A stretch of 55,469 bases of DNA, taken from the IMG/VR virus record IMGVR_UViG_3300050121_000180, positions 1-55,469 of that record; one strand, given 5' to 3'. Positions 1 to 55,469 of this stretch are shown here, one piece after another. Positions within the stretch are counted from its first letter, which is position 1, and each line of letters begins with the position of its first letter. Below the pieces are notes generated by a model. The model worked only from the letters and a program-made list of their open reading frames with translations, was not told the DNA's origin and did no database searches. The translations under genes and the position numbers were made by a program. This DNA comes from a virus.

Positions 1-127
1 ACGGGTTATTACGTTATTTTCTTTGTGAAAGGGTAATTAAGATGAAGTTATCTAAAATGGATAAATTGAAAATCCGTGCAATATTTATGAGCTTAATTGC
101 TCTTGGTGTTTTAGTTCTAACATTTGC
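1..127. repeat. Terminal direct repeat, left copy (assembly overlap of a circular genome)
   Basis: Bases 1-127 are identical to 55343-55469. A length of exactly 127 equals a commonly used largest assembler k-mer, and a gene (55283-55378) reads continuously through the joint, so this is most simply the overlap left when a circular or circularly permuted genome is assembled, not a biological terminal repeat. The unique genome is 55,342 bp. Confidence 0.95.
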
Positions 128-149
128 TAAATACATTGACGGAGTATAA
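42..149 (+). CDS. Small single-pass membrane peptide (35 aa)
   Basis: This 35-residue open frame has a basic N-terminus (MKLSKMDKLKIR) followed by a hydrophobic helix at about residues 13-29 and a short tail. It starts four bases after the stop of the 31-aa membrane peptide encoded across the genome joint and is followed directly by the next small gene, so the three form a tight plus-strand cluster. A GGGTAA stretch upstream could act as a weak ribosome site. The topology suggests an inner-membrane peptide. No family is recognised and no function can be assigned. Confidence 0.6.
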   Translation: MKLSKMDKLKIRAIFMSLIALGVLVLTFAKYIDGV

Positions 150-150
150 A

Positions 151-297
151 ATGAACCGTAAGCTCAAAGTAAAATTAGCTAGGCTTACACATAAGGAATC
201 ATGCGCTCATATACGTGCAAGACTAAAACGGGAGCTTCATAAGTTAGCTGGGGCGGGAAGGGCGTATAACTTGTTTTCCCAAGGTAACGGCTATTAA
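151..297 (+). CDS. Small basic protein (48 aa), unknown
   Basis: The 48-residue product is strongly basic (many Lys and Arg, few acids) with no membrane segment. It begins one base after the stop of the preceding membrane peptide; GGAG, seven bases before the ATG, is a good ribosome binding site placed inside the upstream gene, which indicates translational coupling. A rho-independent terminator follows at 321. A basic peptide of this size could bind nucleic acid, but this is inference only. Confidence 0.6.
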   Translation: MNRKLKVKLARLTHKESCAHIRARLKRELHKLAGAGRAYNLFSQGNGY

Positions 298-320
298 CAT
301 TATGCAGCTTGTTTTAACGT

Positions 321-344
321 GGAGCCTTAGGGCTCCTTTTTATT
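321..344 (+). terminator. Rho-independent terminator
   Basis: GGAGCC-TTAG-GGCTCC forms a six-pair GC-rich stem followed at once by TTTTTATT. It closes the small-gene cluster that runs across the genome joint. Confidence 0.85.
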
Positions 345-467
345 GACCAAAATGTGGTCTAATTAGTTAAAGTTATGCGGGGTAACGTACAGAACTGTTT
401 TAGCTCAAAAGTTAAAGTTGCATATCGATTGCAATAATGCAGTCAACTTAAATACTGGAGAACTAAA

Positions 468-731
468 ATGAGTTATTTATTAATTAATAACAGCACTAAC
501 AAAACGGTTAAGGTTTCAGCCCACAAATTAACTAAGGAACTTCTGAAGCTTGTTTCCCCTGCTGCAAAGCCCGTTTCAACTGTTCAAAAATGCAAAGCTA
601 TATTTGCTTCCATGGCTGGGGCAAGTAGGCAGGAAGTGTTGAAAGCAGCTAAGAAAGCGGGTATAAACCTTAATACAGCTTCAACGCAATTTTACAAATG
701 GGTTAAAGCGGAAGAAGGCGTTCATACTTAA
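468..731 (+). CDS. Small protein with the 'GIN-TA-tQ-W' motif domain, copy A (87 aa)
   Basis: Residues about 41-80 match a motif present in three other proteins of this genome (16273-16743, 16943-17554, 17649-18152): a basic helix, then R-x-EV, then GIN..TA.TQ...W. Here it reads SRQEVLKAAKKAGINLNTAS followed by TQFYKW. The pattern looks like a small helix-turn-helix-type fold, but I do not recognise a named family. The ribosome site TGGAGAACTAAA-ATG is strong and very like those of the paralogues. The N-terminal 40 residues differ from the paralogues. A strong bidirectional terminator follows. A DNA-binding role is inference. Confidence 0.75.
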   Translation: MSYLLINNSTNKTVKVSAHKLTKELLKLVSPAAKPVSTVQKCKAIFASMAGASRQEVLKAAKKAGINLNTASTQFYKWVKAEEGVHT

Positions 732-739
732 CTAAAAAA

Positions 740-810
740 AACAGCCTACGCTGGAGAAGGACGTAGGCTGTTGAAATAAACCATTCAGAGGGGAGATGAA
801 TGGTTTATTT
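740..810. terminator. Bidirectional terminator (two hairpins) between convergent genes
   Basis: Two perfect hairpins stand back to back. The first, AACAGCCTACG/CGTAGGCTGTT (740-750 with 762-772), has an A-run on its left, so it terminates leftward transcription best. The second, AAACCATTCA/TGAATGGTTT (778-787 with 797-806), extends to ATAAACCATTCA/TGAATGGTTTAT and is followed by TTTAATT. The second covers the stop codon of the minus-strand gene at 805. Confidence 0.85.
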
Positions 811-1188
811 AATTGTCACAATACCCTTCACAAACGCTTCAATCTTTGCAACCAAGTCTTTTGGTAAATCATAATTGGAGCCCATGTGGACAGCCCCGTT
901 CATAAACGTCACGTCAAATAAACCAAAAGCTTTTGCTTCAGGGAACTTAGCTAACACTTTCGAAAGGCTGATTGATTCGGAAGCGTCAGAAGTATAAGCC
1001 TTAGAACGCTTCTGCAATTCTGCGAGTAAACTTGCTAACTGAGCATCGCTTTTACCAGCAAATTTTTCTTTTGTGTAACCTAATTCAAGCTGCTTGCTAA
1101 TCTTTAAGATTTGGTCAATTTGTTGAGAGCTGTCTTTCGTCTTCCCAGCTTGCCTTGCATTTAAATGAATATGAATTACTTTTGCCAT
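805..1188 (-). CDS. Hypothetical protein with N-terminal HIH motif (127 aa)
   Basis: The product begins MAKVIHIHLNARQAGKTKDS and is soluble and mildly basic, with no recognised domain. The start is set by AAAGGGG six bases upstream. The HIH(I/L)(H)N tract at the N-terminus recurs in two virion-module proteins of this genome (41465-41683 start, and inside the scaffold at 45021-45800). It is the last gene of the minus-strand block that begins at 8516. No function can be assigned. Confidence 0.65.
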   Translation of the reverse strand: MAKVIHIHLNARQAGKTKDSSQQIDQILKISKQLELGYTKEKFAGKSDAQLASLLAELQKRSKAYTSDASESISLSKVLAKFPEAKAFGLFDVTFMNGAVHMGSNYDLPKDLVAKIEAFVKGIVTIK

Positions 1189-1246
1189 TTTTAACCCCTT
1201 TAGAGTTATTGTTTAGTTTGATTAGTATAACATAGTTTTCTAATTT

Positions 1247-2614
1247 TTATTTTGTGTAATCGACCCAGCCATCGGTTACAGACCAACCGCCCGCTACAGT
1301 TAATTGCAAGTTATTCTTTCCCGCTGTGCCAATTAATTGTAGTTCTACTGTAGCAGGAGACCCACCAATTGTGTACCCCGTAGCAGTAAACCTGCTTATA
1401 CCATTAGTAAATGTTGTTTCATAATGTAACAGTTTTGATACACTGCTACCTGCTGTTAGTGCGGCTGGTAGTGTCGCTCCAAAATACGTCCGATAAACAG
1501 TGCCATATATACCCCCATACTGCTCTGGAGATACCTCTTCCAAGTTAATAACACTTCTAGGCGCTAACCTAGGTAACGCTAGTACCGCCACATTAGGATG
1601 CACCCGATTGTTAGAAGCTGCGCCAGTTGCATACGGCAGGAATGTAACAGAGTCCATGTACACGTAAGCCAAACCCGTAGCAGGGCCTTCAATTGCATAT
1701 CCTAGTGACCACAACCCCGTTGCTATAGATGTACCTGAAGGAGTGCCTACCAGCGTTGCTGTAACAACCGTAGAACTTGTAAACGCTGTTATAGCCGCAT
1801 AGGCATACATACCGGCTGCACCGTTAGATGGTAAGCAAAACGTACGGCCAACGTCGGTAGATTTGAATCCTGCTCCAGTTCCGCCCGTAACGGTTACACT
1901 ACCAGTTGTTCCAGATAATGTAAGCGCTACAGCACCGAGTGGAATCTGAAAGTTTGTTTCACCAATAATAGCAACCGCACCGCTATCTAATCTGATACCA
2001 GAACTATTAACTGCGATATTAGTAACCTGACTCTGTGCAATTGCTAGTGAACCAGTAGAGGCCACGTGAATTGCTTCATCGCCATTTGCGTCAATTTCAG
2101 ACTCGCCTCCAATTGTTAGTGAGGCTCCTGCGCTAACTCGTGCAACTTGCCCTTGTGCGTTAACAGAAGTCTCCATGTCAGAGATATGTACGGCACCATT
2201 AGTTACATCAATGCAGTAGTTATCACCAGTGCTTGCTGTCTGAGCTATATGCAGCCCATCAATCTCTATGTATGACCCCGTACCAGTATTGTCCGCTAAT
2301 AATGCCGCTACTCCGGCTCCTGCGCTAGATAGCCACATATCAGATAAAAATAGTCTTTGTGGATTAGCGCCAGTGAACTGTACTGCATTATTCGCACCAC
2401 CTGAGATTGACAGTGACTTCAATGAAAAGTGATTGTTAGTTAACGCGCTTCCGCTAGCATCTGCACCGTTAAAGGTAAATTTACCAGATACAACAAGAGG
2501 AGAATGTGTGCCTGAACTGTTATTTCCAGTGATAAATAAACCACCTTGAGTCATAGCTACAGTTTCACTCATAGGGCTGTTAATTCCCGCCCATGCTGGG
2601 ATTGGGATAGGCAT
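1247..2614 (-). CDS. Beta-helix-like fibre or spike protein (455 aa)
   Basis: The protein is rich in Gly, Ser, Thr, Ala and small hydrophobics. Residues about 45-240 consist of short repeating strands (for example GASLTIGGESEIDANGDEAI) typical of right-handed parallel beta-helix proteins such as phage tailspikes. A C-terminal beta-rich domain of about 200 residues follows. There is no signal peptide and no catalytic motif that I can identify. AGGA at good spacing sets the start at 2614. Its position is odd: a virion-type adhesin lying more than 25 kb from the tail-fibre gene and among small genes of unknown role. It is probably a virion protein or a receptor-binding or depolymerase accessory; this is inferred from composition only. 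Confidence 0.6.
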   Translation of the reverse strand: MPIPIPAWAGINSPMSETVAMTQGGLFITGNNSSGTHSPLVVSGKFTFNGADASGSALTNNHFSLKSLSISGGANNAVQFTGANPQRLFLSDMWLSSAGAGVAALLADNTGTGSYIEIDGLHIAQTASTGDNYCIDVTNGAVHISDMETSVNAQGQVARVSAGASLTIGGESEIDANGDEAIHVASTGSLAIAQSQVTNIAVNSSGIRLDSGAVAIIGETNFQIPLGAVALTLSGTTGSVTVTGGTGAGFKSTDVGRTFCLPSNGAAGMYAYAAITAFTSSTVVTATLVGTPSGTSIATGLWSLGYAIEGPATGLAYVYMDSVTFLPYATGAASNNRVHPNVAVLALPRLAPRSVINLEEVSPEQYGGIYGTVYRTYFGATLPAALTAGSSVSKLLHYETTFTNGISRFTATGYTIGGSPATVELQLIGTAGKNNLQLTVAGGWSVTDGWVDYTK

Positions 2615-3090
2615 AGCGTGAATCCTAATGTATTGAAATTAGAAAAAAGCATACGCTAAGAAAAGCTGCAAAGCAAATGATGTTTTACAAAGAAAAGCGC
2701 CCTAAACGGGGAGGGCGAATAGGGCGCTTTGATGCCTTCCGCCAGCTCTATGAACAAACGCGAAAGGACTTAATAAAACCAAGATAAGTAACCTTTAGGA
2801 GAAACTCAACTTGGAAACAGATGGGCTAATGATAGTCCCTGTTTTTATAATTGGTGCCTACGCATCGAAAGAATTTTTAACGACTAGCGTTGCGTAGGGC
2901 TTTGTTTAGTTTCCCTGTTACCAGTTAAACCACAGTAGGTTACCAATCTCCTACCATTTTAACCTTCGAAATTAAGCGAAGGTTGGGTGCGGGTCACTAA
3001 TCCCCATTACGCTCCAAGACTTTACGTCATTTGCGAAGTGAAATTGCATATTACATTAAGATTGTTTATTGGGCAAATATTTTATTGACC
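2615..3090. other. 476-bp intergenic region rich in hairpins, no supported gene
   Basis: No convincing coding frame is seen on either strand. The region holds several perfect or near-perfect hairpins: AAAGCGCCCTA/TAGGGCGCTTT (2694-2704 with 2720-2730); AAACAG..CTGTTT with an inner GGGCT/AGTCC stem followed by a T-run (about 2814-2846); CCTACGCA/TGCGTAGG (2867-2900); and AACCTTCG/CGAAGGTT (2961-2968 with 2977-2984). I searched for tRNA cloverleafs and found none. It may carry regulatory RNA, terminators or a replication signal. Confidence 0.5.
2694..2730. terminator. Strong hairpin upstream of the beta-helix gene
   Basis: The 11-pair stem AAAGCGCCCTA/TAGGGCGCTTT has a 15-base loop. In the minus direction it is followed by TTTTCTTT, so it probably terminates leftward transcription arriving from the small-gene operon and isolates the beta-helix gene at 2614. 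Confidence 0.7.
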
Positions 3091-3283
3091 CTATGGAAGT
3101 TTCCTTGCATCCCTGCATCGCCCGCAAGCTTTATTGACAAGGCGGGAAAAGGTTTCTCCACAATAAAAACATTCACCCACTTCCCCCAATTGGAATCTTG
3201 CTTGCTGCATCCCTAAGGTTTTGAACGGTTGTATCCCGTTGCAAGCTTTCATTCATTTCAGCTATATCTAATTCATCAGGCAT
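3091..3283 (-). pseudogene. TraR/DksA-family C4 zinc-finger protein, frameshifted
   Basis: On the minus strand the first frame reads MPDELDIAEMN... to ...DAASKIPIGG, then stops at 3173. The +1 frame continues as GECFYCGETFSRLVNKACGR with a second CxxC and ends at 3091 after ...RDARKLP. Together they match the TraR/DksA zinc-finger layout (short acidic helix, 'IP.G..GEC..CG', 'R......C..CR'). The two frames meet at a run of five G residues (3187-3183, minus strand). Removing one G gives a continuous 63-residue protein. TraR-type phage proteins bind RNA polymerase in the secondary channel. The break may be a real mutation, a homopolymer sequencing error or, less likely, a programmed shift. Confidence 0.8.
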
Positions 3284-3316
3284 GTGAGCTTTCGTTGTTA
3301 GGTTTGGGGGAGTATA

Positions 3317-3544
3317 TTAAACTTTGCTAGTTTGTGCAAGTTCCGCAATGGTTGTGGTTGGCAGGGTTGATAGAAAGTTTAAGTACCTTAAAGACCAAAG
3401 TTTCATTCTGTCCATCATCAGTGCATCCTCAATATTTGAAAATGTCATAGGGTATAGTTTGTAATATGCAAAGCTAACTAAGTCAGTTAAATATTGTTTT
3501 TCAAACTGCAATTCTTCAATCTGAGCGTCAATTGCTTTTTTCAT
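3317..3544 (-). CDS. Small hypothetical protein (75 aa)
   Basis: This 75-residue, mainly helical protein starts with a charged helix (MKKAIDAQIEELQFEKQYL), has no cysteine motif and no membrane segment, and is not recognised. Its start overlaps the stop of the DUF551-like gene by four bases, so it belongs to the overlapping minus-strand operon 3091-5748. Confidence 0.55.
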   Translation of the reverse strand: MKKAIDAQIEELQFEKQYLTDLVSFAYYKLYPMTFSNIEDALMMDRMKLWSLRYLNFLSTLPTTTIAELAQTSKV

Positions 3545-3786
3545 ACCGTTTCCTTATCATTCTGTGGTGTGGGGAGTGCTGGTAATGGTTGCCAGTGTGT
3601 GACAAAATGCTTATATACAAATATATTCATTCCATTATCATGCCAATCCCATTCTTCTGAAAAATTAGACTTTTTTCGGTTATATATTCGTATTGGATTT
3701 ACCTTAGTTCCAACCTTACATAAAACTAACTCAAGCATATCTGGCAACCTATCATCCACACTAATCCAAGCCTGTTTACTTTTCAT
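3541..3786 (-). CDS. DUF551-like small phage protein (81 aa)
   Basis: It shows the DUF551 signature: an N-terminal W-I-S-V-x-D-x-L-P (WISVDDRLPD) and a C-terminal VTHWQPLPALP. DUF551 proteins are frequent in phage early regions; their biochemical role is unknown to me. The start overlaps the preceding gene by 11 bases, consistent with translational coupling in a small-gene operon. Confidence 0.8.
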   Translation of the reverse strand: MKSKQAWISVDDRLPDMLELVLCKVGTKVNPIRIYNRKKSNFSEEWDWHDNGMNIFVYKHFVTHWQPLPALPTPQNDKETV

Positions 3787-4012
3787 TATGTTCCCTTACA
3801 GGTCGTTTAATAAGCTCAACAATTGAATAATGACAATCATGGTCTTTCATAAATTTAACAGTTTTATTTGCACCTTCAATAGTTTCTTCTACAGATACAA
3901 TTGTGCCCATATCTTCCAATCCGTATATTACCTGTAAATCATAAATATCTGCCAATTCATCCAGCAGCTCGGCAATCTTTTGGTCACGTTCTTGAAGTAT
4001 TTTCAACATCAT
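3776..4012 (-). CDS. Small acidic hypothetical protein (78 aa)
   Basis: A helical, acidic N-terminal half (residues 1-25, rich in Glu, Asp and Leu) is followed by a mixed segment. No family is recognised. Two ATG codons stand in tandem at the start; the stop of the upstream zinc-ribbon gene overlaps them (ATGATG), so translation is probably coupled. Confidence 0.55.
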   Translation of the reverse strand: MMLKILQERDQKIAELLDELADIYDLQVIYGLEDMGTIVSVEETIEGANKTVKFMKDHDCHYSIVELIKRPVREHNEK

Positions 4013-4173
4013 TTGTCCTTATGATACATTTTAGCATTTTCGCACTTGATACAAATATTCTTACAATTCATGTTTGAAGTATGCCTAAATTTGTTTAACG
4101 GTTTGTCTATATGGCAATTAGAGCATGTTTTTCTAGTTGCCACAACTATTTGATTGACCAACTGACTAAGCAT
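4009..4173 (-). CDS. Small zinc-ribbon protein (54 aa)
   Basis: The 54-residue product contains TCSNCHIDKP, then CKNICIKCENAK: two CxxC pairs about 27 residues apart, enough to bind one zinc ion. The pattern (C..C...lp...F ... C..C) resembles the N-terminal zinc module of the HNH endonuclease at 21768-22325 (KFCKVCNKDL ... CIPC). It could be a remnant or a detached module of an HNH gene, or an independent small zinc protein. Its ATG lies inside the end of the upstream gene and its TGA overlaps the next start. Confidence 0.65.
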   Translation of the reverse strand: MLSQLVNQIVVATRKTCSNCHIDKPLNKFRHTSNMNCKNICIKCENAKMYHKDK

Positions 4174-4339
4174 TTTGGATTCTTTCGTATTTTACATAAA
4201 CGCCACGTTTGCCCCAGTATTCAAACTTATCCCAATCAGGTTCTAATCCAAACTTTGCAGCGCATTCAATTCCAAACAGGTAAGCTCTAAACCACCTGTG
4301 ATAGTGAACTGTGAATTTAATTTTTAGTTTTTCTGTCAT
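4166..4339 (-). CDS. Small hypothetical protein (57 aa)
   Basis: The product (MTEKLKIKFTVHYHRWFRAY...) is basic and aromatic-rich, with W, Y and F residues spread through its whole length. It is fused by an exact TAATG overlap to the gene before it and overlaps the following zinc-ribbon gene by eight bases, which is the main support that it is real. No function is recognised. Confidence 0.6.
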   Translation of the reverse strand: MTEKLKIKFTVHYHRWFRAYLFGIECAAKFGLEPDWDKFEYWGKRGVYVKYERIQNA

Positions 4340-4581
4340 TATACAACCCTTAATTCAAACAGCATATTATTTTCATCATAGTCCACAATAAAGTCTGCTT
4401 CGCAAACAGGGCATTCAACGTCACAGTTTGTATTCGCAGGCAGCTTGTTTTCTTTTGCTTCAAGCCTCTTGCAAAGTTCCATGATAATTTCAGAGCTTTG
4501 CGCTTTTTCCTCAAAAAGGGAAATAAGTTCCGTATCGCTGAAGTGATTATATTTTGTCTGTAACATTTCCAAATCTCCCAT
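4339..4581 (-). CDS. Small protein with C-terminal CxxxCxxC (80 aa)
   Basis: An acidic helical N-terminal part (residues 1-45) is followed by CDVECPVCEADF (about residues 53-64) and a short beta-rich end. Three cysteines could form part of a metal site. Its start lies 34 bases inside the preceding gene. The family is not recognised. Confidence 0.55.
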   Translation of the reverse strand: MGDLEMLQTKYNHFSDTELISLFEEKAQSSEIIMELCKRLEAKENKLPANTNCDVECPVCEADFIVDYDENNMLFELRVV

Positions 4582-4846
4582 AAGCAGAACTCAATCTTAA
4601 TTTAAGCATTGCTTTATCACTTTCAAAGGAATGAGTAAATAGTTGCTCTTTCCGTAAACATACTTGAGCAGCTAAACCTTCATAGCGTACAACGTTTATT
4701 AAATCCAAGTGACGAAGGATTGAAAAACGCAATTCACGTACACGACTTATTTCAGCTGCGAAGCATTCGTCACGAGCATTTAGAATTGACGGAGATAAGT
4801 TGTGATGCCAAGGTGTTTGAGTTTGACTTAATTTTTCAAAAGGCAT
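4547..4846 (-). CDS. Small hypothetical protein (99 aa)
   Basis: A basic protein with Arg-rich helices (for example EISRVRELRFSILRHLDLI). The ATG overlaps the stop of the upstream membrane peptide (TAATG), indicating coupling. No known motif is seen. Confidence 0.55.
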   Translation of the reverse strand: MPFEKLSQTQTPWHHNLSPSILNARDECFAAEISRVRELRFSILRHLDLINVVRYEGLAAQVCLRKEQLFTHSFESDKAMLKLRLSSAYGRFGNVTDKI

Positions 4847-4986
4847 TATTTAAAATCCTTCCATAAATCTAAGAGTACGCGGCAGGCTATCCCAAAAGTT
4901 AAATATGCTAGAATTGCTGACCAAATAAATGGGACAAGTATAAATCTAATAAACTTTGGAACAAAACGTTTGTAGTATGTTTTCAT
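4846..4986 (-). CDS. Small membrane peptide (46 aa)
   Basis: The sequence is MKTYYKRFVPKFIRFI followed by a hydrophobic stretch at about residues 13-34, then a charged tail ending DLWKDFK. It is flanked tightly by genes on both sides and ends in a TAATG overlap with the 99-aa gene. It is probably an inner-membrane peptide of unknown role. Confidence 0.6.
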   Translation of the reverse strand: MKTYYKRFVPKFIRFILVPFIWSAILAYLTFGIACRVLLDLWKDFK

Positions 4987-4991
4987 AAAAT

Positions 4992-5483
4992 CTAATCCTT
5001 AGGTGGAGCAGGGGGCCAGCGTTTAATTTCTATGCCTTGCTGTTTTGATTTAATCAATAACATAGTTTCTACTTTGTTTGCAAACCAGTCAAGGAAATCT
5101 TCGATGTTAAAATCAACTCTTATGATACTGTGGCCACTGGCGATATCGTTGCCGTAAATTAGAGCGCCGTGTGTTTGGCATCTCCATTTCCTCCCGTTCT
5201 GCCTATACAACAAAATAGTTGTTTGCCCTTTTTTTGTAGCTGCTCTACTCTGTTCCCACCATTTATCTAAATCTAAAGTCTCTTGACGTTTGATTTCGAG
5301 CGCCATCCATTCAAGTCCAGCTATATCACTTCCACCTTTATTACATTGCAGCGTATTCCGCTCTAACAATGGTATTTCCTCCATATCATAAACCTTATAG
5401 ATTTTGTCCACAATAGGTTGCAGCATTCGAACAATTTCCCGTTCGGCGTTTGCTCCCTTGTTACGTGATTGGTTACCCGCCAT
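4992..5483 (-). CDS. PD-(D/E)XK endonuclease, Holliday-junction-resolvase-like (163 aa)
   Basis: The N-terminus NKGANAEREIVRML carries the conserved helix Glu (E14), followed by a basic strand region, then KGGSDIAGLEWMALEIKRQE with D53 and E63-x-K65: the E...D...ExK active site of Hjc-like and related phage resolvases. About 160 residues is the usual length. It would cleave branched DNA during recombination or before packaging. The overlap of 11 bases with the gene upstream places it in the same operon as the small genes. A structure-specific nuclease is well supported; the exact substrate is inferred. Confidence 0.75.
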   Translation of the reverse strand: MAGNQSRNKGANAEREIVRMLQPIVDKIYKVYDMEEIPLLERNTLQCNKGGSDIAGLEWMALEIKRQETLDLDKWWEQSRAATKKGQTTILLYRQNGRKWRCQTHGALIYGNDIASGHSIIRVDFNIEDFLDWFANKVETMLLIKSKQQGIEIKRWPPAPPKD

Positions 5484-5748
5484 AATTTGTCACCTCGTAT
5501 AAATCATTTGCTAATCGTAATCTTATTCTAACTTTAACTTCAGGGTTTTCAATCCCTATTTCTAATTTCCTTTTGTTAGCCCATTCAAAACATTGTTGCA
5601 GTGATAACTTTACAACTAAGTCTGAATCATTACTTCCATAATTTACTTGCCCGTTAGAATAATGTCTTTCTCTTGTAAACTTATTAAATCCGCCCATCCC
5701 ATCTCTTGCAAATATATCTAAAACAACTAAATCAACACTTGGCAACAT
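5473..5748 (-). CDS. Hypothetical protein (91 aa)
   Basis: The first gene of the minus-strand small-gene operon, directly downstream of the iteron-like repeats. An AGGATATTATT leader gives a plausible ribosome site. The middle part is rich in N, S and G, and the C-terminal half is basic (KVRIRLRLAND). No family is recognised. Confidence 0.55.
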   Translation of the reverse strand: MLPSVDLVVLDIFARDGMGGFNKFTRERHYSNGQVNYGSNDSDLVVKLSLQQCFEWANKRKLEIGIENPEVKVRIRLRLANDLYEVTNYGG

Positions 5749-5778
5749 AATAATATCCTTAAATTAGAGCTTTCACTT

Positions 5779-5847
5779 AGTAACATAATAGTAACGTAAA
5801 ATATATATATAAAACAACATAGTAACGTAAGTAACGTAGTAACGTAA
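5779..5847. repeat. Iteron-like array of AGTAACGTAA units
   Basis: Five copies of AGTAACRTAR lie within 70 bases, starting at 5779, 5790, 5821, 5830 and 5838; the last three are nearly contiguous. Further GTTACTAA and GTAAC words continue to 6016. The block sits in a 270-bp AT-rich gap next to the primase gene. Clustered short direct repeats beside a replication gene are typical of iterons at an origin, or of operator arrays; which of the two cannot be decided from sequence alone. Confidence 0.65.
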
Positions 5848-5985
5848 TGGTATAAAATTATTTATGTGTACGTAAGAATTTAACACTTAATCTACTCCAT
5901 TATTTTTATACTGTTATTTACTACTATATACCGTTCCTTCGTTACTAACCACTTTATCGTTTAAAAACAACAACTTAACCCCGTT

Positions 5986-6013
5986 CCTAAGCGTTACTAA
6001 AGGAACGCTTAGG
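5986..6013. terminator. 10-bp perfect hairpin after the primase gene
   Basis: CCTAAGCGTT-ACTAAAGG-AACGCTTAGG is a perfect inverted repeat immediately beyond the primase stop codon (6022). No T-run adjoins it in the minus direction, so it may be an RNA-processing or replication structure and not a simple terminator. Its loop and arm contain the same GTTACTAA word as the nearby repeats. Confidence 0.55.
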
Positions 6014-6021
6014 TAACAATT

Positions 6022-8283
6022 TCACTTAAAACTTCCAATTGCATAAGCAATTCCTGTAAAATTGAAAGTATTCTTCAAAGTTATTTTATCAATTTCCACT
6101 AACATTCCACTTTCTACCATTACTTTCAAAGTACGGTCTAAAATTGCTACAGCCCCGCCCCCTGATTTATCATTCTTAAAAGCTGCTCTATTATTAACCC
6201 TTCTTGTGTAATATAATTTTGGAATAATTTTAGCTTCAAATAGATTTTCTTTCACGTTATACGTTTCCAATTGTTTTGCAGTTGAATTTAAATATTCTTT
6301 CGTTATTTTTTCTAAATCAAACAAATGTTTGGAAGCGCCTTCGCCAATATCCCCTGTCTTAAATTTTTGCGTAACAATAGCAACGTCATTCTCCGCAAAG
6401 CGTATGCCCCAAGCAGCTTCTTCCGCGTTAATTACAGGCGCATAAGGGTTTATGCCTATTGCAATAAGTGAAGCTGTTTTTTTAGCTTTAATATGCGAAC
6501 GATTCCATAACTCCGCAACATAACCTTCCGGGTTTTCGTTAACAATTTTATCAATTTTAGAACTAAACTCCCTAAACAGTTTTTCAGCTGCTTCACTAAT
6601 AGTTACATTATTAACCGTTTTGTTAACTGAATTAGTAAGCGCAATTGAAAGCAGACTTCCAATCTTAGCTAATAATTCTTTAGGCGGGGGTTGGCCTGCG
6701 TTTGGGTTATCGGGAACCCGAATCCCTTCATATTGAATAATTGAAAAACGAGGGATAAGCCCGTCAGCGATTTGCTGTTCGTCTAAGTTGTTATAAAATA
6801 TTTCGGGCGTACTTTCGCCTAATATTGTTAAAGCTGGAGATTGTACTTCAGCAGTATTTTTTTCGGAATCGCTATACGCGGAAGTTCCTAGCCAATCATT
6901 AGCGCCAGACTTACCGTATAAATCTAATAAGGAACGTTTAAGCGACTTGCTTGCAGAATTTGCACGTGCGTCATTCATTTCCTGCAATGTATAACCAATT
7001 TCCCCCATGATTGAGAATACGCAGGGTTTTGTGGACAAAGAACGAATTAATGCAGGACCTGAACTAAAAACTACAGGGCCGACAAATTGAGTTATTAATG
7101 GAATAGTTGGGCGTAACGCTGAAACTATACGGTTAATACCTGCGGTTGCCCCATCTTTGCCTCGACCTGTTCCAGCTAACAAAACAATATACAAATTTAA
7201 ACCTTGGCTGGATACATTAAAAGCGCGTCCTGCAATTCCAGCCATAAACGCCATTGCTCCAGCTAATGCAATTTCATGTACAGGTTTAAAAGATGTTTCA
7301 AATATATAATTTGTTAATTCACCTAATAACCCTTGGGGTGTTGTATAAGTGGAACTATGAGGGGTTAGTTTCGTTGGTTTTAAATTAGAAGTTGGAGCAG
7401 GCATTAAAGGCTCTGGCTTTTTCATAATAGCTTCAGCATTCCGCTTAACAGCGTCGAAGTCAATTGGGGCGGGCTCGTTAGCGCGAATTTTGTTTAACAT
7501 TCCGTACTTGCCTATAAAATAAGAATCGCGTTGCGCTTTATCTCTTTTGCCTAACTTACTCATACGGAATAGCCGTATAACTTGCTCGTTGTCTTTTGAA
7601 TAAAATGCGATTATTGAAAGTAATGCAAAGTCAGCTTCACTTTGGCTGGGATAAATGCCTTGCCATTCTCCGTTGCAAAGCGTGATATACTTTTCACCGT
7701 TAACTGCATTGGAAGCACGTTCACAAATTTCAATATCGGAATAGTCCCCGTCAATTTGTTCCAAGTCGACAATGTTAACAGGTTGCATTTCCACATACAT
7801 TACGTCTAATAACTCTTGGCGCTCTTCAATTGGAATATTCCGAATAGCATTGCCAGTGCAAATCATGTACCGGCCTTCGGAATAAATTTCCACATGCGAG
7901 CGGTGAACGCCGCGGGGAATTTTGCCTTTTACAATAATGTGAACACCACGACCAGAAGTGGATAATTCTGTATAGCTATTGAAAGCATTTATGATTTGCC
8001 CAAAGCGTACTTTATCTTCATCGCTTGCTGGATTAGATAGTTTGTCATCCAAGTCGATGAATGTATAAGGGTCGTCTTTAGTAATTACGAAGCCGATTGC
8101 AGGGCTACCTGTTTTTACTGCTTCTTCAAAGCTACCCCATGTTGCTGGATTAGTTACATCGGCAAATTGCCCGGTGCGGGGATTTAATGGAAACTTCTTT
8201 GGCTCGCCTGCTTCGTTCAATGTCATGTCTGCGACAATCCATTGGTTAAGCTGCCTAAGCTCTATTGGAAAATTATTAAGCAT
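6022..8283 (-). CDS. Primase-helicase: prim-pol domain plus DUF3987 ATPase (753 aa)
   Basis: Residues 1-150 carry an archaeo-eukaryotic-type primase/polymerase domain: FIDLDD (D77, D79, D80) as metal ligands, STSGRGVHIIVKG (H115) and EIYSEGRYMICTG. Residues about 310-650 match DUF3987, a RecA-like helicase domain, with the P-loop GTGRGKDGAT (371-380) and a second conserved strand FSIMGEIGYTL. It should prime and unwind DNA at the fork, serving the phage's own family B polymerase and clamp. The C-terminal 70 residues look like a DNA-binding winged-helix tail. It follows the 73-aa putative regulator in one minus-strand transcription unit. Confidence 0.88.
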   Translation of the reverse strand: MLNNFPIELRQLNQWIVADMTLNEAGEPKKFPLNPRTGQFADVTNPATWGSFEEAVKTGSPAIGFVITKDDPYTFIDLDDKLSNPASDEDKVRFGQIINAFNSYTELSTSGRGVHIIVKGKIPRGVHRSHVEIYSEGRYMICTGNAIRNIPIEERQELLDVMYVEMQPVNIVDLEQIDGDYSDIEICERASNAVNGEKYITLCNGEWQGIYPSQSEADFALLSIIAFYSKDNEQVIRLFRMSKLGKRDKAQRDSYFIGKYGMLNKIRANEPAPIDFDAVKRNAEAIMKKPEPLMPAPTSNLKPTKLTPHSSTYTTPQGLLGELTNYIFETSFKPVHEIALAGAMAFMAGIAGRAFNVSSQGLNLYIVLLAGTGRGKDGATAGINRIVSALRPTIPLITQFVGPVVFSSGPALIRSLSTKPCVFSIMGEIGYTLQEMNDARANSASKSLKRSLLDLYGKSGANDWLGTSAYSDSEKNTAEVQSPALTILGESTPEIFYNNLDEQQIADGLIPRFSIIQYEGIRVPDNPNAGQPPPKELLAKIGSLLSIALTNSVNKTVNNVTISEAAEKLFREFSSKIDKIVNENPEGYVAELWNRSHIKAKKTASLIAIGINPYAPVINAEEAAWGIRFAENDVAIVTQKFKTGDIGEGASKHLFDLEKITKEYLNSTAKQLETYNVKENLFEAKIIPKLYYTRRVNNRAAFKNDKSGGGAVAILDRTLKVMVESGMLVEIDKITLKNTFNFTGIAYAIGSFK

Positions 8284-8294
8284 TTAGGCTGCCT

Positions 8295-8516
8295 TTATTG
8301 TAAGTTTAAGTTTTTACCGCTTAAATGCTCATACAAAAATTCCACACGATTAACTGAAGGGTTCTTCATCATGTGGGCGCTAAAGCGTTGCAGCCAAAAG
8401 AATGTAATACCCGTATCAATACTTATTTCCGCAATGGAGCGTTCGTCATTTTTTAACAGCTTGTGAGTTTGTTGCATTAGCGCACCCGGACTGTCGAAGA
8501 TTTTTATTTTTGCCAT
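8295..8516 (-). CDS. Small helix-turn-helix-like protein (73 aa)
   Basis: The stretch SIAEISIDTGITFFWLQRFS (residues about 27-46) reads as a helix-turn-helix: 'is.eTGi...wl..f'. Comparable small proteins of this type are often annotated as phage regulators. It is the promoter-proximal gene of the leftward primase operon, with a good -35/-10 pair at 8603-8575. It could regulate the divergent control region 8517-8673; inference. Confidence 0.65.
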   Translation of the reverse strand: MAKIKIFDSPGALMQQTHKLLKNDERSIAEISIDTGITFFWLQRFSAHMMKNPSVNRVEFLYEHLSGKNLNLQ

Positions 8517-8574
8517 GTGATTTCCTTAACGTTTAAATATTACTTACAAGGCGTTTAATATAATGTTAAAATTT

Positions 8575-8603
8575 AATATATGCAAGAGATATAATAGAAT
8601 CAA
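8575..8603 (-). promoter_or_regulatory. Leftward promoter of the primase operon
   Basis: On the minus strand TTGATT (8603-8598), a 17-base spacer and TATATT (8580-8575) form a near-consensus sigma70-type promoter about 60 bases before the start of the 73-aa gene. Confidence 0.65.
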
Positions 8604-8611
8604 TAAACTTA

Positions 8612-8640
8612 TTGCGCGGTGTAAAGATAGGCTTTAATAT
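8612..8640 (+). promoter_or_regulatory. Rightward promoter of the nucleotide-metabolism operon
   Basis: TTGCGC (8612-8617), 17 bases, TAATAT (8635-8640), then the ATG of the MazG-like gene at 8674. Together with the leftward promoter it makes a divergent control region. Confidence 0.6.
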
Positions 8641-8673
8641 CTGTTTACTGTTTAATTTTATAGGGAGTTAAAA

Positions 8674-9240
8674 ATGAGTGCTAAAGAAAAAAATGCTGAC
8701 GATTGTATTGACGTTGGTATTGTGGTACAGGATTATGAAAAGTTTGTTAAAGGGTTGTTTAAAACAAATAACGAAGCGCCGTATCCTAATTCTTTTATTT
8801 GGAACTTAACCCATGCTGCCTTAGGTATCGGCGGTGAAGCGGATGAAGTTGTTGACTTAGTTAAAAAGACATTTGCAAACAACCGAACCTTGGACGGGGA
8901 TAAGCTTGTAAAAGAGTTGGGAGATTTAATGTTTTACATTCAAGCAATGTGCAACACTATCAACATTCCTTTAATAACTGTCCTGCAAGCTAACGTTGTA
9001 AAACTTACCGCACGTTTCCCCGAAGGTTATTCAAATGAAGCTGCAATTGCACGAGCAGATGAAAACCAACCTGAACCTGAACCTGAATCTGAAGTTTACG
9101 GCGAAATCCCCCGCGGATATAAAATGTCTACAAAGTCATTAGGTAAACCTTTTAAAAACTTCATGGATGCGGGTTGGACTCGCGAACAAATGGTTGAATT
9201 TGGGTATATTGAACTTATTATTCCGGAATTAGCAGGATAG
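8674..9240 (+). CDS. MazG-like NTP pyrophosphohydrolase with extra C-terminal tail domain (188 aa)
   Basis: Residues 20-110 carry the all-alpha NTP pyrophosphatase signature: ALGIGGEADEVVDLVKK (E55, E58 and D61) followed by KELGDLMFYI (E81, D84), which together bind Mg2+. It would hydrolyse (d)NTPs to monophosphates plus PPi. After an acidic linker (EPEPESEV) comes a tail of about 40 residues with DAGWTREQMVEFGYIEL, also found at the end of the DUF669 protein at 11580-12398. Start is set by GGGAG seven bases upstream. It heads an operon with thyX. Confidence 0.82.
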   Translation: MSAKEKNADDCIDVGIVVQDYEKFVKGLFKTNNEAPYPNSFIWNLTHAALGIGGEADEVVDLVKKTFANNRTLDGDKLVKELGDLMFYIQAMCNTINIPLITVLQANVVKLTARFPEGYSNEAAIARADENQPEPEPESEVYGEIPRGYKMSTKSLGKPFKNFMDAGWTREQMVEFGYIELIIPELAG

Positions 9241-9241
9241 T

Positions 9242-9436
9242 ATGATAGCCGTTCAAACTCCGAGCGGTTTAGTTGCGTGGTGCCACATACCACGCCAAAT
9301 CCCCGTATACATTGCAATGCTGTATAATTCAGCTCCCCCGCAAATCATCCCTGATACAATGTTAAGCAAGGTTGAAATGTTGGAATACAACGAATTACAA
9401 AGTCAAAATATTGACGGAAGGTTTTTAGAAAAATGA
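9242..9436 (+). CDS. Small hypothetical protein (64 aa)
   Basis: It sits one base after the MazG-like stop and overlaps thyX by four bases (ATGA), with AGGA just upstream, so it is translated within the operon. The sequence has two Trp/Cys-containing strands (LVAWCHIP) but no known motif. Confidence 0.55.
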   Translation: MIAVQTPSGLVAWCHIPRQIPVYIAMLYNSAPPQIIPDTMLSKVEMLEYNELQSQNIDGRFLEK

Positions 9437-10173
9437 CTGATAAAATTAAAGTATTGGACCACGGATTTATTCTTCTCCACAATATGGCTGGGCCAACTAG
9501 ACGAATTTATGAAGAAACTGATGAGGGTTTAACTGTTGAACGCGATTTCGATGCAGACGATACTGACCCGGCAAACTCAGCACGTATGTCATTCAATCAA
9601 ATGGATGCGGGGCGTACACGTGAACAGGATTTCAAGCTTGCTGAATATTTAATGAAAAACCAACACTGGACTCCGTTTGAGTCTATTGAAGTTTGGATTG
9701 AAATGAAATTGCCTATATTTGTAGCTCGGCAATTTGTGCGTCATCGTACAGCAAGCTTAAATGAAGTATCAGGCCGTTATGTTACTTTGCCTGAAGAATG
9801 GTATATCCCTGAAAATGTTGGGGCAGCTCCAAAAGATAAGAAGCAAGGGCAAGCTGAAGGCTTAGATGATATTTTACAAAAACAATTTAAGTATGATTTA
9901 GATAAACAATGCGGTATTTCCTATAACTTATATTTACATCACATTGCTCAAGGCGTTGCGCCGGAACATGCTAGAATGTTTCTACATTTAAACCATTATA
10001 CTCATTGGTTATGGAAACAAGACTTGCGAAACCTTTTGGACTTTTTACGCCTGCGCGACCACGGACATGCACAGATTGAAGCGCAAATGTACGCCAAAGC
10101 AATTGATGCAGCTATTCGTCAATACCTCCCTGAAACAATGAAACTTTATGATAACTATGTAAGGATGCAATAA
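9433..10173 (+). CDS. thyX: Flavin-dependent thymidylate synthase ThyX (246 aa)
   Basis: The ThyX signature RHRxxxxNExSxRY is present as RHRTASLNEVSGRY at residues 103-116. The enzyme converts dUMP to dTMP with methylenetetrahydrofolate, FAD and NADPH. Length (246) is normal. ELLQ-like flavin contacts and the C-terminal helical bundle with H-rich segment (HLNHYTHWLWKQDLRN) also fit. It starts inside the end of the previous small gene and overlaps the next gene by one base (TAATG). It supplies dTTP for replication of an AT-rich genome. Confidence 0.95.
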   Translation: MTDKIKVLDHGFILLHNMAGPTRRIYEETDEGLTVERDFDADDTDPANSARMSFNQMDAGRTREQDFKLAEYLMKNQHWTPFESIEVWIEMKLPIFVARQFVRHRTASLNEVSGRYVTLPEEWYIPENVGAAPKDKKQGQAEGLDDILQKQFKYDLDKQCGISYNLYLHHIAQGVAPEHARMFLHLNHYTHWLWKQDLRNLLDFLRLRDHGHAQIEAQMYAKAIDAAIRQYLPETMKLYDNYVRMQ

Positions 10174-10607
10174 TGTTAGAAAACCCGGAATTCCTAGCCA
10201 AACTAAAAGCTTGGCAAACTGCCGCTCAACAGGCAAAAACTGCAACGGAGCTTGAAAGCAAACTTCGAGATGAAGTGTTTAAAGAAGCTTTTCCAGTTGA
10301 AGGGGCGAAGCAAGATAGCAAGGGGACTTTTTACGAAGACTTACCAAACGGCTGGCGCTTGCAAGCTGTTACTAAACTCACAGCAAAATTGGACGAAGCT
10401 GCTGTTCCTGCAATTAAAGAAAAACTTTTGGAAATGAAAGTAATCGGTGTGGACACACTATTTAAATATAAACCTTCGCTTGTTGCTGCGGAATATAAAA
10501 AATTAACAGTTGAATCCAAAGCTGTAGTTGACGAAGCAATTAAAGAAACCCCTGCAAAAGTTGTGTTGGAATTGCTTGCTCCAAAACCTGCGGAATTAGA
10601 CGTTTAA
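10173..10607 (+). CDS. Hypothetical protein (144 aa)
   Basis: A lysine- and glutamate-rich helical protein with one conserved-looking strand pair (TFYEDLPNGWRLQAVTKL). Small proteins of this kind commonly sit between thyX and the Sak4-like gene in related phages, but I cannot name the family with certainty. The exact TAATG overlap shows coupling to thyX. A role linked to recombination or replication is guessed from position only. Confidence 0.6.
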   Translation: MLENPEFLAKLKAWQTAAQQAKTATELESKLRDEVFKEAFPVEGAKQDSKGTFYEDLPNGWRLQAVTKLTAKLDEAAVPAIKEKLLEMKVIGVDTLFKYKPSLVAAEYKKLTVESKAVVDEAIKETPAKVVLELLAPKPAELDV

Positions 10608-10622
10608 TCATCACTAAACTAT

Positions 10623-10651
10623 TTGTTTTCAACGCGTTAAATTGCGATAAT
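10623..10651 (+). promoter_or_regulatory. Promoter of the recombination operon
   Basis: TTGTTT (10623-10628), 17 bases, GATAAT (10646-10651), with the ATG of the Sak4-like gene at 10677. The 26-base distance leaves room for a short leader with a ribosome site (TTAGGAATAAAT). Confidence 0.55.
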
Positions 10652-10676
10652 ACTATCTAGTTAATTAGGAATAAAT

Positions 10677-11516
10677 ATGAGTTTATTACAAACGATTTCG
10701 AGTTCGGGCTCTGTAGCAAGTACCGAGGGCGTGAGAATAGTTTTGGCTGGAATTGAGAAAGCTGGGAAAACCACGTTGGCTTGCTCTGCGCCTAAAACTT
10801 TACTTATTCCATTGGAAAATGGATATGGGGGCATTGTTGTTCAAAAGACTAATACGCCTTCAAGTTTTGAAGAAGTATTACAATTGATGGATGAAGTTAT
10901 TAAATACGCGCAAGCCGGTACATTTCCTTATAAAACGTTAGTCTTTGATAGTGCCACCGCTTTGGAACGGTTAATTCACGATTTTACATTGCGAACTGAC
11001 CCGACTTATGCAGTAGGTAACAAAAAAGCTTTGACCATGGAATCCGCATTGGGCGGGTTTGGTCGGGCTTATACTTTCGCTAATGAAAAGTTCGCGGAAT
11101 TCTTAGCAAAATGCGATTTGCTTGCAAAATACGGTAAAATTAATATTGTATTAACTTGCCATGTATTTGCTGCTCAAGTTGTTGACCCTGTCAACGGCGA
11201 ATACGATTCTTGGGATTTATTACTACATTCTCCCAAGAATAGCAAAACTTATGGAAAACGGGAAATCTTGACTCAATGGGCGGACATGATTGGATTCTTG
11301 CATGAACCTATGTTCATACTTGAGGGTGAAAATGTTAATCGTGGGATGAGTAGTAATAAAGGTCGTGTGCTTGGGATGAGTCGTATGCCAAGCTACGTTG
11401 CTGGGAATCGTTATGGTGTTATTGGCGAAATTCCTATCCCAAAAGAAAAGGGCTGGAATAGTATTGCCAATGCAATCTATACAAGTTGTAAAGTAGATAT
11501 TTTTAACAGGGATTAA
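10677..11516 (+). CDS. RecA-fold ATPase, Sak4-like single-strand annealing/recombination protein (279 aa)
   Basis: The Walker A motif is GIEKAGKTT (residues 25-33); Walker B is TLVFDS ending at D91; LTCHVF (about 160) forms the next core strand. The domain and size match the phage 'nucleotide-binding/Sak4' group of RecA-like core proteins. In known phages these partner a ssDNA-binding protein, and here a DUF669 protein follows directly, which strengthens the call. It would promote homologous pairing during replication and repair. Confidence 0.8.
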   Translation: MSLLQTISSSGSVASTEGVRIVLAGIEKAGKTTLACSAPKTLLIPLENGYGGIVVQKTNTPSSFEEVLQLMDEVIKYAQAGTFPYKTLVFDSATALERLIHDFTLRTDPTYAVGNKKALTMESALGGFGRAYTFANEKFAEFLAKCDLLAKYGKINIVLTCHVFAAQVVDPVNGEYDSWDLLLHSPKNSKTYGKREILTQWADMIGFLHEPMFILEGENVNRGMSSNKGRVLGMSRMPSYVAGNRYGVIGEIPIPKEKGWNSIANAIYTSCKVDIFNRD

Positions 11517-11579
11517 TTTTAAGTTTTAACGGAGAACACGGCTGCCGTAAAAGTCGGACTTTAAATTTAGGAGATTTAC

Positions 11580-12398
11580 ATGAAATTACCACAAAGTTTT
11601 AATGCTGCAACCGTTGCACCGTCAGCGCCTATTGAAGTGATTCCAGTTGGTTGGTATCCAATGACAATTACTGCAAGTGAAAACAAAGAAACCAGCAAGA
11701 AAAACGGTTCAATGTTAGCTTTAGAATTCACAATTATTGACGGGCAATACAAAGGACGTAAGTTCTTTTCTAACCTTAACTTGGTTAATCCAAACGCTCA
11801 AGCAGTTGAAATTGCTTACGCTGAACTATCTGCAATTTGCCATGCAACGGGTGTTATGATTGTGGAAGACAGCTCACAACTTCATAATATTCCATTGGAT
11901 GTTAAAGTTGGAATGCGTAAACCTGATGCGGCTTATCCAGACCCAGCTAATGAAATTAAAGGTTATAAACGCCTTGAAGGTGTTGGTGCTGCAAATGCTA
12001 CAGGCGCTCCGCCACCTTTACCTGCTGCAATTCCACCTGCTGCAACGGCTGCTCCTGCTGCGGCTGGGGTAATGCCTTGGGCTACAGCTGAAACGGTTGC
12101 TGCCCCTGCTGCGGCTGCTCCAGCTCCAGTGGCTGAAGTTGCTCCTCCTGTAGTTCCACCAGTAGTTGAAGCGCCAGCGCCGGCACCTGTTCCAACTCCA
12201 GCACCTGCCCCAGTTATCCCAGCGGAACCAGTTAAAACAATGACTGAAAAAGCTGCTGGTGCAACGTACGAAGCGTTTATTGCAAACGGTTGGACAGACG
12301 CAAAAATGATTGAAGCAGGTTATATGGTTTTAGTAGTTCCTGAAGTTGCTGCTCCAGCTCCAGCGGCAAATGGTGTAAACCCACCTTGGGCTAATTAA
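11580..12398 (+). CDS. DUF669-type ssDNA-binding protein with Ala/Pro linker (272 aa)
   Basis: Residues 20-110 fit DUF669 (IPVGWYPMTITASENKETS, then LALEFTIIDGQYKGRKFF). Members are OB-fold single-strand binding proteins that accompany Sak3/Sak4 recombinases. Residues about 130-225 are an Ala/Pro/Val low-complexity linker. The last 45 residues (YEAFIANGWTDAKMIEAGYM) match the tail of the MazG-like protein at 8674-9240 and may be a partner-binding peptide, as the C-terminal tip is in bacterial SSB. The leader 11517-11579 contains small inverted repeats (ACGGC/GCCGT; AAGTC/GACTT). Confidence 0.8.
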   Translation: MKLPQSFNAATVAPSAPIEVIPVGWYPMTITASENKETSKKNGSMLALEFTIIDGQYKGRKFFSNLNLVNPNAQAVEIAYAELSAICHATGVMIVEDSSQLHNIPLDVKVGMRKPDAAYPDPANEIKGYKRLEGVGAANATGAPPPLPAAIPPAATAAPAAAGVMPWATAETVAAPAAAAPAPVAEVAPPVVPPVVEAPAPAPVPTPAPAPVIPAEPVKTMTEKAAGATYEAFIANGWTDAKMIEAGYMVLVVPEVAAPAPAANGVNPPWAN

Positions 12399-12589
12399 TA
12401 GTTTTAAATTCTAAGCGTCGCCATGCCCGAATGCCTATATGGTCAAGACATGGCGCGGTCGTCTGATGGAAACAAATGCCGTAAGGTTAAGCTCTAATTA
12501 AAGCTTAGTGTTGTGAGTTCACCGGTAACTACCAAAGTCAGCGAGAGGGTGCAAAGCCCCCATTTTTTTTATTTTTAATGGAGTATAAA
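12399..12589 (+). other. 190-bp structured leader, possible RNA element
   Basis: No gene is seen. Inverted repeats include CGCCATG/CATGGCG (about 12419-12455), AAGCTCTAATTAAAGCTT, GTGAGTTCAC and a terminator-like GGGTGCAAAGCCC followed by TTTTTTTTATTTTT just before the ribosome site. The succession of hairpins ending in a T-run resembles an attenuator or a stable small RNA. I could not match it to a riboswitch class. Confidence 0.45.
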
Positions 12590-12928
12590 ATGTCAGAATT
12601 TCCTGTAGCTCCCCCAAAACAACATATAAGAACCCGAAACCTTGAAGAAGATTTTAAAGTTGATGTAAACGCTGTTCTTGCAGAATTAGGCGAAATGCTT
12701 GTTGCTAAAAACCGCAAGTATGGGGATGCAGCATTAAACCCAAAACAAACATTTTCCAAGTCTAGCGCAATTGAATTAATTAATGTTAGAATTGACGATA
12801 AACTTTCCCGTATTGCAAATGCTCAAACGGATGAAGACGAAGACCCTGAATGGGATTTGTTGGGCTATCTTGTGTTAAAACGGATTGCTATTTTGCGTCA
12901 AAAAGCAAGAGATGAAAGCGATTTATGA
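12590..12928 (+). CDS. DUF1599-like nucleotide-modification-associated protein (112 aa)
   Basis: The central motif AKNRKYGDAALNPKQTFSKS, followed by INVRIDDKLSRIANA and DEDPEWDLLGYLVLKR, fits the DUF1599/Nmad1-type fold seen in phages, which resembles all-alpha NTP pyrophosphatases. The start at 12590 is chosen because TGGAGTATAAA-ATG gives an ideal ribosome site; an in-frame ATG at 12578 lacks one. A function in nucleotide handling fits a phage with modified DNA. Confidence in the exact family is moderate. Confidence 0.65.
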   Translation: MSEFPVAPPKQHIRTRNLEEDFKVDVNAVLAELGEMLVAKNRKYGDAALNPKQTFSKSSAIELINVRIDDKLSRIANAQTDEDEDPEWDLLGYLVLKRIAILRQKARDESDL

Positions 12929-13338
12929 ATATTACAATTTACGCCAAACCCGTGTTCAAGTTTACGTTAACGCGTGATATTTTGAACGCTTTGATTTATT
13001 TATCCCAGCAACATTATGACTGGAAATGTAAGTCTGCTTCTGCTAAAGTAATGGATTCTGTTAATTCAATTAATGGTTTTCTGACTATCTGGCAATTCCA
13101 TTTTCCTTTCGTAGAAGGGCAAGCTGAATGCGATGCTGAAGAAGGTGAAATTACAGGCGTTACTTGGGGTGAACTGGATACGGTTCTTAAAATCTGCGAA
13201 AACAGGGGCAGTTGGCTTGATGATAATTTAAACAAGAAACTTGGCAAATTTGTCAAGGAAATTTATAAAGCTATGGATTTGTCTAATAAAACCGCAATGG
13301 GTTGGACAATTACTTCAGTGGCAGAATTCGAATTATGA
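12925..13338 (+). CDS. Hypothetical protein (137 aa)
   Basis: A soluble acidic protein with several Trp (WQFHFPFVEG, VTWGELDTVL). Four-base overlaps with the genes on both sides (ATGA type) place it firmly in the operon between the DUF1599-like protein and the nuclease. No domain is recognised. Confidence 0.6.
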   Translation: MNITIYAKPVFKFTLTRDILNALIYLSQQHYDWKCKSASAKVMDSVNSINGFLTIWQFHFPFVEGQAECDAEEGEITGVTWGELDTVLKICENRGSWLDDNLNKKLGKFVKEIYKAMDLSNKTAMGWTITSVAEFEL

Positions 13339-14258
13339 TACTTGCTGCCCAAACAATGCAAGCAATTGAAGATGCTTTAGTTAAAGACCAAGGTGCTGCA
13401 TTTCGAGGGAATTTGGAAAAGCTCATTCCACTAGCAGAAGACGCATATTCAACAAGCCAAGTTCCGTTCCGTAAGCACTTAGGCGCTTCGCTTATTGGTA
13501 GGGAATGCTCGCGCGAATTATGGTATAGCTGGCATTGGTGTAAAGCTCCAAAGTTTGGCGGTAGAATATTAAGACTATTTAATCGCGGGCATCTTGAAGA
13601 ACCTAGATTCGTAGCTTTACTTCAAATGATTGGTTGCACAGTTTATCAGTTTGATAAAAACGGTAAACAATTTCGCATTGACGGGCATGGAGGTCATTAC
13701 GGTGGAGGTTTAGATGGTGTTGCAGTAGGTATTCCTGAATATCCAAATGACCCGGGCTTAACTGAATTTAAAACACATAATGATAAATCTTTTAATACTG
13801 TGGTTAAAGAAGGTGTACAGGCTGCCAAACCCGAGCATTTCCATCAAATGCAACAATACATGGGTTATCATAAACTTCGCTTTGCACTCTACATGGCTGT
13901 GAATAAGAATACGGATGAAATACATGCGGAAATTATTTTGTTCGACCCTATATACTTTCATCAATATTTTGAACGTGCGGGTAACATTGTAAAATCCAAA
14001 ATACCGCTTCCAAAGATTAGCAATAATGCTAAATTTTTTAAATGCAGCTTTTGTGATTTTAAACCTATTTGTCATGGCAAAGACGTACCTGACTTAAACT
14101 GCCGCACATGCGTTTACAGCGAAGCATCATTGGAAAATGATAACGGCGAATGGATTTGTACCAATCCTTTAAACAGTTTAAATCTAATAAGCTTTGAGCA
14201 ACAATTAAAAGGATGTGATAATTACCTTGTTAATCCACATATAAAAGAACCTTTGTAA
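13335..14258 (+). CDS. PD-(D/E)XK nuclease of the Cas4/RecB type with cysteine cluster (307 aa)
   Basis: Motifs in order: RGHLEE (H86), GGGLDGVAVG (D127), LTEFKTH (E144-x-K146), then HQMQQYMGYH with the Q-x-x-x-Y helix of RecB-family nucleases. Cysteines C237, C240, C246, C256, C259 and C275 form a cluster that may bind Fe-S or zinc, as in Cas4 and AddB. The ATG at 13335 overlaps the upstream stop. It is followed without a gap by an SF2 helicase, so the two probably act as a helicase-nuclease pair in recombination or host DNA degradation. Confidence 0.8.
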   Translation: MILAAQTMQAIEDALVKDQGAAFRGNLEKLIPLAEDAYSTSQVPFRKHLGASLIGRECSRELWYSWHWCKAPKFGGRILRLFNRGHLEEPRFVALLQMIGCTVYQFDKNGKQFRIDGHGGHYGGGLDGVAVGIPEYPNDPGLTEFKTHNDKSFNTVVKEGVQAAKPEHFHQMQQYMGYHKLRFALYMAVNKNTDEIHAEIILFDPIYFHQYFERAGNIVKSKIPLPKISNNAKFFKCSFCDFKPICHGKDVPDLNCRTCVYSEASLENDNGEWICTNPLNSLNLISFEQQLKGCDNYLVNPHIKEPL

Positions 14259-15935
14259 ATGGCAATTATCCCGCGTGACTACCAAGAAACTGCTATTGAA
14301 GCGCCGTTTAAATATTTTGAAAATGGGGGTGTAGGCAATCCTTTAGTATTAGCTCCGCAGGGAACTGGGAAAAGTGTCATAATTGGTGAATTTGTTAGAC
14401 GCGCAATTACTCGTTATCCGGGTACTCGAATTCTTATGCTTACACATGTTAAAGAATTAATTTCACAGAATATGGCAAAACTTTTAGATATTTGGCCTAA
14501 CGCCCCTGTAGGAATTTATTCAGCAGGGCTTGGAGCTAAAGATGCTTTTTATCCTATTACTTACGGCGGAGTAAGCTCGGTTGCTAAATGCAAAAATATT
14601 GCAATCTTTGGTAAAATAGATTTACTGCTTATTGACGAATGCCATTTAGTAAGCCCGAATGATGCAACGGAATATAATCGTGTTATTAAACAATTGAAAA
14701 AATTAAATCCCCATTTAAAAGTAATAGGCTATACGGCAACGGACTTCAGGTTGGGGCATGGTCGCTTAACTGAAAACGACCATTTATTCACGGATGTTGC
14801 GATTAATATGTGTACCTTGGAAGGCTTTAATTGGTTCTTTGACCAAGGGTATTTAGCACGGTTGGTTCCTAAACGAACCAAGATGCAAATTGACAGCTCC
14901 AAGATTCACATGAAGCAAGGTGAGTTCGTAGAAAGCGAAGCTCAAGCTGTAATGGATAAGCATGAAGTAAGTTGGCAAGCAATTCATGAAATGATGGAAG
15001 AAGGGGTTAATCGCAAGTGTTGGTTAGTATTTGCTCAAGGTGTTAACCATACGGAACACGTTTGGCAAATGATGTTGGACTTAGGAATCAATGCAACCTA
15101 CGTGCATTCTAAAATGCCTAAAAAACAACGTGACGCTAACATTGCAGATTTCAAAGCGGGTAAATATTTAGCAATGGTCAACTCAGGAATCTTAACTACT
15201 GGCTTCGACTGTCCACAAATTGACTTGCTTGCCGTATTACGTTTGACGCAATCGCCAGGTCTATGGACACAAATCCTAGGTAGAGCAACTCGTCCTGATT
15301 ATGCTGAAGGGTTTGATTTGTCCACACAATCAGGGCGTTTGGCTGCCATTGCTGCGAGTGATAAACCTAACGCGCTAGTGTTAGACTTTGCTGGAAATAC
15401 TAAACGCCTTGGGCCAATTAACGACCCTGTAATTCCAAAATATAAAGGTGCGGGAGGCGGGGGAGTTGCTCCAGTTAAAGTCTGCGAAGTTTGCATGACA
15501 TACAACCACGCTTCAGTTCGTTATTGCACTCAATGCGGAACGGAATTTATTGCAGCCGTTAAGATTACAAATTATGCAGGAACGGATGAATTAATTGCTA
15601 GTAACGAAGTTAAAGAATTAGAGTCAACAATATTTACAGTTGATAAAGTTACTTATAAAAGGCACAAAGGCCGCAATAGCGCAATAGATAGTTTGAAAGT
15701 TTCCTATTATTGTGGAATCCGTATGTTTAGCGAATACATCTGCCTTGAACATGCTGTAGGAAATTACGCTAATAATAGAGCGCGTAATTGGTGGCGTGAT
15801 GCTACAGGAAAAACAATGAAGCCTCCGCTTACAATTGCTGAAGCTTTAGAACGTCTAAACGAAGTTAGGCAAGCTAGGCGGATTCGTGTATTAGTAAAAG
15901 AAACAAATTCGGAGATTATTAATTATGAATACTAA
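14259..15935 (+). CDS. Superfamily 2 DEAD/DEAH-type helicase with zinc ribbon (558 aa)
   Basis: Domain 1 has Walker A APQGTGKSV (P-loop 34-39), motif II LIDECH (DECH 126-129) and motif III GYTAT. Domain 2 has TTGFDCPQ (motif V) and QILGRATRP (motif VI, 338-346). A C4 zinc ribbon follows at C409, C412, C423, C426 (CEVCMTYNHASVRYCTQC), then a C-terminal domain of about 120 residues. It starts on the base after the nuclease stop. Phage helicases of this UvsW/RadD-like type act in recombination-dependent replication. Confidence 0.88.
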   Translation: MAIIPRDYQETAIEAPFKYFENGGVGNPLVLAPQGTGKSVIIGEFVRRAITRYPGTRILMLTHVKELISQNMAKLLDIWPNAPVGIYSAGLGAKDAFYPITYGGVSSVAKCKNIAIFGKIDLLLIDECHLVSPNDATEYNRVIKQLKKLNPHLKVIGYTATDFRLGHGRLTENDHLFTDVAINMCTLEGFNWFFDQGYLARLVPKRTKMQIDSSKIHMKQGEFVESEAQAVMDKHEVSWQAIHEMMEEGVNRKCWLVFAQGVNHTEHVWQMMLDLGINATYVHSKMPKKQRDANIADFKAGKYLAMVNSGILTTGFDCPQIDLLAVLRLTQSPGLWTQILGRATRPDYAEGFDLSTQSGRLAAIAASDKPNALVLDFAGNTKRLGPINDPVIPKYKGAGGGGVAPVKVCEVCMTYNHASVRYCTQCGTEFIAAVKITNYAGTDELIASNEVKELESTIFTVDKVTYKRHKGRNSAIDSLKVSYYCGIRMFSEYICLEHAVGNYANNRARNWWRDATGKTMKPPLTIAEALERLNEVRQARRIRVLVKETNSEIINYEY

Positions 15936-16146
15936 AGTTAAACGCACTGATCATTGGGCTGAAGTTTGTGCTTCTAAACGTGCATTGTTTGAACGCTGTT
16001 TAGAAGTAGATACTTTTCATAGTTGTATAAACTGTGAAAACTTTGATGTGAAGAACGATGTTTGCAGTTTGGTTGGAACTAGGCCGCCAACAGACGTGAT
16101 AGTGTTTTCATGTGGGAAAGCATGGGTTGGGTTCTTGCCTTTTTAA
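15925..16146 (+). CDS. Small cysteine-rich protein (73 aa)
   Basis: HSCINCENFDVKNDVCSLVG shows C-x2-C-x8-C and a later Cys, suggesting a small metal-binding module. The gene overlaps the helicase end by 11 bases. This kind of cysteine-rich knuckle recurs in the 70-aa protein at 53857-54069 (CKDCAFTSDLC). The function is unknown. Confidence 0.55.
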   Translation: MNTKVKRTDHWAEVCASKRALFERCLEVDTFHSCINCENFDVKNDVCSLVGTRPPTDVIVFSCGKAWVGFLPF

Positions 16147-16165
16147 ATGTCATCAATTAAATTGA

Positions 16166-16210
16166 AAATAAATCAAAAAGGGTTGATTAATATTTGTAAA
16201 TCATTATAAT
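16166..16210 (+). promoter_or_regulatory. Promoter of the repeated family, copy 1
   Basis: The A-rich upstream tract TGAAAATAAATCAAAAAGGG is followed by TTGATT (16183-16188), 16 bases, TATAAT (16205-16210) and the downstream word ATACATCGAGCAAG. The same upstream, core and downstream words recur at 46960, 54903, 26561 and, inverted, at 54837. It drives the three motif-sharing proteins. Confidence 0.8.
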
Positions 16211-16272
16211 GAATACATCGAGCAAGCATTACCGCGAAGCCGATACTCTAACAGCTAAAATGGAGAATTAAA

Positions 16273-16743
16273 ATGACACATACAACTACAGAAGTTAAAA
16301 CTTATACAAACAAATCAAATGCTAAACGTGCAATCAAAGCAGCGGGTGAATATGCTGCTGCCGTATCTAATCAATTTATCACTACAGTTCAAGGTGGTTT
16401 TATTGTAGACTTAAACGAAGTTAGTGAATACGAAAAAAATGCTCGCGCTAACTATGCAGCGCAAGAAGCTCAACGTGCTTTGGAACTTGCAAAAGTAGTT
16501 CAAGCACCAAAAGCAAAACCAGTTAAAGCAGCAAAAGTTTATACTGAAAAGTCACACGAATCTACAATTGTTCGCCCTTGCAAACAAGTTTGGCACATTG
16601 CAGATTCAATGAAAGGTTCAAGCCGCAAAGAAGTTATCGCTGCTTGCGAAGCCGCAGGTATTGCTTTTTATACAGCCCGCACTCAATATCAAGCCTGGAA
16701 AGCTTGCGAAAACGAAATGGCGGCTCGTACTGCGGCTAAATAA
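16273..16743 (+). CDS. Paralogue B of the 'GIN-TA-tQ-W' motif family (156 aa)
   Basis: The N-terminal 90 residues are Ala/Lys-rich. The C-terminal domain (about 100-146) reads PCKQVWHIADSMKGSSRKEV, then AAGIAFYTARTQYQAWKA. This is the best preserved copy of a domain shared with the proteins at 468-731, 16943-17554 and 17649-18152. The ribosome site TGGAGAATTAAA-ATG is nearly identical to that of the next paralogue. It is directly downstream of a strong promoter, so it is likely made early and in quantity. A nucleic-acid-binding role is suggested by charge and size only. Confidence 0.75.
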   Translation: MTHTTTEVKTYTNKSNAKRAIKAAGEYAAAVSNQFITTVQGGFIVDLNEVSEYEKNARANYAAQEAQRALELAKVVQAPKAKPVKAAKVYTEKSHESTIVRPCKQVWHIADSMKGSSRKEVIAACEAAGIAFYTARTQYQAWKACENEMAARTAAK

Positions 16744-16942
16744 TTAATAATAGCGAGCCAAGGCGCTTAGTCCTTGGACTTGAAGGGTCAAGATGCTGAG
16801 ATAAAAACAGCTACGTGAACGAGCTATTTGAACTGGCAAGTATAGCAAGGAACCCTAATACTGAGCGCAGGAGGGAAAAATGCCCGTCCCGTCTTATAGG
16901 ACTTATAAGAGCTAACGGCAAACTTATTTTTGGAGAATTAAA
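16744..16942 (+). other. 199-bp structured intergenic region between paralogues
   Basis: No supported gene. Hairpins: CCAAGG-CGCTTAGT-CCTTGG (16758-16777) and TCTTATA-GGACT-TATAAGA. The 83-codon open frame starting at 16815 has poor composition and overlaps the real start at 16943, so I do not call it. The region could attenuate or stabilise the transcript between copies B and C. Confidence 0.4.
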
Positions 16943-17554
16943 ATGGCTAAAGAAAAACTTGAACCAATCTTGTATATGGTTGTTGATGTTACAACTATTG
17001 AATCAACTAAAATTCGATTCGTTACAAATAACGAACGCGCTTTATTACTGGGTCAAACTTATATGAATGACCATCCAGGCCGCAAGTGTATTGCACCCAT
17101 GGTTGAAGCTCGTAGCTTTTCAAAATTAGATAAGCTTGCATTACAATATTTATTCTGGAATACATTTGCAGAAAAACCAAACGAAGATTATGCGCAACTA
17201 TTGCAGGATTGCTTAACACGTACATTAAAACTTGAAGTTGACACTAGCGAAATTGGTGCTTTGCAAGCCTTAAAGGATTTGTCCACAACAAACAATCCTG
17301 TAACTGTTGACGGGGTGCCAAAAGCTCCCAAAGTTAAAAAAGAACCAACTGCAAATGCTGTTCCGAAAACAACTTCAACATGTGGGTTAGTTTGGGATTT
17401 ATGCGCTAAAGTGTTTAAAGATTCAGGACTTGCGTTGGACGCTAAAGCTTTGCGGGGACTTGTTATGGCTGCTTGCGAAGAAGAAGGCGTTAATAAATCA
17501 ACTGCTGCTGTTCAATGGGGCAAGTGGAAAGCGAGTGTTCAAGTTAGTGCGTAA
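16943..17554 (+). CDS. Paralogue C of the motif family with longer N-terminal domain (203 aa)
   Basis: Residues 1-110 form a separate mixed alpha/beta domain not present in the other copies. Residues 150-200 carry the family domain in a form with a longer inner loop: LVWDLCAKVF ... LRGLVMAACEEEGVNKSTAA, VQWGKWKA. TTTTGGAGAATTAAA-ATG is a strong ribosome site. A 12-bp terminator-like hairpin follows. Confidence 0.72.
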   Translation: MAKEKLEPILYMVVDVTTIESTKIRFVTNNERALLLGQTYMNDHPGRKCIAPMVEARSFSKLDKLALQYLFWNTFAEKPNEDYAQLLQDCLTRTLKLEVDTSEIGALQALKDLSTTNNPVTVDGVPKAPKVKKEPTANAVPKTTSTCGLVWDLCAKVFKDSGLALDAKALRGLVMAACEEEGVNKSTAAVQWGKWKASVQVSA

Positions 17555-17575
17555 TTAAGATAGACAAGCCTCTTC

Positions 17576-17619
17576 AAACACTATAAAGTCTAGGCTAGAT
17601 ACAAAAATTTATAGTGTTT
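17576..17619 (+). terminator. 12-bp hairpin between paralogues C and D
   Basis: AAACACTATAAA and TTTATAGTGTTT form a perfect 12-pair, AT-rich stem with a 20-base loop, followed by AATTTAATTAATTTTTA. It may be a weak terminator or mRNA-stabilising structure. Confidence 0.55.
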
Positions 17620-17648
17620 AATTTAATTAATTTTTATGGAGATTTATA

Positions 17649-18152
17649 ATGTCAGACGATAAAGAAATAAAACCTGCTAAAGCCGAAAAACCAGCAAAAG
17701 AACCAAAACCTGTTATTACTAAAATTGAAGCAAACGGTATCATCCGTCCAAACGAAGGTACTGCAACGGGTAATGTTTGGGCAATTGCTGACCGCATTTC
17801 AGGTGAGAAAAAAGCTCCAGCTGAACGTGGCGAAGTTGTTAAGCAATGCGTTAGCGAAGGTATTAACGAATCAACTGCTGCAACTCAGTACGGTCGCTGG
17901 AGAAAATTCTTTGGTGTTGTAACAGTTAAGAAAATCAAATTGAGCGACGAAGAAAAAGCTGCTGAACGCGCTGCGAATAAAGCCGCAAAAGCTGCTGAAA
18001 AAGAAGCGGCTGCCAAAGTAAAAGCAGACGAAAAGGCTGCAAAAGCTGCGACTGAAGCTGCGACTAAAGCTGCTGAAAAAGCTGCTGCTGAAAAAGCTAA
18101 GGCTGAAGTTGTTGCTGCTTCTGTTGTTGCTGGCGAACCACAAACTGCATAA
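17649..18152 (+). CDS. Paralogue D of the motif family with Ala/Lys/Glu coiled-coil tail (167 aa)
   Basis: The family domain is central (residues 40-87: TGNVWAIADRISGEKKAPAE, then EGINESTAATQYGRWRKF). It is followed by a tail of about 65 residues almost wholly Ala, Lys and Glu, predicted as one long helix, similar in composition to histone-like tails. A Lys/Pro-rich segment precedes the domain. This suggests a DNA- or RNA-associated protein, but no function is known. A very strong terminator follows. Confidence 0.75.
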   Translation: MSDDKEIKPAKAEKPAKEPKPVITKIEANGIIRPNEGTATGNVWAIADRISGEKKAPAERGEVVKQCVSEGINESTAATQYGRWRKFFGVVTVKKIKLSDEEKAAERAANKAAKAAEKEAAAKVKADEKAAKAATEAATKAAEKAAAEKAKAEVVAASVVAGEPQTA

Positions 18153-18193
18153 AAACTTAGCAATAAACCTTTCTAGCTGTTAGGTTGAAAGCG

Positions 18194-18230
18194 AAATGCC
18201 CCCTTTATCGATATTGGGGGCATTTTTATT
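18194..18230 (+). terminator. Strong rho-independent terminator
   Basis: AAATGCCCCC (18194-18203) pairs with GGGGGCATTT (18216-18225) and is followed by TTATTTAT. It separates the motif-family operon from the DNA-modification operon. Confidence 0.92.
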
Positions 18231-18247
18231 TATGTTCTAACTTTCAT

Positions 18248-18276
18248 TTGCTGTAACTTGCAATCTATCCTATAAT
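18248..18276 (+). promoter_or_regulatory. Promoter of the 7-deazaguanine operon
   Basis: TTGCTG (18248-18253), a 17-base spacer and a perfect TATAAT (18271-18276), 21 bases before the first possible queE start. I looked for a preQ1 riboswitch in this leader and saw none. Confidence 0.75.
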
Positions 18277-18296
18277 TACTACTCATTAACAAAAGG

Positions 18297-19016
18297 ATGA
18301 AACCCTTGAAAAACAACCAACCCGCCGAGAAGCCTTCGCTTCTTCATTCCGGCGAACTCGAAATTAACTCTATCTTTTATACAATTCAAGGCGAAGGACC
18401 TTTTGCAGGTCGACGAGCTTTGTTTATTAGACTCGCTGGCTGCAACCTTCAATGTTCAGGTTGTGACACTGAATACTCTAATCGAACCTTTATGAATCTT
18501 GGTGTAATCCATCGTAAGTTTACGCAAGCATATAAAAACCAAAAAATAGTTCAGAACCCTTACACAGATTCAAAAATGTTAGTGGTCATCACTGGGGGCG
18601 AGCCGTTCCGCCAAAATATTGCGCCGCTTATTGAAATGTTATTGGACGAGGATTGCGATGTTCAAATTGAAACAAACGGAACATTGTACCAAGAACTCCC
18701 GTTTCATAATATTACAATTGTTTGCAGCCCAAAAACGGGCCGTATTAATGAAAAACTTTATCCGCACATTGACGCGTTCAAATACGTAATTACAGCGGGG
18801 CAAGTTGATAAGGATGGTTTACCTCTAAGCGTTCTAGGGCATCCTGTTAAAAATGCGGTTGCAAAACCACGTCCAGGTTCTAAGATTTATGTTCAAGCTG
18901 CTGACGAACAGGACATCAAGTTAAACAAAGCGAACTTGATGCAAACGATTGAAAGTGTAAAGACTTTTGAATATACTTTGTGTGTACAACTTCATAAAAT
19001 TGCGGGTTTAGATTAA
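18297..19016 (+). CDS. queE: QueE, 7-carboxy-7-deazaguanine synthase (radical SAM, 239 aa)
   Basis: The radical-SAM cluster is CNLQCSGC (C49, C53, C56) after IQGEGPFAGRRALFIRLAG, the hallmark substrate-binding start of QueE; the SAM-binding GGEP is at 100-103. QueE converts carboxytetrahydropterin to CDG, the third step of preQ0 synthesis. The ATG at 18297 lies within the AAAAGGATGA ribosome site itself, so the true start may be TTG at 18306, nine bases on and correctly spaced from AGGA. It is followed by queC after 11 bases. Confidence 0.92.
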   Translation: MKPLKNNQPAEKPSLLHSGELEINSIFYTIQGEGPFAGRRALFIRLAGCNLQCSGCDTEYSNRTFMNLGVIHRKFTQAYKNQKIVQNPYTDSKMLVVITGGEPFRQNIAPLIEMLLDEDCDVQIETNGTLYQELPFHNITIVCSPKTGRINEKLYPHIDAFKYVITAGQVDKDGLPLSVLGHPVKNAVAKPRPGSKIYVQAADEQDIKLNKANLMQTIESVKTFEYTLCVQLHKIAGLD

Positions 19017-19027
19017 GGGGATTTAAA

Positions 19028-19810
19028 ATGGAAGAAAGAAATAAAACTAAGGTTCTAGTTGTGGCTTCAGGCGGCCAAGACTCAACCACTTGTCTTTTTT
19101 GGGCAAAACAACGTTTCGACGAAGTCTTTGCTGTAACTTATAATTATGGTCAACGTCATGTAATTGAGATAGAAGCTGCAAAAGAAGTTGCTATTCTTGC
19201 AGGCGTTAGAAAACATTTTATCGTAAATGTTGGCCCTATTCTTGTGGGTAGCTCGCCTTTAGTAAGTTCAAACAATTTGGAGCAGTACAAAGACATGCAC
19301 TCACTGCCGGGCGGGCTAGAGAAAACGTTTGTTCCAGGCCGTAATTTGCTGTTCCTAACGTTAGCTGCAAACTTAGCTTACACGCTAGGAATAACGGATG
19401 TTGTAACGGGCGTATGTGAAGAAGATTCTGGCGGGTATCCTGATTGCCGTCAAGCATTTATTGATTCAGCACAAAAAGCAATTATTGAAGGTTTTTCGTA
19501 TAACAGCGAAGATGATTTTACAAAGTTTAAAATTCATACACCTTTGATGTATCTAACAAAAGCTCAAACTGTTGAACTCGCTGTTGAACTAGGTCAAGAC
19601 TGCTGGGACGCATTAGCCCACACTCACACCTCATATGACGGTAAATATCCGCCTACTGGAAACGACCATGCAACTTTGCTTCGCGCCAAAGGGTTCTTTG
19701 AAGCAGGTCGTCCAGACCCGTTAGTCCTTCGCGCTGTAATGGAAGGATTGATGGAATTGCCTGAAACAGATAATTATAAACCTGCTCCAGCACCTTTTCA
19801 GCTGTATTAA
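19028..19810 (+). CDS. queC: QueC-like ATP-dependent synthetase lacking the zinc cysteines (260 aa)
   Basis: The PP-loop SGGQDS (14-19), VTYNYGQRH, VPGRNLLFL (102-110) and EEDSGGYPDCR identify QueC, which normally turns CDG into ADG and then preQ0 using ATP and ammonia. The C-terminal zinc site of the family (C-x7/8-C-x2-C-x2-C before RxxGF) aligns without gaps here, but the four cysteines are S202, T210, D213 and T216. Fold and active loop are otherwise intact. The enzyme could be active without zinc, or could act differently, for example stopping at the amide ADG. Confidence 0.88.
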   Translation: MEERNKTKVLVVASGGQDSTTCLFWAKQRFDEVFAVTYNYGQRHVIEIEAAKEVAILAGVRKHFIVNVGPILVGSSPLVSSNNLEQYKDMHSLPGGLEKTFVPGRNLLFLTLAANLAYTLGITDVVTGVCEEDSGGYPDCRQAFIDSAQKAIIEGFSYNSEDDFTKFKIHTPLMYLTKAQTVELAVELGQDCWDALAHTHTSYDGKYPPTGNDHATLLRAKGFFEAGRPDPLVLRAVMEGLMELPETDNYKPAPAPFQLY

Positions 19811-19815
19811 AGAAT

Positions 19816-19844
19816 TTGCTTTTTCTTATTTATATGTTTATACT
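19816..19844 (+). promoter_or_regulatory. Internal promoter before the HNH gene
   Basis: TTGCTT (19816-19821), 17 bases, TATACT (19839-19844). Its -10 element overlaps the left arm of the hairpin at 19828-19879, so RNA starting here (about 19851) lacks that arm. Confidence 0.65.
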
Positions 19845-19879
19845 TACACGGTACAACGTGAAAAGGTAAACATATAAAT
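19828..19879 (+). promoter_or_regulatory. Hairpin that can sequester the HNH gene start
   Basis: ATTTATATGTTTA (19828-19840) is perfectly complementary to TAAACATATAAAT (19867-19879), whose last two bases are the AT of the HNH start codon. An inner CACG/CGTG pair extends the structure, and the AAAAGG ribosome site lies next to the right arm. Read-through RNA from queC would fold the start away. Confidence 0.75.
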
Positions 19880-20405
19880 GGCAACTTTATTATTTCGGGA
19901 TTTAATTGATGTAGCTCCTGCTCCTATTCGTGATTATGAATTTAAAGATATACGAATTAAAAATAATTTATTTCGTATATATACGGATGGGGCAGTTTGG
20001 GATATTTCGTATTCGAGATGGCGTGAACCTGACATTGATAAGGACGGGTATAGAATCCACCATCTTGGAAGTAAAACTGTTAAATTACATAGACTAATAT
20101 TAATGGTTTATAGTCGACCACCTAGGCAAAGTGAACAAGGTAGACATCTAGATGGGGACCCTTCTAACAATGATAAGTCAAATTTAGAATGGGGAACAGG
20201 AAAACAAAATTGGATAGACAGACGTTTGCACGGCAGGGAAAGTGCTGAATGGCGAAGGCTCCTTACTAACGAGCAAGCTTTAGCAATCTATAACGATCCT
20301 CGACCTGAAAACGATATTGCAAAAGCATATGATATTTCACGAAATAGTATTATGGCAATTAAAGAAAAATTAACATATAAGGATATTCATAATGAAACCC
20401 TCTAA
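19878..20405 (+). CDS. HNH homing-type endonuclease 1 (175 aa)
   Basis: The central part has the HNH_3-type pattern: KTVKLHRLILMVYSRPP, then GRHLDGDPSNNDKSNLEWGT, where H-x-D-G-D and N-x-x-x-N-L-x-W-G-T are the metal-binding and core residues. The C-terminal part has a helix-turn-helix for site recognition (NDIAKAYDISRNSIMAIKEK). It is inserted between queC and queD, has its own promoter and hairpin, and overlaps queD by 14 bases. It is a selfish mobile gene, probably not part of the modification chemistry. Confidence 0.85.
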   Translation: MATLLFRDLIDVAPAPIRDYEFKDIRIKNNLFRIYTDGAVWDISYSRWREPDIDKDGYRIHHLGSKTVKLHRLILMVYSRPPRQSEQGRHLDGDPSNNDKSNLEWGTGKQNWIDRRLHGRESAEWRRLLTNEQALAIYNDPRPENDIAKAYDISRNSIMAIKEKLTYKDIHNETL

Positions 20406-20832
20406 TAAAATAACAGCGGACAGGTATCATGACTTTTCATACGGGCATCGTGTATATCAACATGAGTCATCTTGTTCACATTTGCACGGTCACAACGGGA
20501 GAGTTCACTTTACAATTACAGCCCCAGCATTGGACACAATTGGGCGAGTTTTGGACTTTTCCGTTATCAAAAGTTTATTATGCTCGTTCTTAGAAGATGA
20601 ATGGGACCACAAATTTTTGGTTTGGGAAAAAGACCCTTGGGCTCCAATTTTAAAAGAGCTTGACCCTGAAGGAACAGTAATTGTTACTTTCAATCCAACC
20701 GCTGAACAACTCGCGCAATACCTTGTTGAAGTTGTTGGCCCGAAAAGATTAGTTGGAACCGGAGCTGTTTTAATAAGTGCAAGATTTGAAGAAACTCGCA
20801 AATGTGCCGCATCATTCATTAAAGGGGAATAA
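20392..20832 (+). CDS. queD: QueD, 6-carboxytetrahydropterin synthase (146 aa)
   Basis: Zinc ligands H19, H32 and H34 lie in FSYGHRVYQHESSC and HLHGHNGRVH, with the catalytic cysteine at C28. WDHKFL carries the second catalytic His/Asp pair, and a glutamate in RFEETRKCAASF is the substrate anchor. It converts 7,8-dihydroneopterin triphosphate into CPH4, the second step of preQ0 synthesis. AAGGATATTCATA-ATG gives a fair ribosome site inside the HNH gene. It is followed immediately by the GTP cyclohydrolase fusion. Confidence 0.92.
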   Translation: MKPSNKITADRYHDFSYGHRVYQHESSCSHLHGHNGRVHFTITAPALDTIGRVLDFSVIKSLLCSFLEDEWDHKFLVWEKDPWAPILKELDPEGTVIVTFNPTAEQLAQYLVEVVGPKRLVGTGAVLISARFEETRKCAASFIKGE

Positions 20833-20833
20833 A

Positions 20834-21766
20834 GTGAGCAATAAGTTACATCTAACAAATTTCAATATTAATCAATTGGCAGTATTGCTCAACGAACATA
20901 TTTTATCTTTACACTTGAGCCAGCCTGGTAAATTTGGGCTTAACATTTATGCAGTTCCACGCGGGGGAATTCCGGCAGCCTACGCGCTAAAAGCAGTTAA
21001 CCAAGATTATTATCATATTGTGGACGACCCTAAACAAGCGGATATTGCAGTTGACGATATTATTGATAGTGGTGAAACTGCGAAACGCATGATGTCCGAG
21101 CACTTACTTCCAACTTATGCACTGATTGATAAGGCTGGGGTTAGCGGAGCTGTATTTACATTGGGCGATATTACAAAATGGATTGTTTGGCCATGGGAAA
21201 CGTCTAACGAACAAACAGAAGGCGTTGAAGCAAACGTTACTCGCATCCTTCAGTATATTGGGGAAGATGCTGGGCGCGAAGGTTTGTTGGAAACGCCAAG
21301 ACGTTTTAACAAAGCTCTAGGGCAATGGTTTAGCGGTTATGGTAAAGACCCAAAAGACATTTTAAAAGTGTTTGAGGATGGGGCTGAAAGCTATGACCAA
21401 ATGGTTATTGTTAAAGATATCCCAATTTACTCAAAATGCGAACATCATATTGCTGATATCTTCGGTACTGCTACAATCGCCTACATTCCGAACGGTAAAA
21501 TAGTTGGCCTTAGTAAGTTGTCACGTCTTGCGGATATTTTTGCTAGACGTTTACAAGTGCAAGAGCGTTTAACCCAGCAAATCGCGGATGCCCTTGAAGA
21601 ACATTTAGCGCCTAAAGGCGTAGGTGTTTTGATTAAAGCTAGGCACATGTGCATGGAATCACGTGGTCTATGCCAACAAGGACATTATACTATTACATGC
21701 GCTTTGCACGGAGTTTTGAAAAATGATGTTGCAGCTCGTGCTGAGTTTATGGCTTTGGCAAAATAA
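20834..21766 (+). CDS. Fusion: Gpt-like purine phosphoribosyltransferase + GTP cyclohydrolase I (310 aa)
   Basis: Domain 1 (residues 1-125) has YAVPRGGIPAA (RGG 43-45), the PRPP loop VDDIIDSGET (73-82) and KWIVWPWET (115-123), which matches the base-binding tail of xanthine-guanine phosphoribosyltransferase (Gpt, 'WIEQPWD'). Domain 2 (130-310) is a complete FolE: GREGLLETPRRF, SKCEHHIADIFG (C202, H205), VGLSKLSRL, QVQERLTQQI, HMCMESRG (C273). GTG at 20834 with AAAGGGG upstream is the chosen start; an ATG at 20777 would overlap queD by 56 bases. FolE supplies dihydroneopterin triphosphate, the first step; the fused salvage domain is unusual. Confidence 0.88.
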   Translation: MSNKLHLTNFNINQLAVLLNEHILSLHLSQPGKFGLNIYAVPRGGIPAAYALKAVNQDYYHIVDDPKQADIAVDDIIDSGETAKRMMSEHLLPTYALIDKAGVSGAVFTLGDITKWIVWPWETSNEQTEGVEANVTRILQYIGEDAGREGLLETPRRFNKALGQWFSGYGKDPKDILKVFEDGAESYDQMVIVKDIPIYSKCEHHIADIFGTATIAYIPNGKIVGLSKLSRLADIFARRLQVQERLTQQIADALEEHLAPKGVGVLIKARHMCMESRGLCQQGHYTITCALHGVLKNDVAARAEFMALAK

Positions 21767-21767
21767 G

Positions 21768-22325
21768 ATGAAATTTTGCAAGGTTTGTAATAAAGACTTA
21801 CCTTCAAGTTTATTCAAAATTAAAGGTAAGGTTGGAACTTGCATTCCTTGCATGAAACTTCGAAAATCGAATTATTACTTTGATAATAAAGAAGAGATTT
21901 CAAAGAAGCAATCTGAATACCAAAAGAACAGTTTGAAAGTGAAAGCATATCAGGCTGCTTATTTTCAGAAAAATAAAGAGGTAAATGCTAGGGCAACTAA
22001 GAAATGGAGAGATAATCATCCTTTACAGCATCAACAAATTACAAAACAAGATTATTTAAAAAGAAAGAATTCTTGGCCGGATTATGTTGCAACAAGACGA
22101 GCGAAATTACTTCAAGCAATTCCAAAATGGGCGAACAAAGAGAAAGTAAAATCCATATACTTAAAAGCGGCACAATTAACGCTTGAAACCGGAATCCAAC
22201 ATCATGTTGACCACATAGTACCTCTAAATTCAAAGTTAGTTTGTGGGCTACATTGGGAAGGTAACTTAGAACCTTTGCCCGCTTTAGAGAATATGTTAAA
22301 GGGTAATAGATATGAAACTGAGTAA
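21768..22325 (+). CDS. HNH endonuclease 2 with N-terminal zinc ribbon (185 aa)
   Basis: An N-terminal zinc module (KFCKVCNKDL ... GTCIPCMK) and Lys-rich helices lead to the HNH core QHHVDHIVPLNSKLVCGLHW, then GNLEPLPALENMLKGNRY (H..D H ... N...P....N...K). It starts one base after the FolE stop. It is a second mobile endonuclease within the same modification cluster, between folE and dpdA. Confidence 0.85.
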   Translation: MKFCKVCNKDLPSSLFKIKGKVGTCIPCMKLRKSNYYFDNKEEISKKQSEYQKNSLKVKAYQAAYFQKNKEVNARATKKWRDNHPLQHQQITKQDYLKRKNSWPDYVATRRAKLLQAIPKWANKEKVKSIYLKAAQLTLETGIQHHVDHIVPLNSKLVCGLHWEGNLEPLPALENMLKGNRYETE

Positions 22326-22340
22326 CAAGAGAGCGCAACG

Positions 22341-23273
22341 ATGAATCTTTTTGTCGCTGCTGTTTACAGAAACGGATACCGAGCGGGGGGCGAAGAAAAA
22401 GGCCGCTATGCAAAGTTAACTGACCACGAAAAAGAATGTGTTAATGCAAGTAAGAATCTGCTGGAGTCGTTTCACTATGTTGAAGGGCAAATGTATGTTG
22501 ACGCAATGCGTTTGGATGGGGCGAAGGTCTTTCTTGACTCGGGGGCTTTCTCCGCATTCACATTAGGCGCAACAATCGACCTTCCCCATTATTGTGACTA
22601 CATTAAAAAGAACGAGGATATCATTCGGAAAGAAGATGGAGTTGTCATGGCATCTGTTTTGGATGGTATTGGCGACCCGTTAAAGACTTATCAAAATCAG
22701 CTTGCAATGGAAGAACTAGGTGCGAAACCTTTGCCCTGCTTTCACTATGGTGAAGACGAGCGTTATTTGGAATGGTATGTTAAGAATTATGACTATATTA
22801 CATTAGGCGGGATGGTTGGACGAAGTGCTGTAGTTTTGATGCAGTGGCTTGACCGTATTTGGGAAAAGTATCTAACAGACGGAACTGGCAAACCCCGTTT
22901 AAAAGTTCACGCTTTTGGTATTACTGCAATAAGAATTATGGAGCGATATCCATGGTTTTCGGTTGACTCTAGCTCGTGGATTCAGACCGCAGCGTTTGGT
23001 TCAATTGTAACTCCAAAACACGGAACAATTAGTGTATCATCCCAATCACCTGCTCGCCATGTAGCTGGTCAACATGCTACAACATTGAGCCCTATTGAAC
23101 AAGATTGTGTTTTCAAAATGTTGGAGGATGCAGGCTTTACATATGAGCGTTTGTCCACAGTATATGAAAGTCGAGCAGCGTTTAATATTCACAGTTACGG
23201 GTTGATTGCTGCAATGATTAACGCAAATAAAAATCTAACTTTTAAAGCGCATGTGCAAGAATTATTTGATTAG
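22341..23273 (+). CDS. dpdA: DpdA, 7-deazaguanine DNA transglycosylase (310 aa)
   Basis: It shows the TGT-like fold signatures of phage DpdA: FLDSGAFSAF with D66 as general acid/base, GGMVGRS (substrate loop), VHAFGITA and FSVDSSSW with D209 as likely nucleophile. DpdA exchanges guanine in DNA for a 7-deazaguanine base such as preQ0, releasing free guanine. It lacks the tRNA-binding zinc domain of bacterial Tgt. It ends the que cluster, and its presence turns the pathway from tRNA queuosine toward DNA modification. Confidence 0.9.
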   Translation: MNLFVAAVYRNGYRAGGEEKGRYAKLTDHEKECVNASKNLLESFHYVEGQMYVDAMRLDGAKVFLDSGAFSAFTLGATIDLPHYCDYIKKNEDIIRKEDGVVMASVLDGIGDPLKTYQNQLAMEELGAKPLPCFHYGEDERYLEWYVKNYDYITLGGMVGRSAVVLMQWLDRIWEKYLTDGTGKPRLKVHAFGITAIRIMERYPWFSVDSSSWIQTAAFGSIVTPKHGTISVSSQSPARHVAGQHATTLSPIEQDCVFKMLEDAGFTYERLSTVYESRAAFNIHSYGLIAAMINANKNLTFKAHVQELFD

Positions 23274-23282
23274 GAGTAAATT

Positions 23283-23402
23283 ATGTTAACGCAAATGTTA
23301 ATTGGTGCGGGATGGATAATAGTTGCCTTTCTTTGTGTATGGGCATCCGTAGATATTACACAACGTTTACTTAGAATATTAGTAAGAGCTTACACATGCT
23401 AA
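23283..23402 (+). CDS. Small membrane peptide (39 aa)
   Basis: MLTQMLIGAGWIIVAFLCVW continues to a hydrophobic segment ending near residue 22, with a basic tail (QRLLRILVRAYTC). GGAGTAAATT-ATG is a good ribosome site, and its last codons overlap the clamp start by seven bases, so it is probably translated and coupled to the clamp. The role is unknown. Confidence 0.6.
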   Translation: MLTQMLIGAGWIIVAFLCVWASVDITQRLLRILVRAYTC

Positions 23403-24352
23403 AATCACTTAAATTTGTTTCAGGCGCTATTAATAAAAAAGATTATGTGCAAGCATTATCGCATTTTCGAATTGAAAATAAGATTGTAAGGGGTTTCAGC
23501 GGAGTTATTGGGATTTCCTGCCCCATTGCTTTAGACTTGGATATTACGCCTAATGCGGAACAGTTTACAAAAGCAATTCAAACTTGCCAAGATACAATTG
23601 GGATGCACGTTACAAAAAACGGTAAATTATCCATTAAGTCTGGTAACTTTAAAGCACTTGTAAACTGTATCGAAAAAGAGTCTTTTCCTGAAATATTGCC
23701 GGATGGGGAATTCATAACTTTAAATGGGGGCTTCTTAGCAACCATTAAAAGACTTGCTCCGTTTATTGGGGACGATGCTTCACGTAGCTGGGCGCGGGGA
23801 ATATTGTTCAGGGGGCAAAGTGCGTTTGCAACTAACAATATTATTCTAGTTGAATCATGGCTAGGATATAAGTTCCCTGTGACAGTTAATATCCCAAAAG
23901 CAGCTATTGTGGAATTACTCCGTATCAATGAAGAACCTGAACGTTTGCAAGTTAGCGCGAACAGAATTAGTTTTCACTTTAGTGGTGACCGTTGGTTATG
24001 TAGCCAAACCTATAGCACGGAATGGCCTGACTTATCCCGTGTTTTAAATAATGAAAGTAATGCTCAACCTATGCCTGAAGGTATGTTCGAAGCTGTTGAA
24101 TCGCTTGCGCCTTTTACAGACCAAATGGAACGAGTATTCTTTTCCACTGAAGGTAAAATATCAACTGTTTTGGGGGATGAAGACGGGGCTTCAATGCTAG
24201 TGGAAGCGATTAAGTTTGAAGGATGTTATAATTACAAACACTTAATGCTTCTTAAAAACATTGCTCAGAAGATGGACTTTACTTTGTATCCAGGCCCTTG
24301 TCTTTTCTTTGGGGATAAGATACGCGGGGCGTTGATTGGTTTGAGATTGTAA
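23396..24352 (+). CDS. DNA polymerase sliding clamp (DnaN-like, 318 aa)
   Basis: The pattern GILFRGQSAFATNNIILVES, then FPVTVNIPKAAIVELLRI and RWLCSQTYSTEWPDLSRVL, fits the domain 2-3 repeat of bacterial beta clamps ('a.G...aTD..rla', 'iiP......l', 'ss.lieG.yPd...vip'). At 318 residues it is a little shorter than DnaN (about 366). It lies 68 bases before the phage's own family B polymerase, which supports a dedicated processivity factor. Call is by motif rhythm, not close identity. Confidence 0.75.
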   Translation: MLKSLKFVSGAINKKDYVQALSHFRIENKIVRGFSGVIGISCPIALDLDITPNAEQFTKAIQTCQDTIGMHVTKNGKLSIKSGNFKALVNCIEKESFPEILPDGEFITLNGGFLATIKRLAPFIGDDASRSWARGILFRGQSAFATNNIILVESWLGYKFPVTVNIPKAAIVELLRINEEPERLQVSANRISFHFSGDRWLCSQTYSTEWPDLSRVLNNESNAQPMPEGMFEAVESLAPFTDQMERVFFSTEGKISTVLGDEDGASMLVEAIKFEGCYNYKHLMLLKNIAQKMDFTLYPGPCLFFGDKIRGALIGLRL

Positions 24353-24420
24353 TAAACGTTTTAAAATATGCGCTACGGACCGCAATATGTCCTCTTAAAG
24401 TTTTAAAGAAAGATTAAAAT

Positions 24421-26556
24421 ATGGCTCGACATGACTCGCTGGGCATGTTCTGGATGGACATCCCTGAAGTAAAAGTTCTAAAAGTTAAACCTGAACGTCA
24501 CCCACCTAGGCGCACATGGGAAGAAGATGGTTACCTTCCCAACCTTGCGGAAGCATTAGAATTCAAAGTAAACCTGTTTACAGATTATTCTTTAACTCAA
24601 TCTTACATGCAGCGTGAAAAGCTAGTATATGACATTGAGTGTTATGAAAATTATTTTCTAATCGCTTTTATGGGGATAGATACGAAGCAAGTTGTCTATT
24701 TTGAATTTGATTATGATGGGTTATTAATCTCGGAATTTTGGTCAATTCAAAAACTTAGCTGGGTAATGCACAACTTTGAGCTTATAAGCTTCAACGGTAT
24801 TCATTATGACTTGCCCATTGCAGCCCTTGCGATTGCAGGGAAGTCCACAAAAGAATTAAAGCAAGCAACTAACGAAATCATTATGTACGGGATGCGGGGA
24901 AGCGATGTTTTAAGGCAGCATAAAGTTAAAACTCTAAAGCTTAACCATGTGGACATCATTGAAGTTGCACCTTTACAAGCTTCCCTAAAAATTTATTCAG
25001 GGCGTATACATGCCCCGCGTATGCAGGATTTGCCGTTTAAGCATAACAGCTATTTATCATTAGAACAAATTGCAATCGTTCGCTGGTATTGTATTAATGA
25101 CTTAAATAATACATTGTTACTTTACAATACTCTCAAACCTGATATTATACTTCGTTCTGAAATGAGCGAGGGGCGTTTTGACTTACGTTCCAAATCCGAT
25201 GCCCAAATCGCTGAAGCTGTTATTAGCAGGGAAATTGAACAGATTAGCGGTATTCGCCCAAAGACTCCTGAAATTGAATTCGGGGCAACTCATAAATATC
25301 AAATCCCTGCTTACATTAAGTATTCAACACCTATGATGAATAGGATGTTAGACACTGTAAGAAATGCAGACTTTTTTGTAGCTGAGTCTGGCGGTATTGG
25401 GATGCCTAAAGAATTGAGCGATTTAGATATTATAATTGGCAGCTCAACTTATCGCATGGGTATTGGTGGGCTGCATAGTAGCGAAAAGACTGTTTCATAT
25501 ATTGCCAATGAAAATTATAGTCTTGTGGACAGGGACGTTGAATCGTATTATCCACGGATTATATTAAACCTTAGACTTTACCCAAAACAATTGGGCGTTA
25601 ACTTTCTAACTGTTTATGAGCGAATTGTTAATAGACGTTTGGCAGCCAAAGCCGCTGAAGACAATAGAACGTCAAATAGTTTAAAGATTGTTATTAACGG
25701 GAGCTTCGGTAAACTGGGAAGTATGTATTCAGTTCTATATGCACCTGATTTATTTATCCAAGTTACTGTAACAGGCCAGCTATCTTTGCTTATGCTAATT
25801 GAACGTTTGGAGCTTGCTGGGATTAAAGTTGTTTCTGGTAATACGGACGGGGTTGTAGCATACCTTGGCAAGCAACAAGAAACACTGTTTTCCACAATAA
25901 TAGCGCAATGGGAAAGTGACACTAACTTCAAAACGGAGGAAACGCGCTATAAGGCGTTATTTAGTAAAGACGTAAACAATTATATCGCAATCTATGACAA
26001 GCCTAAGAAGGGTAAACACGCTAAAACAAAAGGCGCGTATGCACCAACTGGCCTAAGCAAAAACCCAACAAACTGGATTTGCGTTGAAGCAGTAATTGAG
26101 TTCTTAACTAAAGGTGTTCCAATTACTGCTTCAATAAGAAGTTGTAGAGATATCACTAAATTTGTATCCGTGCGAACAGTTAAAGGCGGAGCAGTTAAAC
26201 CTGACAGTTTTGAACTTGTTGACGATTGGGTTGAAGTTTCAAAAACACATTGGGTTCATGATTGGCAAGTTAAAGATGGTATTTACAATTTACAAGATAT
26301 AAGAATTTCACCAACTAAACCTCCAGCATTTGAAATTGCAGTTGGCGGCACATATTTAGGAAAGTCGATTAGGTGGTATTATTCAGAAGGCGAAACGGGG
26401 CATATTGTTAACGCGCTAAACGGACATCAAGTTCCAAAGAGTGAGGGTGCAAAACCGTTGATGGATTTACCAACGGAATTCCCTTCAGATGTTAACTTTG
26501 ATTGGTACGAAACTGAAGCATACCGTATTTTAAAAGATATTGCATATGAGTTATAA
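24421..26556 (+). CDS. Family B DNA polymerase with 3'-5' exonuclease (711 aa)
   Basis: Exonuclease motifs: YDIECYEN (D71, E73), SFNGIHYDLP (N125, D130) and YCINDLNN (Y223, D227). Polymerase motifs: A, DVESYYPRII (D372); B, KIVINGSFGKLG (422 onward); C, SGNTDGV (T475-D476, a variant of YxDTDS lacking the final Ser). Residues 480-711 form the thumb and C-terminal region. It is the replicative polymerase, with the clamp gene immediately upstream. No leader signal beyond AAAGATTAAAAT is seen. Confidence 0.9.
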   Translation: MARHDSLGMFWMDIPEVKVLKVKPERHPPRRTWEEDGYLPNLAEALEFKVNLFTDYSLTQSYMQREKLVYDIECYENYFLIAFMGIDTKQVVYFEFDYDGLLISEFWSIQKLSWVMHNFELISFNGIHYDLPIAALAIAGKSTKELKQATNEIIMYGMRGSDVLRQHKVKTLKLNHVDIIEVAPLQASLKIYSGRIHAPRMQDLPFKHNSYLSLEQIAIVRWYCINDLNNTLLLYNTLKPDIILRSEMSEGRFDLRSKSDAQIAEAVISREIEQISGIRPKTPEIEFGATHKYQIPAYIKYSTPMMNRMLDTVRNADFFVAESGGIGMPKELSDLDIIIGSSTYRMGIGGLHSSEKTVSYIANENYSLVDRDVESYYPRIILNLRLYPKQLGVNFLTVYERIVNRRLAAKAAEDNRTSNSLKIVINGSFGKLGSMYSVLYAPDLFIQVTVTGQLSLLMLIERLELAGIKVVSGNTDGVVAYLGKQQETLFSTIIAQWESDTNFKTEETRYKALFSKDVNNYIAIYDKPKKGKHAKTKGAYAPTGLSKNPTNWICVEAVIEFLTKGVPITASIRSCRDITKFVSVRTVKGGAVKPDSFELVDDWVEVSKTHWVHDWQVKDGIYNLQDIRISPTKPPAFEIAVGGTYLGKSIRWYYSEGETGHIVNALNGHQVPKSEGAKPLMDLPTEFPSDVNFDWYETEAYRILKDIAYEL

Positions 26557-26560
26557 ATTA

Positions 26561-26602
26561 ATCGAAATAATGCTTGACCGTTAGATTGAATAAGTAGATT
26601 AT
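26561..26602 (+). promoter_or_regulatory. Promoter of the repeated family, copy 2
   Basis: ATCGAAATAATGC then TTGACC (26574-26579), 17 bases, GATTAT (26597-26602) and CTACATCAACAAC. It matches the family consensus upstream of the -35 element almost exactly and drives two small genes at the end of the plus-strand block. Confidence 0.72.
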
Positions 26603-26629
26603 TACTACATCAACAACGGGAGAACGAAA

Positions 26630-26884
26630 ATGGGAACAGCAACTTTTACAAATACAAATTCAAAAACAATTGAACAAGCTGCAAAACGTGCGGGAATACC
26701 TATTGAGCTATGTAATAACAAATATGGCTATTCAAAAGAAGCGATTAGGATTTTCGAAGAGAAACATGAAATACATAAATTCATAACAATTACAGTAACA
26801 GGTTCTAAATCTATGCTAATGCGATTGATCGGTTCTTTAGCTGACGATGGCGATGACTCTTTAATTTCTTTTGTTGGGATTTAA
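26630..26884 (+). CDS. Small hypothetical protein (84 aa)
   Basis: Its own family-type promoter and a GGGAGAACGAAA-ATG ribosome site support expression. Residues 10-40 resemble a short DNA-binding helix pair (IEQAAKRAGIPIELCNNKYG, YSKEAIRIFEEKH), and the C-terminal half has beta character (KFITITVTGSKSMLMRLIG). Not assigned to a family. Confidence 0.6.
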   Translation: MGTATFTNTNSKTIEQAAKRAGIPIELCNNKYGYSKEAIRIFEEKHEIHKFITITVTGSKSMLMRLIGSLADDGDDSLISFVGI

Positions 26885-26885
26885 A

Positions 26886-27173
26886 ATGAAAACTTTTCTA
26901 ATTGCATTATGTATCTTTGTTTCAGCAGTTTGGTATTTAGACCAACTTGCGAAAGAAGATGCTATTGAAAAAGTTAGCCGAGCTGAACAACAAGCTAAAG
27001 AAAAAGCTATGGACGAAAAGATTGGGAAGTTGCTATTTCCGGGCCAAGCAGACCCAGCTGAAATTCAAAAAGATGTTAAGTGGTGTACTAGCCAAGGATT
27101 GGCTTCAGATGTTTTAGGTGGGCATGATGATGGAGCACAACACGTTATTTGTTTACCGGTAAAGGCTGATTAA
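26886..27173 (+). CDS. Membrane-anchored or secreted small protein (95 aa)
   Basis: MKTFLIALCIFVSAVWYLDQ is a signal anchor or signal peptide, followed by a charged helix (residues 22-45) and a C-terminal soluble part with two cysteines (VKWCTSQGL ... HVICLP). It begins one base after the preceding stop. The start at 26886 is preferred over an upstream in-frame ATG at 26871 because it gives a normal signal sequence. It could act at the inner membrane or in the periplasm. Confidence 0.6.
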   Translation: MKTFLIALCIFVSAVWYLDQLAKEDAIEKVSRAEQQAKEKAMDEKIGKLLFPGQADPAEIQKDVKWCTSQGLASDVLGGHDDGAQHVICLPVKAD

Positions 27174-27184
27174 ATAACGTGTTG
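27138..27184. terminator. Bidirectional terminator between plus-strand early and minus-strand late blocks
   Basis: CAACACGTTATTT (27138-27150) and AAATAACGTGTTG (27172-27184) are perfect 13-bp complements. The right arm contains the stop codon of the plus-strand gene, and the minus-strand gene ends 14 bases further on. Confidence 0.8.
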
Positions 27185-27197
27185 GTTTAAAGCTGTA

Positions 27198-27566
27198 TTA
27201 TTTTGCTGCTGAAGCAGGATTCAAAGTTGAACTTAAGGCATCCGCAACTTGAGTTGCAGCTTCAACTTTCGCTTGAATAGCTGTAACATTACCCGCAACT
27301 TTAGCAGTTAGAACGCCTTCAGCTTGCGCGACTGCAACCATTGAATTAATAATGGGTGTTAACGCTGCCCATAAATGTTCAAACTCAATTACAGCATGGT
27401 CAAATTGTGCAAACGCACCTTGGAGCATAACTTTCACGGCTGCCAGTTTAGTTGCACCTGGTGCATTTGGGATTAAACTGTCAATCGTTGTGATACCTGT
27501 TTTTGCTACTGGTAACAAAGCATTAAAGATTTGAATGAACTGCAAGATTTGTAATAATGAACCCAT
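27198..27566 (-). CDS. Hypothetical Ala-rich helical protein (122 aa)
   Basis: The protein is almost wholly helical with alternating Ala and hydrophobic residues (FAQFDHAVIEFEHLWAALTP), without a clear membrane span. It is the last gene of the late operon, right after the putative holin. Virion or lysis-associated functions are both possible. A GGAGAATTATC ribosome site supports the start. Confidence 0.55.
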   Translation of the reverse strand: MGSLLQILQFIQIFNALLPVAKTGITTIDSLIPNAPGATKLAAVKVMLQGAFAQFDHAVIEFEHLWAALTPIINSMVAVAQAEGVLTAKVAGNVTAIQAKVEAATQVADALSSTLNPASAAK

Positions 27567-27636
27567 GATAATTCTCCATATTGATTAAAATTTACACGTA
27601 CTATAAAAAAAGACACCTATTGGTTTTGCCCATTCC

Positions 27637-28098
27637 TCAGGACGGCTCGCCTGTAAGAGGGGAGATTGGCCTTGCGGGCACTTCTGCCCTGTTAGGCTGC
27701 ATTCCCCCAATGTCAGGACTCGCATTGACGGAAGACAAGTTTGTTTGTTCTGCCAATTGCCCATTTTCTCCCAAACTGTTATCCTTGGCAATGGGTTGTA
27801 TTGAACCTGCGGTTCCTGTATCGGGGACAACTTTAAATGGGTTAAGGGTGACTGCTTTTGTGGTTGTGGCTTTAGTGAGGTACATGTTGGCAACACCAGC
27901 AAAAGAAACAATCCCAGCAACAAGTTGAGGAACCATATCAACACTGATTCCATATTTTGCCGGTATAAACGTAACAACAAAAATAAGAATCGTTGTGAGC
28001 GCATTTCCAAGTAATTGAGCACTTTTCCAAGTTTCTGCATTTTGTAATGACTCCCCCGCTTTAAGAACGTTAAATCCTTTGGATATCATTTCAAACAT
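27637..28098 (-). CDS. Putative holin-type membrane protein (153 aa)
   Basis: Two hydrophobic segments (about residues 29-46, LLGNALTTILIFVVTFIPAK, and 52-75, DMVPQLVAGIVSFAGVANMY) are followed by a soluble, Pro/Gly/Asn-rich tail of about 75 residues. Its position next to the endolysin cluster and its strong AAAGGAGTTAATT ribosome site fit a holin or another lysis-timing membrane protein. The long polar tail is unusual for a holin, so the call is tentative. Confidence 0.55.
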   Translation of the reverse strand: MFEMISKGFNVLKAGESLQNAETWKSAQLLGNALTTILIFVVTFIPAKYGISVDMVPQLVAGIVSFAGVANMYLTKATTTKAVTLNPFKVVPDTGTAGSIQPIAKDNSLGENGQLAEQTNLSSVNASPDIGGMQPNRAEVPARPISPLTGEPS

Positions 28099-28109
28099 AA
28101 TTAACTCCT

Positions 28110-28616
28110 TTAAAAATTACATCCTTTAACATCAACATATTTAGAATATGCTTGAATCCAATTTGTGGATATAGCAAGTTGGGCAGCTTGAACGGACATG
28201 TTATTTCCACAAATTAATTTATGAAACTTGTTTTCAAGTGCATCTTTTTGATGTGCGTTACATGGGCCGAAGTATGGTTGTGGCCAAAGGTTCTTAACAT
28301 CGTTACTGCCCCCTAGTTCTAAACTAATTAAATGGTCTACTTCGCATCCACCTGAACCCTTGCAATAACCTGTATAATTAGCTTGTAATCCATATTGTGA
28401 GTACACAACTTCTTTTTCTGAACTGGGTACATTACGAACTAATGAAGTGCTAGTTGTGCAAAGTGTTTTAACATCAACAATACGGGTTGCGCCGGGCGTT
28501 AGTTTTGCATCAGGTAATGTTGCAGATAAAGCACATCCGCCCCAAAACGATAAACTAACAATTAGTGCAATAATAAACAAACCTAGATAAGGCGGATTTT
28601 TTGTAAATATACTCAT
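28110..28616 (-). CDS. Exported HNH-nuclease-like protein in the lysis cassette (168 aa)
   Basis: An N-terminal hydrophobic segment (residues 10-28) ends in FWGGC-AL, a lipobox-like site. The mature part has YCKGSGGCEVDHLISLELGG, then NDVKNLWPQPY and CNAHQKDALE: D94-H95, N105/N109 and H122 form an HNH-type metal core, with further cysteines C53, C85, C91 and C119 likely in disulfides. It would therefore act outside the cytoplasm. It sits between endolysin and holin. A periplasmic nuclease could degrade DNA released at lysis or incoming DNA; inference. Confidence 0.72.
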   Translation of the reverse strand: MSIFTKNPPYLGLFIIALIVSLSFWGGCALSATLPDAKLTPGATRIVDVKTLCTTSTSLVRNVPSSEKEVVYSQYGLQANYTGYCKGSGGCEVDHLISLELGGSNDVKNLWPQPYFGPCNAHQKDALENKFHKLICGNNMSVQAAQLAISTNWIQAYSKYVDVKGCNF

Positions 28617-28630
28617 TTTGTATTTCCTTG

Positions 28631-29107
28631 TTATGTTAGTGTTCCACCAAAATTAGAATATGCAGTCTGCAAATCTGCAAGTTTATTAACATGTTGATTA
28701 TACTGAGCACCGGGTAAACTTGCCCAAATATGAGCGCATTTTTCAATAGCTGCTGCAAAGTTTCCTGAATCAATATATGCTAAAGCATGGCACTCTAAAA
28801 GATATTGAATTGCAATTTTGTCCTGACTGTCTTTACCAAAATCCGGCAAATTTAATTGTTTTTTATAAGCATCAAAATAACGTGCTAATATTTGATAACG
28901 TCCTGCTGCCGTAGATTTAACAATTGCGTCGTGAATAACTAAAGGGACAATTATTCTAGGATGGTCAACATAGCTTGCAAACTTTACCAGCTTTTGCGGA
29001 GTTGAGCCCACAATAACATTATACCCGTTGTCCGAAAGCGCAAGCACTTCTTTACCCAATTCGCTAAAGGCAATTGTATCTAAAAATGCTTTACGATTCA
29101 CATTCAT
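28631..29107 (-). CDS. Endolysin, lambda R-type lytic transglycosylase (158 aa)
   Basis: It matches phage lambda R along its length: NRKAFLDTIAFSE (catalytic Glu E16), NGYNVIVGS, DHPR, STAAGRYQILARYFDAYKKQ, DKIAIQYLLE, IWASLPGAQYNQH. Lambda R cuts the glycan strand by a transglycosylase reaction without water. No signal peptide, so it needs a holin. It overlaps the membrane gene upstream by one base. Confidence 0.93.
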   Translation of the reverse strand: MNVNRKAFLDTIAFSELGKEVLALSDNGYNVIVGSTPQKLVKFASYVDHPRIIVPLVIHDAIVKSTAAGRYQILARYFDAYKKQLNLPDFGKDSQDKIAIQYLLECHALAYIDSGNFAAAIEKCAHIWASLPGAQYNQHVNKLADLQTAYSNFGGTLT

Positions 29108-29382
29108 TATTTTTTCTCCAATTTATCACTAAGTTTCTCGACTGCATGTTTTAAGTCTGCAAGCGAATCCGCGATATGCTGACCTTGGCTATTTAATTGC
29201 ATGTCTTGGTTTTGGTCACGCAATTCCTGAACTTTTGTACCTTGCTCCAAGATGATAACGCGTTTGTCCATGGTTTGCCATGCAAGAAACCCGGTAATTA
29301 TAAAACCAATAAAGGTTATAATATGCCCTAAGTTTATTGTCGCATCGAACTTAATACCTTTTGGATTTTCTTGGAGTGCCAT
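29107..29382 (-). CDS. Membrane protein with coiled-coil tail, lysis-associated (91 aa)
   Basis: One transmembrane helix (residues 19-38, GHIITFIGFIITGFLAWQTM) is followed by about 50 residues of heptad-like helix (ILEQGTKVQELRDQNQDM ... LKHAVEKLSDKLEKK). N-in topology with a periplasmic coiled coil fits an inner-membrane spanin subunit or a type III-like holin. Its one-base overlap with the endolysin ties it to lysis. No outer-membrane spanin is recognised. Confidence 0.6.
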   Translation of the reverse strand: MALQENPKGIKFDATINLGHIITFIGFIITGFLAWQTMDKRVIILEQGTKVQELRDQNQDMQLNSQGQHIADSLADLKHAVEKLSDKLEKK

Positions 29383-29415
29383 TTAAGAGCCTTTATTATT
29401 AGTTAGTTTATAGGG

Positions 29416-29898
29416 TTACCAAACAATTGCTTGAACGGCTGCGGTTGTTGTTGCTGCTTGAACTTGGTTTTTGAGTGTTCTTAACTTATCAAATGCAGTT
29501 TGGCCTTGGACTAGCATTGCTAAACCAAGCCCTTGTAACTGTGCATAAGTCATTGTGACTCTCACATTGTTAATATCTAGCCAGTAAAAACCAGCAGGTA
29601 CGGAACCTGGCGCTAGGCTTTGGGTTAGGATAATTCGGCTATCGTTATCCGCTTGGAATGTTGTTGACATATAAGCAACGTCCATTTGAATTGCATCGTT
29701 GTAATTTGAATCTAATGCAATTAGTTTGTCAGTCTGAGATTGGATAAGTGTTGGAAGTGGTAATGCAGGCGAAGTAAAAATACCACCTGCATAACTATCC
29801 CCGATATTAGCTGTATCAGATTGAATTAGTCCTGCTGATACTGCATCAACTTCAAGTACATTAACAACTTTACCTTTATCTATTTGAGCTACTCTCAT
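29416..29898 (-). CDS. Tail fibre assembly-like protein, DUF4376-type (160 aa)
   Basis: The C-terminal half has the 'K...L...y..A....v......' rhythm of DUF4376 (KLIALDSNYNDAIQMDVAYM, then YAQLQGLGLAMLVQGQTAFD). It directly follows the fibre gene, the usual place for a fibre chaperone or tip protein. The start at 29898 is chosen because AAGGAAAATT lies just before it; a longer frame begins inside the fibre gene. Confidence 0.6.
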   Translation of the reverse strand: MRVAQIDKGKVVNVLEVDAVSAGLIQSDTANIGDSYAGGIFTSPALPLPTLIQSQTDKLIALDSNYNDAIQMDVAYMSTTFQADNDSRIILTQSLAPGSVPAGFYWLDINNVRVTMTYAQLQGLGLAMLVQGQTAFDKLRTLKNQVQAATTTAAVQAIVW

Positions 29899-29906
29899 AA
29901 TTTTCC

Positions 29907-31076
29907 TTATGCTATCCAACGTGCTTCAAATAAACCAGGTACGCCTGCGCCACCACCACCACCACCAACACCACCACCACCACCAACACCATAACCAGCA
30001 CCAGCACCACCTGTACCTGTTCCGCTCCTACCTCCAAATCCTGCTGTTCCGAACGGTAATGATGCGCCATTACTGCCAGAATAACTGCTAGATATAGTTG
30101 TCCCAGAGGCTGAATTTGTTTGATAAATAACTTCATTAGGAAGTGCTGTAATTGATGCTGACGCCGCCCCTTGAATATTATTAATATTTGACCCAGTTGC
30201 GGTCGTTGTTCCGGGTCCACTTGCTCCGCCAGTACATGAGTAAACTGTACCGTTTATGGTTATTTGTGTAGTACCACCAACACCACCACCAGCACCAGTA
30301 ACATCAGCAGTACCAGCAGCACCAATAACAACGGCATAGGCAGTACTTGGTAAAAGACCAGATATTAAGAATTTAACAGCACCACCAGCACCGCCGCCGC
30401 CAGCTACGCCATTTATAACGGTTGCAGCACCGCCACCGCCACCGCCAGCAACCAGTGTTAGTTCAAATACGGTGGAAGTAGATATATTGGCGGGAGTTGT
30501 GAAGTTTCCGCTGGTAGTTAATTTTTGGAATTGTAATTGTGGGAATGAGGTTGAAAATTGCATATTAGCACCATCTGAAAATATTTCAAGGTTAGTACCT
30601 TGTGGAATATTTAAGATTGCGCCTGTTCCATGTTTTACGTTTAATGCAAACGCTCCAGTGGTACTATTTTTAACTGTCCATTGGCCTGAACGTTGAGGAA
30701 AAATAACATTAATATTTCCAGTTAGAACCCCAGTAAAATCTAACATCGGATAATTGGCTTCAAGGGTTGGGCTCAATGTAACGTCGACCGCGCCCGCAAC
30801 ACTTTTATCTAAATATGCGTTTAAACCTGCTTCAATTTCAGCAATTAATGCTGTTAAATTTCCATCATCCGGAACACTGATTCCACGATTAACTAACATG
30901 TTAGCAACACCCGCTGCAATAAATGCACTCTGCCGCCAGACTTTATTTAGCTTTAAAGAGCTTGCTGTTCCAGATGTAAAGCCTGTTCCAGTTGAGGGGT
31001 CAGCTGCATAAGTTGCTTGTGGTTCAACATTAGCTCCTCCGCCCGTTGCAAATGGTAAAATCTCAGTTGTTGCCAT
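29907..31076 (-). CDS. Tail fibre with glycine-rich tip (389 aa)
   Basis: The N-terminus (residues 1-80: TEILPFATGGGANVEPQATY, then FTSGTASSLKLNKVWRQSAF) is a conserved baseplate-attachment region of phage fibres. The middle is beta-rich. Residues 200-380 contain many Gly runs (AGGGGGGAA, GAGYGVGGGGGVGGGGGG), like the polyglycine sandwich tips of T-even gp38-type adhesins. The gene encodes the runs with ACC/CCA triplet repeats that are prone to slippage. It should bind the host receptor. Confidence 0.8.
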   Translation of the reverse strand: MATTEILPFATGGGANVEPQATYAADPSTGTGFTSGTASSLKLNKVWRQSAFIAAGVANMLVNRGISVPDDGNLTALIAEIEAGLNAYLDKSVAGAVDVTLSPTLEANYPMLDFTGVLTGNINVIFPQRSGQWTVKNSTTGAFALNVKHGTGAILNIPQGTNLEIFSDGANMQFSTSFPQLQFQKLTTSGNFTTPANISTSTVFELTLVAGGGGGGAATVINGVAGGGGAGGAVKFLISGLLPSTAYAVVIGAAGTADVTGAGGGVGGTTQITINGTVYSCTGGASGPGTTTATGSNINNIQGAASASITALPNEVIYQTNSASGTTISSSYSGSNGASLPFGTAGFGGRSGTGTGGAGAGYGVGGGGGVGGGGGGAGVPGLFEARWIA

Positions 31077-31088
31077 TATCTAATCCTT

Positions 31089-31766
31089 TTAATTTGCTGT
31101 TACTTTTGCCCAAGTACCTAAATCAAATCCGCTGAACTTTACGCCATCGTTTAAATCAAAAGCGAAAAGCGGGCCTGGTGTAAATTGGGTAAAATAACTA
31201 GAGATATGCACTCCAGCAGGTTTGATGTTTAAATATCCACCTGTGAATAACGCTAATGTTAAAGCATCTGGAGCACCTTGGCCAACTAACCCTAAATTCA
31301 TTGTTAAGTTACTAGGGTCTTCAATAAATAAAGAGTACCCAAAAATCTGAAAAACGCTATTTGCTAAAGTATAAGCATGGTCAGTCGTGCCGTTCCAAAC
31401 ATTATTTAAAATAGTTGCTTTAATAAGTATTCTATAATGCGTATCAGGCAATTGAACAAGCCCAGTATCAGGGTCATAAGGGCCTTGCCATATACCTTGG
31501 TCAAACCCTACATTAGCAGTATCAAACGCAAAATAAATTCCTGCAATAGATAATTTTAAATTACGTGTAACACCTACCCATTGCCCAATAATATCAAGTT
31601 GTTCACCTACAGCATTGTCCACATCATACAATAAAGGGATTTGATTTTCTAATGCTGTAATATCCGCCCAACCTTGAACCGATGCTGTAACAGTCGCAAC
31701 AAACTTGGACTTATCCGCATGTTCAGAAGTAATTAGATTTGTATATTGGGTTACAGGGGCATTCAT
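31089..31766 (-). CDS. Baseplate protein, DUF2612 type (225 aa)
   Basis: The motifs LYDVDNAVGEQLDIIGQWVG, then GIYFAFDTANVGFDQGIWQG and DTHYRILIKATILNNVWNGT, are those of DUF2612 tail proteins, which take the place of gpI-type baseplate wedge proteins between the baseplate J protein and the fibre. It overlaps nothing but is only one base from the J-like gene. It likely attaches the fibre. Confidence 0.8.
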   Translation of the reverse strand: MNAPVTQYTNLITSEHADKSKFVATVTASVQGWADITALENQIPLLYDVDNAVGEQLDIIGQWVGVTRNLKLSIAGIYFAFDTANVGFDQGIWQGPYDPDTGLVQLPDTHYRILIKATILNNVWNGTTDHAYTLANSVFQIFGYSLFIEDPSNLTMNLGLVGQGAPDALTLALFTGGYLNIKPAGVHISSYFTQFTPGPLFAFDLNDGVKFSGFDLGTWAKVTAN

Positions 31767-31767
31767 A

Positions 31768-32955
31768 TTAAGTCACTGTTAAAACAACATGGGTACTTAG
31801 TGTAGAAACCGCAGCTTGATTAAAAGCAATTGCGATTAATGTTGTACCTGTTGGAGCTGGGGCAGTTCCTAAAGTCAACGCTGTGATATAAAATGTACTT
31901 TCTAACCCTGAACCTGGAAGTGATGCAACGGCTTGAGCGTTTGCTGGGTATACGCTTTGCCCAATTGAAAGTGCATTTAAATAAGCTTGTATCGATGCAA
32001 TTATTAAAACGCCTGTTGTTGCAACATAACCGGGCAAAGCTTTAATGGTCAATGAAATATAAATTTCAATATTGCCAAGGATAAAATAATTTATTGTAAC
32101 AGGTAAGCCTGCTGAGTCGTAAACGATAACAGGTGTTGTACCATATGTTTGAATTCCAGGCGGTTTTTTTAAACGTATTGCGTTGCCTATATCCACAGAA
32201 GCGCCCCCGCTAACGACTGCGGATAGTGAGTGCGCCGGAATACCATTAACATCTGTTATACCCGTATCGTTTTCGTAAACATGGAACCGTTGAACGCCTG
32301 TTACGTTTCCAATTGAACCTGCAATCGATTTAACAATAGTTTGAGCAGGTAAAGCAGTTGAAACGCCTTGTCGTTGTCTTAGAGTTGCATCACTTTCAAT
32401 AGGTGCGCCTACAGTTGCATCTACAGTTGAAACAAATGTCTGCCAGCCTAATTGCGGATTAAAGATACTATTTATCGTTCCACTTGGCGCAAATATTGCA
32501 CCTTTATTTTGAGCGGTAACTGTTACAGATATTGAGCCTGAAATTGGGATGGTTACTGTAGCAGGTAGATTCCAAAGGTTGCCGTTTACGTCAGCAACTA
32601 CGCCGTTTGTAATTATACTGCCAACTTGTCCAACAACATTACCTTGGCTTTGTGAGTTTGTAGCGACTAATCTTGCAAGCCCGTTTAGCTTAACTTGAGA
32701 AGATAAACCCGCGCCTTGAGCATATAAAGGAGAGTAACTTTGAAATACTGCAATCGCAGCTTGGTTACTATCATTGATAGCTTTGGCAATAACTGCTAAC
32801 CATTGACCGTCTTGACTATCCGCTGAAATATAAATATCAGTTCCATAGATAGTTTGAAAACTTGCAATTAAAGATTGATAAATATCGCTATATTGCGGCG
32901 CAGATATACCTGTTGAATTAATTGTTGGGGCTAAAGTTGCAAGAGGGTATATCAT
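31768..32955 (-). CDS. Baseplate J-like wedge protein (395 aa)
   Basis: It has the baseplate J/gp47 order: LYAQGAGLSSQVKLNGLARL, then ITDVNGIPAHSLSAVVSGGA and CYVAxxx-like C-terminal beta domain, with WNLPATVTIP and ESDATLRQRQ (residues near 195), the highly conserved 'sD...R.R' motif. It forms the wedge ring in contractile tails together with the gp25-like protein, whose gene overlaps by four bases. Confidence 0.85.
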   Translation of the reverse strand: MIYPLATLAPTINSTGISAPQYSDIYQSLIASFQTIYGTDIYISADSQDGQWLAVIAKAINDSNQAAIAVFQSYSPLYAQGAGLSSQVKLNGLARLVATNSQSQGNVVGQVGSIITNGVVADVNGNLWNLPATVTIPISGSISVTVTAQNKGAIFAPSGTINSIFNPQLGWQTFVSTVDATVGAPIESDATLRQRQGVSTALPAQTIVKSIAGSIGNVTGVQRFHVYENDTGITDVNGIPAHSLSAVVSGGASVDIGNAIRLKKPPGIQTYGTTPVIVYDSAGLPVTINYFILGNIEIYISLTIKALPGYVATTGVLIIASIQAYLNALSIGQSVYPANAQAVASLPGSGLESTFYITALTLGTAPAPTGTTLIAIAFNQAAVSTLSTHVVLTVT

Positions 32956-33305
32956 AAGTTCGTACTCAAGGTAACTGAACCGTAAAGCGTATCTAGGGTA
33001 ACTGAAACCCGAGCTTGCCTTGTTGATGGATTATAATTGCTAGAGTATTGTATAATTTTTGTAACCCCTTGCGTATTCATAATCACTTCTTGAATAGCCG
33101 CATCATATGTTGAAATATGACCTGCTCCTAATATTTTGGAATTATAAGGTGTTCCCAATGTGGTGTCAAGGAACCATTCGCCTTCAATTAAGCCTAATTG
33201 TGTTTTAACAGCTTGAGCAACGGCTGCTGGCGTATTCACATAAAAATTGCCAGCACCTTGCCCAAATGTAAAATCGCCATTAATGTCTAATTTGCGGTAT
33301 CTCAT
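32952..33305 (-). CDS. gp25-like baseplate wedge protein (117 aa)
   Basis: The residue pattern GDFTFGQGAGNF ... QAVKTQLGLIEGEWFLDTTL ... GVTKIIQYSSNYNP fits the gpW/gp25-DUF2634 family (lysozyme-like fold without catalytic residues), a wedge component that contacts the sheath. Its position between spike and J-like genes is standard for myophages. Confidence 0.8.
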   Translation of the reverse strand: MRYRKLDINGDFTFGQGAGNFYVNTPAAVAQAVKTQLGLIEGEWFLDTTLGTPYNSKILGAGHISTYDAAIQEVIMNTQGVTKIIQYSSNYNPSTRQARVSVTLDTLYGSVTLSTNL

Positions 33306-33310
33306 ATAAA

Positions 33311-34042
33311 TTATCCAGTCGGTTGGCCAGTTGAACCACCTTGAGGGTCAGGATGCACATGATGCCCAACGGAATGACCGTTAAATGTACCTTCACCCGG
33401 AAAGCTTGAATTGCCTACGCCCATTGTTCCTGTTCCTGTAATGTCGCCCTTTACAGTTGTTGTGGGCGTTGCAAGTATAACAGAAGAACTAGCGTTCATT
33501 GTTATTGTGGGGGCAGTAAAGTTTAATCCTCCAGGCGCTACAACATTGACAACATGCCCGGCAGCTATTTCAACATAAGCAAGCGAATCATCGGAACGTA
33601 GTTGAACGCTACTTGTTGAAACATTTGGCAGCATTCTTGGAATTGAACGTGCTCCAACGATTGCAAATCCGTCTGAAATATCGTGCATTCGAAGTTCAGC
33701 TTGTTGGCTAACTTTACCCGTAGTCCACCAAGCATCGATACAGCGTGATGAGAAAACAAGTAAACACTCATCACCTTGTTTTACAGGAAAGGTTAAAGTA
33801 AATCCTCCACCCGCTGGAAATATTACAGGGATATCCACAACAATTGATATTGTCACCCATTGTTTTGTATTGTCCGGATTTGTCACCAACATTTGCAAAC
33901 AAGGTTGAGCAGTGCATGTTTGTGTTAAAGGGTCAAAACTTTGGATAATTGCAGGCATTGCAGTTTGTATGTCTGCTTGTAACCCTTGCAAAGCCGCAGC
34001 CATTGCATTATAAGGGTCGTCAGTTCGTTCTTCACGTCTCAT
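33311..34042 (-). CDS. Baseplate spike protein, Gp138-type (243 aa)
   Basis: Residues 20-130 fit the Gp138 N-terminal OB domain (MPAIIQSFDPLTQTCTAQPC, FPVKQGDECLLVFSSRCIDA, WWTTGKVS). The rest is a short beta-helical repeat (SSVQLRSDDSLAYVEIA, NFTAPTITMN, ATPTTTVKGDITG) ending GHHVHPDPQGGSTGQPTG, where H-x-H residues can hold an iron ion at the needle tip. It punctures the outer membrane during contraction, which supports a Gram-negative host. Confidence 0.85.
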   Translation of the reverse strand: MRREERTDDPYNAMAAALQGLQADIQTAMPAIIQSFDPLTQTCTAQPCLQMLVTNPDNTKQWVTISIVVDIPVIFPAGGGFTLTFPVKQGDECLLVFSSRCIDAWWTTGKVSQQAELRMHDISDGFAIVGARSIPRMLPNVSTSSVQLRSDDSLAYVEIAAGHVVNVVAPGGLNFTAPTITMNASSSVILATPTTTVKGDITGTGTMGVGNSSFPGEGTFNGHSVGHHVHPDPQGGSTGQPTG

Positions 34043-35004
34043 GGCTTTACCGACCCAATCACGGTTCCTGAAATGCTAGTTGCTAATAATGTCAAATGCG
34101 TATACCATTCATGCCCACGTGAATCACCTTCATGCTCAACCGCATAAACACGATAATATCCGTCACCTTTTGAATTTACGGGCGCTAAAGGAGTATTCAA
34201 TTGAAAACCTACGCGTTGATTATAGGGAGTTGGGTTAGAAAGGTCTTTCTGTTCCAATTGTGTAATTTCAGCATTATTTAAACGAACTAATCCGCCAATT
34301 CTTATTTTGCTATTAAGAAGACAAGTTGCAGTTATCCCAGCGTCTGTTTGTTCAGGAGTTCCAATTAATCCAGTTGCAGAATTAATTTTAACAGCTTCAC
34401 CGGGCCTATAGCCTGTGATTGGGATAGGCAATATTTTACCATTTTCAATTGACCATGAATAATCCAAAGTATTCATTACTGTACGAATTCTATTCCTTGC
34501 CATCCCAAGCATTGTCTTACCGCGTAAAAGTTTATTTACATTTGGAGTATGACCTTGGGTTGCATAAATATCTTGAAATCCATCATCAATACTTATGCCC
34601 GGCATTGCGGATGTTAAAGCTTTCATTTGCGCTTGAGCAGTTGCGCCTTTTTGTAATGTTGTATTTGCATAGCCGAAATTAAAACCTAAGTCCCCATCCG
34701 CTGCAAAAATATCCAAGTAATTATCTTTATTATTTTCACGTCCAGTTCGATACTGTTTAGTGTTACCTTGAAAGATAATCCCATAATTGCCTTGCTCGTA
34801 ACCTGCGTTCAAAGTGACATCTTGGAACTCTTTTAAAACTTGGATTGTTTCAGCTGTTAAATTGTAAACTCTAACTGCAAGGGTACCCGGACTTTCAAAA
34901 TCAGAATTGCTTACATTAAATCGAATGCGAAATTTAGATAAATCAATTCCCTTGCTTCCAGTAGAAAGCACCAAGGAAACTTTTCGTCCAAATTGATTAC
35001 TCAT
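34039..35004 (-). CDS. Baseplate hub protein (321 aa)
   Basis: The start FGRKVSLVLSTGSKGIDLSK and FRIRFNVSNSDFESPGTLAV, then AVRVYNLTAETIQVL and GYEQGNYGIIFQGN, fit phage hub proteins related to gp27/gpD of contractile tails. The ATG at 35004 overlaps the stop of the upstream plug gene (ATGA); a GTG five codons earlier is a weaker alternative. It forms the trimer that carries the spike, whose gene overlaps its end by four bases. Confidence 0.8.
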   Translation of the reverse strand: MSNQFGRKVSLVLSTGSKGIDLSKFRIRFNVSNSDFESPGTLAVRVYNLTAETIQVLKEFQDVTLNAGYEQGNYGIIFQGNTKQYRTGRENNKDNYLDIFAADGDLGFNFGYANTTLQKGATAQAQMKALTSAMPGISIDDGFQDIYATQGHTPNVNKLLRGKTMLGMARNRIRTVMNTLDYSWSIENGKILPIPITGYRPGEAVKINSATGLIGTPEQTDAGITATCLLNSKIRIGGLVRLNNAEITQLEQKDLSNPTPYNQRVGFQLNTPLAPVNSKGDGYYRVYAVEHEGDSRGHEWYTHLTLLATSISGTVIGSVKP

Positions 35005-35315
35005 GGGGTTGTTATCCACAATAAGTGGCTAGTTAAACCCATGTTATCGTAAGTCGGGATAGCGTTGATATCATGGTCAGTTTGTGCAACCAAGCTTCCA
35101 CCAAAATTCAAATATTTATAAGGTTGCAGTAAGTCCACCCCTGTGACAAGCGGAATGCCTGTAAGTATGTTTACCCCGTTAACATCTTGGATATCAATCT
35201 TCCAGCAGTTAGCTGGGTCACACCATTGTAAAAGAATAGTATATTGAATGTTATTCAACGCAATTGAAAACGTTTGTGGCATTGGAGCTAATGGGATTTC
35301 GTAAGGGGTCGTCAT
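35001..35315 (-). CDS. Baseplate plug protein, DUF6983/Pam3 gp18-like (104 aa)
   Basis: Residues FSIALNNIQYTILLQWCDPA and CWKIDIQDVNGVNILTGIPL, then LVTGVDLLQPYKYL, match the small plug protein of simple contractile baseplates such as cyanophage Pam3 gp18. It fits between Dit-like and hub genes and overlaps both by four bases. Confidence 0.78.
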   Translation of the reverse strand: MTTPYEIPLAPMPQTFSIALNNIQYTILLQWCDPANCWKIDIQDVNGVNILTGIPLVTGVDLLQPYKYLNFGGSLVAQTDHDINAIPTYDNMGLTSHLLWITTP

Positions 35316-35998
35316 AGCGGAATTGGATTATAGTTTGGGAAAGTTTGCACAGATTTTCCGCCTTCTTGTGACATTGGAACAGTTACTTTTGAAGCTTGAT
35401 TAGCACGTTGCAATAAAACACTTTCTGTGTTCACAATAATAACTTGTCGGCAGTCGACACTAATGAATAAAGCATTTTCAGACTTGCTATCATTTAAGAC
35501 AGAAAGCCCTTTAAGCAACATATTATGATAAGTTCTGCGACCTGCGAAAATACTTACTAAAGTTCGGCTAGATTGTAAAGCCAAAAGATTTGCATAAATA
35601 GCGTTTACTTGATTTGGATTTGCTCCAGTCATAGCTGACTGAATATTTGCGCCAATTTCAACCGCGTTTGCAATCGCATTTACAACGGGGGAAGAAGCGG
35701 CTGCCGCACTAATTGCGGCGTTAATTAATCCGCTATTTGAAGGACTATTTGAGAACCCCATTTTAATAGTGATTTCAGAAGGACGCATGAAAGCATGGTC
35801 TGAAATATTAGAGCCTAATTGAATAGGGTGCTCCGTTATCTCAAGCTCGTCAGTATGGTGTTCTTCGATAGTTGCATGAGGAATAATAATGGGTTCATAT
35901 GGGCCAAGGTTTGTATAAATGCCGCGCTTAGGCTTTACAATTAAAGACTCTAATCCTAATTGTAAAGCAGCACTTGCAAAGCCTACAAAGTTAGCCAT
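35312..35998 (-). CDS. Dit-like baseplate/tail protein (228 aa)
   Basis: The N-terminal motif HTDELEITEHPIQLGSNISD, then HAFMRPSEITIKMGFSNS, is diagnostic for the Dit-like N-terminal domain of myophage tail proteins that connect tube and hub. A Gly/Ala-rich middle and a C-terminal segment (RTYHNMLLKGLSVLNDSKSE) follow. It overlaps the tape measure by one base. Confidence 0.82.
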   Translation of the reverse strand: MANFVGFASAALQLGLESLIVKPKRGIYTNLGPYEPIIIPHATIEEHHTDELEITEHPIQLGSNISDHAFMRPSEITIKMGFSNSPSNSGLINAAISAAAASSPVVNAIANAVEIGANIQSAMTGANPNQVNAIYANLLALQSSRTLVSIFAGRRTYHNMLLKGLSVLNDSKSENALFISVDCRQVIIVNTESVLLQRANQASKVTVPMSQEGGKSVQTFPNYNPIPL

Positions 35999-37569
35999 TA
36001 TTGAACAGCCCCTTTAAATCCACGGGTTAAATCAGCATTCATACGGCCTAAGCCAGCTTCGATTGACCTGCTTGTTGATTGCGAATCTGTGCCTGCAATA
36101 TTAAAATTGTTTTCTTGATGAATTGTCACAGTATTTCCTCCACCCGCTGCCGCGCCTAATTTTGTATTGTCAAGCCCTCCAAGCACATTGGCAACATAAT
36201 CTTGTGTTTCTTTAAATGGGGGCATTCCGTGGTATTTGTCCACATTACCTGTTCCGCCGTTGTAAGCTGCTAAAGCTAAACCAAGGCTACCGTGTTTCTT
36301 AACAAGTGCTGCCAAGTATGCAGCTGAATGGCTTGCGTCTTGGTTGTTTGTTGTATCCAGTTGATTCCAACCTGATAAACCAAAACCCGGGCTTGATGCA
36401 GTAGCAGGCATTACTTGAAATCTACCCTTTGCGCCTTTAGGTGAAATAGCATTAGGGTTACCTGTAGATTCTACTCGCATCATTGAACGCATTGTGCCTG
36501 ACGGAAACCCGTATTGTTTATCAATATCTTCAAGCGTATTGGACGCTGAAACCCTTGCTGGTGCTGGGCCAATACGAGCTGGAGCCGCGCCCCCGTTTTT
36601 CTTACGCCATTCCGCAGTAGCAGCATCACTGTGAAAATAAGGGTAAAGACTTTTCATCCAGTCAGTTGTTCTTTTACCGTAATCGATATGTCTACGGTAA
36701 TCAGGGTCTTGGTGTTTAGGCGTTACTGAATTTGGCCTAAATTTTCCATTTACAATAACTCCCCCATCTTTACCTATTGGAATTAGCTTATCACCTTTTT
36801 TAACAACGTCATCTTTGGTAGATAAAAATTTTGTTAAACTATCAAGACCTGTAGTTAATGCCCCGTTAAGCCATTGGAACGCAGGCTGTAAATCTTTCAT
36901 CATTACCGCGCCAAGAGTTTCAAATCTGTTTTCTAAGACACGAAGTTGGGTATTATATTCTACAGCCCGTTTACCTTCTTCTTCCCAGTCCAGGCCATAA
37001 GCCGCGTACATTGCTTTTAGATTTTTTTGAGCATCTCCAACTTTATCCAATGCGCCTGGTGTTGCAACAAGTAAATGATAAGTATCTGCATCCATACCAA
37101 ATAGTTGGTTTGCCCATTGTGCGCCCAACCATTCAGGTTGACGACTAAGAGCTTTCATTGTATCAATTGCAACATCACTAACGTCACGCCCTGTAACTTT
37201 AACGCCGAAGCTTTCAATAAGTTGTTGCATACCCGGATTCAAGCGGATTGCGGCTGCCATATTGTGGACAGCATCGCCAATTTGGTCACCCATAACACCC
37301 ACAGATTTACCTGCTTGCCCTAATGATTTCAGATTAGTTATTGAGCTGCCTGAAAGTTTAGATGCGTAGTACATCTTTTCCATTTGGCTTGAAAAGATGC
37401 CAATTGCCGCTTCAGCAGTAACAGCCATTCCCATTACTGCTGAACCCACACCAAGGGCTTTTTTACTTATTGCGCCTAGAGCACCGTCCATCTTTTTAAC
37501 GCCAATAGCATCGGTGACAAAACCAAGACGAACTAGATATTCCTGCAATATTTCAGCACTTCCACTCAA
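35998..37569 (-). CDS. Tape measure protein with lytic transglycosylase domain (523 aa)
   Basis: The N-terminal 250 residues are helical with hydrophobic stretches (AVMGMAVTAEAAIGIF). Residues 350-470 are an SLT domain: YGFPSGTMRSMMRVESTGNP (catalytic E367), ISPKGAKGRFQVMP and ALAAYNGG. It sets tail length and opens peptidoglycan during injection. At about 0.15 nm per residue, 523 residues suggest a short tail of roughly 80 nm. The start is TTG at 37569, with AAAGGAG seven bases upstream. Confidence 0.87.
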   Translation of the reverse strand: MSGSAEILQEYLVRLGFVTDAIGVKKMDGALGAISKKALGVGSAVMGMAVTAEAAIGIFSSQMEKMYYASKLSGSSITNLKSLGQAGKSVGVMGDQIGDAVHNMAAAIRLNPGMQQLIESFGVKVTGRDVSDVAIDTMKALSRQPEWLGAQWANQLFGMDADTYHLLVATPGALDKVGDAQKNLKAMYAAYGLDWEEEGKRAVEYNTQLRVLENRFETLGAVMMKDLQPAFQWLNGALTTGLDSLTKFLSTKDDVVKKGDKLIPIGKDGGVIVNGKFRPNSVTPKHQDPDYRRHIDYGKRTTDWMKSLYPYFHSDAATAEWRKKNGGAAPARIGPAPARVSASNTLEDIDKQYGFPSGTMRSMMRVESTGNPNAISPKGAKGRFQVMPATASSPGFGLSGWNQLDTTNNQDASHSAAYLAALVKKHGSLGLALAAYNGGTGNVDKYHGMPPFKETQDYVANVLGGLDNTKLGAAAGGGNTVTIHQENNFNIAGTDSQSTSRSIEAGLGRMNADLTRGFKGAVQ

Positions 37570-37570
37570 T

Positions 37571-37797
37571 CTAGTTCTCCTTTTGTGAACGTCTTTGGTT
37601 TTCTTGTTCTACGTCTAAAGCTTCATTTAAACGCGCAATATCCAATAATCCTAAAGTACCGTCTAGCAGCGATTCATATTTACAAAGTTGACGAAGAACT
37701 GGCCGCATTAGCCAGTCTTCATTGTTTAGCATGCTGACGTAGATTATGCCGGAGCTGTTTCCTTGCCCAAAATCGCGGGGCTTGTAGGAAAAAAACT
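37571..37797 (-). CDS. -1 frame extension of the tail assembly chaperone (frameshift product)
   Basis: After a stop codon at 37798-37796 this frame is open to 37571 and encodes the tail YKPRDFGQGNSSGIIYVSML, then NNEDWLMRPVLRQLCKYESL and a charged end. It is in the -1 frame relative to the gene at 37744-38157 and is joined to it by the run TTTTTTT (37795-37789). Slippage there gives a 195-residue fusion (123 + 72). It could also be translated alone from an ATG at 37732 (53 aa). Its position between the chaperone and the tape measure is exactly where the conserved frameshift of tailed phages lies. Confidence 0.78.
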
Positions 37798-38157
37798 AGC
37801 TATATCCTTCAAGATAACTTCCCATGTTAGTTTCAACATTGTAGGCATTGTAATATCATCAAACATTAAACCACCGGAACTTTGAACTTTTGCCCATCCG
37901 CCAGCTTGTTTACGAGTAACAGTAGCCAAACATTCATGCAAAATGTAATTTGTATCCGCGTCAGAAAGCGTTGAGATTAATCCCATTAAAGGATAGAACA
38001 AGTCTAAGAGCTGCCGTTCTTCTTTTGGCTTTTCTAGATACGCCAAAATTGTTGGAGCTAAAGGGCCTAAACGTCTAACAACGTGAAATTGGGTAAAAAC
38101 ATCCATTCTCCCAATTGCGTAAACTTGCCCTTCAATTTCAATCTCGTCCATGTTCAA
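37744..38157 (-). CDS. Tail assembly chaperone, zero-frame product (137 aa)
   Basis: The gene lies between the tail tube and the tape measure genes. The product is helical and acidic (IEGQVYAIGRMDVFTQFHVV, RRLGPLAPTILAYLEKPKEE) like tail chaperones of contractile phages. Near its end the codons ATA GCT AGT TTT TTT CCT include a seven-T slippery run. The zero frame ends 14 codons after the slip site with ...ETAPA. Confidence 0.82.
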   Translation of the reverse strand: MNMDEIEIEGQVYAIGRMDVFTQFHVVRRLGPLAPTILAYLEKPKEERQLLDLFYPLMGLISTLSDADTNYILHECLATVTRKQAGGWAKVQSSGGLMFDDITMPTMLKLTWEVILKDIASFFPTSPAILGKETAPA

Positions 38158-38192
38158 TCCTTAAAATAAGCTAAAAAATTAATTATAGCTTA

Positions 38193-38639
38193 TTAAAGCG
38201 AACCAAGTGCGCGGTCAATGATGCCCGCATCAAAAGTCCATTCATTTGTACCAGCTTCTTTAGCAAATGTTAGTGAAGGAACTTTCTCAAAAGCAACCAC
38301 TTGACAGGTAACAACGTCACCACTCAAGCTATTCGCCAGCGTTATTGTATTTTGCCCGTGGTTTGCACCCGCTGAAGTTTGGAATGCGTACATCTGTGAA
38401 AGACGTGCGTTAACGGGGGATGTTTTCAGTAAACGTACTGTAACTTTACCAGACTTGTTTGCATGAAGTGAGTGCATGGGCGTACCATCAGCACCAATTG
38501 TCATTGTATTGATGCCTTCAGTTGGTTCAATTGTAATACCTTCTTCCGCAGCTCCAGCACCCGCAGCCAGATTAATTGAACCGCCCGGCCCAACGATTGC
38601 AGCATGTGTGTCTAAAAACGAATATGTACTATGTGACAT
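38193..38639 (-). CDS. Tail tube protein, DUF3277 type (148 aa)
   Basis: TYSFLDTHAAIVGPGGSINL at the start, EEGITIEPTEGINTMTIGAD and SGKVTVRLLKTSPVNARLSQ are the characteristic strands of DUF3277 tube proteins found next to DUF3383 sheaths. It polymerises into the inner tube. Good AAGGAGTAAGTT ribosome site, as expected for a highly expressed structural gene. Confidence 0.88.
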   Translation of the reverse strand: MSHSTYSFLDTHAAIVGPGGSINLAAGAGAAEEGITIEPTEGINTMTIGADGTPMHSLHANKSGKVTVRLLKTSPVNARLSQMYAFQTSAGANHGQNTITLANSLSGDVVTCQVVAFEKVPSLTFAKEAGTNEWTFDAGIIDRALGSL

Positions 38640-38679
38640 AACTTACTCCTTAAATTTGTTTAAACAGATTTTAAATGTA

Positions 38680-40494
38680 TCATCTATTAACATTGATTTG
38701 AACATCAATCGTATGAATCGCTCCAGCAAGTTTAACAGCCACTTGAATTGGTGGGGATTTACGAGCAGCGCGGTCAGCTGGGTTTTGTAGAGCTACTGGA
38801 GCCACGTAAACATAGAAACCTTTAGGTAAAAAGTCACCTTGGGCTAAGTTACCAAAACCACCTGAGCTCCAAACACCCGGTGCAAGTAAACCATTAATTA
38901 CACCTTGTGAGCAAGCTGACTCAACGGTAGTTACAAGCAAATGAGTTCCAATATCTGTTTGAGGAATCTTTGTTGTGCTAGTGTAAAGTAAGTTATAAAG
39001 CAATGTTTGAATGTCTAATGCAAGCCAGTCCGTACCTGTAATGATGTCCACAAAATTACCTGAAGAACAAACGCCTTTTTCAATGATTGCCGTATTGTTA
39101 TTGTATGCTACAAACACGTTCGCATTTTTTGCTTCTAATGCTGCAATTTGAGTCGCATTTAATGTTTCAGCAACGATACCGGGTTCTTGTTTATACATCA
39201 AAGTGATTACAGTATTGTTACCGTTATAATCTGTTGTCAAGATGCGAGCAAGAAGTGAGCAAACTGAATAAAGGTTAGAACTTGAATACTGAACAACGGT
39301 TCTGTTGTAAAGTAGTTGTGATAACAAATATGCAATATCCGTCACGCTAACAGACGAAAGGACACCCGCCGCAGTTGTAGAAACACCATAAAGATGCTTA
39401 TTAGTAGCAGCTTCAATGTAAGGTGCAATTGCTAAATGGTCGGAATCAGCCGCACCTGTAACAGTTAAACCATACCAGTTTTGGCCAAAGTTTTGGTCGA
39501 ATATTGTAACAGCTTGAACCGCAGTTTCCGCAGCGATACCGTTTGCAACATACGCGCCGGAGTTTGTAACTGAATTACCAAACAAACCATAAAGGTTTGT
39601 ACCTGTTCCGCCAGCTAACGTTGCTCCTGAAAGTGTGATTGCAGTTGACACTTTTGCAAGTGTGTAAGCATTGCCCGCTGTTCCTGTAAGAACGGAAACA
39701 ACATACAATGTTGAGCCTACTACACTGTAAGTCATTTTGACTAATTGTACGTCCACTGAAGCAGACAAGAAAGACAAAAGGCTTGCAAGGGTGATTGCTA
39801 AAGTTCCGCCAATTTGTACTTGGTTACCAACCGGAGTTGTTGAAACAAATGTTATTACAGTTCCGTTGATAGTTAAAGTATCCGCAGCAGTAGGGTTCGC
39901 ACTGAATACAGCATTGCCCAAAGCAGTTGGAGCATTGAAGAATGAAACGCTAGAAGTTGCGCCTGTTGTGCCTGAAGTTACTTCAAATCGTGAAAAAACA
40001 GCATTCCAAACTACAGTTGAACCTGTTGAGAGAGCTGCAATTGCAGTTTGAAGGATTTGGGCAACTCCATTTAAGTTTGTTGCCGCAGCAAAGTTTAAAC
40101 CTGTTACAGCTAAAGGAATGCTGTCAACTGTAACTTGAACAGTTCCGCTTGTAATTGCAGTAAACAAGGATAAAGCTTGTTGGGCTGCTGACAATGTTGC
40201 GCCTATTAATTGGCCACCAACGGCTGTTTTAGCCCAACGACCAATTGAAAGGCTTGTTGGTTGAGGGCTTTGTTCAAACCACAATACCGCAGCTAAGTAT
40301 TCAGGGGAAGTTGTACCAAAATCCAAAGCTACTTGGGCGATACTTTGATAATTACGAATACGAGAAACAACATCAATGACGCTAGACGAACCTAGGATTA
40401 GCAATGTTGAAATGTTTTGAAATTGCGCTGGATTAGGCGACAGATTAACTGACGTTGAAATCAAGCGGCTAATTGAAAGTGCGTTACCAGCCAT
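38680..40494 (-). CDS. Tail sheath protein, DUF3383 type (604 aa)
   Basis: The N-terminus (ISRLISTSVNLSPNPAQFQN, FQNISTLLILGSSSVIDV) and YLAAVLWFEQSPQPTSLSIG fit DUF3383, with the handshake-type C-terminus (FLPKGFYVYVAPVALQNPAD, RAARKSPPIQVAVKLAGAIH). Residues 110-290 are an inserted beta-rich domain, likely surface exposed. Its presence defines the phage as a myovirus. The stop at 38680 is 41 bases before the tube gene. Confidence 0.9.
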   Translation of the reverse strand: MAGNALSISRLISTSVNLSPNPAQFQNISTLLILGSSSVIDVVSRIRNYQSIAQVALDFGTTSPEYLAAVLWFEQSPQPTSLSIGRWAKTAVGGQLIGATLSAAQQALSLFTAITSGTVQVTVDSIPLAVTGLNFAAATNLNGVAQILQTAIAALSTGSTVVWNAVFSRFEVTSGTTGATSSVSFFNAPTALGNAVFSANPTAADTLTINGTVITFVSTTPVGNQVQIGGTLAITLASLLSFLSASVDVQLVKMTYSVVGSTLYVVSVLTGTAGNAYTLAKVSTAITLSGATLAGGTGTNLYGLFGNSVTNSGAYVANGIAAETAVQAVTIFDQNFGQNWYGLTVTGAADSDHLAIAPYIEAATNKHLYGVSTTAAGVLSSVSVTDIAYLLSQLLYNRTVVQYSSSNLYSVCSLLARILTTDYNGNNTVITLMYKQEPGIVAETLNATQIAALEAKNANVFVAYNNNTAIIEKGVCSSGNFVDIITGTDWLALDIQTLLYNLLYTSTTKIPQTDIGTHLLVTTVESACSQGVINGLLAPGVWSSGGFGNLAQGDFLPKGFYVYVAPVALQNPADRAARKSPPIQVAVKLAGAIHTIDVQINVNR

Positions 40495-40505
40495 TATAGT
40501 TCTCC

Positions 40506-41087
40506 TTATGGAACATTGATTGTTTCTATATAATGCTCATTATTAAGCAGCGTTTGAGCAGACGTAATTGACAACACATTGTAATCTCTAATAATTTGTC
40601 GTCTAATAATAAAGCTTAAATCAAATCTTTTTAACCAACGCTCTTTTATTAATTCAGGCATTGGAGTAATATTACCTGCGGAAACTAAACCCATTGCGTT
40701 TACGCTTAAAATTTCTCTATTTTGCGAAGCTTGCATATTGTCACTAAGTAAGGACGCATAACTTGCTGAGTTTGGGCCGTAAAAAGAAACCATACAAGTC
40801 ACTTCTTCGTTCAAACGTACTTCATTATACCCGTTCCCAGTTGCGAAGTGTAGCTCCGCTGCAAAAGTTTCTTTATCATACAAAGTTATCCCAAAGGCGC
40901 ACCAATCCACTCCAAATGCTGGAATGTTTGCTGGAGCAGGTTGCCAACGAGGGCGCACCATTGTTGGGTCAATTCCGCAAAGGCTAACAACCCAAGCTTG
41001 CAGAAAGTCATCAAGCGCATCGCCCTGAATTAAACCCGGACTTGAGGTTGGTAGAAGTGCTCCGCCAGTTGCTGAAGAGTTTGGCAT
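40506..41087 (-). CDS. Neck/tail terminator-like protein (193 aa)
   Basis: Located between the sheath and head-tail joining genes, with PTMVRPRWQPAPANIPAFGV, then DWCAFGITLYDKETFAAELH and VTCMVSFYGPNSASYASLLS, a pattern that fits the phage neck-terminator family of DUF3383-type phages. It would cap the tube at the neck. The one-base overlap with the upstream gene marks coupling. Confidence 0.75.
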   Translation of the reverse strand: MPNSSATGGALLPTSSPGLIQGDALDDFLQAWVVSLCGIDPTMVRPRWQPAPANIPAFGVDWCAFGITLYDKETFAAELHFATGNGYNEVRLNEEVTCMVSFYGPNSASYASLLSDNMQASQNREILSVNAMGLVSAGNITPMPELIKERWLKRFDLSFIIRRQIIRDYNVLSITSAQTLLNNEHYIETINVP

Positions 41088-41464
41088 TAAATAGCTACAT
41101 CCATTAAATCAATTGAAGCTGCAATAGCTTGATAAAAACCTTGCCCATATTGTGGATAAGGGTCTAATGCTTTTACAACATAATTATCACCGCGCCAAAT
41201 AATAATATCAGGCTGGGCTCCATTTACTGCACTTTGCAATCTTGTCTTTGTAACAATGCTCAAAACTCGTTCAAGCATTTGCAATTCAGGATAACGTTTT
41301 AAATCAGCTCCGTTTGCCATTGTAACAACTCCAAAAGATGCAGTTGTTGTTGGTGTAGTTGTAGAACGCCCGTGAATGTCCACAGTTTCAACATTTCGCT
41401 GAATAGAATAGTTATCCGTAAATTCAGGCGATAATAAAACATCAGAAACGTCAAGGGTTGCCAT
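41087..41464 (-). CDS. Head-tail joining protein (125 aa)
   Basis: The product (FTDNYSIQRNVETVDIHGRS, RVLSIVTKTRLQSA, IIIWRGDNYVVKALDPYPQY) has the beta-barrel rhythm of head-completion/stopper proteins and sits at the head-tail junction of the gene order. I cannot name the exact family. Confidence 0.7.
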   Translation of the reverse strand: MATLDVSDVLLSPEFTDNYSIQRNVETVDIHGRSTTTPTTTASFGVVTMANGADLKRYPELQMLERVLSIVTKTRLQSAVNGAQPDIIIWRGDNYVVKALDPYPQYGQGFYQAIAASIDLMDVAI

Positions 41465-41683
41465 TTAAGTCTTCGTCATTCGTGTTGCTGAAAATGTTTC
41501 TTTAAAAACAAATCCGTTTAAATTAACTTGACAGCTATAACCATTTGGCGTTTTGCGTAAAACTTTACCTTCATATGTCATATTAGGATATGCTTGAGGT
41601 TTAATTAAAACTTTGTCGCCGGGTTGAAATACATCGCCTTCAGCATCCTTAACTTTATTATGTATATGAATATGAATACTCAT
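41465..41683 (-). CDS. Small beta-rich protein with HIHIH start (72 aa)
   Basis: MSIHIHIHNKVKD leads into a KOW/SH3-like small barrel (VFQPGDKVLIKPQAYPNMTY, then EGKVLRKTPNGYSCQVNL). It is tightly packed between head-tail genes (stop and start adjoin), so it is likely a minor virion or assembly factor. The HIHIH tract recurs in the scaffold and at 805-1188. Confidence 0.6.
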   Translation of the reverse strand: MSIHIHIHNKVKDAEGDVFQPGDKVLIKPQAYPNMTYEGKVLRKTPNGYSCQVNLNGFVFKETFSATRMTKT

Positions 41684-42246
41684 TATTTATCTTCCCTTAT
41701 AACGTATCTAATTGAATTTCGTAAAGCGCCCGTATCAACCAAAGTCTTAGCTAAATCTCCGCCTTCATTTGGTTCCATTCCAGCAGCACGATTGGCCAAT
41801 TCTTGCATTGCGCCTTTACGTCCACGTCTTGCGCGAGCTTTTAAAGTAGCTTCGGAAAGTGCGGGCTGTATGTTGCTGTTAATAGCATTCTTAATATAGT
41901 TTTCTGCTACTTGCCCCGCAAGCCCCAAGCCTCGTTCAATTTCAGCGGAATCGTTGCTTTTGAGCATACGCTTCGCAGCATTCTCTAATTGTTTAGTTGC
42001 GGGCTCTTTTGCCCCGTCCATTCCAATAGTCATAAAAGGACGGGCAGGGATATTTTGAGCGGGTGACCCATTTTGCATCAAATACGCAATCGTTGCATTA
42101 TTGATTGGGCCAACATTACTCATATCTTCACGGATGTTTGTTGTTTCACTTGGAACACCCACAAAGACTGCACGAGCAGTCATTTTCGCCAAGTTTGCTT
42201 TAAGCTTTGGCAAATTATCTACAGTCTTTTTGACTCCGCTAACCAT
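41683..42246 (-). CDS. HK97 gp10-like head-tail protein (187 aa)
   Basis: The sequence GVKKTVDNLPKLKANLAKMT, ARAVFVGVPSETTN, IAYLMQNGSPAQNIPARPFM and LVDTGALRNSIRYVI follows the gp10/minor tail family: the 'G....iPaRPf' and 'D.TG.L..SI.y.i' motifs are diagnostic. The ATG at 42246 comes one base after the upstream stop; a longer in-frame start would overlap the DUF4054 gene by 59 bases and add a hydrophobic stretch that looks spurious. Confidence 0.85.
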   Translation of the reverse strand: MVSGVKKTVDNLPKLKANLAKMTARAVFVGVPSETTNIREDMSNVGPINNATIAYLMQNGSPAQNIPARPFMTIGMDGAKEPATKQLENAAKRMLKSNDSAEIERGLGLAGQVAENYIKNAINSNIQPALSEATLKARARRGRKGAMQELANRAAGMEPNEGGDLAKTLVDTGALRNSIRYVIREDK

Positions 42247-42247
42247 A

Positions 42248-42697
42248 TTAATTATTGTAAGGCATGACAACACCAGGCCAAGCAGAATCAAAAGGGGATG
42301 CGCCAATACCTACTTGAAGTGGTCCAGCGCCAAACATTTTCATAAGGCGGAAATAGCGTTGCCCGTAAATAGTTAAATTCCATTGCCCCGCATCTTTTTC
42401 AGCAGCGGAGTTCGTGTCGTAACTTATAGACACTTTATCAACGGATTTAGAAGAAACAATTCCAGAACTTAAACCCGGCGGAGCGCCGTTTGCAGCACTT
42501 GCTTTCGCTTGCTGCTCTAAGACCAAATTGTGGGCAATGAATAGGGAAGTTCCCAAATCCAGCATTGACTTCCAACGGTTTGCATTTAGAAGTAATCCTG
42601 CATAAGTAAGCCAAAACTGAACGTCTGCATCAGGATAGATAGTTGCACTTGTAAATTCAGTAAAGCTTGTTCTAAAAGTTGCCACTGTAACAGTCAT
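42248..42697 (-). CDS. Head-tail connector, DUF4054 type (149 aa)
   Basis: It has the DUF4054 layout: FRTSFTEFTSATIYPDADVQ, FWLTYAGLLLNANRWKSMLD, LGTSLFIAHNLVLEQQA, then GQWNLTIYGQRYFRLMKMFG. Such adaptor proteins bind the portal. It is followed by the gp10-like gene. Confidence 0.85.
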   Translation of the reverse strand: MTVTVATFRTSFTEFTSATIYPDADVQFWLTYAGLLLNANRWKSMLDLGTSLFIAHNLVLEQQAKASAANGAPPGLSSGIVSSKSVDKVSISYDTNSAAEKDAGQWNLTIYGQRYFRLMKMFGAGPLQVGIGASPFDSAWPGVVMPYNN

Positions 42698-42739
42698 AAC
42701 AAGCCTTTCCAGATTTTAAGAGGGTTTAACGATACAAAT

Positions 42740-43207
42740 TTAAACTGAAGGAATGTAAGGTTTTACACCATTTGCTTTTGAATACCAATGGTCCGCTTCG
42801 TCAGGTTCCATTTCAGTAATCCCTGCTTTGAAATGTTTAGTTTGCTCGTGTGAAATTGTCAAATCAAAAGCTTGCGGAATAACAACCGTAACAGTTGATT
42901 TATTGGTTTGTTCAACTGGGGCAGCTTCAGGAGTTTCTTCTGGAGTTTCGTCAACTTTAGGAATGTCCACAATTGAGGCAGCATCTACTTCAGCAGTTTT
43001 TTCAACGGCTTCTACTTCAGCAGTAGGCGCAATAAATTCGTCAGTTATAGCAGGAGTTTCAGCAGGTGCTTCTTGCACTAAAGGAGCTTCCGTTTCTGCG
43101 TTTGCAGTAGGAGTTTCCCAAGGTTGTTGAATTGCAGCAGCGGGCACTTCTGGCGCTGGTGCGGGTACAGGTGGAACAATTGCTTCAGGAGTTTCTTTAT
43201 TAGCCAT
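42740..43207 (-). CDS. Pro/Glu/Thr-rich protein with C-terminal HWY motif (155 aa)
   Basis: After MANKETPEAIVPP the first 100 residues are almost wholly Pro, Ala, Glu, Thr and Val, predicted disordered. The C-terminal 45 residues (FDLTISHEQTKHFKAGITEM, DEADHWYSKANGVKPY) form a conserved-looking module seen at the end of many short phage head-region proteins. AAGGAGCCTAAC sets the start. It is separated from the capsid gene by a terminator hairpin, so it may be made at a lower level. Confidence 0.6.
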   Translation of the reverse strand: MANKETPEAIVPPVPAPAPEVPAAAIQQPWETPTANAETEAPLVQEAPAETPAITDEFIAPTAEVEAVEKTAEVDAASIVDIPKVDETPEETPEAAPVEQTNKSTVTVVIPQAFDLTISHEQTKHFKAGITEMEPDEADHWYSKANGVKPYIPSV

Positions 43208-43235
43208 GTTAGGCTCCTTAAATAAGATAAATTTA

Positions 43236-43267
43236 AAACATAGCCCCAAATTAACGGGGCTATGTTT
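43236..43267 (-). terminator. 12-bp terminator or attenuator after the major capsid gene
   Basis: AAACATAGCCCC (43236-43247) and GGGGCTATGTTT (43256-43267) pair perfectly; in the minus direction the stem is followed by TAAATTTATC after TTT. It likely keeps capsid mRNA level high relative to downstream genes. Confidence 0.82.
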
Positions 43268-43278
43268 AGTTGCCTAAA

Positions 43279-44388
43279 TTATAGGCCGTCAAAGTAGCCT
43301 ATGCACTCGGCGTATACAACTTCAGTCACACCTAAACGGCAGAAGTATGTAGTTTTATGATAAATACTATCATATTGGATTGGGGTGCGTTGTAACAATG
43401 TCATTGGGTAACGAACACGTTGGCGGTCCTTAACATAAATTACAGCACGGTCAATACCAACGGTTCCAATTGTACCACCTACACCAGCCCCGATGCACCA
43501 TTTTAGTGGAAGGATAGTTAAATCACCTTGGCCTGAAGCTTTAAGAATGTTGTTATCCAAAATATATTTAAGGATAGAAACTTGGGCAGCAGTACCAATC
43601 TTTTGAGTGCTGATATAACCAAATTGAGCTGGAGGTAACAACAAACGGTTTGGCATTACAGCCCAACCAGTGCGAGCCCAAGTTGTTGTAATCATAGCGT
43701 TAACGTCTGCTAAGATTTCGTCAGGTGTCTTTTTAGTCCAAGCTGAGAAGCCTGAAACACCATTTGGGAAGTTTGCAGCAGTTACGCCAGCATTGTTAAT
43801 CAAACCTTTTACACCACTTGAAACGTCACCGATGTAAACTTGTTCATCGATATCCATTTGGTGTTTGAGTTGCAATGCTTCAAATTTCTGAGCATCTACA
43901 GGACGGCCTAATTTAGCAGCTGATTCAAGCTCTAAAATAGTATATTTCAGTTCCAAGCCCCATGGTGTTAATGGATTTGGGATTTTACCAATGTCCACAG
44001 ATACGCCTGCGATTTGGTCTGAGTTTTTACCAATCCATGCTTTACCGTTACCAATACCGTTGCCAGTACCTAGTGAACCGCTTGAAGCAAAGTTGCTTAA
44101 TGTGAAGCTTGACACTTCATCCGCAATCGTTACGTCTTCACGTAAATCGATATCGCGGCCATAAGTTACAGCAGCAAGAGGAGCATGTAAAGTAAGGTCT
44201 AAGCGTTCAAGCTCGCCTACTAAGAATGCACCAGTTGAGTCGACTGTACGACCATCATAAGTTTTAACTGCATAACCCAACGATTTGCCTGCTTGATTAC
44301 CAGCTGCATCCAATGTGCGAAAGCCTGAATCAAATGTTTGCATGTCACGGGTCTTCATGCGTACTGGAAGAATTAAATTACTTTTCAT
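43279..44388 (-). CDS. Major capsid protein, DUF2184 type (369 aa)
   Basis: It contains DLTLHAPLAAVTYGRDIDLR, SGSLGTGNGIGNGKAWIGKN, WGLELKYTILELESAAKLGR and AVIYVKDRQRVRYPMTLLQR, which are the strands of the DUF2184 HK97-fold capsid group. Residue region 9-15 reads VRMKTRD, almost the same as in the preceding decoration-like protein. The gene is followed by a terminator. Confidence 0.9.
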   Translation of the reverse strand: MKSNLILPVRMKTRDMQTFDSGFRTLDAAGNQAGKSLGYAVKTYDGRTVDSTGAFLVGELERLDLTLHAPLAAVTYGRDIDLREDVTIADEVSSFTLSNFASSGSLGTGNGIGNGKAWIGKNSDQIAGVSVDIGKIPNPLTPWGLELKYTILELESAAKLGRPVDAQKFEALQLKHQMDIDEQVYIGDVSSGVKGLINNAGVTAANFPNGVSGFSAWTKKTPDEILADVNAMITTTWARTGWAVMPNRLLLPPAQFGYISTQKIGTAAQVSILKYILDNNILKASGQGDLTILPLKWCIGAGVGGTIGTVGIDRAVIYVKDRQRVRYPMTLLQRTPIQYDSIYHKTTYFCRLGVTEVVYAECIGYFDGL

Positions 44389-44421
44389 TTTGGTTTCCTT
44401 TTCTTTTTTTCAGTTAAGCGA

Positions 44422-44979
44422 TTAGATGTTGAAAGCTAATTCAACAACACCGCTCGCATCTGCCGTGCCGTTAAAAGTGTATAACGATGTGTCAAGAGCG
44501 ATTGTGCTGCCGCCTGTTGCTGTATCTTCAAAAGCACCTTGAACATGGTTACCACTTGAAGCCGCAATCCACACAAATACTGCTGAACCTTTTTTAGCAT
44601 TAGGCCAAGCATTGTTTCCAAGCTGAACCATAATGTAACCTGAACGCAATACGTCCATAACACCTGAAACAGGTGGAACAGCTGAACCCAAAGCCGCAGC
44701 GCCGTAGTTAGTGCCTGAGCTTTGTTGTGTTGGGAATGCGCGAACAGTTACACCGTAAACTTTAGTTAATGCTGAATCACCTGCAACTAAAGGGCGAACG
44801 CCTTGAGTTGTTGGGTCAACAACTACAGCTTCACCAAATAACAAAGGTGGAGCAGATGCGTCAATCAATACTGGTTCAATTGAAGCTGGGTGAGTACGAT
44901 TCACATCACCTGTAAAGCCAGCACCCATTCGAAATGTAAAAGCCACATCGCGGGTTTTCATACGTGTTGTTAATTTCAT
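44422..44979 (-). CDS. Capsid decoration/cement-like protein (185 aa)
   Basis: Located directly before the major capsid gene, Gly/Ala/Val-rich and beta-rich (LFGEAVVVDPTTQGVRPLVA, VYGVTVRAFPTQ, SGVMDVLRSGYIMVQLGN), like capsid cement or head-fibre base proteins of DUF2184 phages. MKLTTRMKTRDVAF shares RMKTRD with the capsid N-terminus. AAGGAGCTTCAA is an ideal ribosome site. Confidence 0.75.
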   Translation of the reverse strand: MKLTTRMKTRDVAFTFRMGAGFTGDVNRTHPASIEPVLIDASAPPLLFGEAVVVDPTTQGVRPLVAGDSALTKVYGVTVRAFPTQQSSGTNYGAAALGSAVPPVSGVMDVLRSGYIMVQLGNNAWPNAKKGSAVFVWIAASSGNHVQGAFEDTATGGSTIALDTSLYTFNGTADASGVVELAFNI

Positions 44980-45020
44980 TTGAAGCTCCTTAAAATTTAA
45001 AGTTTTGGTTAAGTCAATAA

Positions 45021-45800
45021 TTAATGCTGTTTAGCGTAATACTCAGCATTAGCTTTGTTTAGTTCAGCGATTGACTTAACGCCGCGAGTTTGTGTTTTTT
45101 CCATATCACTGACAGAAAAACTGCCGTTGTTATTTGCTGCTTTTTTCAATGCGCCTACTGAACGGAATAATGTGCGAACTGCATCACAGGTCATGTTCTT
45201 TGTGTCCAAAGTTTTACCAGCAAGCAAGTCGTCAATCATTCCGCGAGTTGCAGCTTGAGCATAAGCTAGGTCTAAAGATGTACTGCGAAGATTACAAATT
45301 GCCTTCAACGAGTGAGCTGGTTTCATTGCGCGGTCAAATGTTGGAACACGGATGCCCGGCGCAATAATTTCAGCCATTGAAACTGTTTCTTGAAAGCTAT
45401 CTTCTAAGAACGCTGAGTCTTTAGCTTTACGCACTGAATCTTTTGTAACATTGGCTGGAGCTTCTTCTTCAAGCTCGTCCATAACTTTTTCTTCTTCAGC
45501 TTCGCCTTCGGCATCACCTGTCCGAGCAGCTTCCAAAGCATCCAAACGGGCTTCAATTGCAGCAAAGCGAGCGTCATAATCGTCATCGTTAGTTGGGTCA
45601 ACAAGTGGGTCTTCATCTAGCGCAGCAGCCGGAGCAGCAACTTCGCCGTTATGAATGTGAATATGTGTATCGCCTTCACCCGAACCTTCAACTTCAGCAT
45701 CCGCAACTTCTTTTGCAATCTCTTCAACTTCTTGCGAGTCTTTGGCTTTAAAAGCTCGCATTAAAGCATCTACAAGTTTATTCGTTTGTTTCTTAGCCAT
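45021..45800 (-). CDS. Scaffolding protein from internal in-frame start (259 aa)
   Basis: Within the protease gene, at codon 189, an ATG (45800-45798) is preceded by AAGGAGCCCATT, a better ribosome site than that of the full gene. Its product would begin MAKKQTNKLVDALMRAFKAK and comprise the whole acidic, coiled-coil part, including THIHIHNGEV. Lambda C/Nu3 uses the same nested layout to make extra scaffold without protease. Confidence 0.8.
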   Translation of the reverse strand: MAKKQTNKLVDALMRAFKAKDSQEVEEIAKEVADAEVEGSGEGDTHIHIHNGEVAAPAAALDEDPLVDPTNDDDYDARFAAIEARLDALEAARTGDAEGEAEEEKVMDELEEEAPANVTKDSVRKAKDSAFLEDSFQETVSMAEIIAPGIRVPTFDRAMKPAHSLKAICNLRSTSLDLAYAQAATRGMIDDLLAGKTLDTKNMTCDAVRTLFRSVGALKKAANNNGSFSVSDMEKTQTRGVKSIAELNKANAEYYAKQH

Positions 45801-46364
45801 AATGGGCTCCTTATTTGTTTGAGTGTTTTGGTCGCCGATTGCACAGCGAGGGCCGCAGCGACCAGATTCAACCAACGCTATATGATTAATAATAATGTTT
45901 GACTGATGGCCTGTTCCAGGTTCGTCTTCCGTATAGTCCGCTTCATACCCTAAACTGATTTCACGTAAGCCTTCTTGGACAGCTTTAATTTCTTCAGGGA
46001 GTGTAATTAACAAATCCCCAATCATTAAGTCGTCGTAAGCACCTTCGCCGCGGCGAGGATTTAAGCAAATGCCTCTTGCTAATTCTTTCCAGTTTTCAGG
46101 CGTAACATCTTCATCAGGATGCTCGTTGACTACAGGTTTTCCATTTGCGCTTGCTAAAGTAATGTCGTTGAACACTTCTTTATCATCGCGGAAAATACGG
46201 ACTAGCCCGTCTTTACCTGCTGAGATTGGAGTTTCGTTTGGCCCGTAAATCATCATTCCAGTTCTTGCTAATGGAACGTCAAGGCACAAAAGAAAGCCTT
46301 CGGGCGTTAGGCTCTGTTTAGGGCCTAACTTTTCTGTAGTATGGAATTGAACTTTAGAAGCCAT
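45021..46364 (-). CDS. Prohead protease-scaffold fusion, DUF2213 (447 aa)
   Basis: Residues 1-180 match DUF2213, related to phage prohead proteases: VVNEHPDEDVTP (H82), REISLGYEADY (S137 candidate nucleophile) and INHIALVESGRCG (H161). Residues 190-447 are acidic and helical with a coiled coil (DDDYDARFAAIEARLDALEA), typical of scaffolding proteins. It cleaves scaffold and capsid during maturation. No good ribosome site precedes 46364, so translation is probably coupled to the gene ending at 46375. A longer frame begins with TTG at 46418. Confidence 0.85.
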   Translation of the reverse strand: MASKVQFHTTEKLGPKQSLTPEGFLLCLDVPLARTGMMIYGPNETPISAGKDGLVRIFRDDKEVFNDITLASANGKPVVNEHPDEDVTPENWKELARGICLNPRRGEGAYDDLMIGDLLITLPEEIKAVQEGLREISLGYEADYTEDEPGTGHQSNIIINHIALVESGRCGPRCAIGDQNTQTNKEPIMAKKQTNKLVDALMRAFKAKDSQEVEEIAKEVADAEVEGSGEGDTHIHIHNGEVAAPAAALDEDPLVDPTNDDDYDARFAAIEARLDALEAARTGDAEGEAEEEKVMDELEEEAPANVTKDSVRKAKDSAFLEDSFQETVSMAEIIAPGIRVPTFDRAMKPAHSLKAICNLRSTSLDLAYAQAATRGMIDDLLAGKTLDTKNMTCDAVRTLFRSVGALKKAANNNGSFSVSDMEKTQTRGVKSIAELNKANAEYYAKQH

Positions 46365-46374
46365 GTTGTTATAC

Positions 46375-46833
46375 TTAGAACTGAGTACCGTTAAAACTAC
46401 CGCCCGGTGTACCCACAATTGCGACTGTACATGTGGCAGTTAAAGCGGTAATATTAAAGTCAAGATTGGTGAAGCCTACTGTATTGGCTTTCCAGAAACC
46501 TACAGCACCGACGGAAGCAACGGCAGTTGGTGCGACTGTACCTGTTGCAATTGGGTATAAATTGATTGCAGTAAAGTTCGTGTTATCGTTACTGGCTTTC
46601 AATGTTGCAGCTAATGAAGTACACGTACCTGAAACTCGAAGAGTTACTGTGCCAACACCGTTTGTTGTAAACAAGTAGTCAGCAGGAGCAGTATACGCAA
46701 TTGGCGCTGAAACTGCATTTGGAATATAAACTGGAGTTTGGTACGGATAAACTGCGTCAGCATTTGCTAAAGACGCGCACATCAAAAGAACGAAGGTTAC
46801 TGCTAGCGTGATAAAATTATTTGAAATCTTCAT
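46375..46833 (-). CDS. Exported small protein within the head module (152 aa)
   Basis: A classical signal peptide (FITLAVTFVLLMCASLANADA, with cleavage near ANA/ADA at residues 24-27) precedes a beta-rich domain with two cysteines (SGTCTSLAATLKASNDNTNF, ALTATCTVAIVGTPGG). It has a strong AAAGGAACTATT ribosome site. Export of a protein encoded between portal/gpF and protease genes is unusual. It may be a periplasmic or surface protein, or a virion protein whose N-terminus only looks like a signal. Confidence 0.7.
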   Translation of the reverse strand: MKISNNFITLAVTFVLLMCASLANADAVYPYQTPVYIPNAVSAPIAYTAPADYLFTTNGVGTVTLRVSGTCTSLAATLKASNDNTNFTAINLYPIATGTVAPTAVASVGAVGFWKANTVGFTNLDFNITALTATCTVAIVGTPGGSFNGTQF

Positions 46834-46950
46834 AATAGTTCCTTTAAATTAATCAAACGAATAAATTGTTTTAAACTGATGCTGGTATTGTGCAAGTTGT
46901 TTTTCTTGAAGGCAAATGATTTTTATTTGGAAATTAAATGCAAAATAATT

Positions 46951-46999
46951 GAAAATAAATCGAAATAACGCTTGATTAACTTTTAAATAGATTGATAAT
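46951..46999 (+). promoter_or_regulatory. Promoter of the repeated family, copy 3
   Basis: GAAAATAAATCGAAATAACGC then TTGATT (46972-46977), 16 bases, GATAAT (46994-46999) and AACTACATCGAGCAAG. It points rightward, against the surrounding late genes, toward the small gene at 47040. Confidence 0.82.
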
Positions 47000-47039
47000 A
47001 ACTACATCGAGCAAGTAAACATAAATAAGGAGATTTAAA

Positions 47040-47315
47040 ATGACATTCCCAAAAGTAACAGATTTTAAAGAATTAGCTAAACAAGACACAATTAGAATTC
47101 GCAAAGCAATAAATTTAGAAGAAGGCCGTCCGTATAGTGAAAACCGTTCATACGGTCGTCGTGTTAAATTTTGGTGTGTTTGTAGATGTTCAAAAGCTGA
47201 AATTGAACGCCGCACGGAACTTCTTAAAGCTGAATTTGGCAACCGTTTTATTGAATGCAATCTTTTACGCCAAGAACGCTTAACATGTTTCGAAGTAAAG
47301 CTAGAAGGCTTTTAA
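47040..47315 (+). CDS. Small gene on the opposite strand inside the head operon (91 aa)
   Basis: A basic protein (IRIRKAINLEEGRPYSENRS, YGRRVKFWCVCRCSKAEIER) with CVCRC, of unknown family. It has its own family-type promoter and an AAGGAGATTTAAA ribosome site, and it ends overlapping the convergent end of the gpF-like gene by four bases. Such independently promoted inserts (morons) in late regions are usually transcribed early. A regulatory or host-takeover role is plausible, not shown. Confidence 0.72.
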   Translation: MTFPKVTDFKELAKQDTIRIRKAINLEEGRPYSENRSYGRRVKFWCVCRCSKAEIERRTELLKAEFGNRFIECNLLRQERLTCFEVKLEGF

Positions 47316-48100
47316 TCTTCCGGAATAATTGGTTCTGGATAACAACGGCAGTTATAAATCTGCCCCGCATGAGTCACGCTGCCATCGCTCAAAGTTGGCG
47401 GCGTATCCCATGCAATAACTTTCCCGTCCATTTCTTTATGGGAATGTCGTACATCGGAATCCCCGCTTGTCCGCCATATATAATGTGTTATGCCCAAATG
47501 CGAGGAACGCGCTTCTGTAAGCTTTGAAGCTGTACGTGATACCTCAGTTCGCGCAATGCAAGTCGCGCGGGACTTAGTAACTTCGCCCGTTTTCATTATT
47601 TCAGCAGCAATCTCTTTTGGACGCGCGGAAGTTATCAAAGCTTCACTTGTTAATTTGTGGACACGTTGAGCAGCTTCAAGCGGCAAGCTAGTTATGAGTA
47701 TAACTTGCTCGTTTAACAGTTGATTGAATAATTGCCCAGTTGATGAAGTTTCTAATTCTTTACGAAGCGAACGTCCAAAGTTATTGCCCACAGTATTCCA
47801 AGCAAGAACATTCTTTTCGGATATTTCAGTTATCATTTTGTTCGCAAGAACTCGCGCCCAAGGGCTTATGAGCTGGGCATACTGTTGAAGCATTTGTTCA
47901 ATCTGTCTTGGGTTTTGCGGAATGCCGCGCGGGGACATCCCTTTAATAATATTGTCAATCTGTTTTACAACTTGTTTCAAAGAACGCAAGTAATCATTTT
48001 CCATCCGCTTTGCAGCTCTAAAACGTTCTTTGGCAAAACGTTTCATCTCGCGAGGGGTTGCGTCTTTTGTTGTTGCCATTAGATTTTCGAAGGCTGACAT
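47312..48100 (-). CDS. Minor head protein, Mu gpF/SPP1 gp7-like (262 aa)
   Basis: The C-terminal half contains the head morphogenesis motif: ITSARPKEIAAEIM, ATCIARTEVSRTASKLTEAR, YIWRTSGDSDVRHSHKEMDG and THAGQIYNCRCYPEPI. The N-terminal half is helical. It follows the portal without a gap, as usual, and binds the portal during prohead assembly or enters the cell with DNA. Confidence 0.9.
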   Translation of the reverse strand: MSAFENLMATTKDATPREMKRFAKERFRAAKRMENDYLRSLKQVVKQIDNIIKGMSPRGIPQNPRQIEQMLQQYAQLISPWARVLANKMITEISEKNVLAWNTVGNNFGRSLRKELETSSTGQLFNQLLNEQVILITSLPLEAAQRVHKLTSEALITSARPKEIAAEIMKTGEVTKSRATCIARTEVSRTASKLTEARSSHLGITHYIWRTSGDSDVRHSHKEMDGKVIAWDTPPTLSDGSVTHAGQIYNCRCYPEPIIPED

Positions 48101-49567
48101 TTAGCTTCCCTCTGAAACCTTACTTGGTAAAGTTTCCCCGCTACCATTGGCTAATAGTTCTTCAGCGTTAGGAGGCGGAGCATCTTCAGCGTCATCAATT
48201 TCTTCGTCAGTAATATTACTAAAGATGCCTGTGATTTTAGAAGACTGCCTTAATTCAGTTAAAGCAGTCTTACGGCTAATTGTACCGTTATCTTCAGCAG
48301 CAAGAACGCAACGAGCAGTTCCTTCAGCAATGTTAGTCTTTTCAACTTCAGTTAATTGTTTCAAGTGGTTAAACTCAATCTTAAACCCATCAGGTAAAAC
48401 AATTCCCTCCGATGCTGCAATAGCGCGGTAAATTTTTGTAACACCCACTTTTAAATCTTTATTTTGTTTAGAGTTAATCCCGTCATAATATGTATTAGTT
48501 GAACTGTCTCCGCTATCAAATCCTGAAGGGGATTGGCCAAACAAACGGGATAAAGGTATTTGCAAAGCGCCTGAAATTTGCTGCCCGAATTGTTGCAAAG
48601 CATCCGCTAATCCGCCAAATGCAGAATGGGAATCTGCTTGAACTTCATCTTCCACGTCAATTAAAGTGATGCCTTCAATACCTTGGAAACGGCGCATCAT
48701 ATCAACGTACTGAATTAAACCTGCTTGAGCATCCCCACCAGCAGCCACAATTTCCCGCATCCCTGCAATCTTGTATGTTCGCATATATGATTTATAAACC
48801 AATTGGGCCGCGCCTGTGGTTGCACTATCAAAAGCAATCATCCTGTCATATAGCCGTTCGATAACAGATATTCCCCAAAGATTTTCAGTTATCTTTTGCC
48901 AATACGGAAGTTCAATTCCTTCTAAACGAATACAACGTGAGTGGTGAATCTTTTGGCCTGATAAAGCAGGCGCTTGAGCCGTAACGCGATAAAATTTAGG
49001 CATTCCTAAACTTGGGCCAAGGTCAGTAACTAAATCGTTCAAGCTGGGTTCAACCATCCAGCGGTCAAGTGAAAGTAAACCGCAGAACTGATTTTTACGA
49101 ATTGTGTTTAAACGGAGCGGGGTGCTTACGTCCTGCCCATCCACCAACATGACTGCAATTGCTCCGCCATATAAGCGTGACCATTTAATTGTGTCTGAAA
49201 GTTTAGTCCAAATATTCAAGGTTGTTGCAGTTTCTTCAATTATATTAATATCATCCGGGCCAACCTTACCTTCAAGTTTAATACCCGCTTTAGTCATATC
49301 TTCTGCAACTAAATCAACAGCGACTCCACCAAGCCAAGAACCACGGTGAATCCATTCTAGCATTACGCGGTTACGGGTAACAGGATTAAAACCGTAAGAA
49401 CTTCCAGACATCGGGTTGTCCGTGCCTATACCCATATTCATCGCAAAGTTAATAAACGAGTCACCCGTTTTCTTTTGCTGGTGTTGTTTCAAATCGCGGA
49501 TTCGTTCTTTACGGTCTGCATTTGTTGCAGTTGTTGCGATACGAACTATGGTTTTTTTAACTGCCAT
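48101..49567 (-). CDS. Portal protein, DUF1073 type (488 aa)
   Basis: LEWIHRGSWLGGVAVDLVAE, DMTKAGIKLEG, WSRLYGGAIAVMLVDGQDVS, IHHSRCIRLEGIELPYWQ and LFGQSPSGFDSGDSSTNTYY are conserved DUF1073 portal strands. The portal forms the dodecameric DNA channel. It sits 12 bases after terminase. The C-terminal 40 residues are acidic and disordered. Confidence 0.9.
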   Translation of the reverse strand: MAVKKTIVRIATTATNADRKERIRDLKQHQQKKTGDSFINFAMNMGIGTDNPMSGSSYGFNPVTRNRVMLEWIHRGSWLGGVAVDLVAEDMTKAGIKLEGKVGPDDINIIEETATTLNIWTKLSDTIKWSRLYGGAIAVMLVDGQDVSTPLRLNTIRKNQFCGLLSLDRWMVEPSLNDLVTDLGPSLGMPKFYRVTAQAPALSGQKIHHSRCIRLEGIELPYWQKITENLWGISVIERLYDRMIAFDSATTGAAQLVYKSYMRTYKIAGMREIVAAGGDAQAGLIQYVDMMRRFQGIEGITLIDVEDEVQADSHSAFGGLADALQQFGQQISGALQIPLSRLFGQSPSGFDSGDSSTNTYYDGINSKQNKDLKVGVTKIYRAIAASEGIVLPDGFKIEFNHLKQLTEVEKTNIAEGTARCVLAAEDNGTISRKTALTELRQSSKITGIFSNITDEEIDDAEDAPPPNAEELLANGSGETLPSKVSEGS

Positions 49568-49579
49568 GATATTTAATCC

Positions 49580-50980
49580 TTAATTAGCTTTACCCAATTT
49601 TGCCCACATTAATAGCTTGTCAACTCCGCTTATCATATCAAAAGCTCCCGAGCCCGCATCCACTTGGTCATCGTGAACACCTTTTGACGGGAACTGTTCA
49701 TATTCAGAAAACAAAACATCGTTCCATGCCCCTCGCAAAATATCAACGTTCCCATTTTGCCATTGAGCTGCAAACGGTTCCGCGCGAGTTACTTTGTCGC
49801 CTGTTTCCCTAGATACTTCAACTTTAAATCCTGCCAAATCATTTACATAAGTTTCAGCTTGGTCTTTCCCTGCTTGACCCGGGTCTTGCGAGATGCCAAT
49901 ACGGACTTTTTTACCATCGTTATTTGCTGTTCGTAAAACAAGCTCCCGAACCTTAGCAGCCCTAAATCTTTCACGTATAACATCGCCAACAACGAAGCGC
50001 CCATTCTTGCGTCTGCCCATTAAAAGCCCGACTGTATAATCAGGATTTGGATTGCCTTCAGCGGGTTCTGTAGCAGCCAAATCCCAGCGACGAACCCAGC
50101 TTACAACATCTTCAGCTGATTCCACAATAGTAACTTCGCTTTTTTTAAAGTAAAGCCCGGCAGCAGGTTTAATTTTCCAGTTACCTTCAAGCAATCTTGC
50201 ACGTTCTACGCGGGACAAAGCTTTAAGGTTGGCCATGTAACCTGGGTCAGAAGCCATCAAAGCTTTATTGTCAGTAAGCTTTGATAAGATGAAGGTTAAC
50301 GATTTAGGCTGGGGTTGTTCCGTATGGTCGTCCGGTAAATCATGATTCTTATGCGCTTGAAATAATTCATCGCTACTATCGCCCCAAACAATTTCATCAT
50401 CAATCCGTAAGAACCAACGGATAACTCCGCATCGTTCTTCAATTGCAAAACCTGTGTTTGGCTCAATCCACCAATCAATTAATTCTGCAACCCATGATTC
50501 AGCGTCAGGGTTTGTAGTTGCTCTAACGTATCCTTTAACTCCAGACATAGAACGATTACGGGAAAGCATGTAGAAAAATTGGGTCTTTGTAAAGTGTGTT
50601 AATTCATCAAAAAGAATAAGAGGGATTTCAGCGCCTTGCCAATCCAATACACTGGATTCATTTTCCAAGTGAGCGAACTTAACGCGCCCGCCTTTTGGCC
50701 AGCGCCATTCCATAGGTTGCTGAACTGGGATGCCCCCGCATTGTGGATACATATTCATTGACGCATCCCATAATCCGCCTGGATTTCGAACTTGGGTTGC
50801 ATTACGCCTAAACGCTACAGCATTAAATCTTCTGTTAGTTGTAACATGCCTGAGTGGCTCAAGTAAAATCGAGAACGACTTGCCCCCACCAGCCGCACCG
50901 CCGAAAATAATGATATCAGCTGAGTTAGAAAGGAAAGCTTCTTGTGGCCCAGCTTGAGGGCGTAAACTTTCACCAGCCAT
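49580..50980 (-). CDS. terL: Terminase large subunit (466 aa)
   Basis: ATPase motifs: Walker A IIFGGAAGGGKS (27-35) and Walker B LILFDELTH (D125-E126); the C-loop RATTNP follows. Nuclease: RRWDLAATE (D300), GRRKNGRFVVGDV and the late Asp pair HDDQVDA. It pumps and cuts DNA. It overlaps the small subunit by one base. Confidence 0.95.
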   Translation of the reverse strand: MAGESLRPQAGPQEAFLSNSADIIIFGGAAGGGKSFSILLEPLRHVTTNRRFNAVAFRRNATQVRNPGGLWDASMNMYPQCGGIPVQQPMEWRWPKGGRVKFAHLENESSVLDWQGAEIPLILFDELTHFTKTQFFYMLSRNRSMSGVKGYVRATTNPDAESWVAELIDWWIEPNTGFAIEERCGVIRWFLRIDDEIVWGDSSDELFQAHKNHDLPDDHTEQPQPKSLTFILSKLTDNKALMASDPGYMANLKALSRVERARLLEGNWKIKPAAGLYFKKSEVTIVESAEDVVSWVRRWDLAATEPAEGNPNPDYTVGLLMGRRKNGRFVVGDVIRERFRAAKVRELVLRTANNDGKKVRIGISQDPGQAGKDQAETYVNDLAGFKVEVSRETGDKVTRAEPFAAQWQNGNVDILRGAWNDVLFSEYEQFPSKGVHDDQVDAGSGAFDMISGVDKLLMWAKLGKAN

Positions 50981-51579
50981 TACATGCGCTCTACAGGGGA
51001 GTTATCATAAAGCAATTCAGATAAGTCGTCATCATCCCCATCGTCAAATTCTAAGTCGTCATTTATGACGTTTAATACGGGGGAAACAATCTCACCGTTT
51101 TCAATAGTCAAACCTGAAGGTAAATCGCGTCCGTTGTGTGGGATATAAACTTGGACTGAACTTCCAATATTAAAGTCGCCGCTAATTTCAGCCTTAACAG
51201 GTTTGTCTAAACCTAGGAATCGTGCTCTACGCTCCATTATTTTAATAGCCGTATCCGTTGCTTCTTTGTTGAATATCGGGTTGCCGTCTTTGTCTGTTTG
51301 AGTAGCTGCTAAGAAAGCTGGAAGGAATATGGCATCTAAACGAGCAGTTTCAATTTTTACTAACTCTTGAAAAGACTCTTCAATGATTTCGCGAAGTGCT
51401 TTACGAACAAGCTTTTCAGCATATGAACGGGAGCAGCCTATTGTGGTTGCAATGTGGGGATATCCGTGGCCTTCTTTACGCATGTTTGCAGCAGCAACCA
51501 TTTTCTGCCGAGTTTCAAATACGGAAGCTTGCGTTTCTTCTTCTCTATTTCGTTTAACAATATGATTTGGCGCGGCCAT
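50980..51579 (-). CDS. terS: Terminase small subunit (199 aa)
   Basis: Residues 20-70 contain a helix-turn-helix (AANMRKEGHGYPHIATTIGC, SRSYAEKLVRKALRE) followed by a helical oligomerisation part (FQELVKIETARLDAIFLPAF) and an acidic C-terminus (FDDGDDDDLSELLYD). It recognises the packaging site and is immediately followed by terL. Confidence 0.87.
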   Translation of the reverse strand: MAAPNHIVKRNREEETQASVFETRQKMVAAANMRKEGHGYPHIATTIGCSRSYAEKLVRKALREIIEESFQELVKIETARLDAIFLPAFLAATQTDKDGNPIFNKEATDTAIKIMERRARFLGLDKPVKAEISGDFNIGSSVQVYIPHNGRDLPSGLTIENGEIVSPVLNVINDDLEFDDGDDDDLSELLYDNSPVERM

Positions 51580-51582
51580 GAA

Positions 51583-51609
51583 GATGCTTAAAGTTATTAG
51601 TTAAGCATC
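51583..51609. terminator. 9-bp hairpin before terS
   Basis: GATGCTTAA-AGTTATTAG-TTAAGCATC is a perfect inverted repeat placed between the 108-aa gene and the terS start. In the minus direction it is followed by TTC and then the terS ATG, so it may modulate terS translation more than terminate transcription. It is also a candidate part of the packaging region. Confidence 0.45.
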
Positions 51610-51630
51610 ACAATACAGGAAACAGGCTAA

Positions 51631-51957
51631 TCAATGCAAGGTATTCAGCATAAAAGGGTCTTTATTTATAGTAGAATGGACAATATTTGAACGTTCTTCA
51701 ACTTCAACATAATCACGAAATACTTGATTAGCAGCTATAAACAATAAACCATCTATAGCTGTTTCCACAATAAATTCGCTATCGTTTGGGATTTCTTTGT
51801 AAAGCAATTTAAAATCATCAACGCACCTATTAATTCGTTCTTGTAATTCCGTCATTAACATTGAACGCCCTGTTAAGCGTGTCATTGTATTAACTTGCCT
51901 GCAACAAATCTCAATAGCTGTTACAAGCTCCAGAACAATAGGTTGGTTATTCTTCAT
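51631..51957 (-). CDS. Hypothetical protein (108 aa)
   Basis: A helical protein (IVLELVTAIEICCRQVNTMT, LQERINRCVDDFKLLYKEIP) with no recognised domain. It overlaps the upstream cupin-like gene by 11 bases and is the last gene before terminase. Confidence 0.6.
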   Translation of the reverse strand: MKNNQPIVLELVTAIEICCRQVNTMTRLTGRSMLMTELQERINRCVDDFKLLYKEIPNDSEFIVETAIDGLLFIAANQVFRDYVEVEERSNIVHSTINKDPFMLNTLH

Positions 51958-52594
51958 TGTTAGCCTTAAAGGTTTTAAAGTAATCTTTATATGAAATAAT
52001 GTTACTTGGATGAGTCAAAAAGCCCCATTTACGTTTCTTTGGCCCTGTAATAAATAAAGTCCAAACAGGTAAGAATTGAGTATGACAATTCCCAACGACT
52101 GTTTTATCAGCAAGTTTCAACCGGTGCATTTGCGAATCGTTCCGAAACAGAATTGAGCCTTGCGGGCAATAAGTTTCTAATTCCCCTACATAAAAATTAT
52201 TCTTATCATAGTTAGGCGTTACTTCATAATAGTTGCTCATTAATATCACGCTAACAAAGTTCCAAGGGTGATTATGAAAGTCTCTGCCTATGTCGCTTCT
52301 CAGTATTTTATGCACCCTAACAGCTATTCCTAAACTTTGCAACACCCAAGCAATAGGGCGTTTAAGGAAACTTACTTTGCCGCAGCCAATAGCTGTTTCC
52401 GAACCTTCCATTTTATAGGGAACAAGCCAATAGCGTTCCATATATCCCTCAAGATGGAAGTAAGGCGTTTTGATTGCACGTTGAATTAAATATTCAGCAA
52501 TACGTTCAAAGATATCCCAGCGAAGAAGCCATAGTAATAATAAAAGATTTAACGCAATTATAATTGCAGAAGTCCAAATAAAATAATATACCAT
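51947..52594 (-). CDS. Membrane-anchored cupin-like protein (215 aa)
   Basis: One N-terminal transmembrane helix (WTSAIIIALNLLLLLWLLRW) is followed by an amphipathic part, then a small cupin barrel: DIGRDFHNHPWNFVSVIL supplies His ligands, QGSILFRNDSQMHRLKLAD a further His, and VWTLFITGPKKRKWGF closes the fold. Such H-x-H...H cupins occur in phages and may be iron-dependent or non-enzymatic. Location at the inner membrane is predicted; function is unknown. Confidence 0.65.
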   Translation of the reverse strand: MVYYFIWTSAIIIALNLLLLLWLLRWDIFERIAEYLIQRAIKTPYFHLEGYMERYWLVPYKMEGSETAIGCGKVSFLKRPIAWVLQSLGIAVRVHKILRSDIGRDFHNHPWNFVSVILMSNYYEVTPNYDKNNFYVGELETYCPQGSILFRNDSQMHRLKLADKTVVGNCHTQFLPVWTLFITGPKKRKWGFLTHPSNIISYKDYFKTFKANNEE

Positions 52595-52595
52595 A

Positions 52596-52784
52596 CTAAC
52601 CTTCGAAGTTTTTATTAAAGATTTTCAAAACAGTTTCAACTTGCTTACTAGACAAATCTGAAACTTTACGCCCTGTATCTGTTAGTTCAACAATTCTGTC
52701 CACAAAATCATGTTCCCAAGTAGACAGGTCGTTTGTTCCAAGTAAGCCTGAAAGCTGCTTAACCATTGTGTTAACTGATGCCAT
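52596..52784 (-). CDS. Small hypothetical protein (62 aa)
   Basis: MASVNTMVKQLSGLLGTNDL then STWEHDFVDRIVELTDTGRK and LSSKQVETVLKIFNKNFEG. The 'L..WE..F...i.......LS.KQ...l..i..k' rhythm is common in short phage proteins near replication or packaging genes; no function is known. Start is uncertain: ATG at 52784 or at 52799 (five codons earlier). Confidence 0.6.
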   Translation of the reverse strand: MASVNTMVKQLSGLLGTNDLSTWEHDFVDRIVELTDTGRKVSDLSSKQVETVLKIFNKNFEG

Positions 52785-53058
52785 TTTGTCTGCTTTCATG
52801 TTCGTCAATAAGTTTAAGAAGTTTTTCCATGTGCAAAACGCTTTCAGTGATTTCAGAATGAACAGCTTCTTCACGAGCTTTAATCTGCTCGTTGGCTTTG
52901 CGATGTCCGTCTGAAGATGAAACTAGGAATTTATTGGAAGTTGTGATTTCAACTGTAATGCGAGCAAGCTTATCCAATTCAGTATTCGCGCTATGAAAAT
53001 CACGTTCCTGAATATGCTGGCGGACATTTGAAATGATTTTGTCAATACGGGCTTGCAT
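52771..53058 (-). CDS. Small helical protein (95 aa)
   Basis: MQARIDKIISNVRQHIQERD and the rest form long charged helices, possibly coiled coil (EQIKAREEAVHSEITESVLH). The ATG at 53058 follows TAGGAATTATT, a fair ribosome site; longer in-frame starts run into the upstream gene. Not recognised. Confidence 0.58.
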   Translation of the reverse strand: MQARIDKIISNVRQHIQERDFHSANTELDKLARITVEITTSNKFLVSSSDGHRKANEQIKAREEAVHSEITESVLHMEKLLKLIDEHESRQNGIS

Positions 53059-53066
53059 AATAATTC

Positions 53067-53237
53067 CTATTCTATAAACGCCCATATTAAAGCAAGTACC
53101 CAACCCAAGCCAGTCCAGCCAAGAAGAAAGTTGAGGACGAATATTGCAGTGGTATTTTTACGTTTATAACTGGATGCAATTAATGCAGGTAAAAAGTAGA
53201 AAAAGAATGCAAGTGCTGCAACGATAATAATTCCCAT
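53067..53237 (-). CDS. Superinfection-immunity (T4 Imm-like) membrane protein (56 aa)
   Basis: The pattern FYFLPALIASSYKRKNTTAI, FVLNFLLGWTGLGWVLALIW matches the Imm_superinfect family ('flPtiiA..r.h.....If.lN...GWTgiGWv.aLiwa'). T4 Imm blocks DNA entry of a second related phage at the inner membrane. Two transmembrane helices are predicted. The ATG at 53237 overlaps the upstream stop (TAATG) and follows AAAGGAATTAT. Confidence 0.85.
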   Translation of the reverse strand: MGIIIVAALAFFFYFLPALIASSYKRKNTTAIFVLNFLLGWTGLGWVLALIWAFIE

Positions 53238-53425
53238 TATAATTCCTTTCGTGGACATTCTAATGCTGGATAAAATTGCGCCAATTTAACTATTGCTTCA
53301 GGCATAGTAATATTTGGAATATCAATACTCACAACCATAAAATCAGTATTTAAAATTGCAATTAGCTCTTTATTTAGCATTGATTTTTTAAATCGTTCAA
53401 TATTATTATAACCATAAATTTTCAT
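53237..53425 (-). CDS. Small hypothetical protein (62 aa)
   Basis: MKIYGYNNIERFKKSMLNKE, then a beta-rich stretch (MVVSIDIPNITMPEAIVKLA) and ECPRKEL. It overlaps its neighbours by one base on both sides, consistent with coupled translation. No family is recognised. Confidence 0.55.
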   Translation of the reverse strand: MKIYGYNNIERFKKSMLNKELIAILNTDFMVVSIDIPNITMPEAIVKLAQFYPALECPRKEL

Positions 53426-53628
53426 TACGGATTCTCCCTTAAAAATAAATCAACAGCATTACGAACTTCATTTTCAGTACGGTCAACCCAAGAAAACTTT
53501 GCATTGCGTAACGTCACAAGCTTTGCACGGAATACGGGTAGCAGGGGAATTTCAGGCGCGTCAATTTTGTACTGGCAGCAAATAGCAAAATGCTTTACAA
53601 GTTGATTAAATTCTTTTCCGCGGTTCAT
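53425..53628 (-). CDS. Small hypothetical protein (67 aa)
   Basis: MNRGKEFNQLVKHFAICCQY with a basic C-terminal half (FRAKLVTLRNAKFSWVDRTE). AGGGGGTAAT before 53628 is a strong ribosome site, so this start is preferred over a longer frame at 53646. Function unknown. Confidence 0.55.
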   Translation of the reverse strand: MNRGKEFNQLVKHFAICCQYKIDAPEIPLLPVFRAKLVTLRNAKFSWVDRTENEVRNAVDLFLRENP

Positions 53629-53629
53629 A

Positions 53630-53851
53630 TTACCCCCTATTATCAAAAGTTTTAATCAAAGCATCTTTAGCTTGCTCAAGAAACATAAACGTTCCAATAG
53701 ATGCAGCACCGTAATAACTTGCTTTAAAAAGTGCTTCATCTGTTAAGTCAATTTGCCCAAGAACTCTACCATAGCCATCATGAAGAAAAGTCTTAATATC
53801 GCTAACGGAATACCATTCGCGTTCTTGGGCTTGTAAGTCTGCATCTGCCAT
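53630..53851 (-). CDS. Small hypothetical protein (73 aa)
   Basis: MADADLQAQEREWYSVSDIK then FLHDGYGRVLGQIDLTDEAL and a helical end. No known domain. Its stop TAA lies immediately before the next start. Confidence 0.55.
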   Translation of the reverse strand: MADADLQAQEREWYSVSDIKTFLHDGYGRVLGQIDLTDEALFKASYYGAASIGTFMFLEQAKDALIKTFDNRG

Positions 53852-53856
53852 TTTAT

Positions 53857-54069
53857 TTATCCTAATAATCTAACAAACCCTGTACAACTTTTAACAAGTT
53901 TACGGTCATTAAAGGCGATTGTTTTCTTTTCAATATTTGTGCATAAGTCACTTGTAAATGCACAGTCTTTACAAAGGGTGTTGTGCATTTGTTGCCTCAT
54001 CCCTGCATTAGCGGGAATGGGTTCTTTATTTTCCCTTGAACTTGGCAAACCTGTTAAAGTGTTGCTCAT
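53857..54069 (-). CDS. Small cysteine-containing protein (70 aa)
   Basis: An N-terminal polar segment is followed by LCKDCAFTSDLCTNIEKK and SCTGFVRLLG: four cysteines in a C-x2-C-x6-C ... C arrangement that may bind metal, similar in style to 15925-16146. It adjoins the DUF2786 gene by one base. Confidence 0.55.
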   Translation of the reverse strand: MSNTLTGLPSSRENKEPIPANAGMRQQMHNTLCKDCAFTSDLCTNIEKKTIAFNDRKLVKSCTGFVRLLG

Positions 54070-54070
54070 T

Positions 54071-54769
54071 TTATTTAATCCTCAATTGGTCTTTGTTTAC
54101 AATTTGACCGTTTAAATTAATTCGATTTCCAAATTCTTTGCCTGCTTTGTAATGTTCCATATTAACAGTCTGTGCTTTAGCTTTAGAACTTGTTAAACTT
54201 GTTCCAGAACTTTTAATAAACATTTCGTTAGCATCCAATTCAGTTTTATAAATGTTGTGTAATACTACCGCATTTTCTGCTGAAATACCGTCTATTTTAG
54301 ATTCTTCCAGCATTTCCTTGACGCGCTCGCTAAGTCTATCCGCTGCTCCGATACTAAATGAGCGGGATTGAGGTGCTAAGTTATGCGCCCAATTTTTACG
54401 GCATTCTTTAAGAATGGAATTAATAACGTATGTGGAAATCAGAGTTGCGGTAATAACGTTGGATTGTTTGCCCACAAAATAATGTTTACCTTTAGTTGCG
54501 TTTAACTTTTCGCTTGAATAATATTTACAGAAGAATAGTTTTGCAATTGAGTTGCAAGTTTGTTTACACCAAACCATGTGAAATGTTTCGATAATATGTT
54601 TTTCACGATTTTCCATTGCTTCGTGATGTTGAGCGTCCTGCATTGTAAGGTTATGCCTTGCTAGAAACCCGTGAGCCATACGAAGCGCGTTATCGCGTTC
54701 CCCTTCAGTGGCTGCCGCGTTGTTTGCAAGTGCAAGAAGCTTTTTAACTTTGTCTAGAATCTTTTCCAT
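54071..54769 (-). CDS. DUF2786 protein (232 aa)
   Basis: The start KILDKVKKLLALANNAAATE, GERDNALRMAHGFLARHNLT is the DUF2786 domain signature, followed by a second domain with FHMVWCKQTCNSIAKLFFCK, KHYFVGKQSNVITATLISTY and LSERVKEMLEES. Phage and bacterial proteins of this layout are common, but their function is not established. It is the first gene of the leftward late block and has a family-type promoter. Confidence 0.82.
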   Translation of the reverse strand: MEKILDKVKKLLALANNAAATEGERDNALRMAHGFLARHNLTMQDAQHHEAMENREKHIIETFHMVWCKQTCNSIAKLFFCKYYSSEKLNATKGKHYFVGKQSNVITATLISTYVINSILKECRKNWAHNLAPQSRSFSIGAADRLSERVKEMLEESKIDGISAENAVVLHNIYKTELDANEMFIKSSGTSLTSSKAKAQTVNMEHYKAGKEFGNRINLNGQIVNKDQLRIK

Positions 54770-54808
54770 TTTATTTCTCCGTTTTGTTAATGCGTTGTCG
54801 ATGTATGT

Positions 54809-54837
54809 ATATTCAATCTATTCGTTCTGTTAGTCAA
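54809..54837 (-). promoter_or_regulatory. Promoter of the repeated family, copy 4 (leftward)
   Basis: On the minus strand TTGACT (54837-54832), 17 bases ending ATAGATT, GAATAT (54814-54809), then ACATACATCGACAAC. Spacer and downstream words match the rightward copies. It is the only one facing left, and it precedes the DUF2786 gene and, through it, the packaging and structural genes. Confidence 0.78.
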
Positions 54838-54902
54838 CAACTATTTTAAAATAAAGTGAAAATAAATCTACATATATAAGGAATAAAAATAAATACAAAA
54901 TA

Positions 54903-54944
54903 GTCGAAATAGTTGTTGACGAGTTAATCAAATAGATTTAATAT
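54903..54944 (+). promoter_or_regulatory. Promoter of the repeated family, copy 5
   Basis: GTCGAAATAGTTG then TTGACG (54916-54921), 17 bases including AATAGATT, TAATAT (54939-54944) and AACTATATCGCAGCAC. A second A-rich tract, GTGAAAATAAATC, lies at 54856. It drives the plus-strand genes that run across the genome joint. Confidence 0.8.
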
Positions 54945-54983
54945 AACTATATCGCAGCACATTACTTAACTAGGAGATTTAAA

Positions 54984-55244
54984 ATGCTAACAGTTCAACA
55001 AATTACCGATTATACTGAAATTCAAATTAAACAATTAAGTTTAAAAAATCGTATTGATTTACAAGATGATTTAACACGTGATAATAACCATACCGCAGTC
55101 ATTCTAATTGACGCTGTAGTTCAATCAAACCAAACCGTAATTGATTTGATTTGCGCTATCTATACATTACAAACTGAACTTGGTTATTTGCCAATAGAAC
55201 TTGCAACGTGCCGTAATTTTTTATCAACATTATTAACTAAATAA
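54984..55244 (+). CDS. Small hypothetical protein (86 aa)
   Basis: A helical acidic protein (LTVQQITDYTEIQIKQLSLK, NRIDLQDDLTRDNNHTAVIL) with no known domain. A strong family-type promoter and TAGGAGATTTAAA-ATG ribosome site predict high early expression. A short GGGGC/GCCCC hairpin follows. Confidence 0.65.
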   Translation: MLTVQQITDYTEIQIKQLSLKNRIDLQDDLTRDNNHTAVILIDAVVQSNQTVIDLICAIYTLQTELGYLPIELATCRNFLSTLLTK

Positions 55245-55250
55245 TCAAAC

Positions 55251-55264
55251 GGGGCTCCAGCCCC
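55251..55264 (+). terminator. Short GC hairpin after the 86-aa gene
   Basis: GGGGC-TCCA-GCCCC with AATTTAAAGG after it. There is no real T-run, so it may pause or stabilise RNA and not terminate fully; the next gene's ribosome site follows at once. Confidence 0.4.
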
Positions 55265-55282
55265 AATTTAAAGGAACAAATC

Positions 55283-55378
55283 ATGCCACGTTCAAAACTA
55301 GAAAATCAAATCATCAATATTCTATTCACTGTAATAACAATTACGGGTTATTACGTTATTTTCTTTGTGAAAGGGTAA
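55283..55378 (+). CDS. Small membrane peptide spanning the genome joint (31 aa)
   Basis: MPRSKLENQIINILFTVITI followed by TGYYVIFFVKG: one hydrophobic helix with a charged start. AAAGGAACAAATC gives the ribosome site. Its last 36 bases lie in the repeated 127 bp (also 1-36), and it is followed by the 35-aa membrane peptide at 42-149, so circular continuity makes one cluster. Confidence 0.6.
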   Translation: MPRSKLENQIINILFTVITITGYYVIFFVKG

Positions 55379-55469
55379 TTAAGATGAAGTTATCTAAAAT
55401 GGATAAATTGAAAATCCGTGCAATATTTATGAGCTTAATTGCTCTTGGTGTTTTAGTTCTAACATTTGC
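55343..55469. repeat. Terminal direct repeat, right copy
   Basis: Identical to 1-127; see the left copy. One copy should be dropped when the genome is circularised. Confidence 0.95.

Follow-up and report, generated by a model that had tools for sequence, protein, structure and literature searches.

A phage QueC subfamily without the hallmark zinc cysteines is predicted to make preQ0

What becomes of an enzyme when every ligand of its hallmark metal site has been replaced? A 2026 survey of the QueC family describes the C(x)8CxxCxxC motif as its hallmark and zinc as required for function (PMC13329287), and the virus analysed here encodes a QueC-family protein that has none of the four cysteines. 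The window, by which we mean the whole 55,469-base stretch of DNA that was analysed (an IMG/VR record), carries tail sheath, portal, head and terminase genes. Its queC lies in a cluster with the order queE, queC, HNH endonuclease, queD, folE, endonuclease VII-like gene and dpdA, downstream of which come a sliding clamp and a DNA polymerase. The cluster and the relevant parts of QueC are as follows.

18297..19016, + strand: QueE (CDG synthase), radical SAM; phrog_2076, 6.5e-50
19028..19810, + strand: QueC-family protein, 260 aa, without all four zinc cysteines; PF06508, 1e-55; phrog_1550, 1e-61; TIGR00364, above cut-off; AF2 model
19067..19084, + strand: ATP-binding loop SGGQDS, QueC residues 14-19, invariant in the alignment
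19628..19696, + strand: former zinc segment, QueC residues 201-223, TSYDGKYPPTGNDHATLLRAKGF; from alignments, gap-free against locus L097
19703..19777, + strand: C-terminal tail, QueC residues 226-250 (AGRPDPLVLRAVMEGLMELPETDNY), in phages confined to the cysteine-less state
19878-20405: HNH endonuclease between queC and queD
20392..20832, + strand: QueD; PF01242, 2.5e-21; phrog_2389
20777..21766, + strand: FolE (GTP cyclohydrolase I) with a phosphoribosyltransferase-like N-terminal region; PF01227, 1.9e-67; phrog_2197 and phrog_8995
21723-22325: endonuclease VII-like gene between folE and dpdA
22341..23273, + strand: DpdA, DNA guanine transglycosylase; phrog_887, 1.7e-80

The genes queD, queE and folE are co-encoded with queC here and in most related loci, and the DpdA is 65% identical to that of phage Seurat and 60% to that of phage Iggy. 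The folE reading frame, as called at 20777..21766, opens upstream at a GTG, and the true start may be later. Its N-terminal region, phosphoribosyltransferase-like and about 140 aa long, is also fused in loci L030 and L088, and in L097 the corresponding part is a separate gene (2728-3153) upstream of folE. The HNH and endonuclease VII-like genes that interrupt the cluster resemble homing-type insertions.

The assignment to QueC is clear at the level of both profile and fold. The protein scores 188.9 bits against PF06508 (threshold 22) and 176.6 bits against the NCBI QueC equivalog TIGR00364 (cut-off 150.3), and its AF2 model (pLDDT 93.8) finds the QueC structures 2pg3 and 3bl5 as best PDB matches. 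In alignments, the four zinc columns are occupied by S202, T210, D213 and T216 within a full-length protein of 260 aa, which bears out the first-pass annotation in its central claim that the cysteines were replaced and not truncated. That annotation had also described a gap-free C-x7-C-x2-C-x2-C spacing as the family motif. The spacing itself stands against the cysteine-bearing sister group, as the four-cysteine protein of L097 (HTCYNGQYPPCGHCHACLLRQKGF) aligns with the window protein (HTSYDGKYPPTGNDHATLLRAKGF) without a gap, but it does not hold for the family: the canonical spacing, read in Bacillus subtilis 3BL5 and Erwinia 2PG3, is C-x8-C-x2-C-x2-C. The window protein has one residue fewer than these two between the first and second zinc sites, so that the hallmark motif is absent in spacing (x7) as well as in its cysteines.

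The catalytic residues, in contrast to the zinc ligands, are all retained. Four residues are essential in Escherichia coli QueC, namely Y35, R99, Y131 and Y189 (PMC13329287), and their counterparts Y40, R105, Y137 and Y203 are invariant in every row of the alignment, whether phage cysteine-less, bacterial cysteine-less or four-cysteine. The same holds in all groups for the wider set of residues in YxQxHxxE, VPxRN, YPDC and the conserved lysine (Y40, Q42, H44, E47, R105, N106, Y137, D139, C140 and K178). Y203, the counterpart of the essential Tyr189, lies inside the former zinc segment itself. This conservation bears directly on whether the gene could be a decaying or inactive copy in a phage that uses host preQ0, a way of life with a parallel in DpdA-only phages, which can depend on host precursors (PMC6884629). 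Given that every catalytic residue persists among proteins 48-63% identical to that of the window, and that dozens of genomes carry an intact copy, we consider decay extremely unlikely.

The loss is neither a chance event nor a sequencing error, as dozens of phages share this replaced motif. Cysteine-less QueC occurs in phages of at least eight bacterial genera, including phage Iggy, with hosts among Stenotrophomonas, Variovorax, Pseudomonas, Rhizobium, Aminobacter, Acinetobacter, Vibrio, Edwardsiella, Dinoroseobacter, Sphingomonas and cyanobacteria. Scans of viral contigs gave many more, with at least 119 matches in the scan that used the loop motif only. A paper on a Sphingomonas phage labels its QueC canonical, and that protein is cysteine-less by the present alignment; for Iggy, we found no remark on the missing cysteines in openly readable published work. 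More generally, our search of the openly accessible literature, which leaves priority uncertain, returned no report of a cysteine-less QueC.

Among 89 distinct cysteine-less phage proteins, site 202 is occupied by S, A or G, site 210 by T, V, I or L and rarely others, site 213 by D or N, and site 216 by T, N or S; N213 is always paired with N216, and D213 nearly always with T216 or S216. With S, A or G at the first position and often V, I or L at the second, the site can hardly bind metal in the old zinc fashion. Zinc or another metal could still be held by other residues, such as H200, H214 and the invariant D204 acting together with D/N213, and the two histidines are indeed conserved in the phage group (88/89 and 89/89, respectively). 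Both are, however, already present in the four-cysteine sisters L097, L088 and L113 and are thus not new ligands. Moreover, A, V, I or L is frequent at positions 202 and 210, and in a bacterial cysteine-less lineage the four sites read D, R/K/Q, N and S. A relocated metal site is therefore quite unlikely in our judgement, and we infer that metal is absent from the cysteine-less QueC proteins, of which those in phages can reasonably be taken to fold without zinc. General avoidance of zinc by the window phage was considered and rejected: FolE still has CEHH and a later Cys (HMCMESRG), and the His residues of QueD are likewise in place, all of which we take to be zinc ligands.

The first-pass annotation had proposed that the loss may mark a phage subfamily, and alignment and tree support this grouping for dozens of phage QueC proteins. 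In a tree built without the zinc segment and the C terminus, the cysteine-less phages are nested inside a cysteine-bearing clade. Nested in turn within the cysteine-less group (support 100/94) is L113, which has four cysteines and recurs as L114 in another metagenome (QueC at 2974-3690 in each); excluding it from the group was rejected (AU p 6.7e-6). Both adjoin a QueF with its catalytic motif. Their placement points to a swap that returned the zinc module to this lineage. A different mixed state is seen in L303, among the loop-motif matches listed, which retains a single zinc cysteine, the first (C, N, N, S), and has an altered tail; it is possibly a relic or an evolutionary intermediate.

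What takes the place of the zinc site? The window protein combines the four replaced cysteines with a conserved C-terminal tail that follows LRxxGF and in phage cysteine-less QueC has the consensus PDPLxxRAxxEGLMxLPxTxNY. All 94 cysteine-less phage proteins have this tail (92 by pattern and 2 in degraded form), against 0 of 61 four-cysteine ones; a few records among those counted are near-identical or duplicates. As the first loci had been ranked by whole-protein similarity, the comparison was repeated on loci picked solely by the loop motif. Among the matches listed, the tail is present in 75 of 79; two more stop at the end of their contig and a further two have it in altered form (one being L303), which gives 75 of the 77 that could be assessed. 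L113 and L114 have four cysteines and no tail inside the cysteine-less group, so that motif and tail seem to switch jointly, possibly as one exchanged unit, while the core of the enzyme stays the same. Confidence of the AF2 model is high throughout this part of the protein (pLDDT 95-97 over residues 201-250 and 96-97 over 221-250), which is no measure of stability without metal. We infer that the tail contacts the loop and assumes the scaffolding role of zinc.

Loss of the cysteines has also taken place in bacteria. A different replacement motif, T-D-Y-N-G ... G-K/R/Q-L-D-N-P-A-S, occurs in Adhaeribacter, in a Poribacteria genome and in a Rhodothermus genome. These proteins lack the phage tail and end in a short GW[VIL], so that the tail is not the sole route to zinc independence. 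A single clade of bacterial and phage cysteine-less QueC was rejected (AU p 0.003), and on this phylogeny the bacterial loss is separate from that in phages. In the Rhodothermus order, QueC was found in 35 of 114 genomes, as a single copy in 34 of the 35, and all four cysteines are absent from each of the 30 proteins that were fetched. QueF takes preQ0 as its substrate and reduces it. It is present in 33 of the 35 genomes with QueC as opposed to 0 of the 79 without, although these genomes are mutually related and the counts are not independent events; in 23 genomes its coordinates place it within about 2 kb of queC. QueA is widespread in the order. Since QueF depends on preQ0 and co-occurs with QueC, the cysteine-less enzyme of this order must be taken to make preQ0, unless preQ0 is imported. 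In Adhaeribacter aerolatus, an island (L211, 10258-17706) holds QueD, cysteine-less QueC, DUF6884, NurA, HerA, a DpdA-like transglycosylase and an HNH nuclease, and is possibly a DNA-modification and defence system.

The same reasoning extends to the product of the phage enzymes. At least 16 cysteine-less phage QueC loci encode a QueF with the catalytic CPKTGQPD, as checked by motif, and in three phage isolates its identity was confirmed through Pfam and PDB. A paper on Iggy names it, by its title, as a dPreQ0 phage (doi 10.1093/nar/gkad622). On the strength of the 16 QueF-bearing phage loci, this title and the invariant catalytic residues, the window enzyme most likely makes preQ0. Iggy is not in itself proof of what the phage enzyme produces, as its host is known to have a QueC of its own. 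The first-pass annotation had raised the alternative that the enzyme halts at 7-amido-7-deazaguanine (ADG), in which case DpdA would insert ADG and the DNA would contain dADG. The essential Tyr189 sits in the zinc segment, where nearby changes could affect the second, dehydrating step, and some phages do contain dADG, MED16 among them (PMC8306585), with traces in others (PMC6884629). This alternative is disfavoured by the QueF genes adjoining cysteine-less QueC in phages, by the co-occurrence of the two across the Rhodothermus order, by the invariance of Tyr203 and by the dPreQ0 of Iggy's title, and we regard it as unlikely. Beside the window cluster itself we saw neither QueF nor an amidotransferase and, under the published scheme that links gene content to the 7-deazaguanine base of a phage (PMC6884629), this leads us to expect dPreQ0 in the window DNA.

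Taken together, we think it likely that the window gene encodes a zinc-free preQ0 (7-cyano-7-deazaguanine) synthase that feeds DpdA, with the Zn(Cys)4 knot replaced by a loop and a tail. FolE, QueD and QueE, from neighbouring genes, would supply CDG; QueC, its active site whole, would convert CDG to ADG and then to preQ0 with ATP and ammonia; and DpdA would place preQ0 in the phage DNA. Where the canonical knot closes the C-terminal part of QueC, a metal-free loop and the conserved tail would here substitute for it. More broadly, and with somewhat less assurance, we lean towards the view that QueC is independent of its hallmark zinc, with the Zn(Cys)4 knot exchanged in phages for the tail as a coupled and apparently reversible unit (L113), a second loss in bacteria and intact preQ0 synthesis in both.

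This reading runs against papers from 2026, which treat the zinc motif as a hallmark and the metal as required (PMC13329287), as a large phage subfamily and a bacterial order appear to do without it and keep all known catalytic residues. Because two cysteine-less lineages keep those residues, the zinc of QueC probably serves as scaffolding and not in the chemistry. The role of the metal can now be tested through natural variants rather than destabilizing mutants, and the phage proteins would be a case in which a peptide tail has replaced a metal site. For annotation, a motif-based rule would throw out true preQ0 synthases, and a prediction of dADG in the DNA of these phages, likely wrong, is corrected.

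Among known systems, Cap9 of type IV CBASS and QatC share the QueC fold and ATP chemistry with the window protein, keep the zinc cysteines, act on proteins and have other neighbours (PMC13329287, PMC13279940). Such repurposing of the QueC family is a precedent for a protein-deazaguanylating ligase in place of a small-molecule synthase, and Cap9 is among the top structural matches of the AF2 model. The window gene, however, has queE and queD on either side within a complete pathway cluster that includes folE and dpdA, the neighbourhood examined showed neither a CD-NTase nor a qat gene, and the canonical catalytic signature, absent from QatC, is kept; together with the missing zinc cysteines, this makes a ligase very unlikely. 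The Gat-QueC of phage 9g, like the QueC of the window, feeds a DpdA, and differs in carrying a glutamine amidotransferase domain and making dG+; it reportedly did not complement an E. coli queC deletion and yet produced modified base (PMC6884629). The window protein, at 260 aa, is the QueC domain alone, and matches phrog_1550 only from position 142 onwards. Other variations on phage que clusters include a second, divergent QueC-like protein with CGICSQC and no YPDC, just 3' of a four-cysteine QueC in Vibrio phages GR7B (L016, 4887-5591) and GR11A (L017, 4866-5567), and nucleoside deoxyribosyltransferase genes inside the clusters of Erebus (L018, 5283-5669) and ZHS (L019, 7341-7751), hinting at another route for handling 7-deazaguanine nucleosides.

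Closer to the window are the QueC of Iggy, a Pseudomonas aeruginosa phage, and the four-cysteine phage proteins. Iggy QueC has the cysteine-less motif, the tail and the same order of queE, queC, queD, folE and dpdA, is about 49% identical and, at 353 aa, bears a further C-terminal extension. L097, L088 and L113, the nearest four-cysteine relatives, share the x7 spacing, the YPP loop and the pathway with the window, and differ in retaining the cysteines and lacking the tail. With canonical QueC (PF06508 cluster 1 of PMC13329287; TIGR00364; 3BL5 and 2PG3), the window protein has in common the fold, the ATP loop, YxQxHxxE, VPxRN, YPDC, the essential Tyr of the zinc segment and the pathway neighbours; it departs from it in having zero of the four zinc cysteines, a gap between the first two sites that is one residue shorter, and an added conserved tail.

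Follow-up and report, generated by a model that had tools for sequence, protein, structure and literature searches.

Accounts of the 7-deazaguanine pathway in phages, in which a protective analog takes the place of guanine in the DNA, follow the making of the new base and its insertion into DNA, and not the fate of the guanine that is expelled. That fate is brought into question by a gene of an uncultured virus. In an IMG/VR virus record of 55,469 bases, analyzed over its whole length and called the window below, a phosphoribosyltransferase (PRT) domain precedes FolE (GTP cyclohydrolase I) within a single reading frame. What is the role of a PRT attached to the enzyme with which synthesis of the new base begins?

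A fusion gene in a 7-deazaguanine cluster

The fusion gene lies in a run of genes that we list with their profile matches.

18297-19016, + strand: QueE (phrog_2076, 6.5e-50)
19028-19810, + strand: QueC (preQ0 synthase), without an amidotransferase domain (PF06508, 1e-55; TIGR00364, above cut-off)
19878-20405, + strand: HNH endonuclease, intruding between queC and queD and outside the pathway (phrog_59, 8.4e-26)
20392-20832, + strand: QueD (6-carboxytetrahydropterin synthase; PF01242, 2.5e-21; phrog_2389, 6.4e-42)
20834-21766, + strand: PRT-FolE fusion, 310 aa, GTG start (AlphaFold2 mean pLDDT 93.5, pTM 0.79)
21768-22325, + strand: endonuclease VII-like, intruding between PRT-folE and dpdA and outside the pathway (phrog_1035, 4e-15)
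22341-23273, + strand: DpdA-type DNA guanine transglycosylase, 310 aa (phrog_887, 1.7e-80)

The order on the + strand is queE-queC-queD-[PRT-folE]-dpdA, followed by genes for a DNA polymerase clamp and a DNA polymerase, so that the fusion does lie inside a 7-deazaguanine cluster, where the first-pass annotation of this DNA had placed it. The GTG at 20834 is one base past the stop codon of queD (TAA, 20830-20832) and is preceded by a ribosome-binding site rated good, AAGGGGAA at 20822-20829; the frame runs uninterrupted up to the TAA at 21764-21766. This is a real gene. We rejected an alternative upstream GTG at 20777 as the start, since it would overlap queD, and the alignment of homologues begins at 20834.

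The same set of FolE, QueD, QueE, QueC and DpdA underlies 7-deazaguanine DNA modification in the Queuovirinae, with dPreQ0 as the predicted product (Hutinet et al., 2019; PMC6884629). By the rule given there, a QueC that lacks the amidotransferase domain predicts preQ0 as the DNA base here too. The window DpdA has its conserved aspartates, D66 (in LDSGAFS) and D209 (in SVDSSSW), both invariant. The replication and que genes resemble those of the siphoviral Queuovirinae, and a baseplate-wedge homologue (phrog_6) is found at 31768-32955, a possible case of tail-module exchange.

The C-terminal half of the fusion is a complete GTP cyclohydrolase I domain. It matches PF01227 at 1.6e-67 and phrog_2197 at 4e-77. 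Across 62 homologues there is no variation in the zinc ligands (C202, H205, C273) or in the catalytic residues H204, Q243, H271 and R277. Foldseek matched the modeled domain to FolE structures at 1e-23, with 7ala and 7alb among the matches, and identity to the M. tuberculosis enzyme is ~45% across the structural match. An ordinary FolE, by contrast, has no N-terminal PRT. All AlphaFold2 models are of the monomer, with window and IMG/VR sequences as alignment input.

The PRT active site and its missing loop

As a single-sequence query, the N-terminal domain matches PRT families weakly (Pfam 0.035; phrog_8995 1e-3). A profile of 21 relatives, however, reached the Gpt structures of E. coli and Yersinia first among PDB entries, at 3e-10, so the PRT match is not due to chance. 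The domain modeled alone gave pLDDT 91.6 and pTM 0.86. Comparing this model with the PDB by Foldseek placed E. coli XGPRT first, the TM-scores of the top matches (by query) being 0.45-0.65; all 30 matches at E ≤ 1e-3 are purine PRTs of the Gpt, XGPRT or HGXPRT type, and the first orotate PRT appears at rank 43. Profile and fold ranking together rule out a pyrimidine or adenine PRT. By profile and modeled fold, then, the N-terminal domain is a Gpt-type (xanthine-guanine) PRT with a predicted activity to match, and the earlier reading of the gene as a Gpt-like PRT joined to a complete FolE is borne out. Conservation of the positions below was counted over 62 diverse PRT-FolE fusions.

20834-21211, + strand: loop-less Gpt-type PRT domain, residues 1-126 (profile, model, Foldseek)
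20957-20968, + strand: pyrophosphate-binding loop PRGG, residues 42-45, equivalent to Gpt S36-G39 (P42 and G45 62/62, R43 58/62, G44 61/62)
21008-21052, + strand: short β2-β3 link, residues 59-73, where Gpt has its flexible-loop hairpin (Gpt alignment)
21053-21079, + strand: PRPP-binding motif DDIIDSGET, residues 74-82, equivalent to Gpt D88-T96 (D74, D75 and G80 62/62; D78 and T82 61/62)
21131-21133, + strand: K100, equivalent to Gpt K115 (58/62)
21179-21199, + strand: hood WIVWPWE (W116 61/62; P120, W121 and E122 62/62)
21224-21763, + strand: FolE domain, residues 131-310

In the alignment with E. coli Gpt, R37 corresponds to R43, G38-G39 to G44-G45, D88/D89 to D74/D75, D92 to D78, T96 to T82, K115 to K100, W134 to W116 and P138-W139 to P120-W121. 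The motifs picked out in the first-pass annotation lie as follows: RGG within PRGG at residues 42-45, VDDIIDSGET at 73-82, with D78 at the place of the catalytic D92 of Gpt, and KWIVWPWET at 115-123, with W116 at the base-stacking position of W134. We take Gpt K115 to be the contact to O6 of guanine or xanthine. Positions that bind pyrophosphate, PRPP and the base, or stack upon it, are 94-100% conserved in the 62 fusions, while the other columns of the domain vary freely. The window domain thus has in common with E. coli Gpt (XGPRT; PDB 1a95/4jls; phrog_8995) the fold, the pyrophosphate loop, the PRPP motif, the base-contacting lysine, the stacking tryptophan and the PW(E/D) hood. Identity is ~18% across the structural match, and only the window domain is fused to FolE.

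The likeness to Gpt stops short at one element, which the first-pass annotation had overlooked. Aligned with E. coli Gpt and full-length phage Gpts, the window domain has no counterpart of Gpt residues ~57-79, the flexible catalytic loop; the middle of the E. coli domain is longer by the ~23 residues of this hairpin. The loop is deleted in every such mini-PRT inspected, fused or unfused, and the spacing from RGG to DD in the relatives is 22-34, with one of 41, once register artefacts are set aside. Fused PRTs that seemed to carry a longer, loop-bearing insert (gap 54-55) proved on inspection to be regular-expression artefacts. As to whether the loop was lost once or twice, the tree branch that joins all mini-PRTs has a support of 74. 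In type I PRTs the flexible loop shields the active site and aids catalysis, as shown for OPRT (PMC5430920).

The family-wide absence of this loop lends itself to the main rival explanation, one that we consider unlikely though worth serious attention: the PRT fold would bind PRPP, guanine or a guanine nucleotide without turnover, and gate FolE as a sensor, so that FolE would be active only when signaled to by guanine or PRPP. Animal GTP cyclohydrolase I is gated by the protein GFRP, and PurR senses PRPP with a PRT fold. That the animal enzyme is under protein-mediated control (7ala and 7alb) is in keeping with a sensor, as is the choice of FolE as specific fusion partner. The near invariance of the catalytic and base-contacting residues speaks against it; D78, for one, is not obviously needed for mere binding.

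Distribution with FolE and DpdA

Among named phages the PRT domain occurs in 37 records, in 33 of them fused to FolE and in four separate but adjacent. The fused records come from phages of Pseudomonas, Vibrio, Stenotrophomonas, Variovorax, Xanthomonas and Sphingomonas and represent at least six groups. The FolE genes of the Nipunavirus PaMx25, of VpKK5 and of the Stenotrophomonas, Variovorax, Xanthomonas and Sphingomonas phages are the same fusion, 53-63% identical overall; dpdA adjoins in the records inspected, and the database label is just GTP cyclohydrolase. The first-pass remark that its author knew of no described enzyme of this composition needs qualifying, as the fusion is not unique and stands in deposited phages, annotated merely as 'GTP cyclohydrolase'. 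The PRT domain goes unmentioned in PMC6884629 and in the paper on R7M, and likewise in that on MMDA13, a phage that does have the fusion. In the literature searched we found no paper that pairs a PRT with FolE or DpdA in phages; a mention in Cui et al. (2023, NAR) is possible. For PaMx25 (L062, 6899-7792), GenBank lists a short FolE (7217-7792) along with an ORF in a different frame labeled hypothetical. What is really encoded there is a PRT-FolE fusion, whose PRT half the gene call omits.

The four records with a separate gene are Flavobacterium immuto phages, in which the PRT gene adjoins folE. The product of immuto gp211 is a loop-less PRT, 30% identical to that of the window and encoded in a queD-queE-PRT-folE-dpdA cluster, but as a gene of its own. 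A dpdA gene or positional homologue lies near folE in 5/5 fused records inspected and in the immuto record. Genes for a PurN-like formyltransferase, a thymidylate kinase and QueF adjoin dpdA in immuto (L065, 13097-15073), which would fit the base being decorated further. Providencia phage PSTCR4 (L066, 6650-7666) has a FolE with a different N-terminal extension of ~130 residues, and a putative preQ0 transporter gene upstream of it.

Scans of IMG/VR with the PRT as the sole query returned at least 156 new viral loci, in ~95% of which FolE is fused or lies within 10 kb; the search profile was built mainly from fused members, the loci are related and hence not independent, and many contigs are fragments. 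DpdA is present in 19/19 fused loci reached through FolE (tblastn or profile) and in 72/74 reached through the PRT, the remaining two being on contigs of <16 kb. For stand-alone PRTs the count is at least 53 of 80 loci, many of them on short contigs. Over all the loci, DpdA is nearly always found where the contig reaches that far. The fusion is thus not common without dpdA, a co-occurrence that the first-pass annotation had singled out as a check of its proposal. Of the three outcomes that it had named as refuting, two, this one and a pyrimidine-type fold, were looked for and are contradicted. Conversely, 37 of 40 FolE loci that have no PRT keep DpdA, and the PRT, with any recycling that it performs, would therefore be an optional helper. 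In relatives of immuto the stand-alone mini-PRT gene sits next to folE, on either its 5′ or its 3′ side and in many cases 0-100 bp from it, so that the adjacency must have arisen or been rearranged more than once. A single profile scan of genome contigs turned up only two cellular records. One is a scaffold of Sinorhizobium psoraleae and the other a contig of a Saprospiraceae MAG; both contain the fusion and are probably of viral origin.

Such a distribution is not what would be predicted if the enzyme served general purine salvage, boosting GMP and GTP for DNA synthesis or for FolE out of whatever guanine, xanthine or hypoxanthine is at hand (breakdown of host RNA or DNA being one source), with no special tie to DpdA: the family would hardly be near-confined to deazaguanine clusters, on or beside folE. 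We consider general salvage improbable, even though Gpt-type residues accept both guanine and xanthine and one mini-PRT does stand apart from the pathway. The latter is an intact stand-alone copy between genes for a Cas4-exonuclease and a helicase (L070, 9998-10441), in a record of 57.5 kb, perhaps incomplete, in which no FolE, Que or DpdA was detected. Retention of the domain evidently does not require FolE, which also tells against a FolE sensor.

Two phages have a full-length enzyme instead. Brevundimonas phage MaInes has the gene order dNMP kinase-folE-gpt, in which the Gpt is complete with its flexible loop, together with queC, queD and queE; a ribonucleotide reductase is encoded in the same gene run. 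In Cellulophaga phage phiST a full-length PRT (CGPG_00045) lies away from folE, and the phage has folE, queD and queE. In each, an iterated profile revealed an immuto-type DpdA homologue behind the label hypothetical: MAINES_00850 (L228, 1664-2464; ~1e-40) and CGPG_00065 (L232, 5601-6380, minus strand; ~1e-63). Both are therefore phages with FolE, QueD, QueE and DpdA whose Gpt-type PRT is full-length, looped and unfused, unlike that of the window, and the mini-PRT can evidently be replaced by a catalytically complete enzyme. Full-length Gpts and stand-alone mini-PRTs thus occupy the same place in other clusters, as would not be anticipated for a sensor. Pseudomonas phage MIJ3 (PA5oct group; L229, 4986-5420) has a Gpt-like gene beside queE whose RGG-DD spacing is likewise short and which lacks the PWE hood; DpdA was not detected in MIJ3, and folE lies elsewhere in its genome.

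The MaInes gene run, with its ribonucleotide reductase and dNMP kinase, would also suit a different chemistry, in which the PRT converts a 7-deazaguanine base into its nucleotide (e.g., preQ0 into preQ0-MP) and kinase and reductase lead on to the dNTP. A PRT making such nucleotides in phages devoid of DpdA was an idea that we dropped for phiST and MaInes once their DpdAs had been found. With DpdA in nearly all PRT loci, as well as in these two phages, insertion of the free base suffices. Moreover, Gpt D92 contacts N7 of the purine, which 7-deazapurines do not possess, and the equivalent aspartate is kept in 61/62 fusions; its conservation argues for a true purine as substrate rather than a 7-deazapurine. 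We hold the nucleotide route to be very improbable.

In four loci (L093, L095, L122 and L139) the FolE to which the PRT is joined is divergent, with CSHHF in place of CEHH, and represents a second FolE subfamily; that of L122 matches PF01227 at 3.2e-51. In trees based on 119-181 columns, the PRTs of this group nest among the ordinary fused PRTs, which indicates that the FolE partner was swapped and the pairing retained; a sensor specific to FolE could likewise account for the domain on both subfamilies. In the FolE tree, a quick one with weak inner support, the unfused proteins arise from within a paraphyletic set of fused ones, so that several losses of the PRT are required. The fusion thus appears to be old, and the PRT to have been lost several times. 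FolE remained where the PRT was lost, which counts against the sensor, whereas repeated loss is to be expected of a metabolic step that is helpful but dispensable.

One fused protein (L018, 6913-7860) has a destroyed PRT active site, with RGG replaced by TKE and DD by DL, and an intact FolE; to judge from its sequence it is a natural PRT knock-out. It counts in favor of a sensor, and also of the view that the N-terminal domain is a relic, or simply an aid to folding or oligomerization of FolE, and the faster evolution of the domain could be read in the same way: between related, non-independent pairs dN/dS is ~0.1-0.5 for the PRT and ~0.1 or less for FolE, so that the PRT evolves about three times faster. 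A ratio well below 1 nevertheless indicates purifying selection on the PRT half, its ligand-binding residues are the best-conserved positions, and unfused copies exist. To the relic or folding aid we give the least credence of all.

Proposed reuse of expelled guanine

The reading that we favor, and consider moderately probable, is that guanine released by DpdA is converted to GMP and fed back into the pool of GTP on which FolE draws. It is the best-supported reading of the domain identities, the active-site conservation, the gene context and the co-occurrence taken together. The FolE-QueD-QueE-QueC route is established; phage DpdA places preQ0 in DNA, with base exchange 'most likely' (PMC6884629). 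In the proposed cycle, FolE would open GTP and start preQ0 synthesis through QueD, QueE and QueC, and DpdA would swap guanines of the phage DNA for preQ0, freeing one guanine per base inserted. The mini-Gpt domain would combine this guanine with PRPP to give GMP, which guanylate and nucleoside-diphosphate kinases (of the host, or a phage dNMP kinase in some relatives) could convert to GTP and so resupply the attached FolE with its substrate. A single GTP would be spent per preQ0 and one guanine freed per insertion, so the two halves balance; removal of guanine would additionally draw the base exchange forward. For the mini-PRT we infer activity without the flexible loop, guanine as the substrate and recycling as the benefit.

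Support for recycling comes from the full-length Gpts, the unfused PRTs adjacent to folE and the PRT on the second FolE type. On the other side stand the loss throughout the family of a loop that aids catalysis, and the fused L018 protein with its destroyed active site. FolE is two kinase steps away from GMP, which excludes direct channeling between the two halves, and no guanylate kinase was seen among the genes scanned in the window phage. Bacterial hosts usually possess guanine PRTs of their own. The L070 copy counts on either side, in favor as a domain kept independently of FolE, against as one kept without the pathway.

The scale of the release can be estimated. In phage CAjan dPreQ0 reaches ~32% of G (figures in PMC6884629). 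The window genome contains 22,037 guanines, and at the CAjan level ~7,000 of them would be set free for each copy of the genome. At 100 copies this would amount to several hundred thousand free guanines per infected cell, comparable with the GTP drain of FolE.

More broadly, we propose tentatively, as a view somewhat short of probable, that there is a family of loop-less PRTs specialized on the guanine that DNA transglycosylation sets free and linked to FolE through fusion or a shared operon, forming a closed cycle. We found no description of a closed guanine cycle for DNA base exchange in the literature searched. Should the family be active, it would provide enzymes with which to test the long-assumed need for a flexible PRT loop. 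PRT genes also serve as a genomic marker, having led to the unannotated DpdAs of MaInes and phiST. If the PRT closes the guanine loop, this would account for the conservation, in many phages, of a domain that has gone without annotation. That many guanine-replacing phages have a shrunken guanine-salvage enzyme on or beside FolE suggests that they reuse the guanine they discard.
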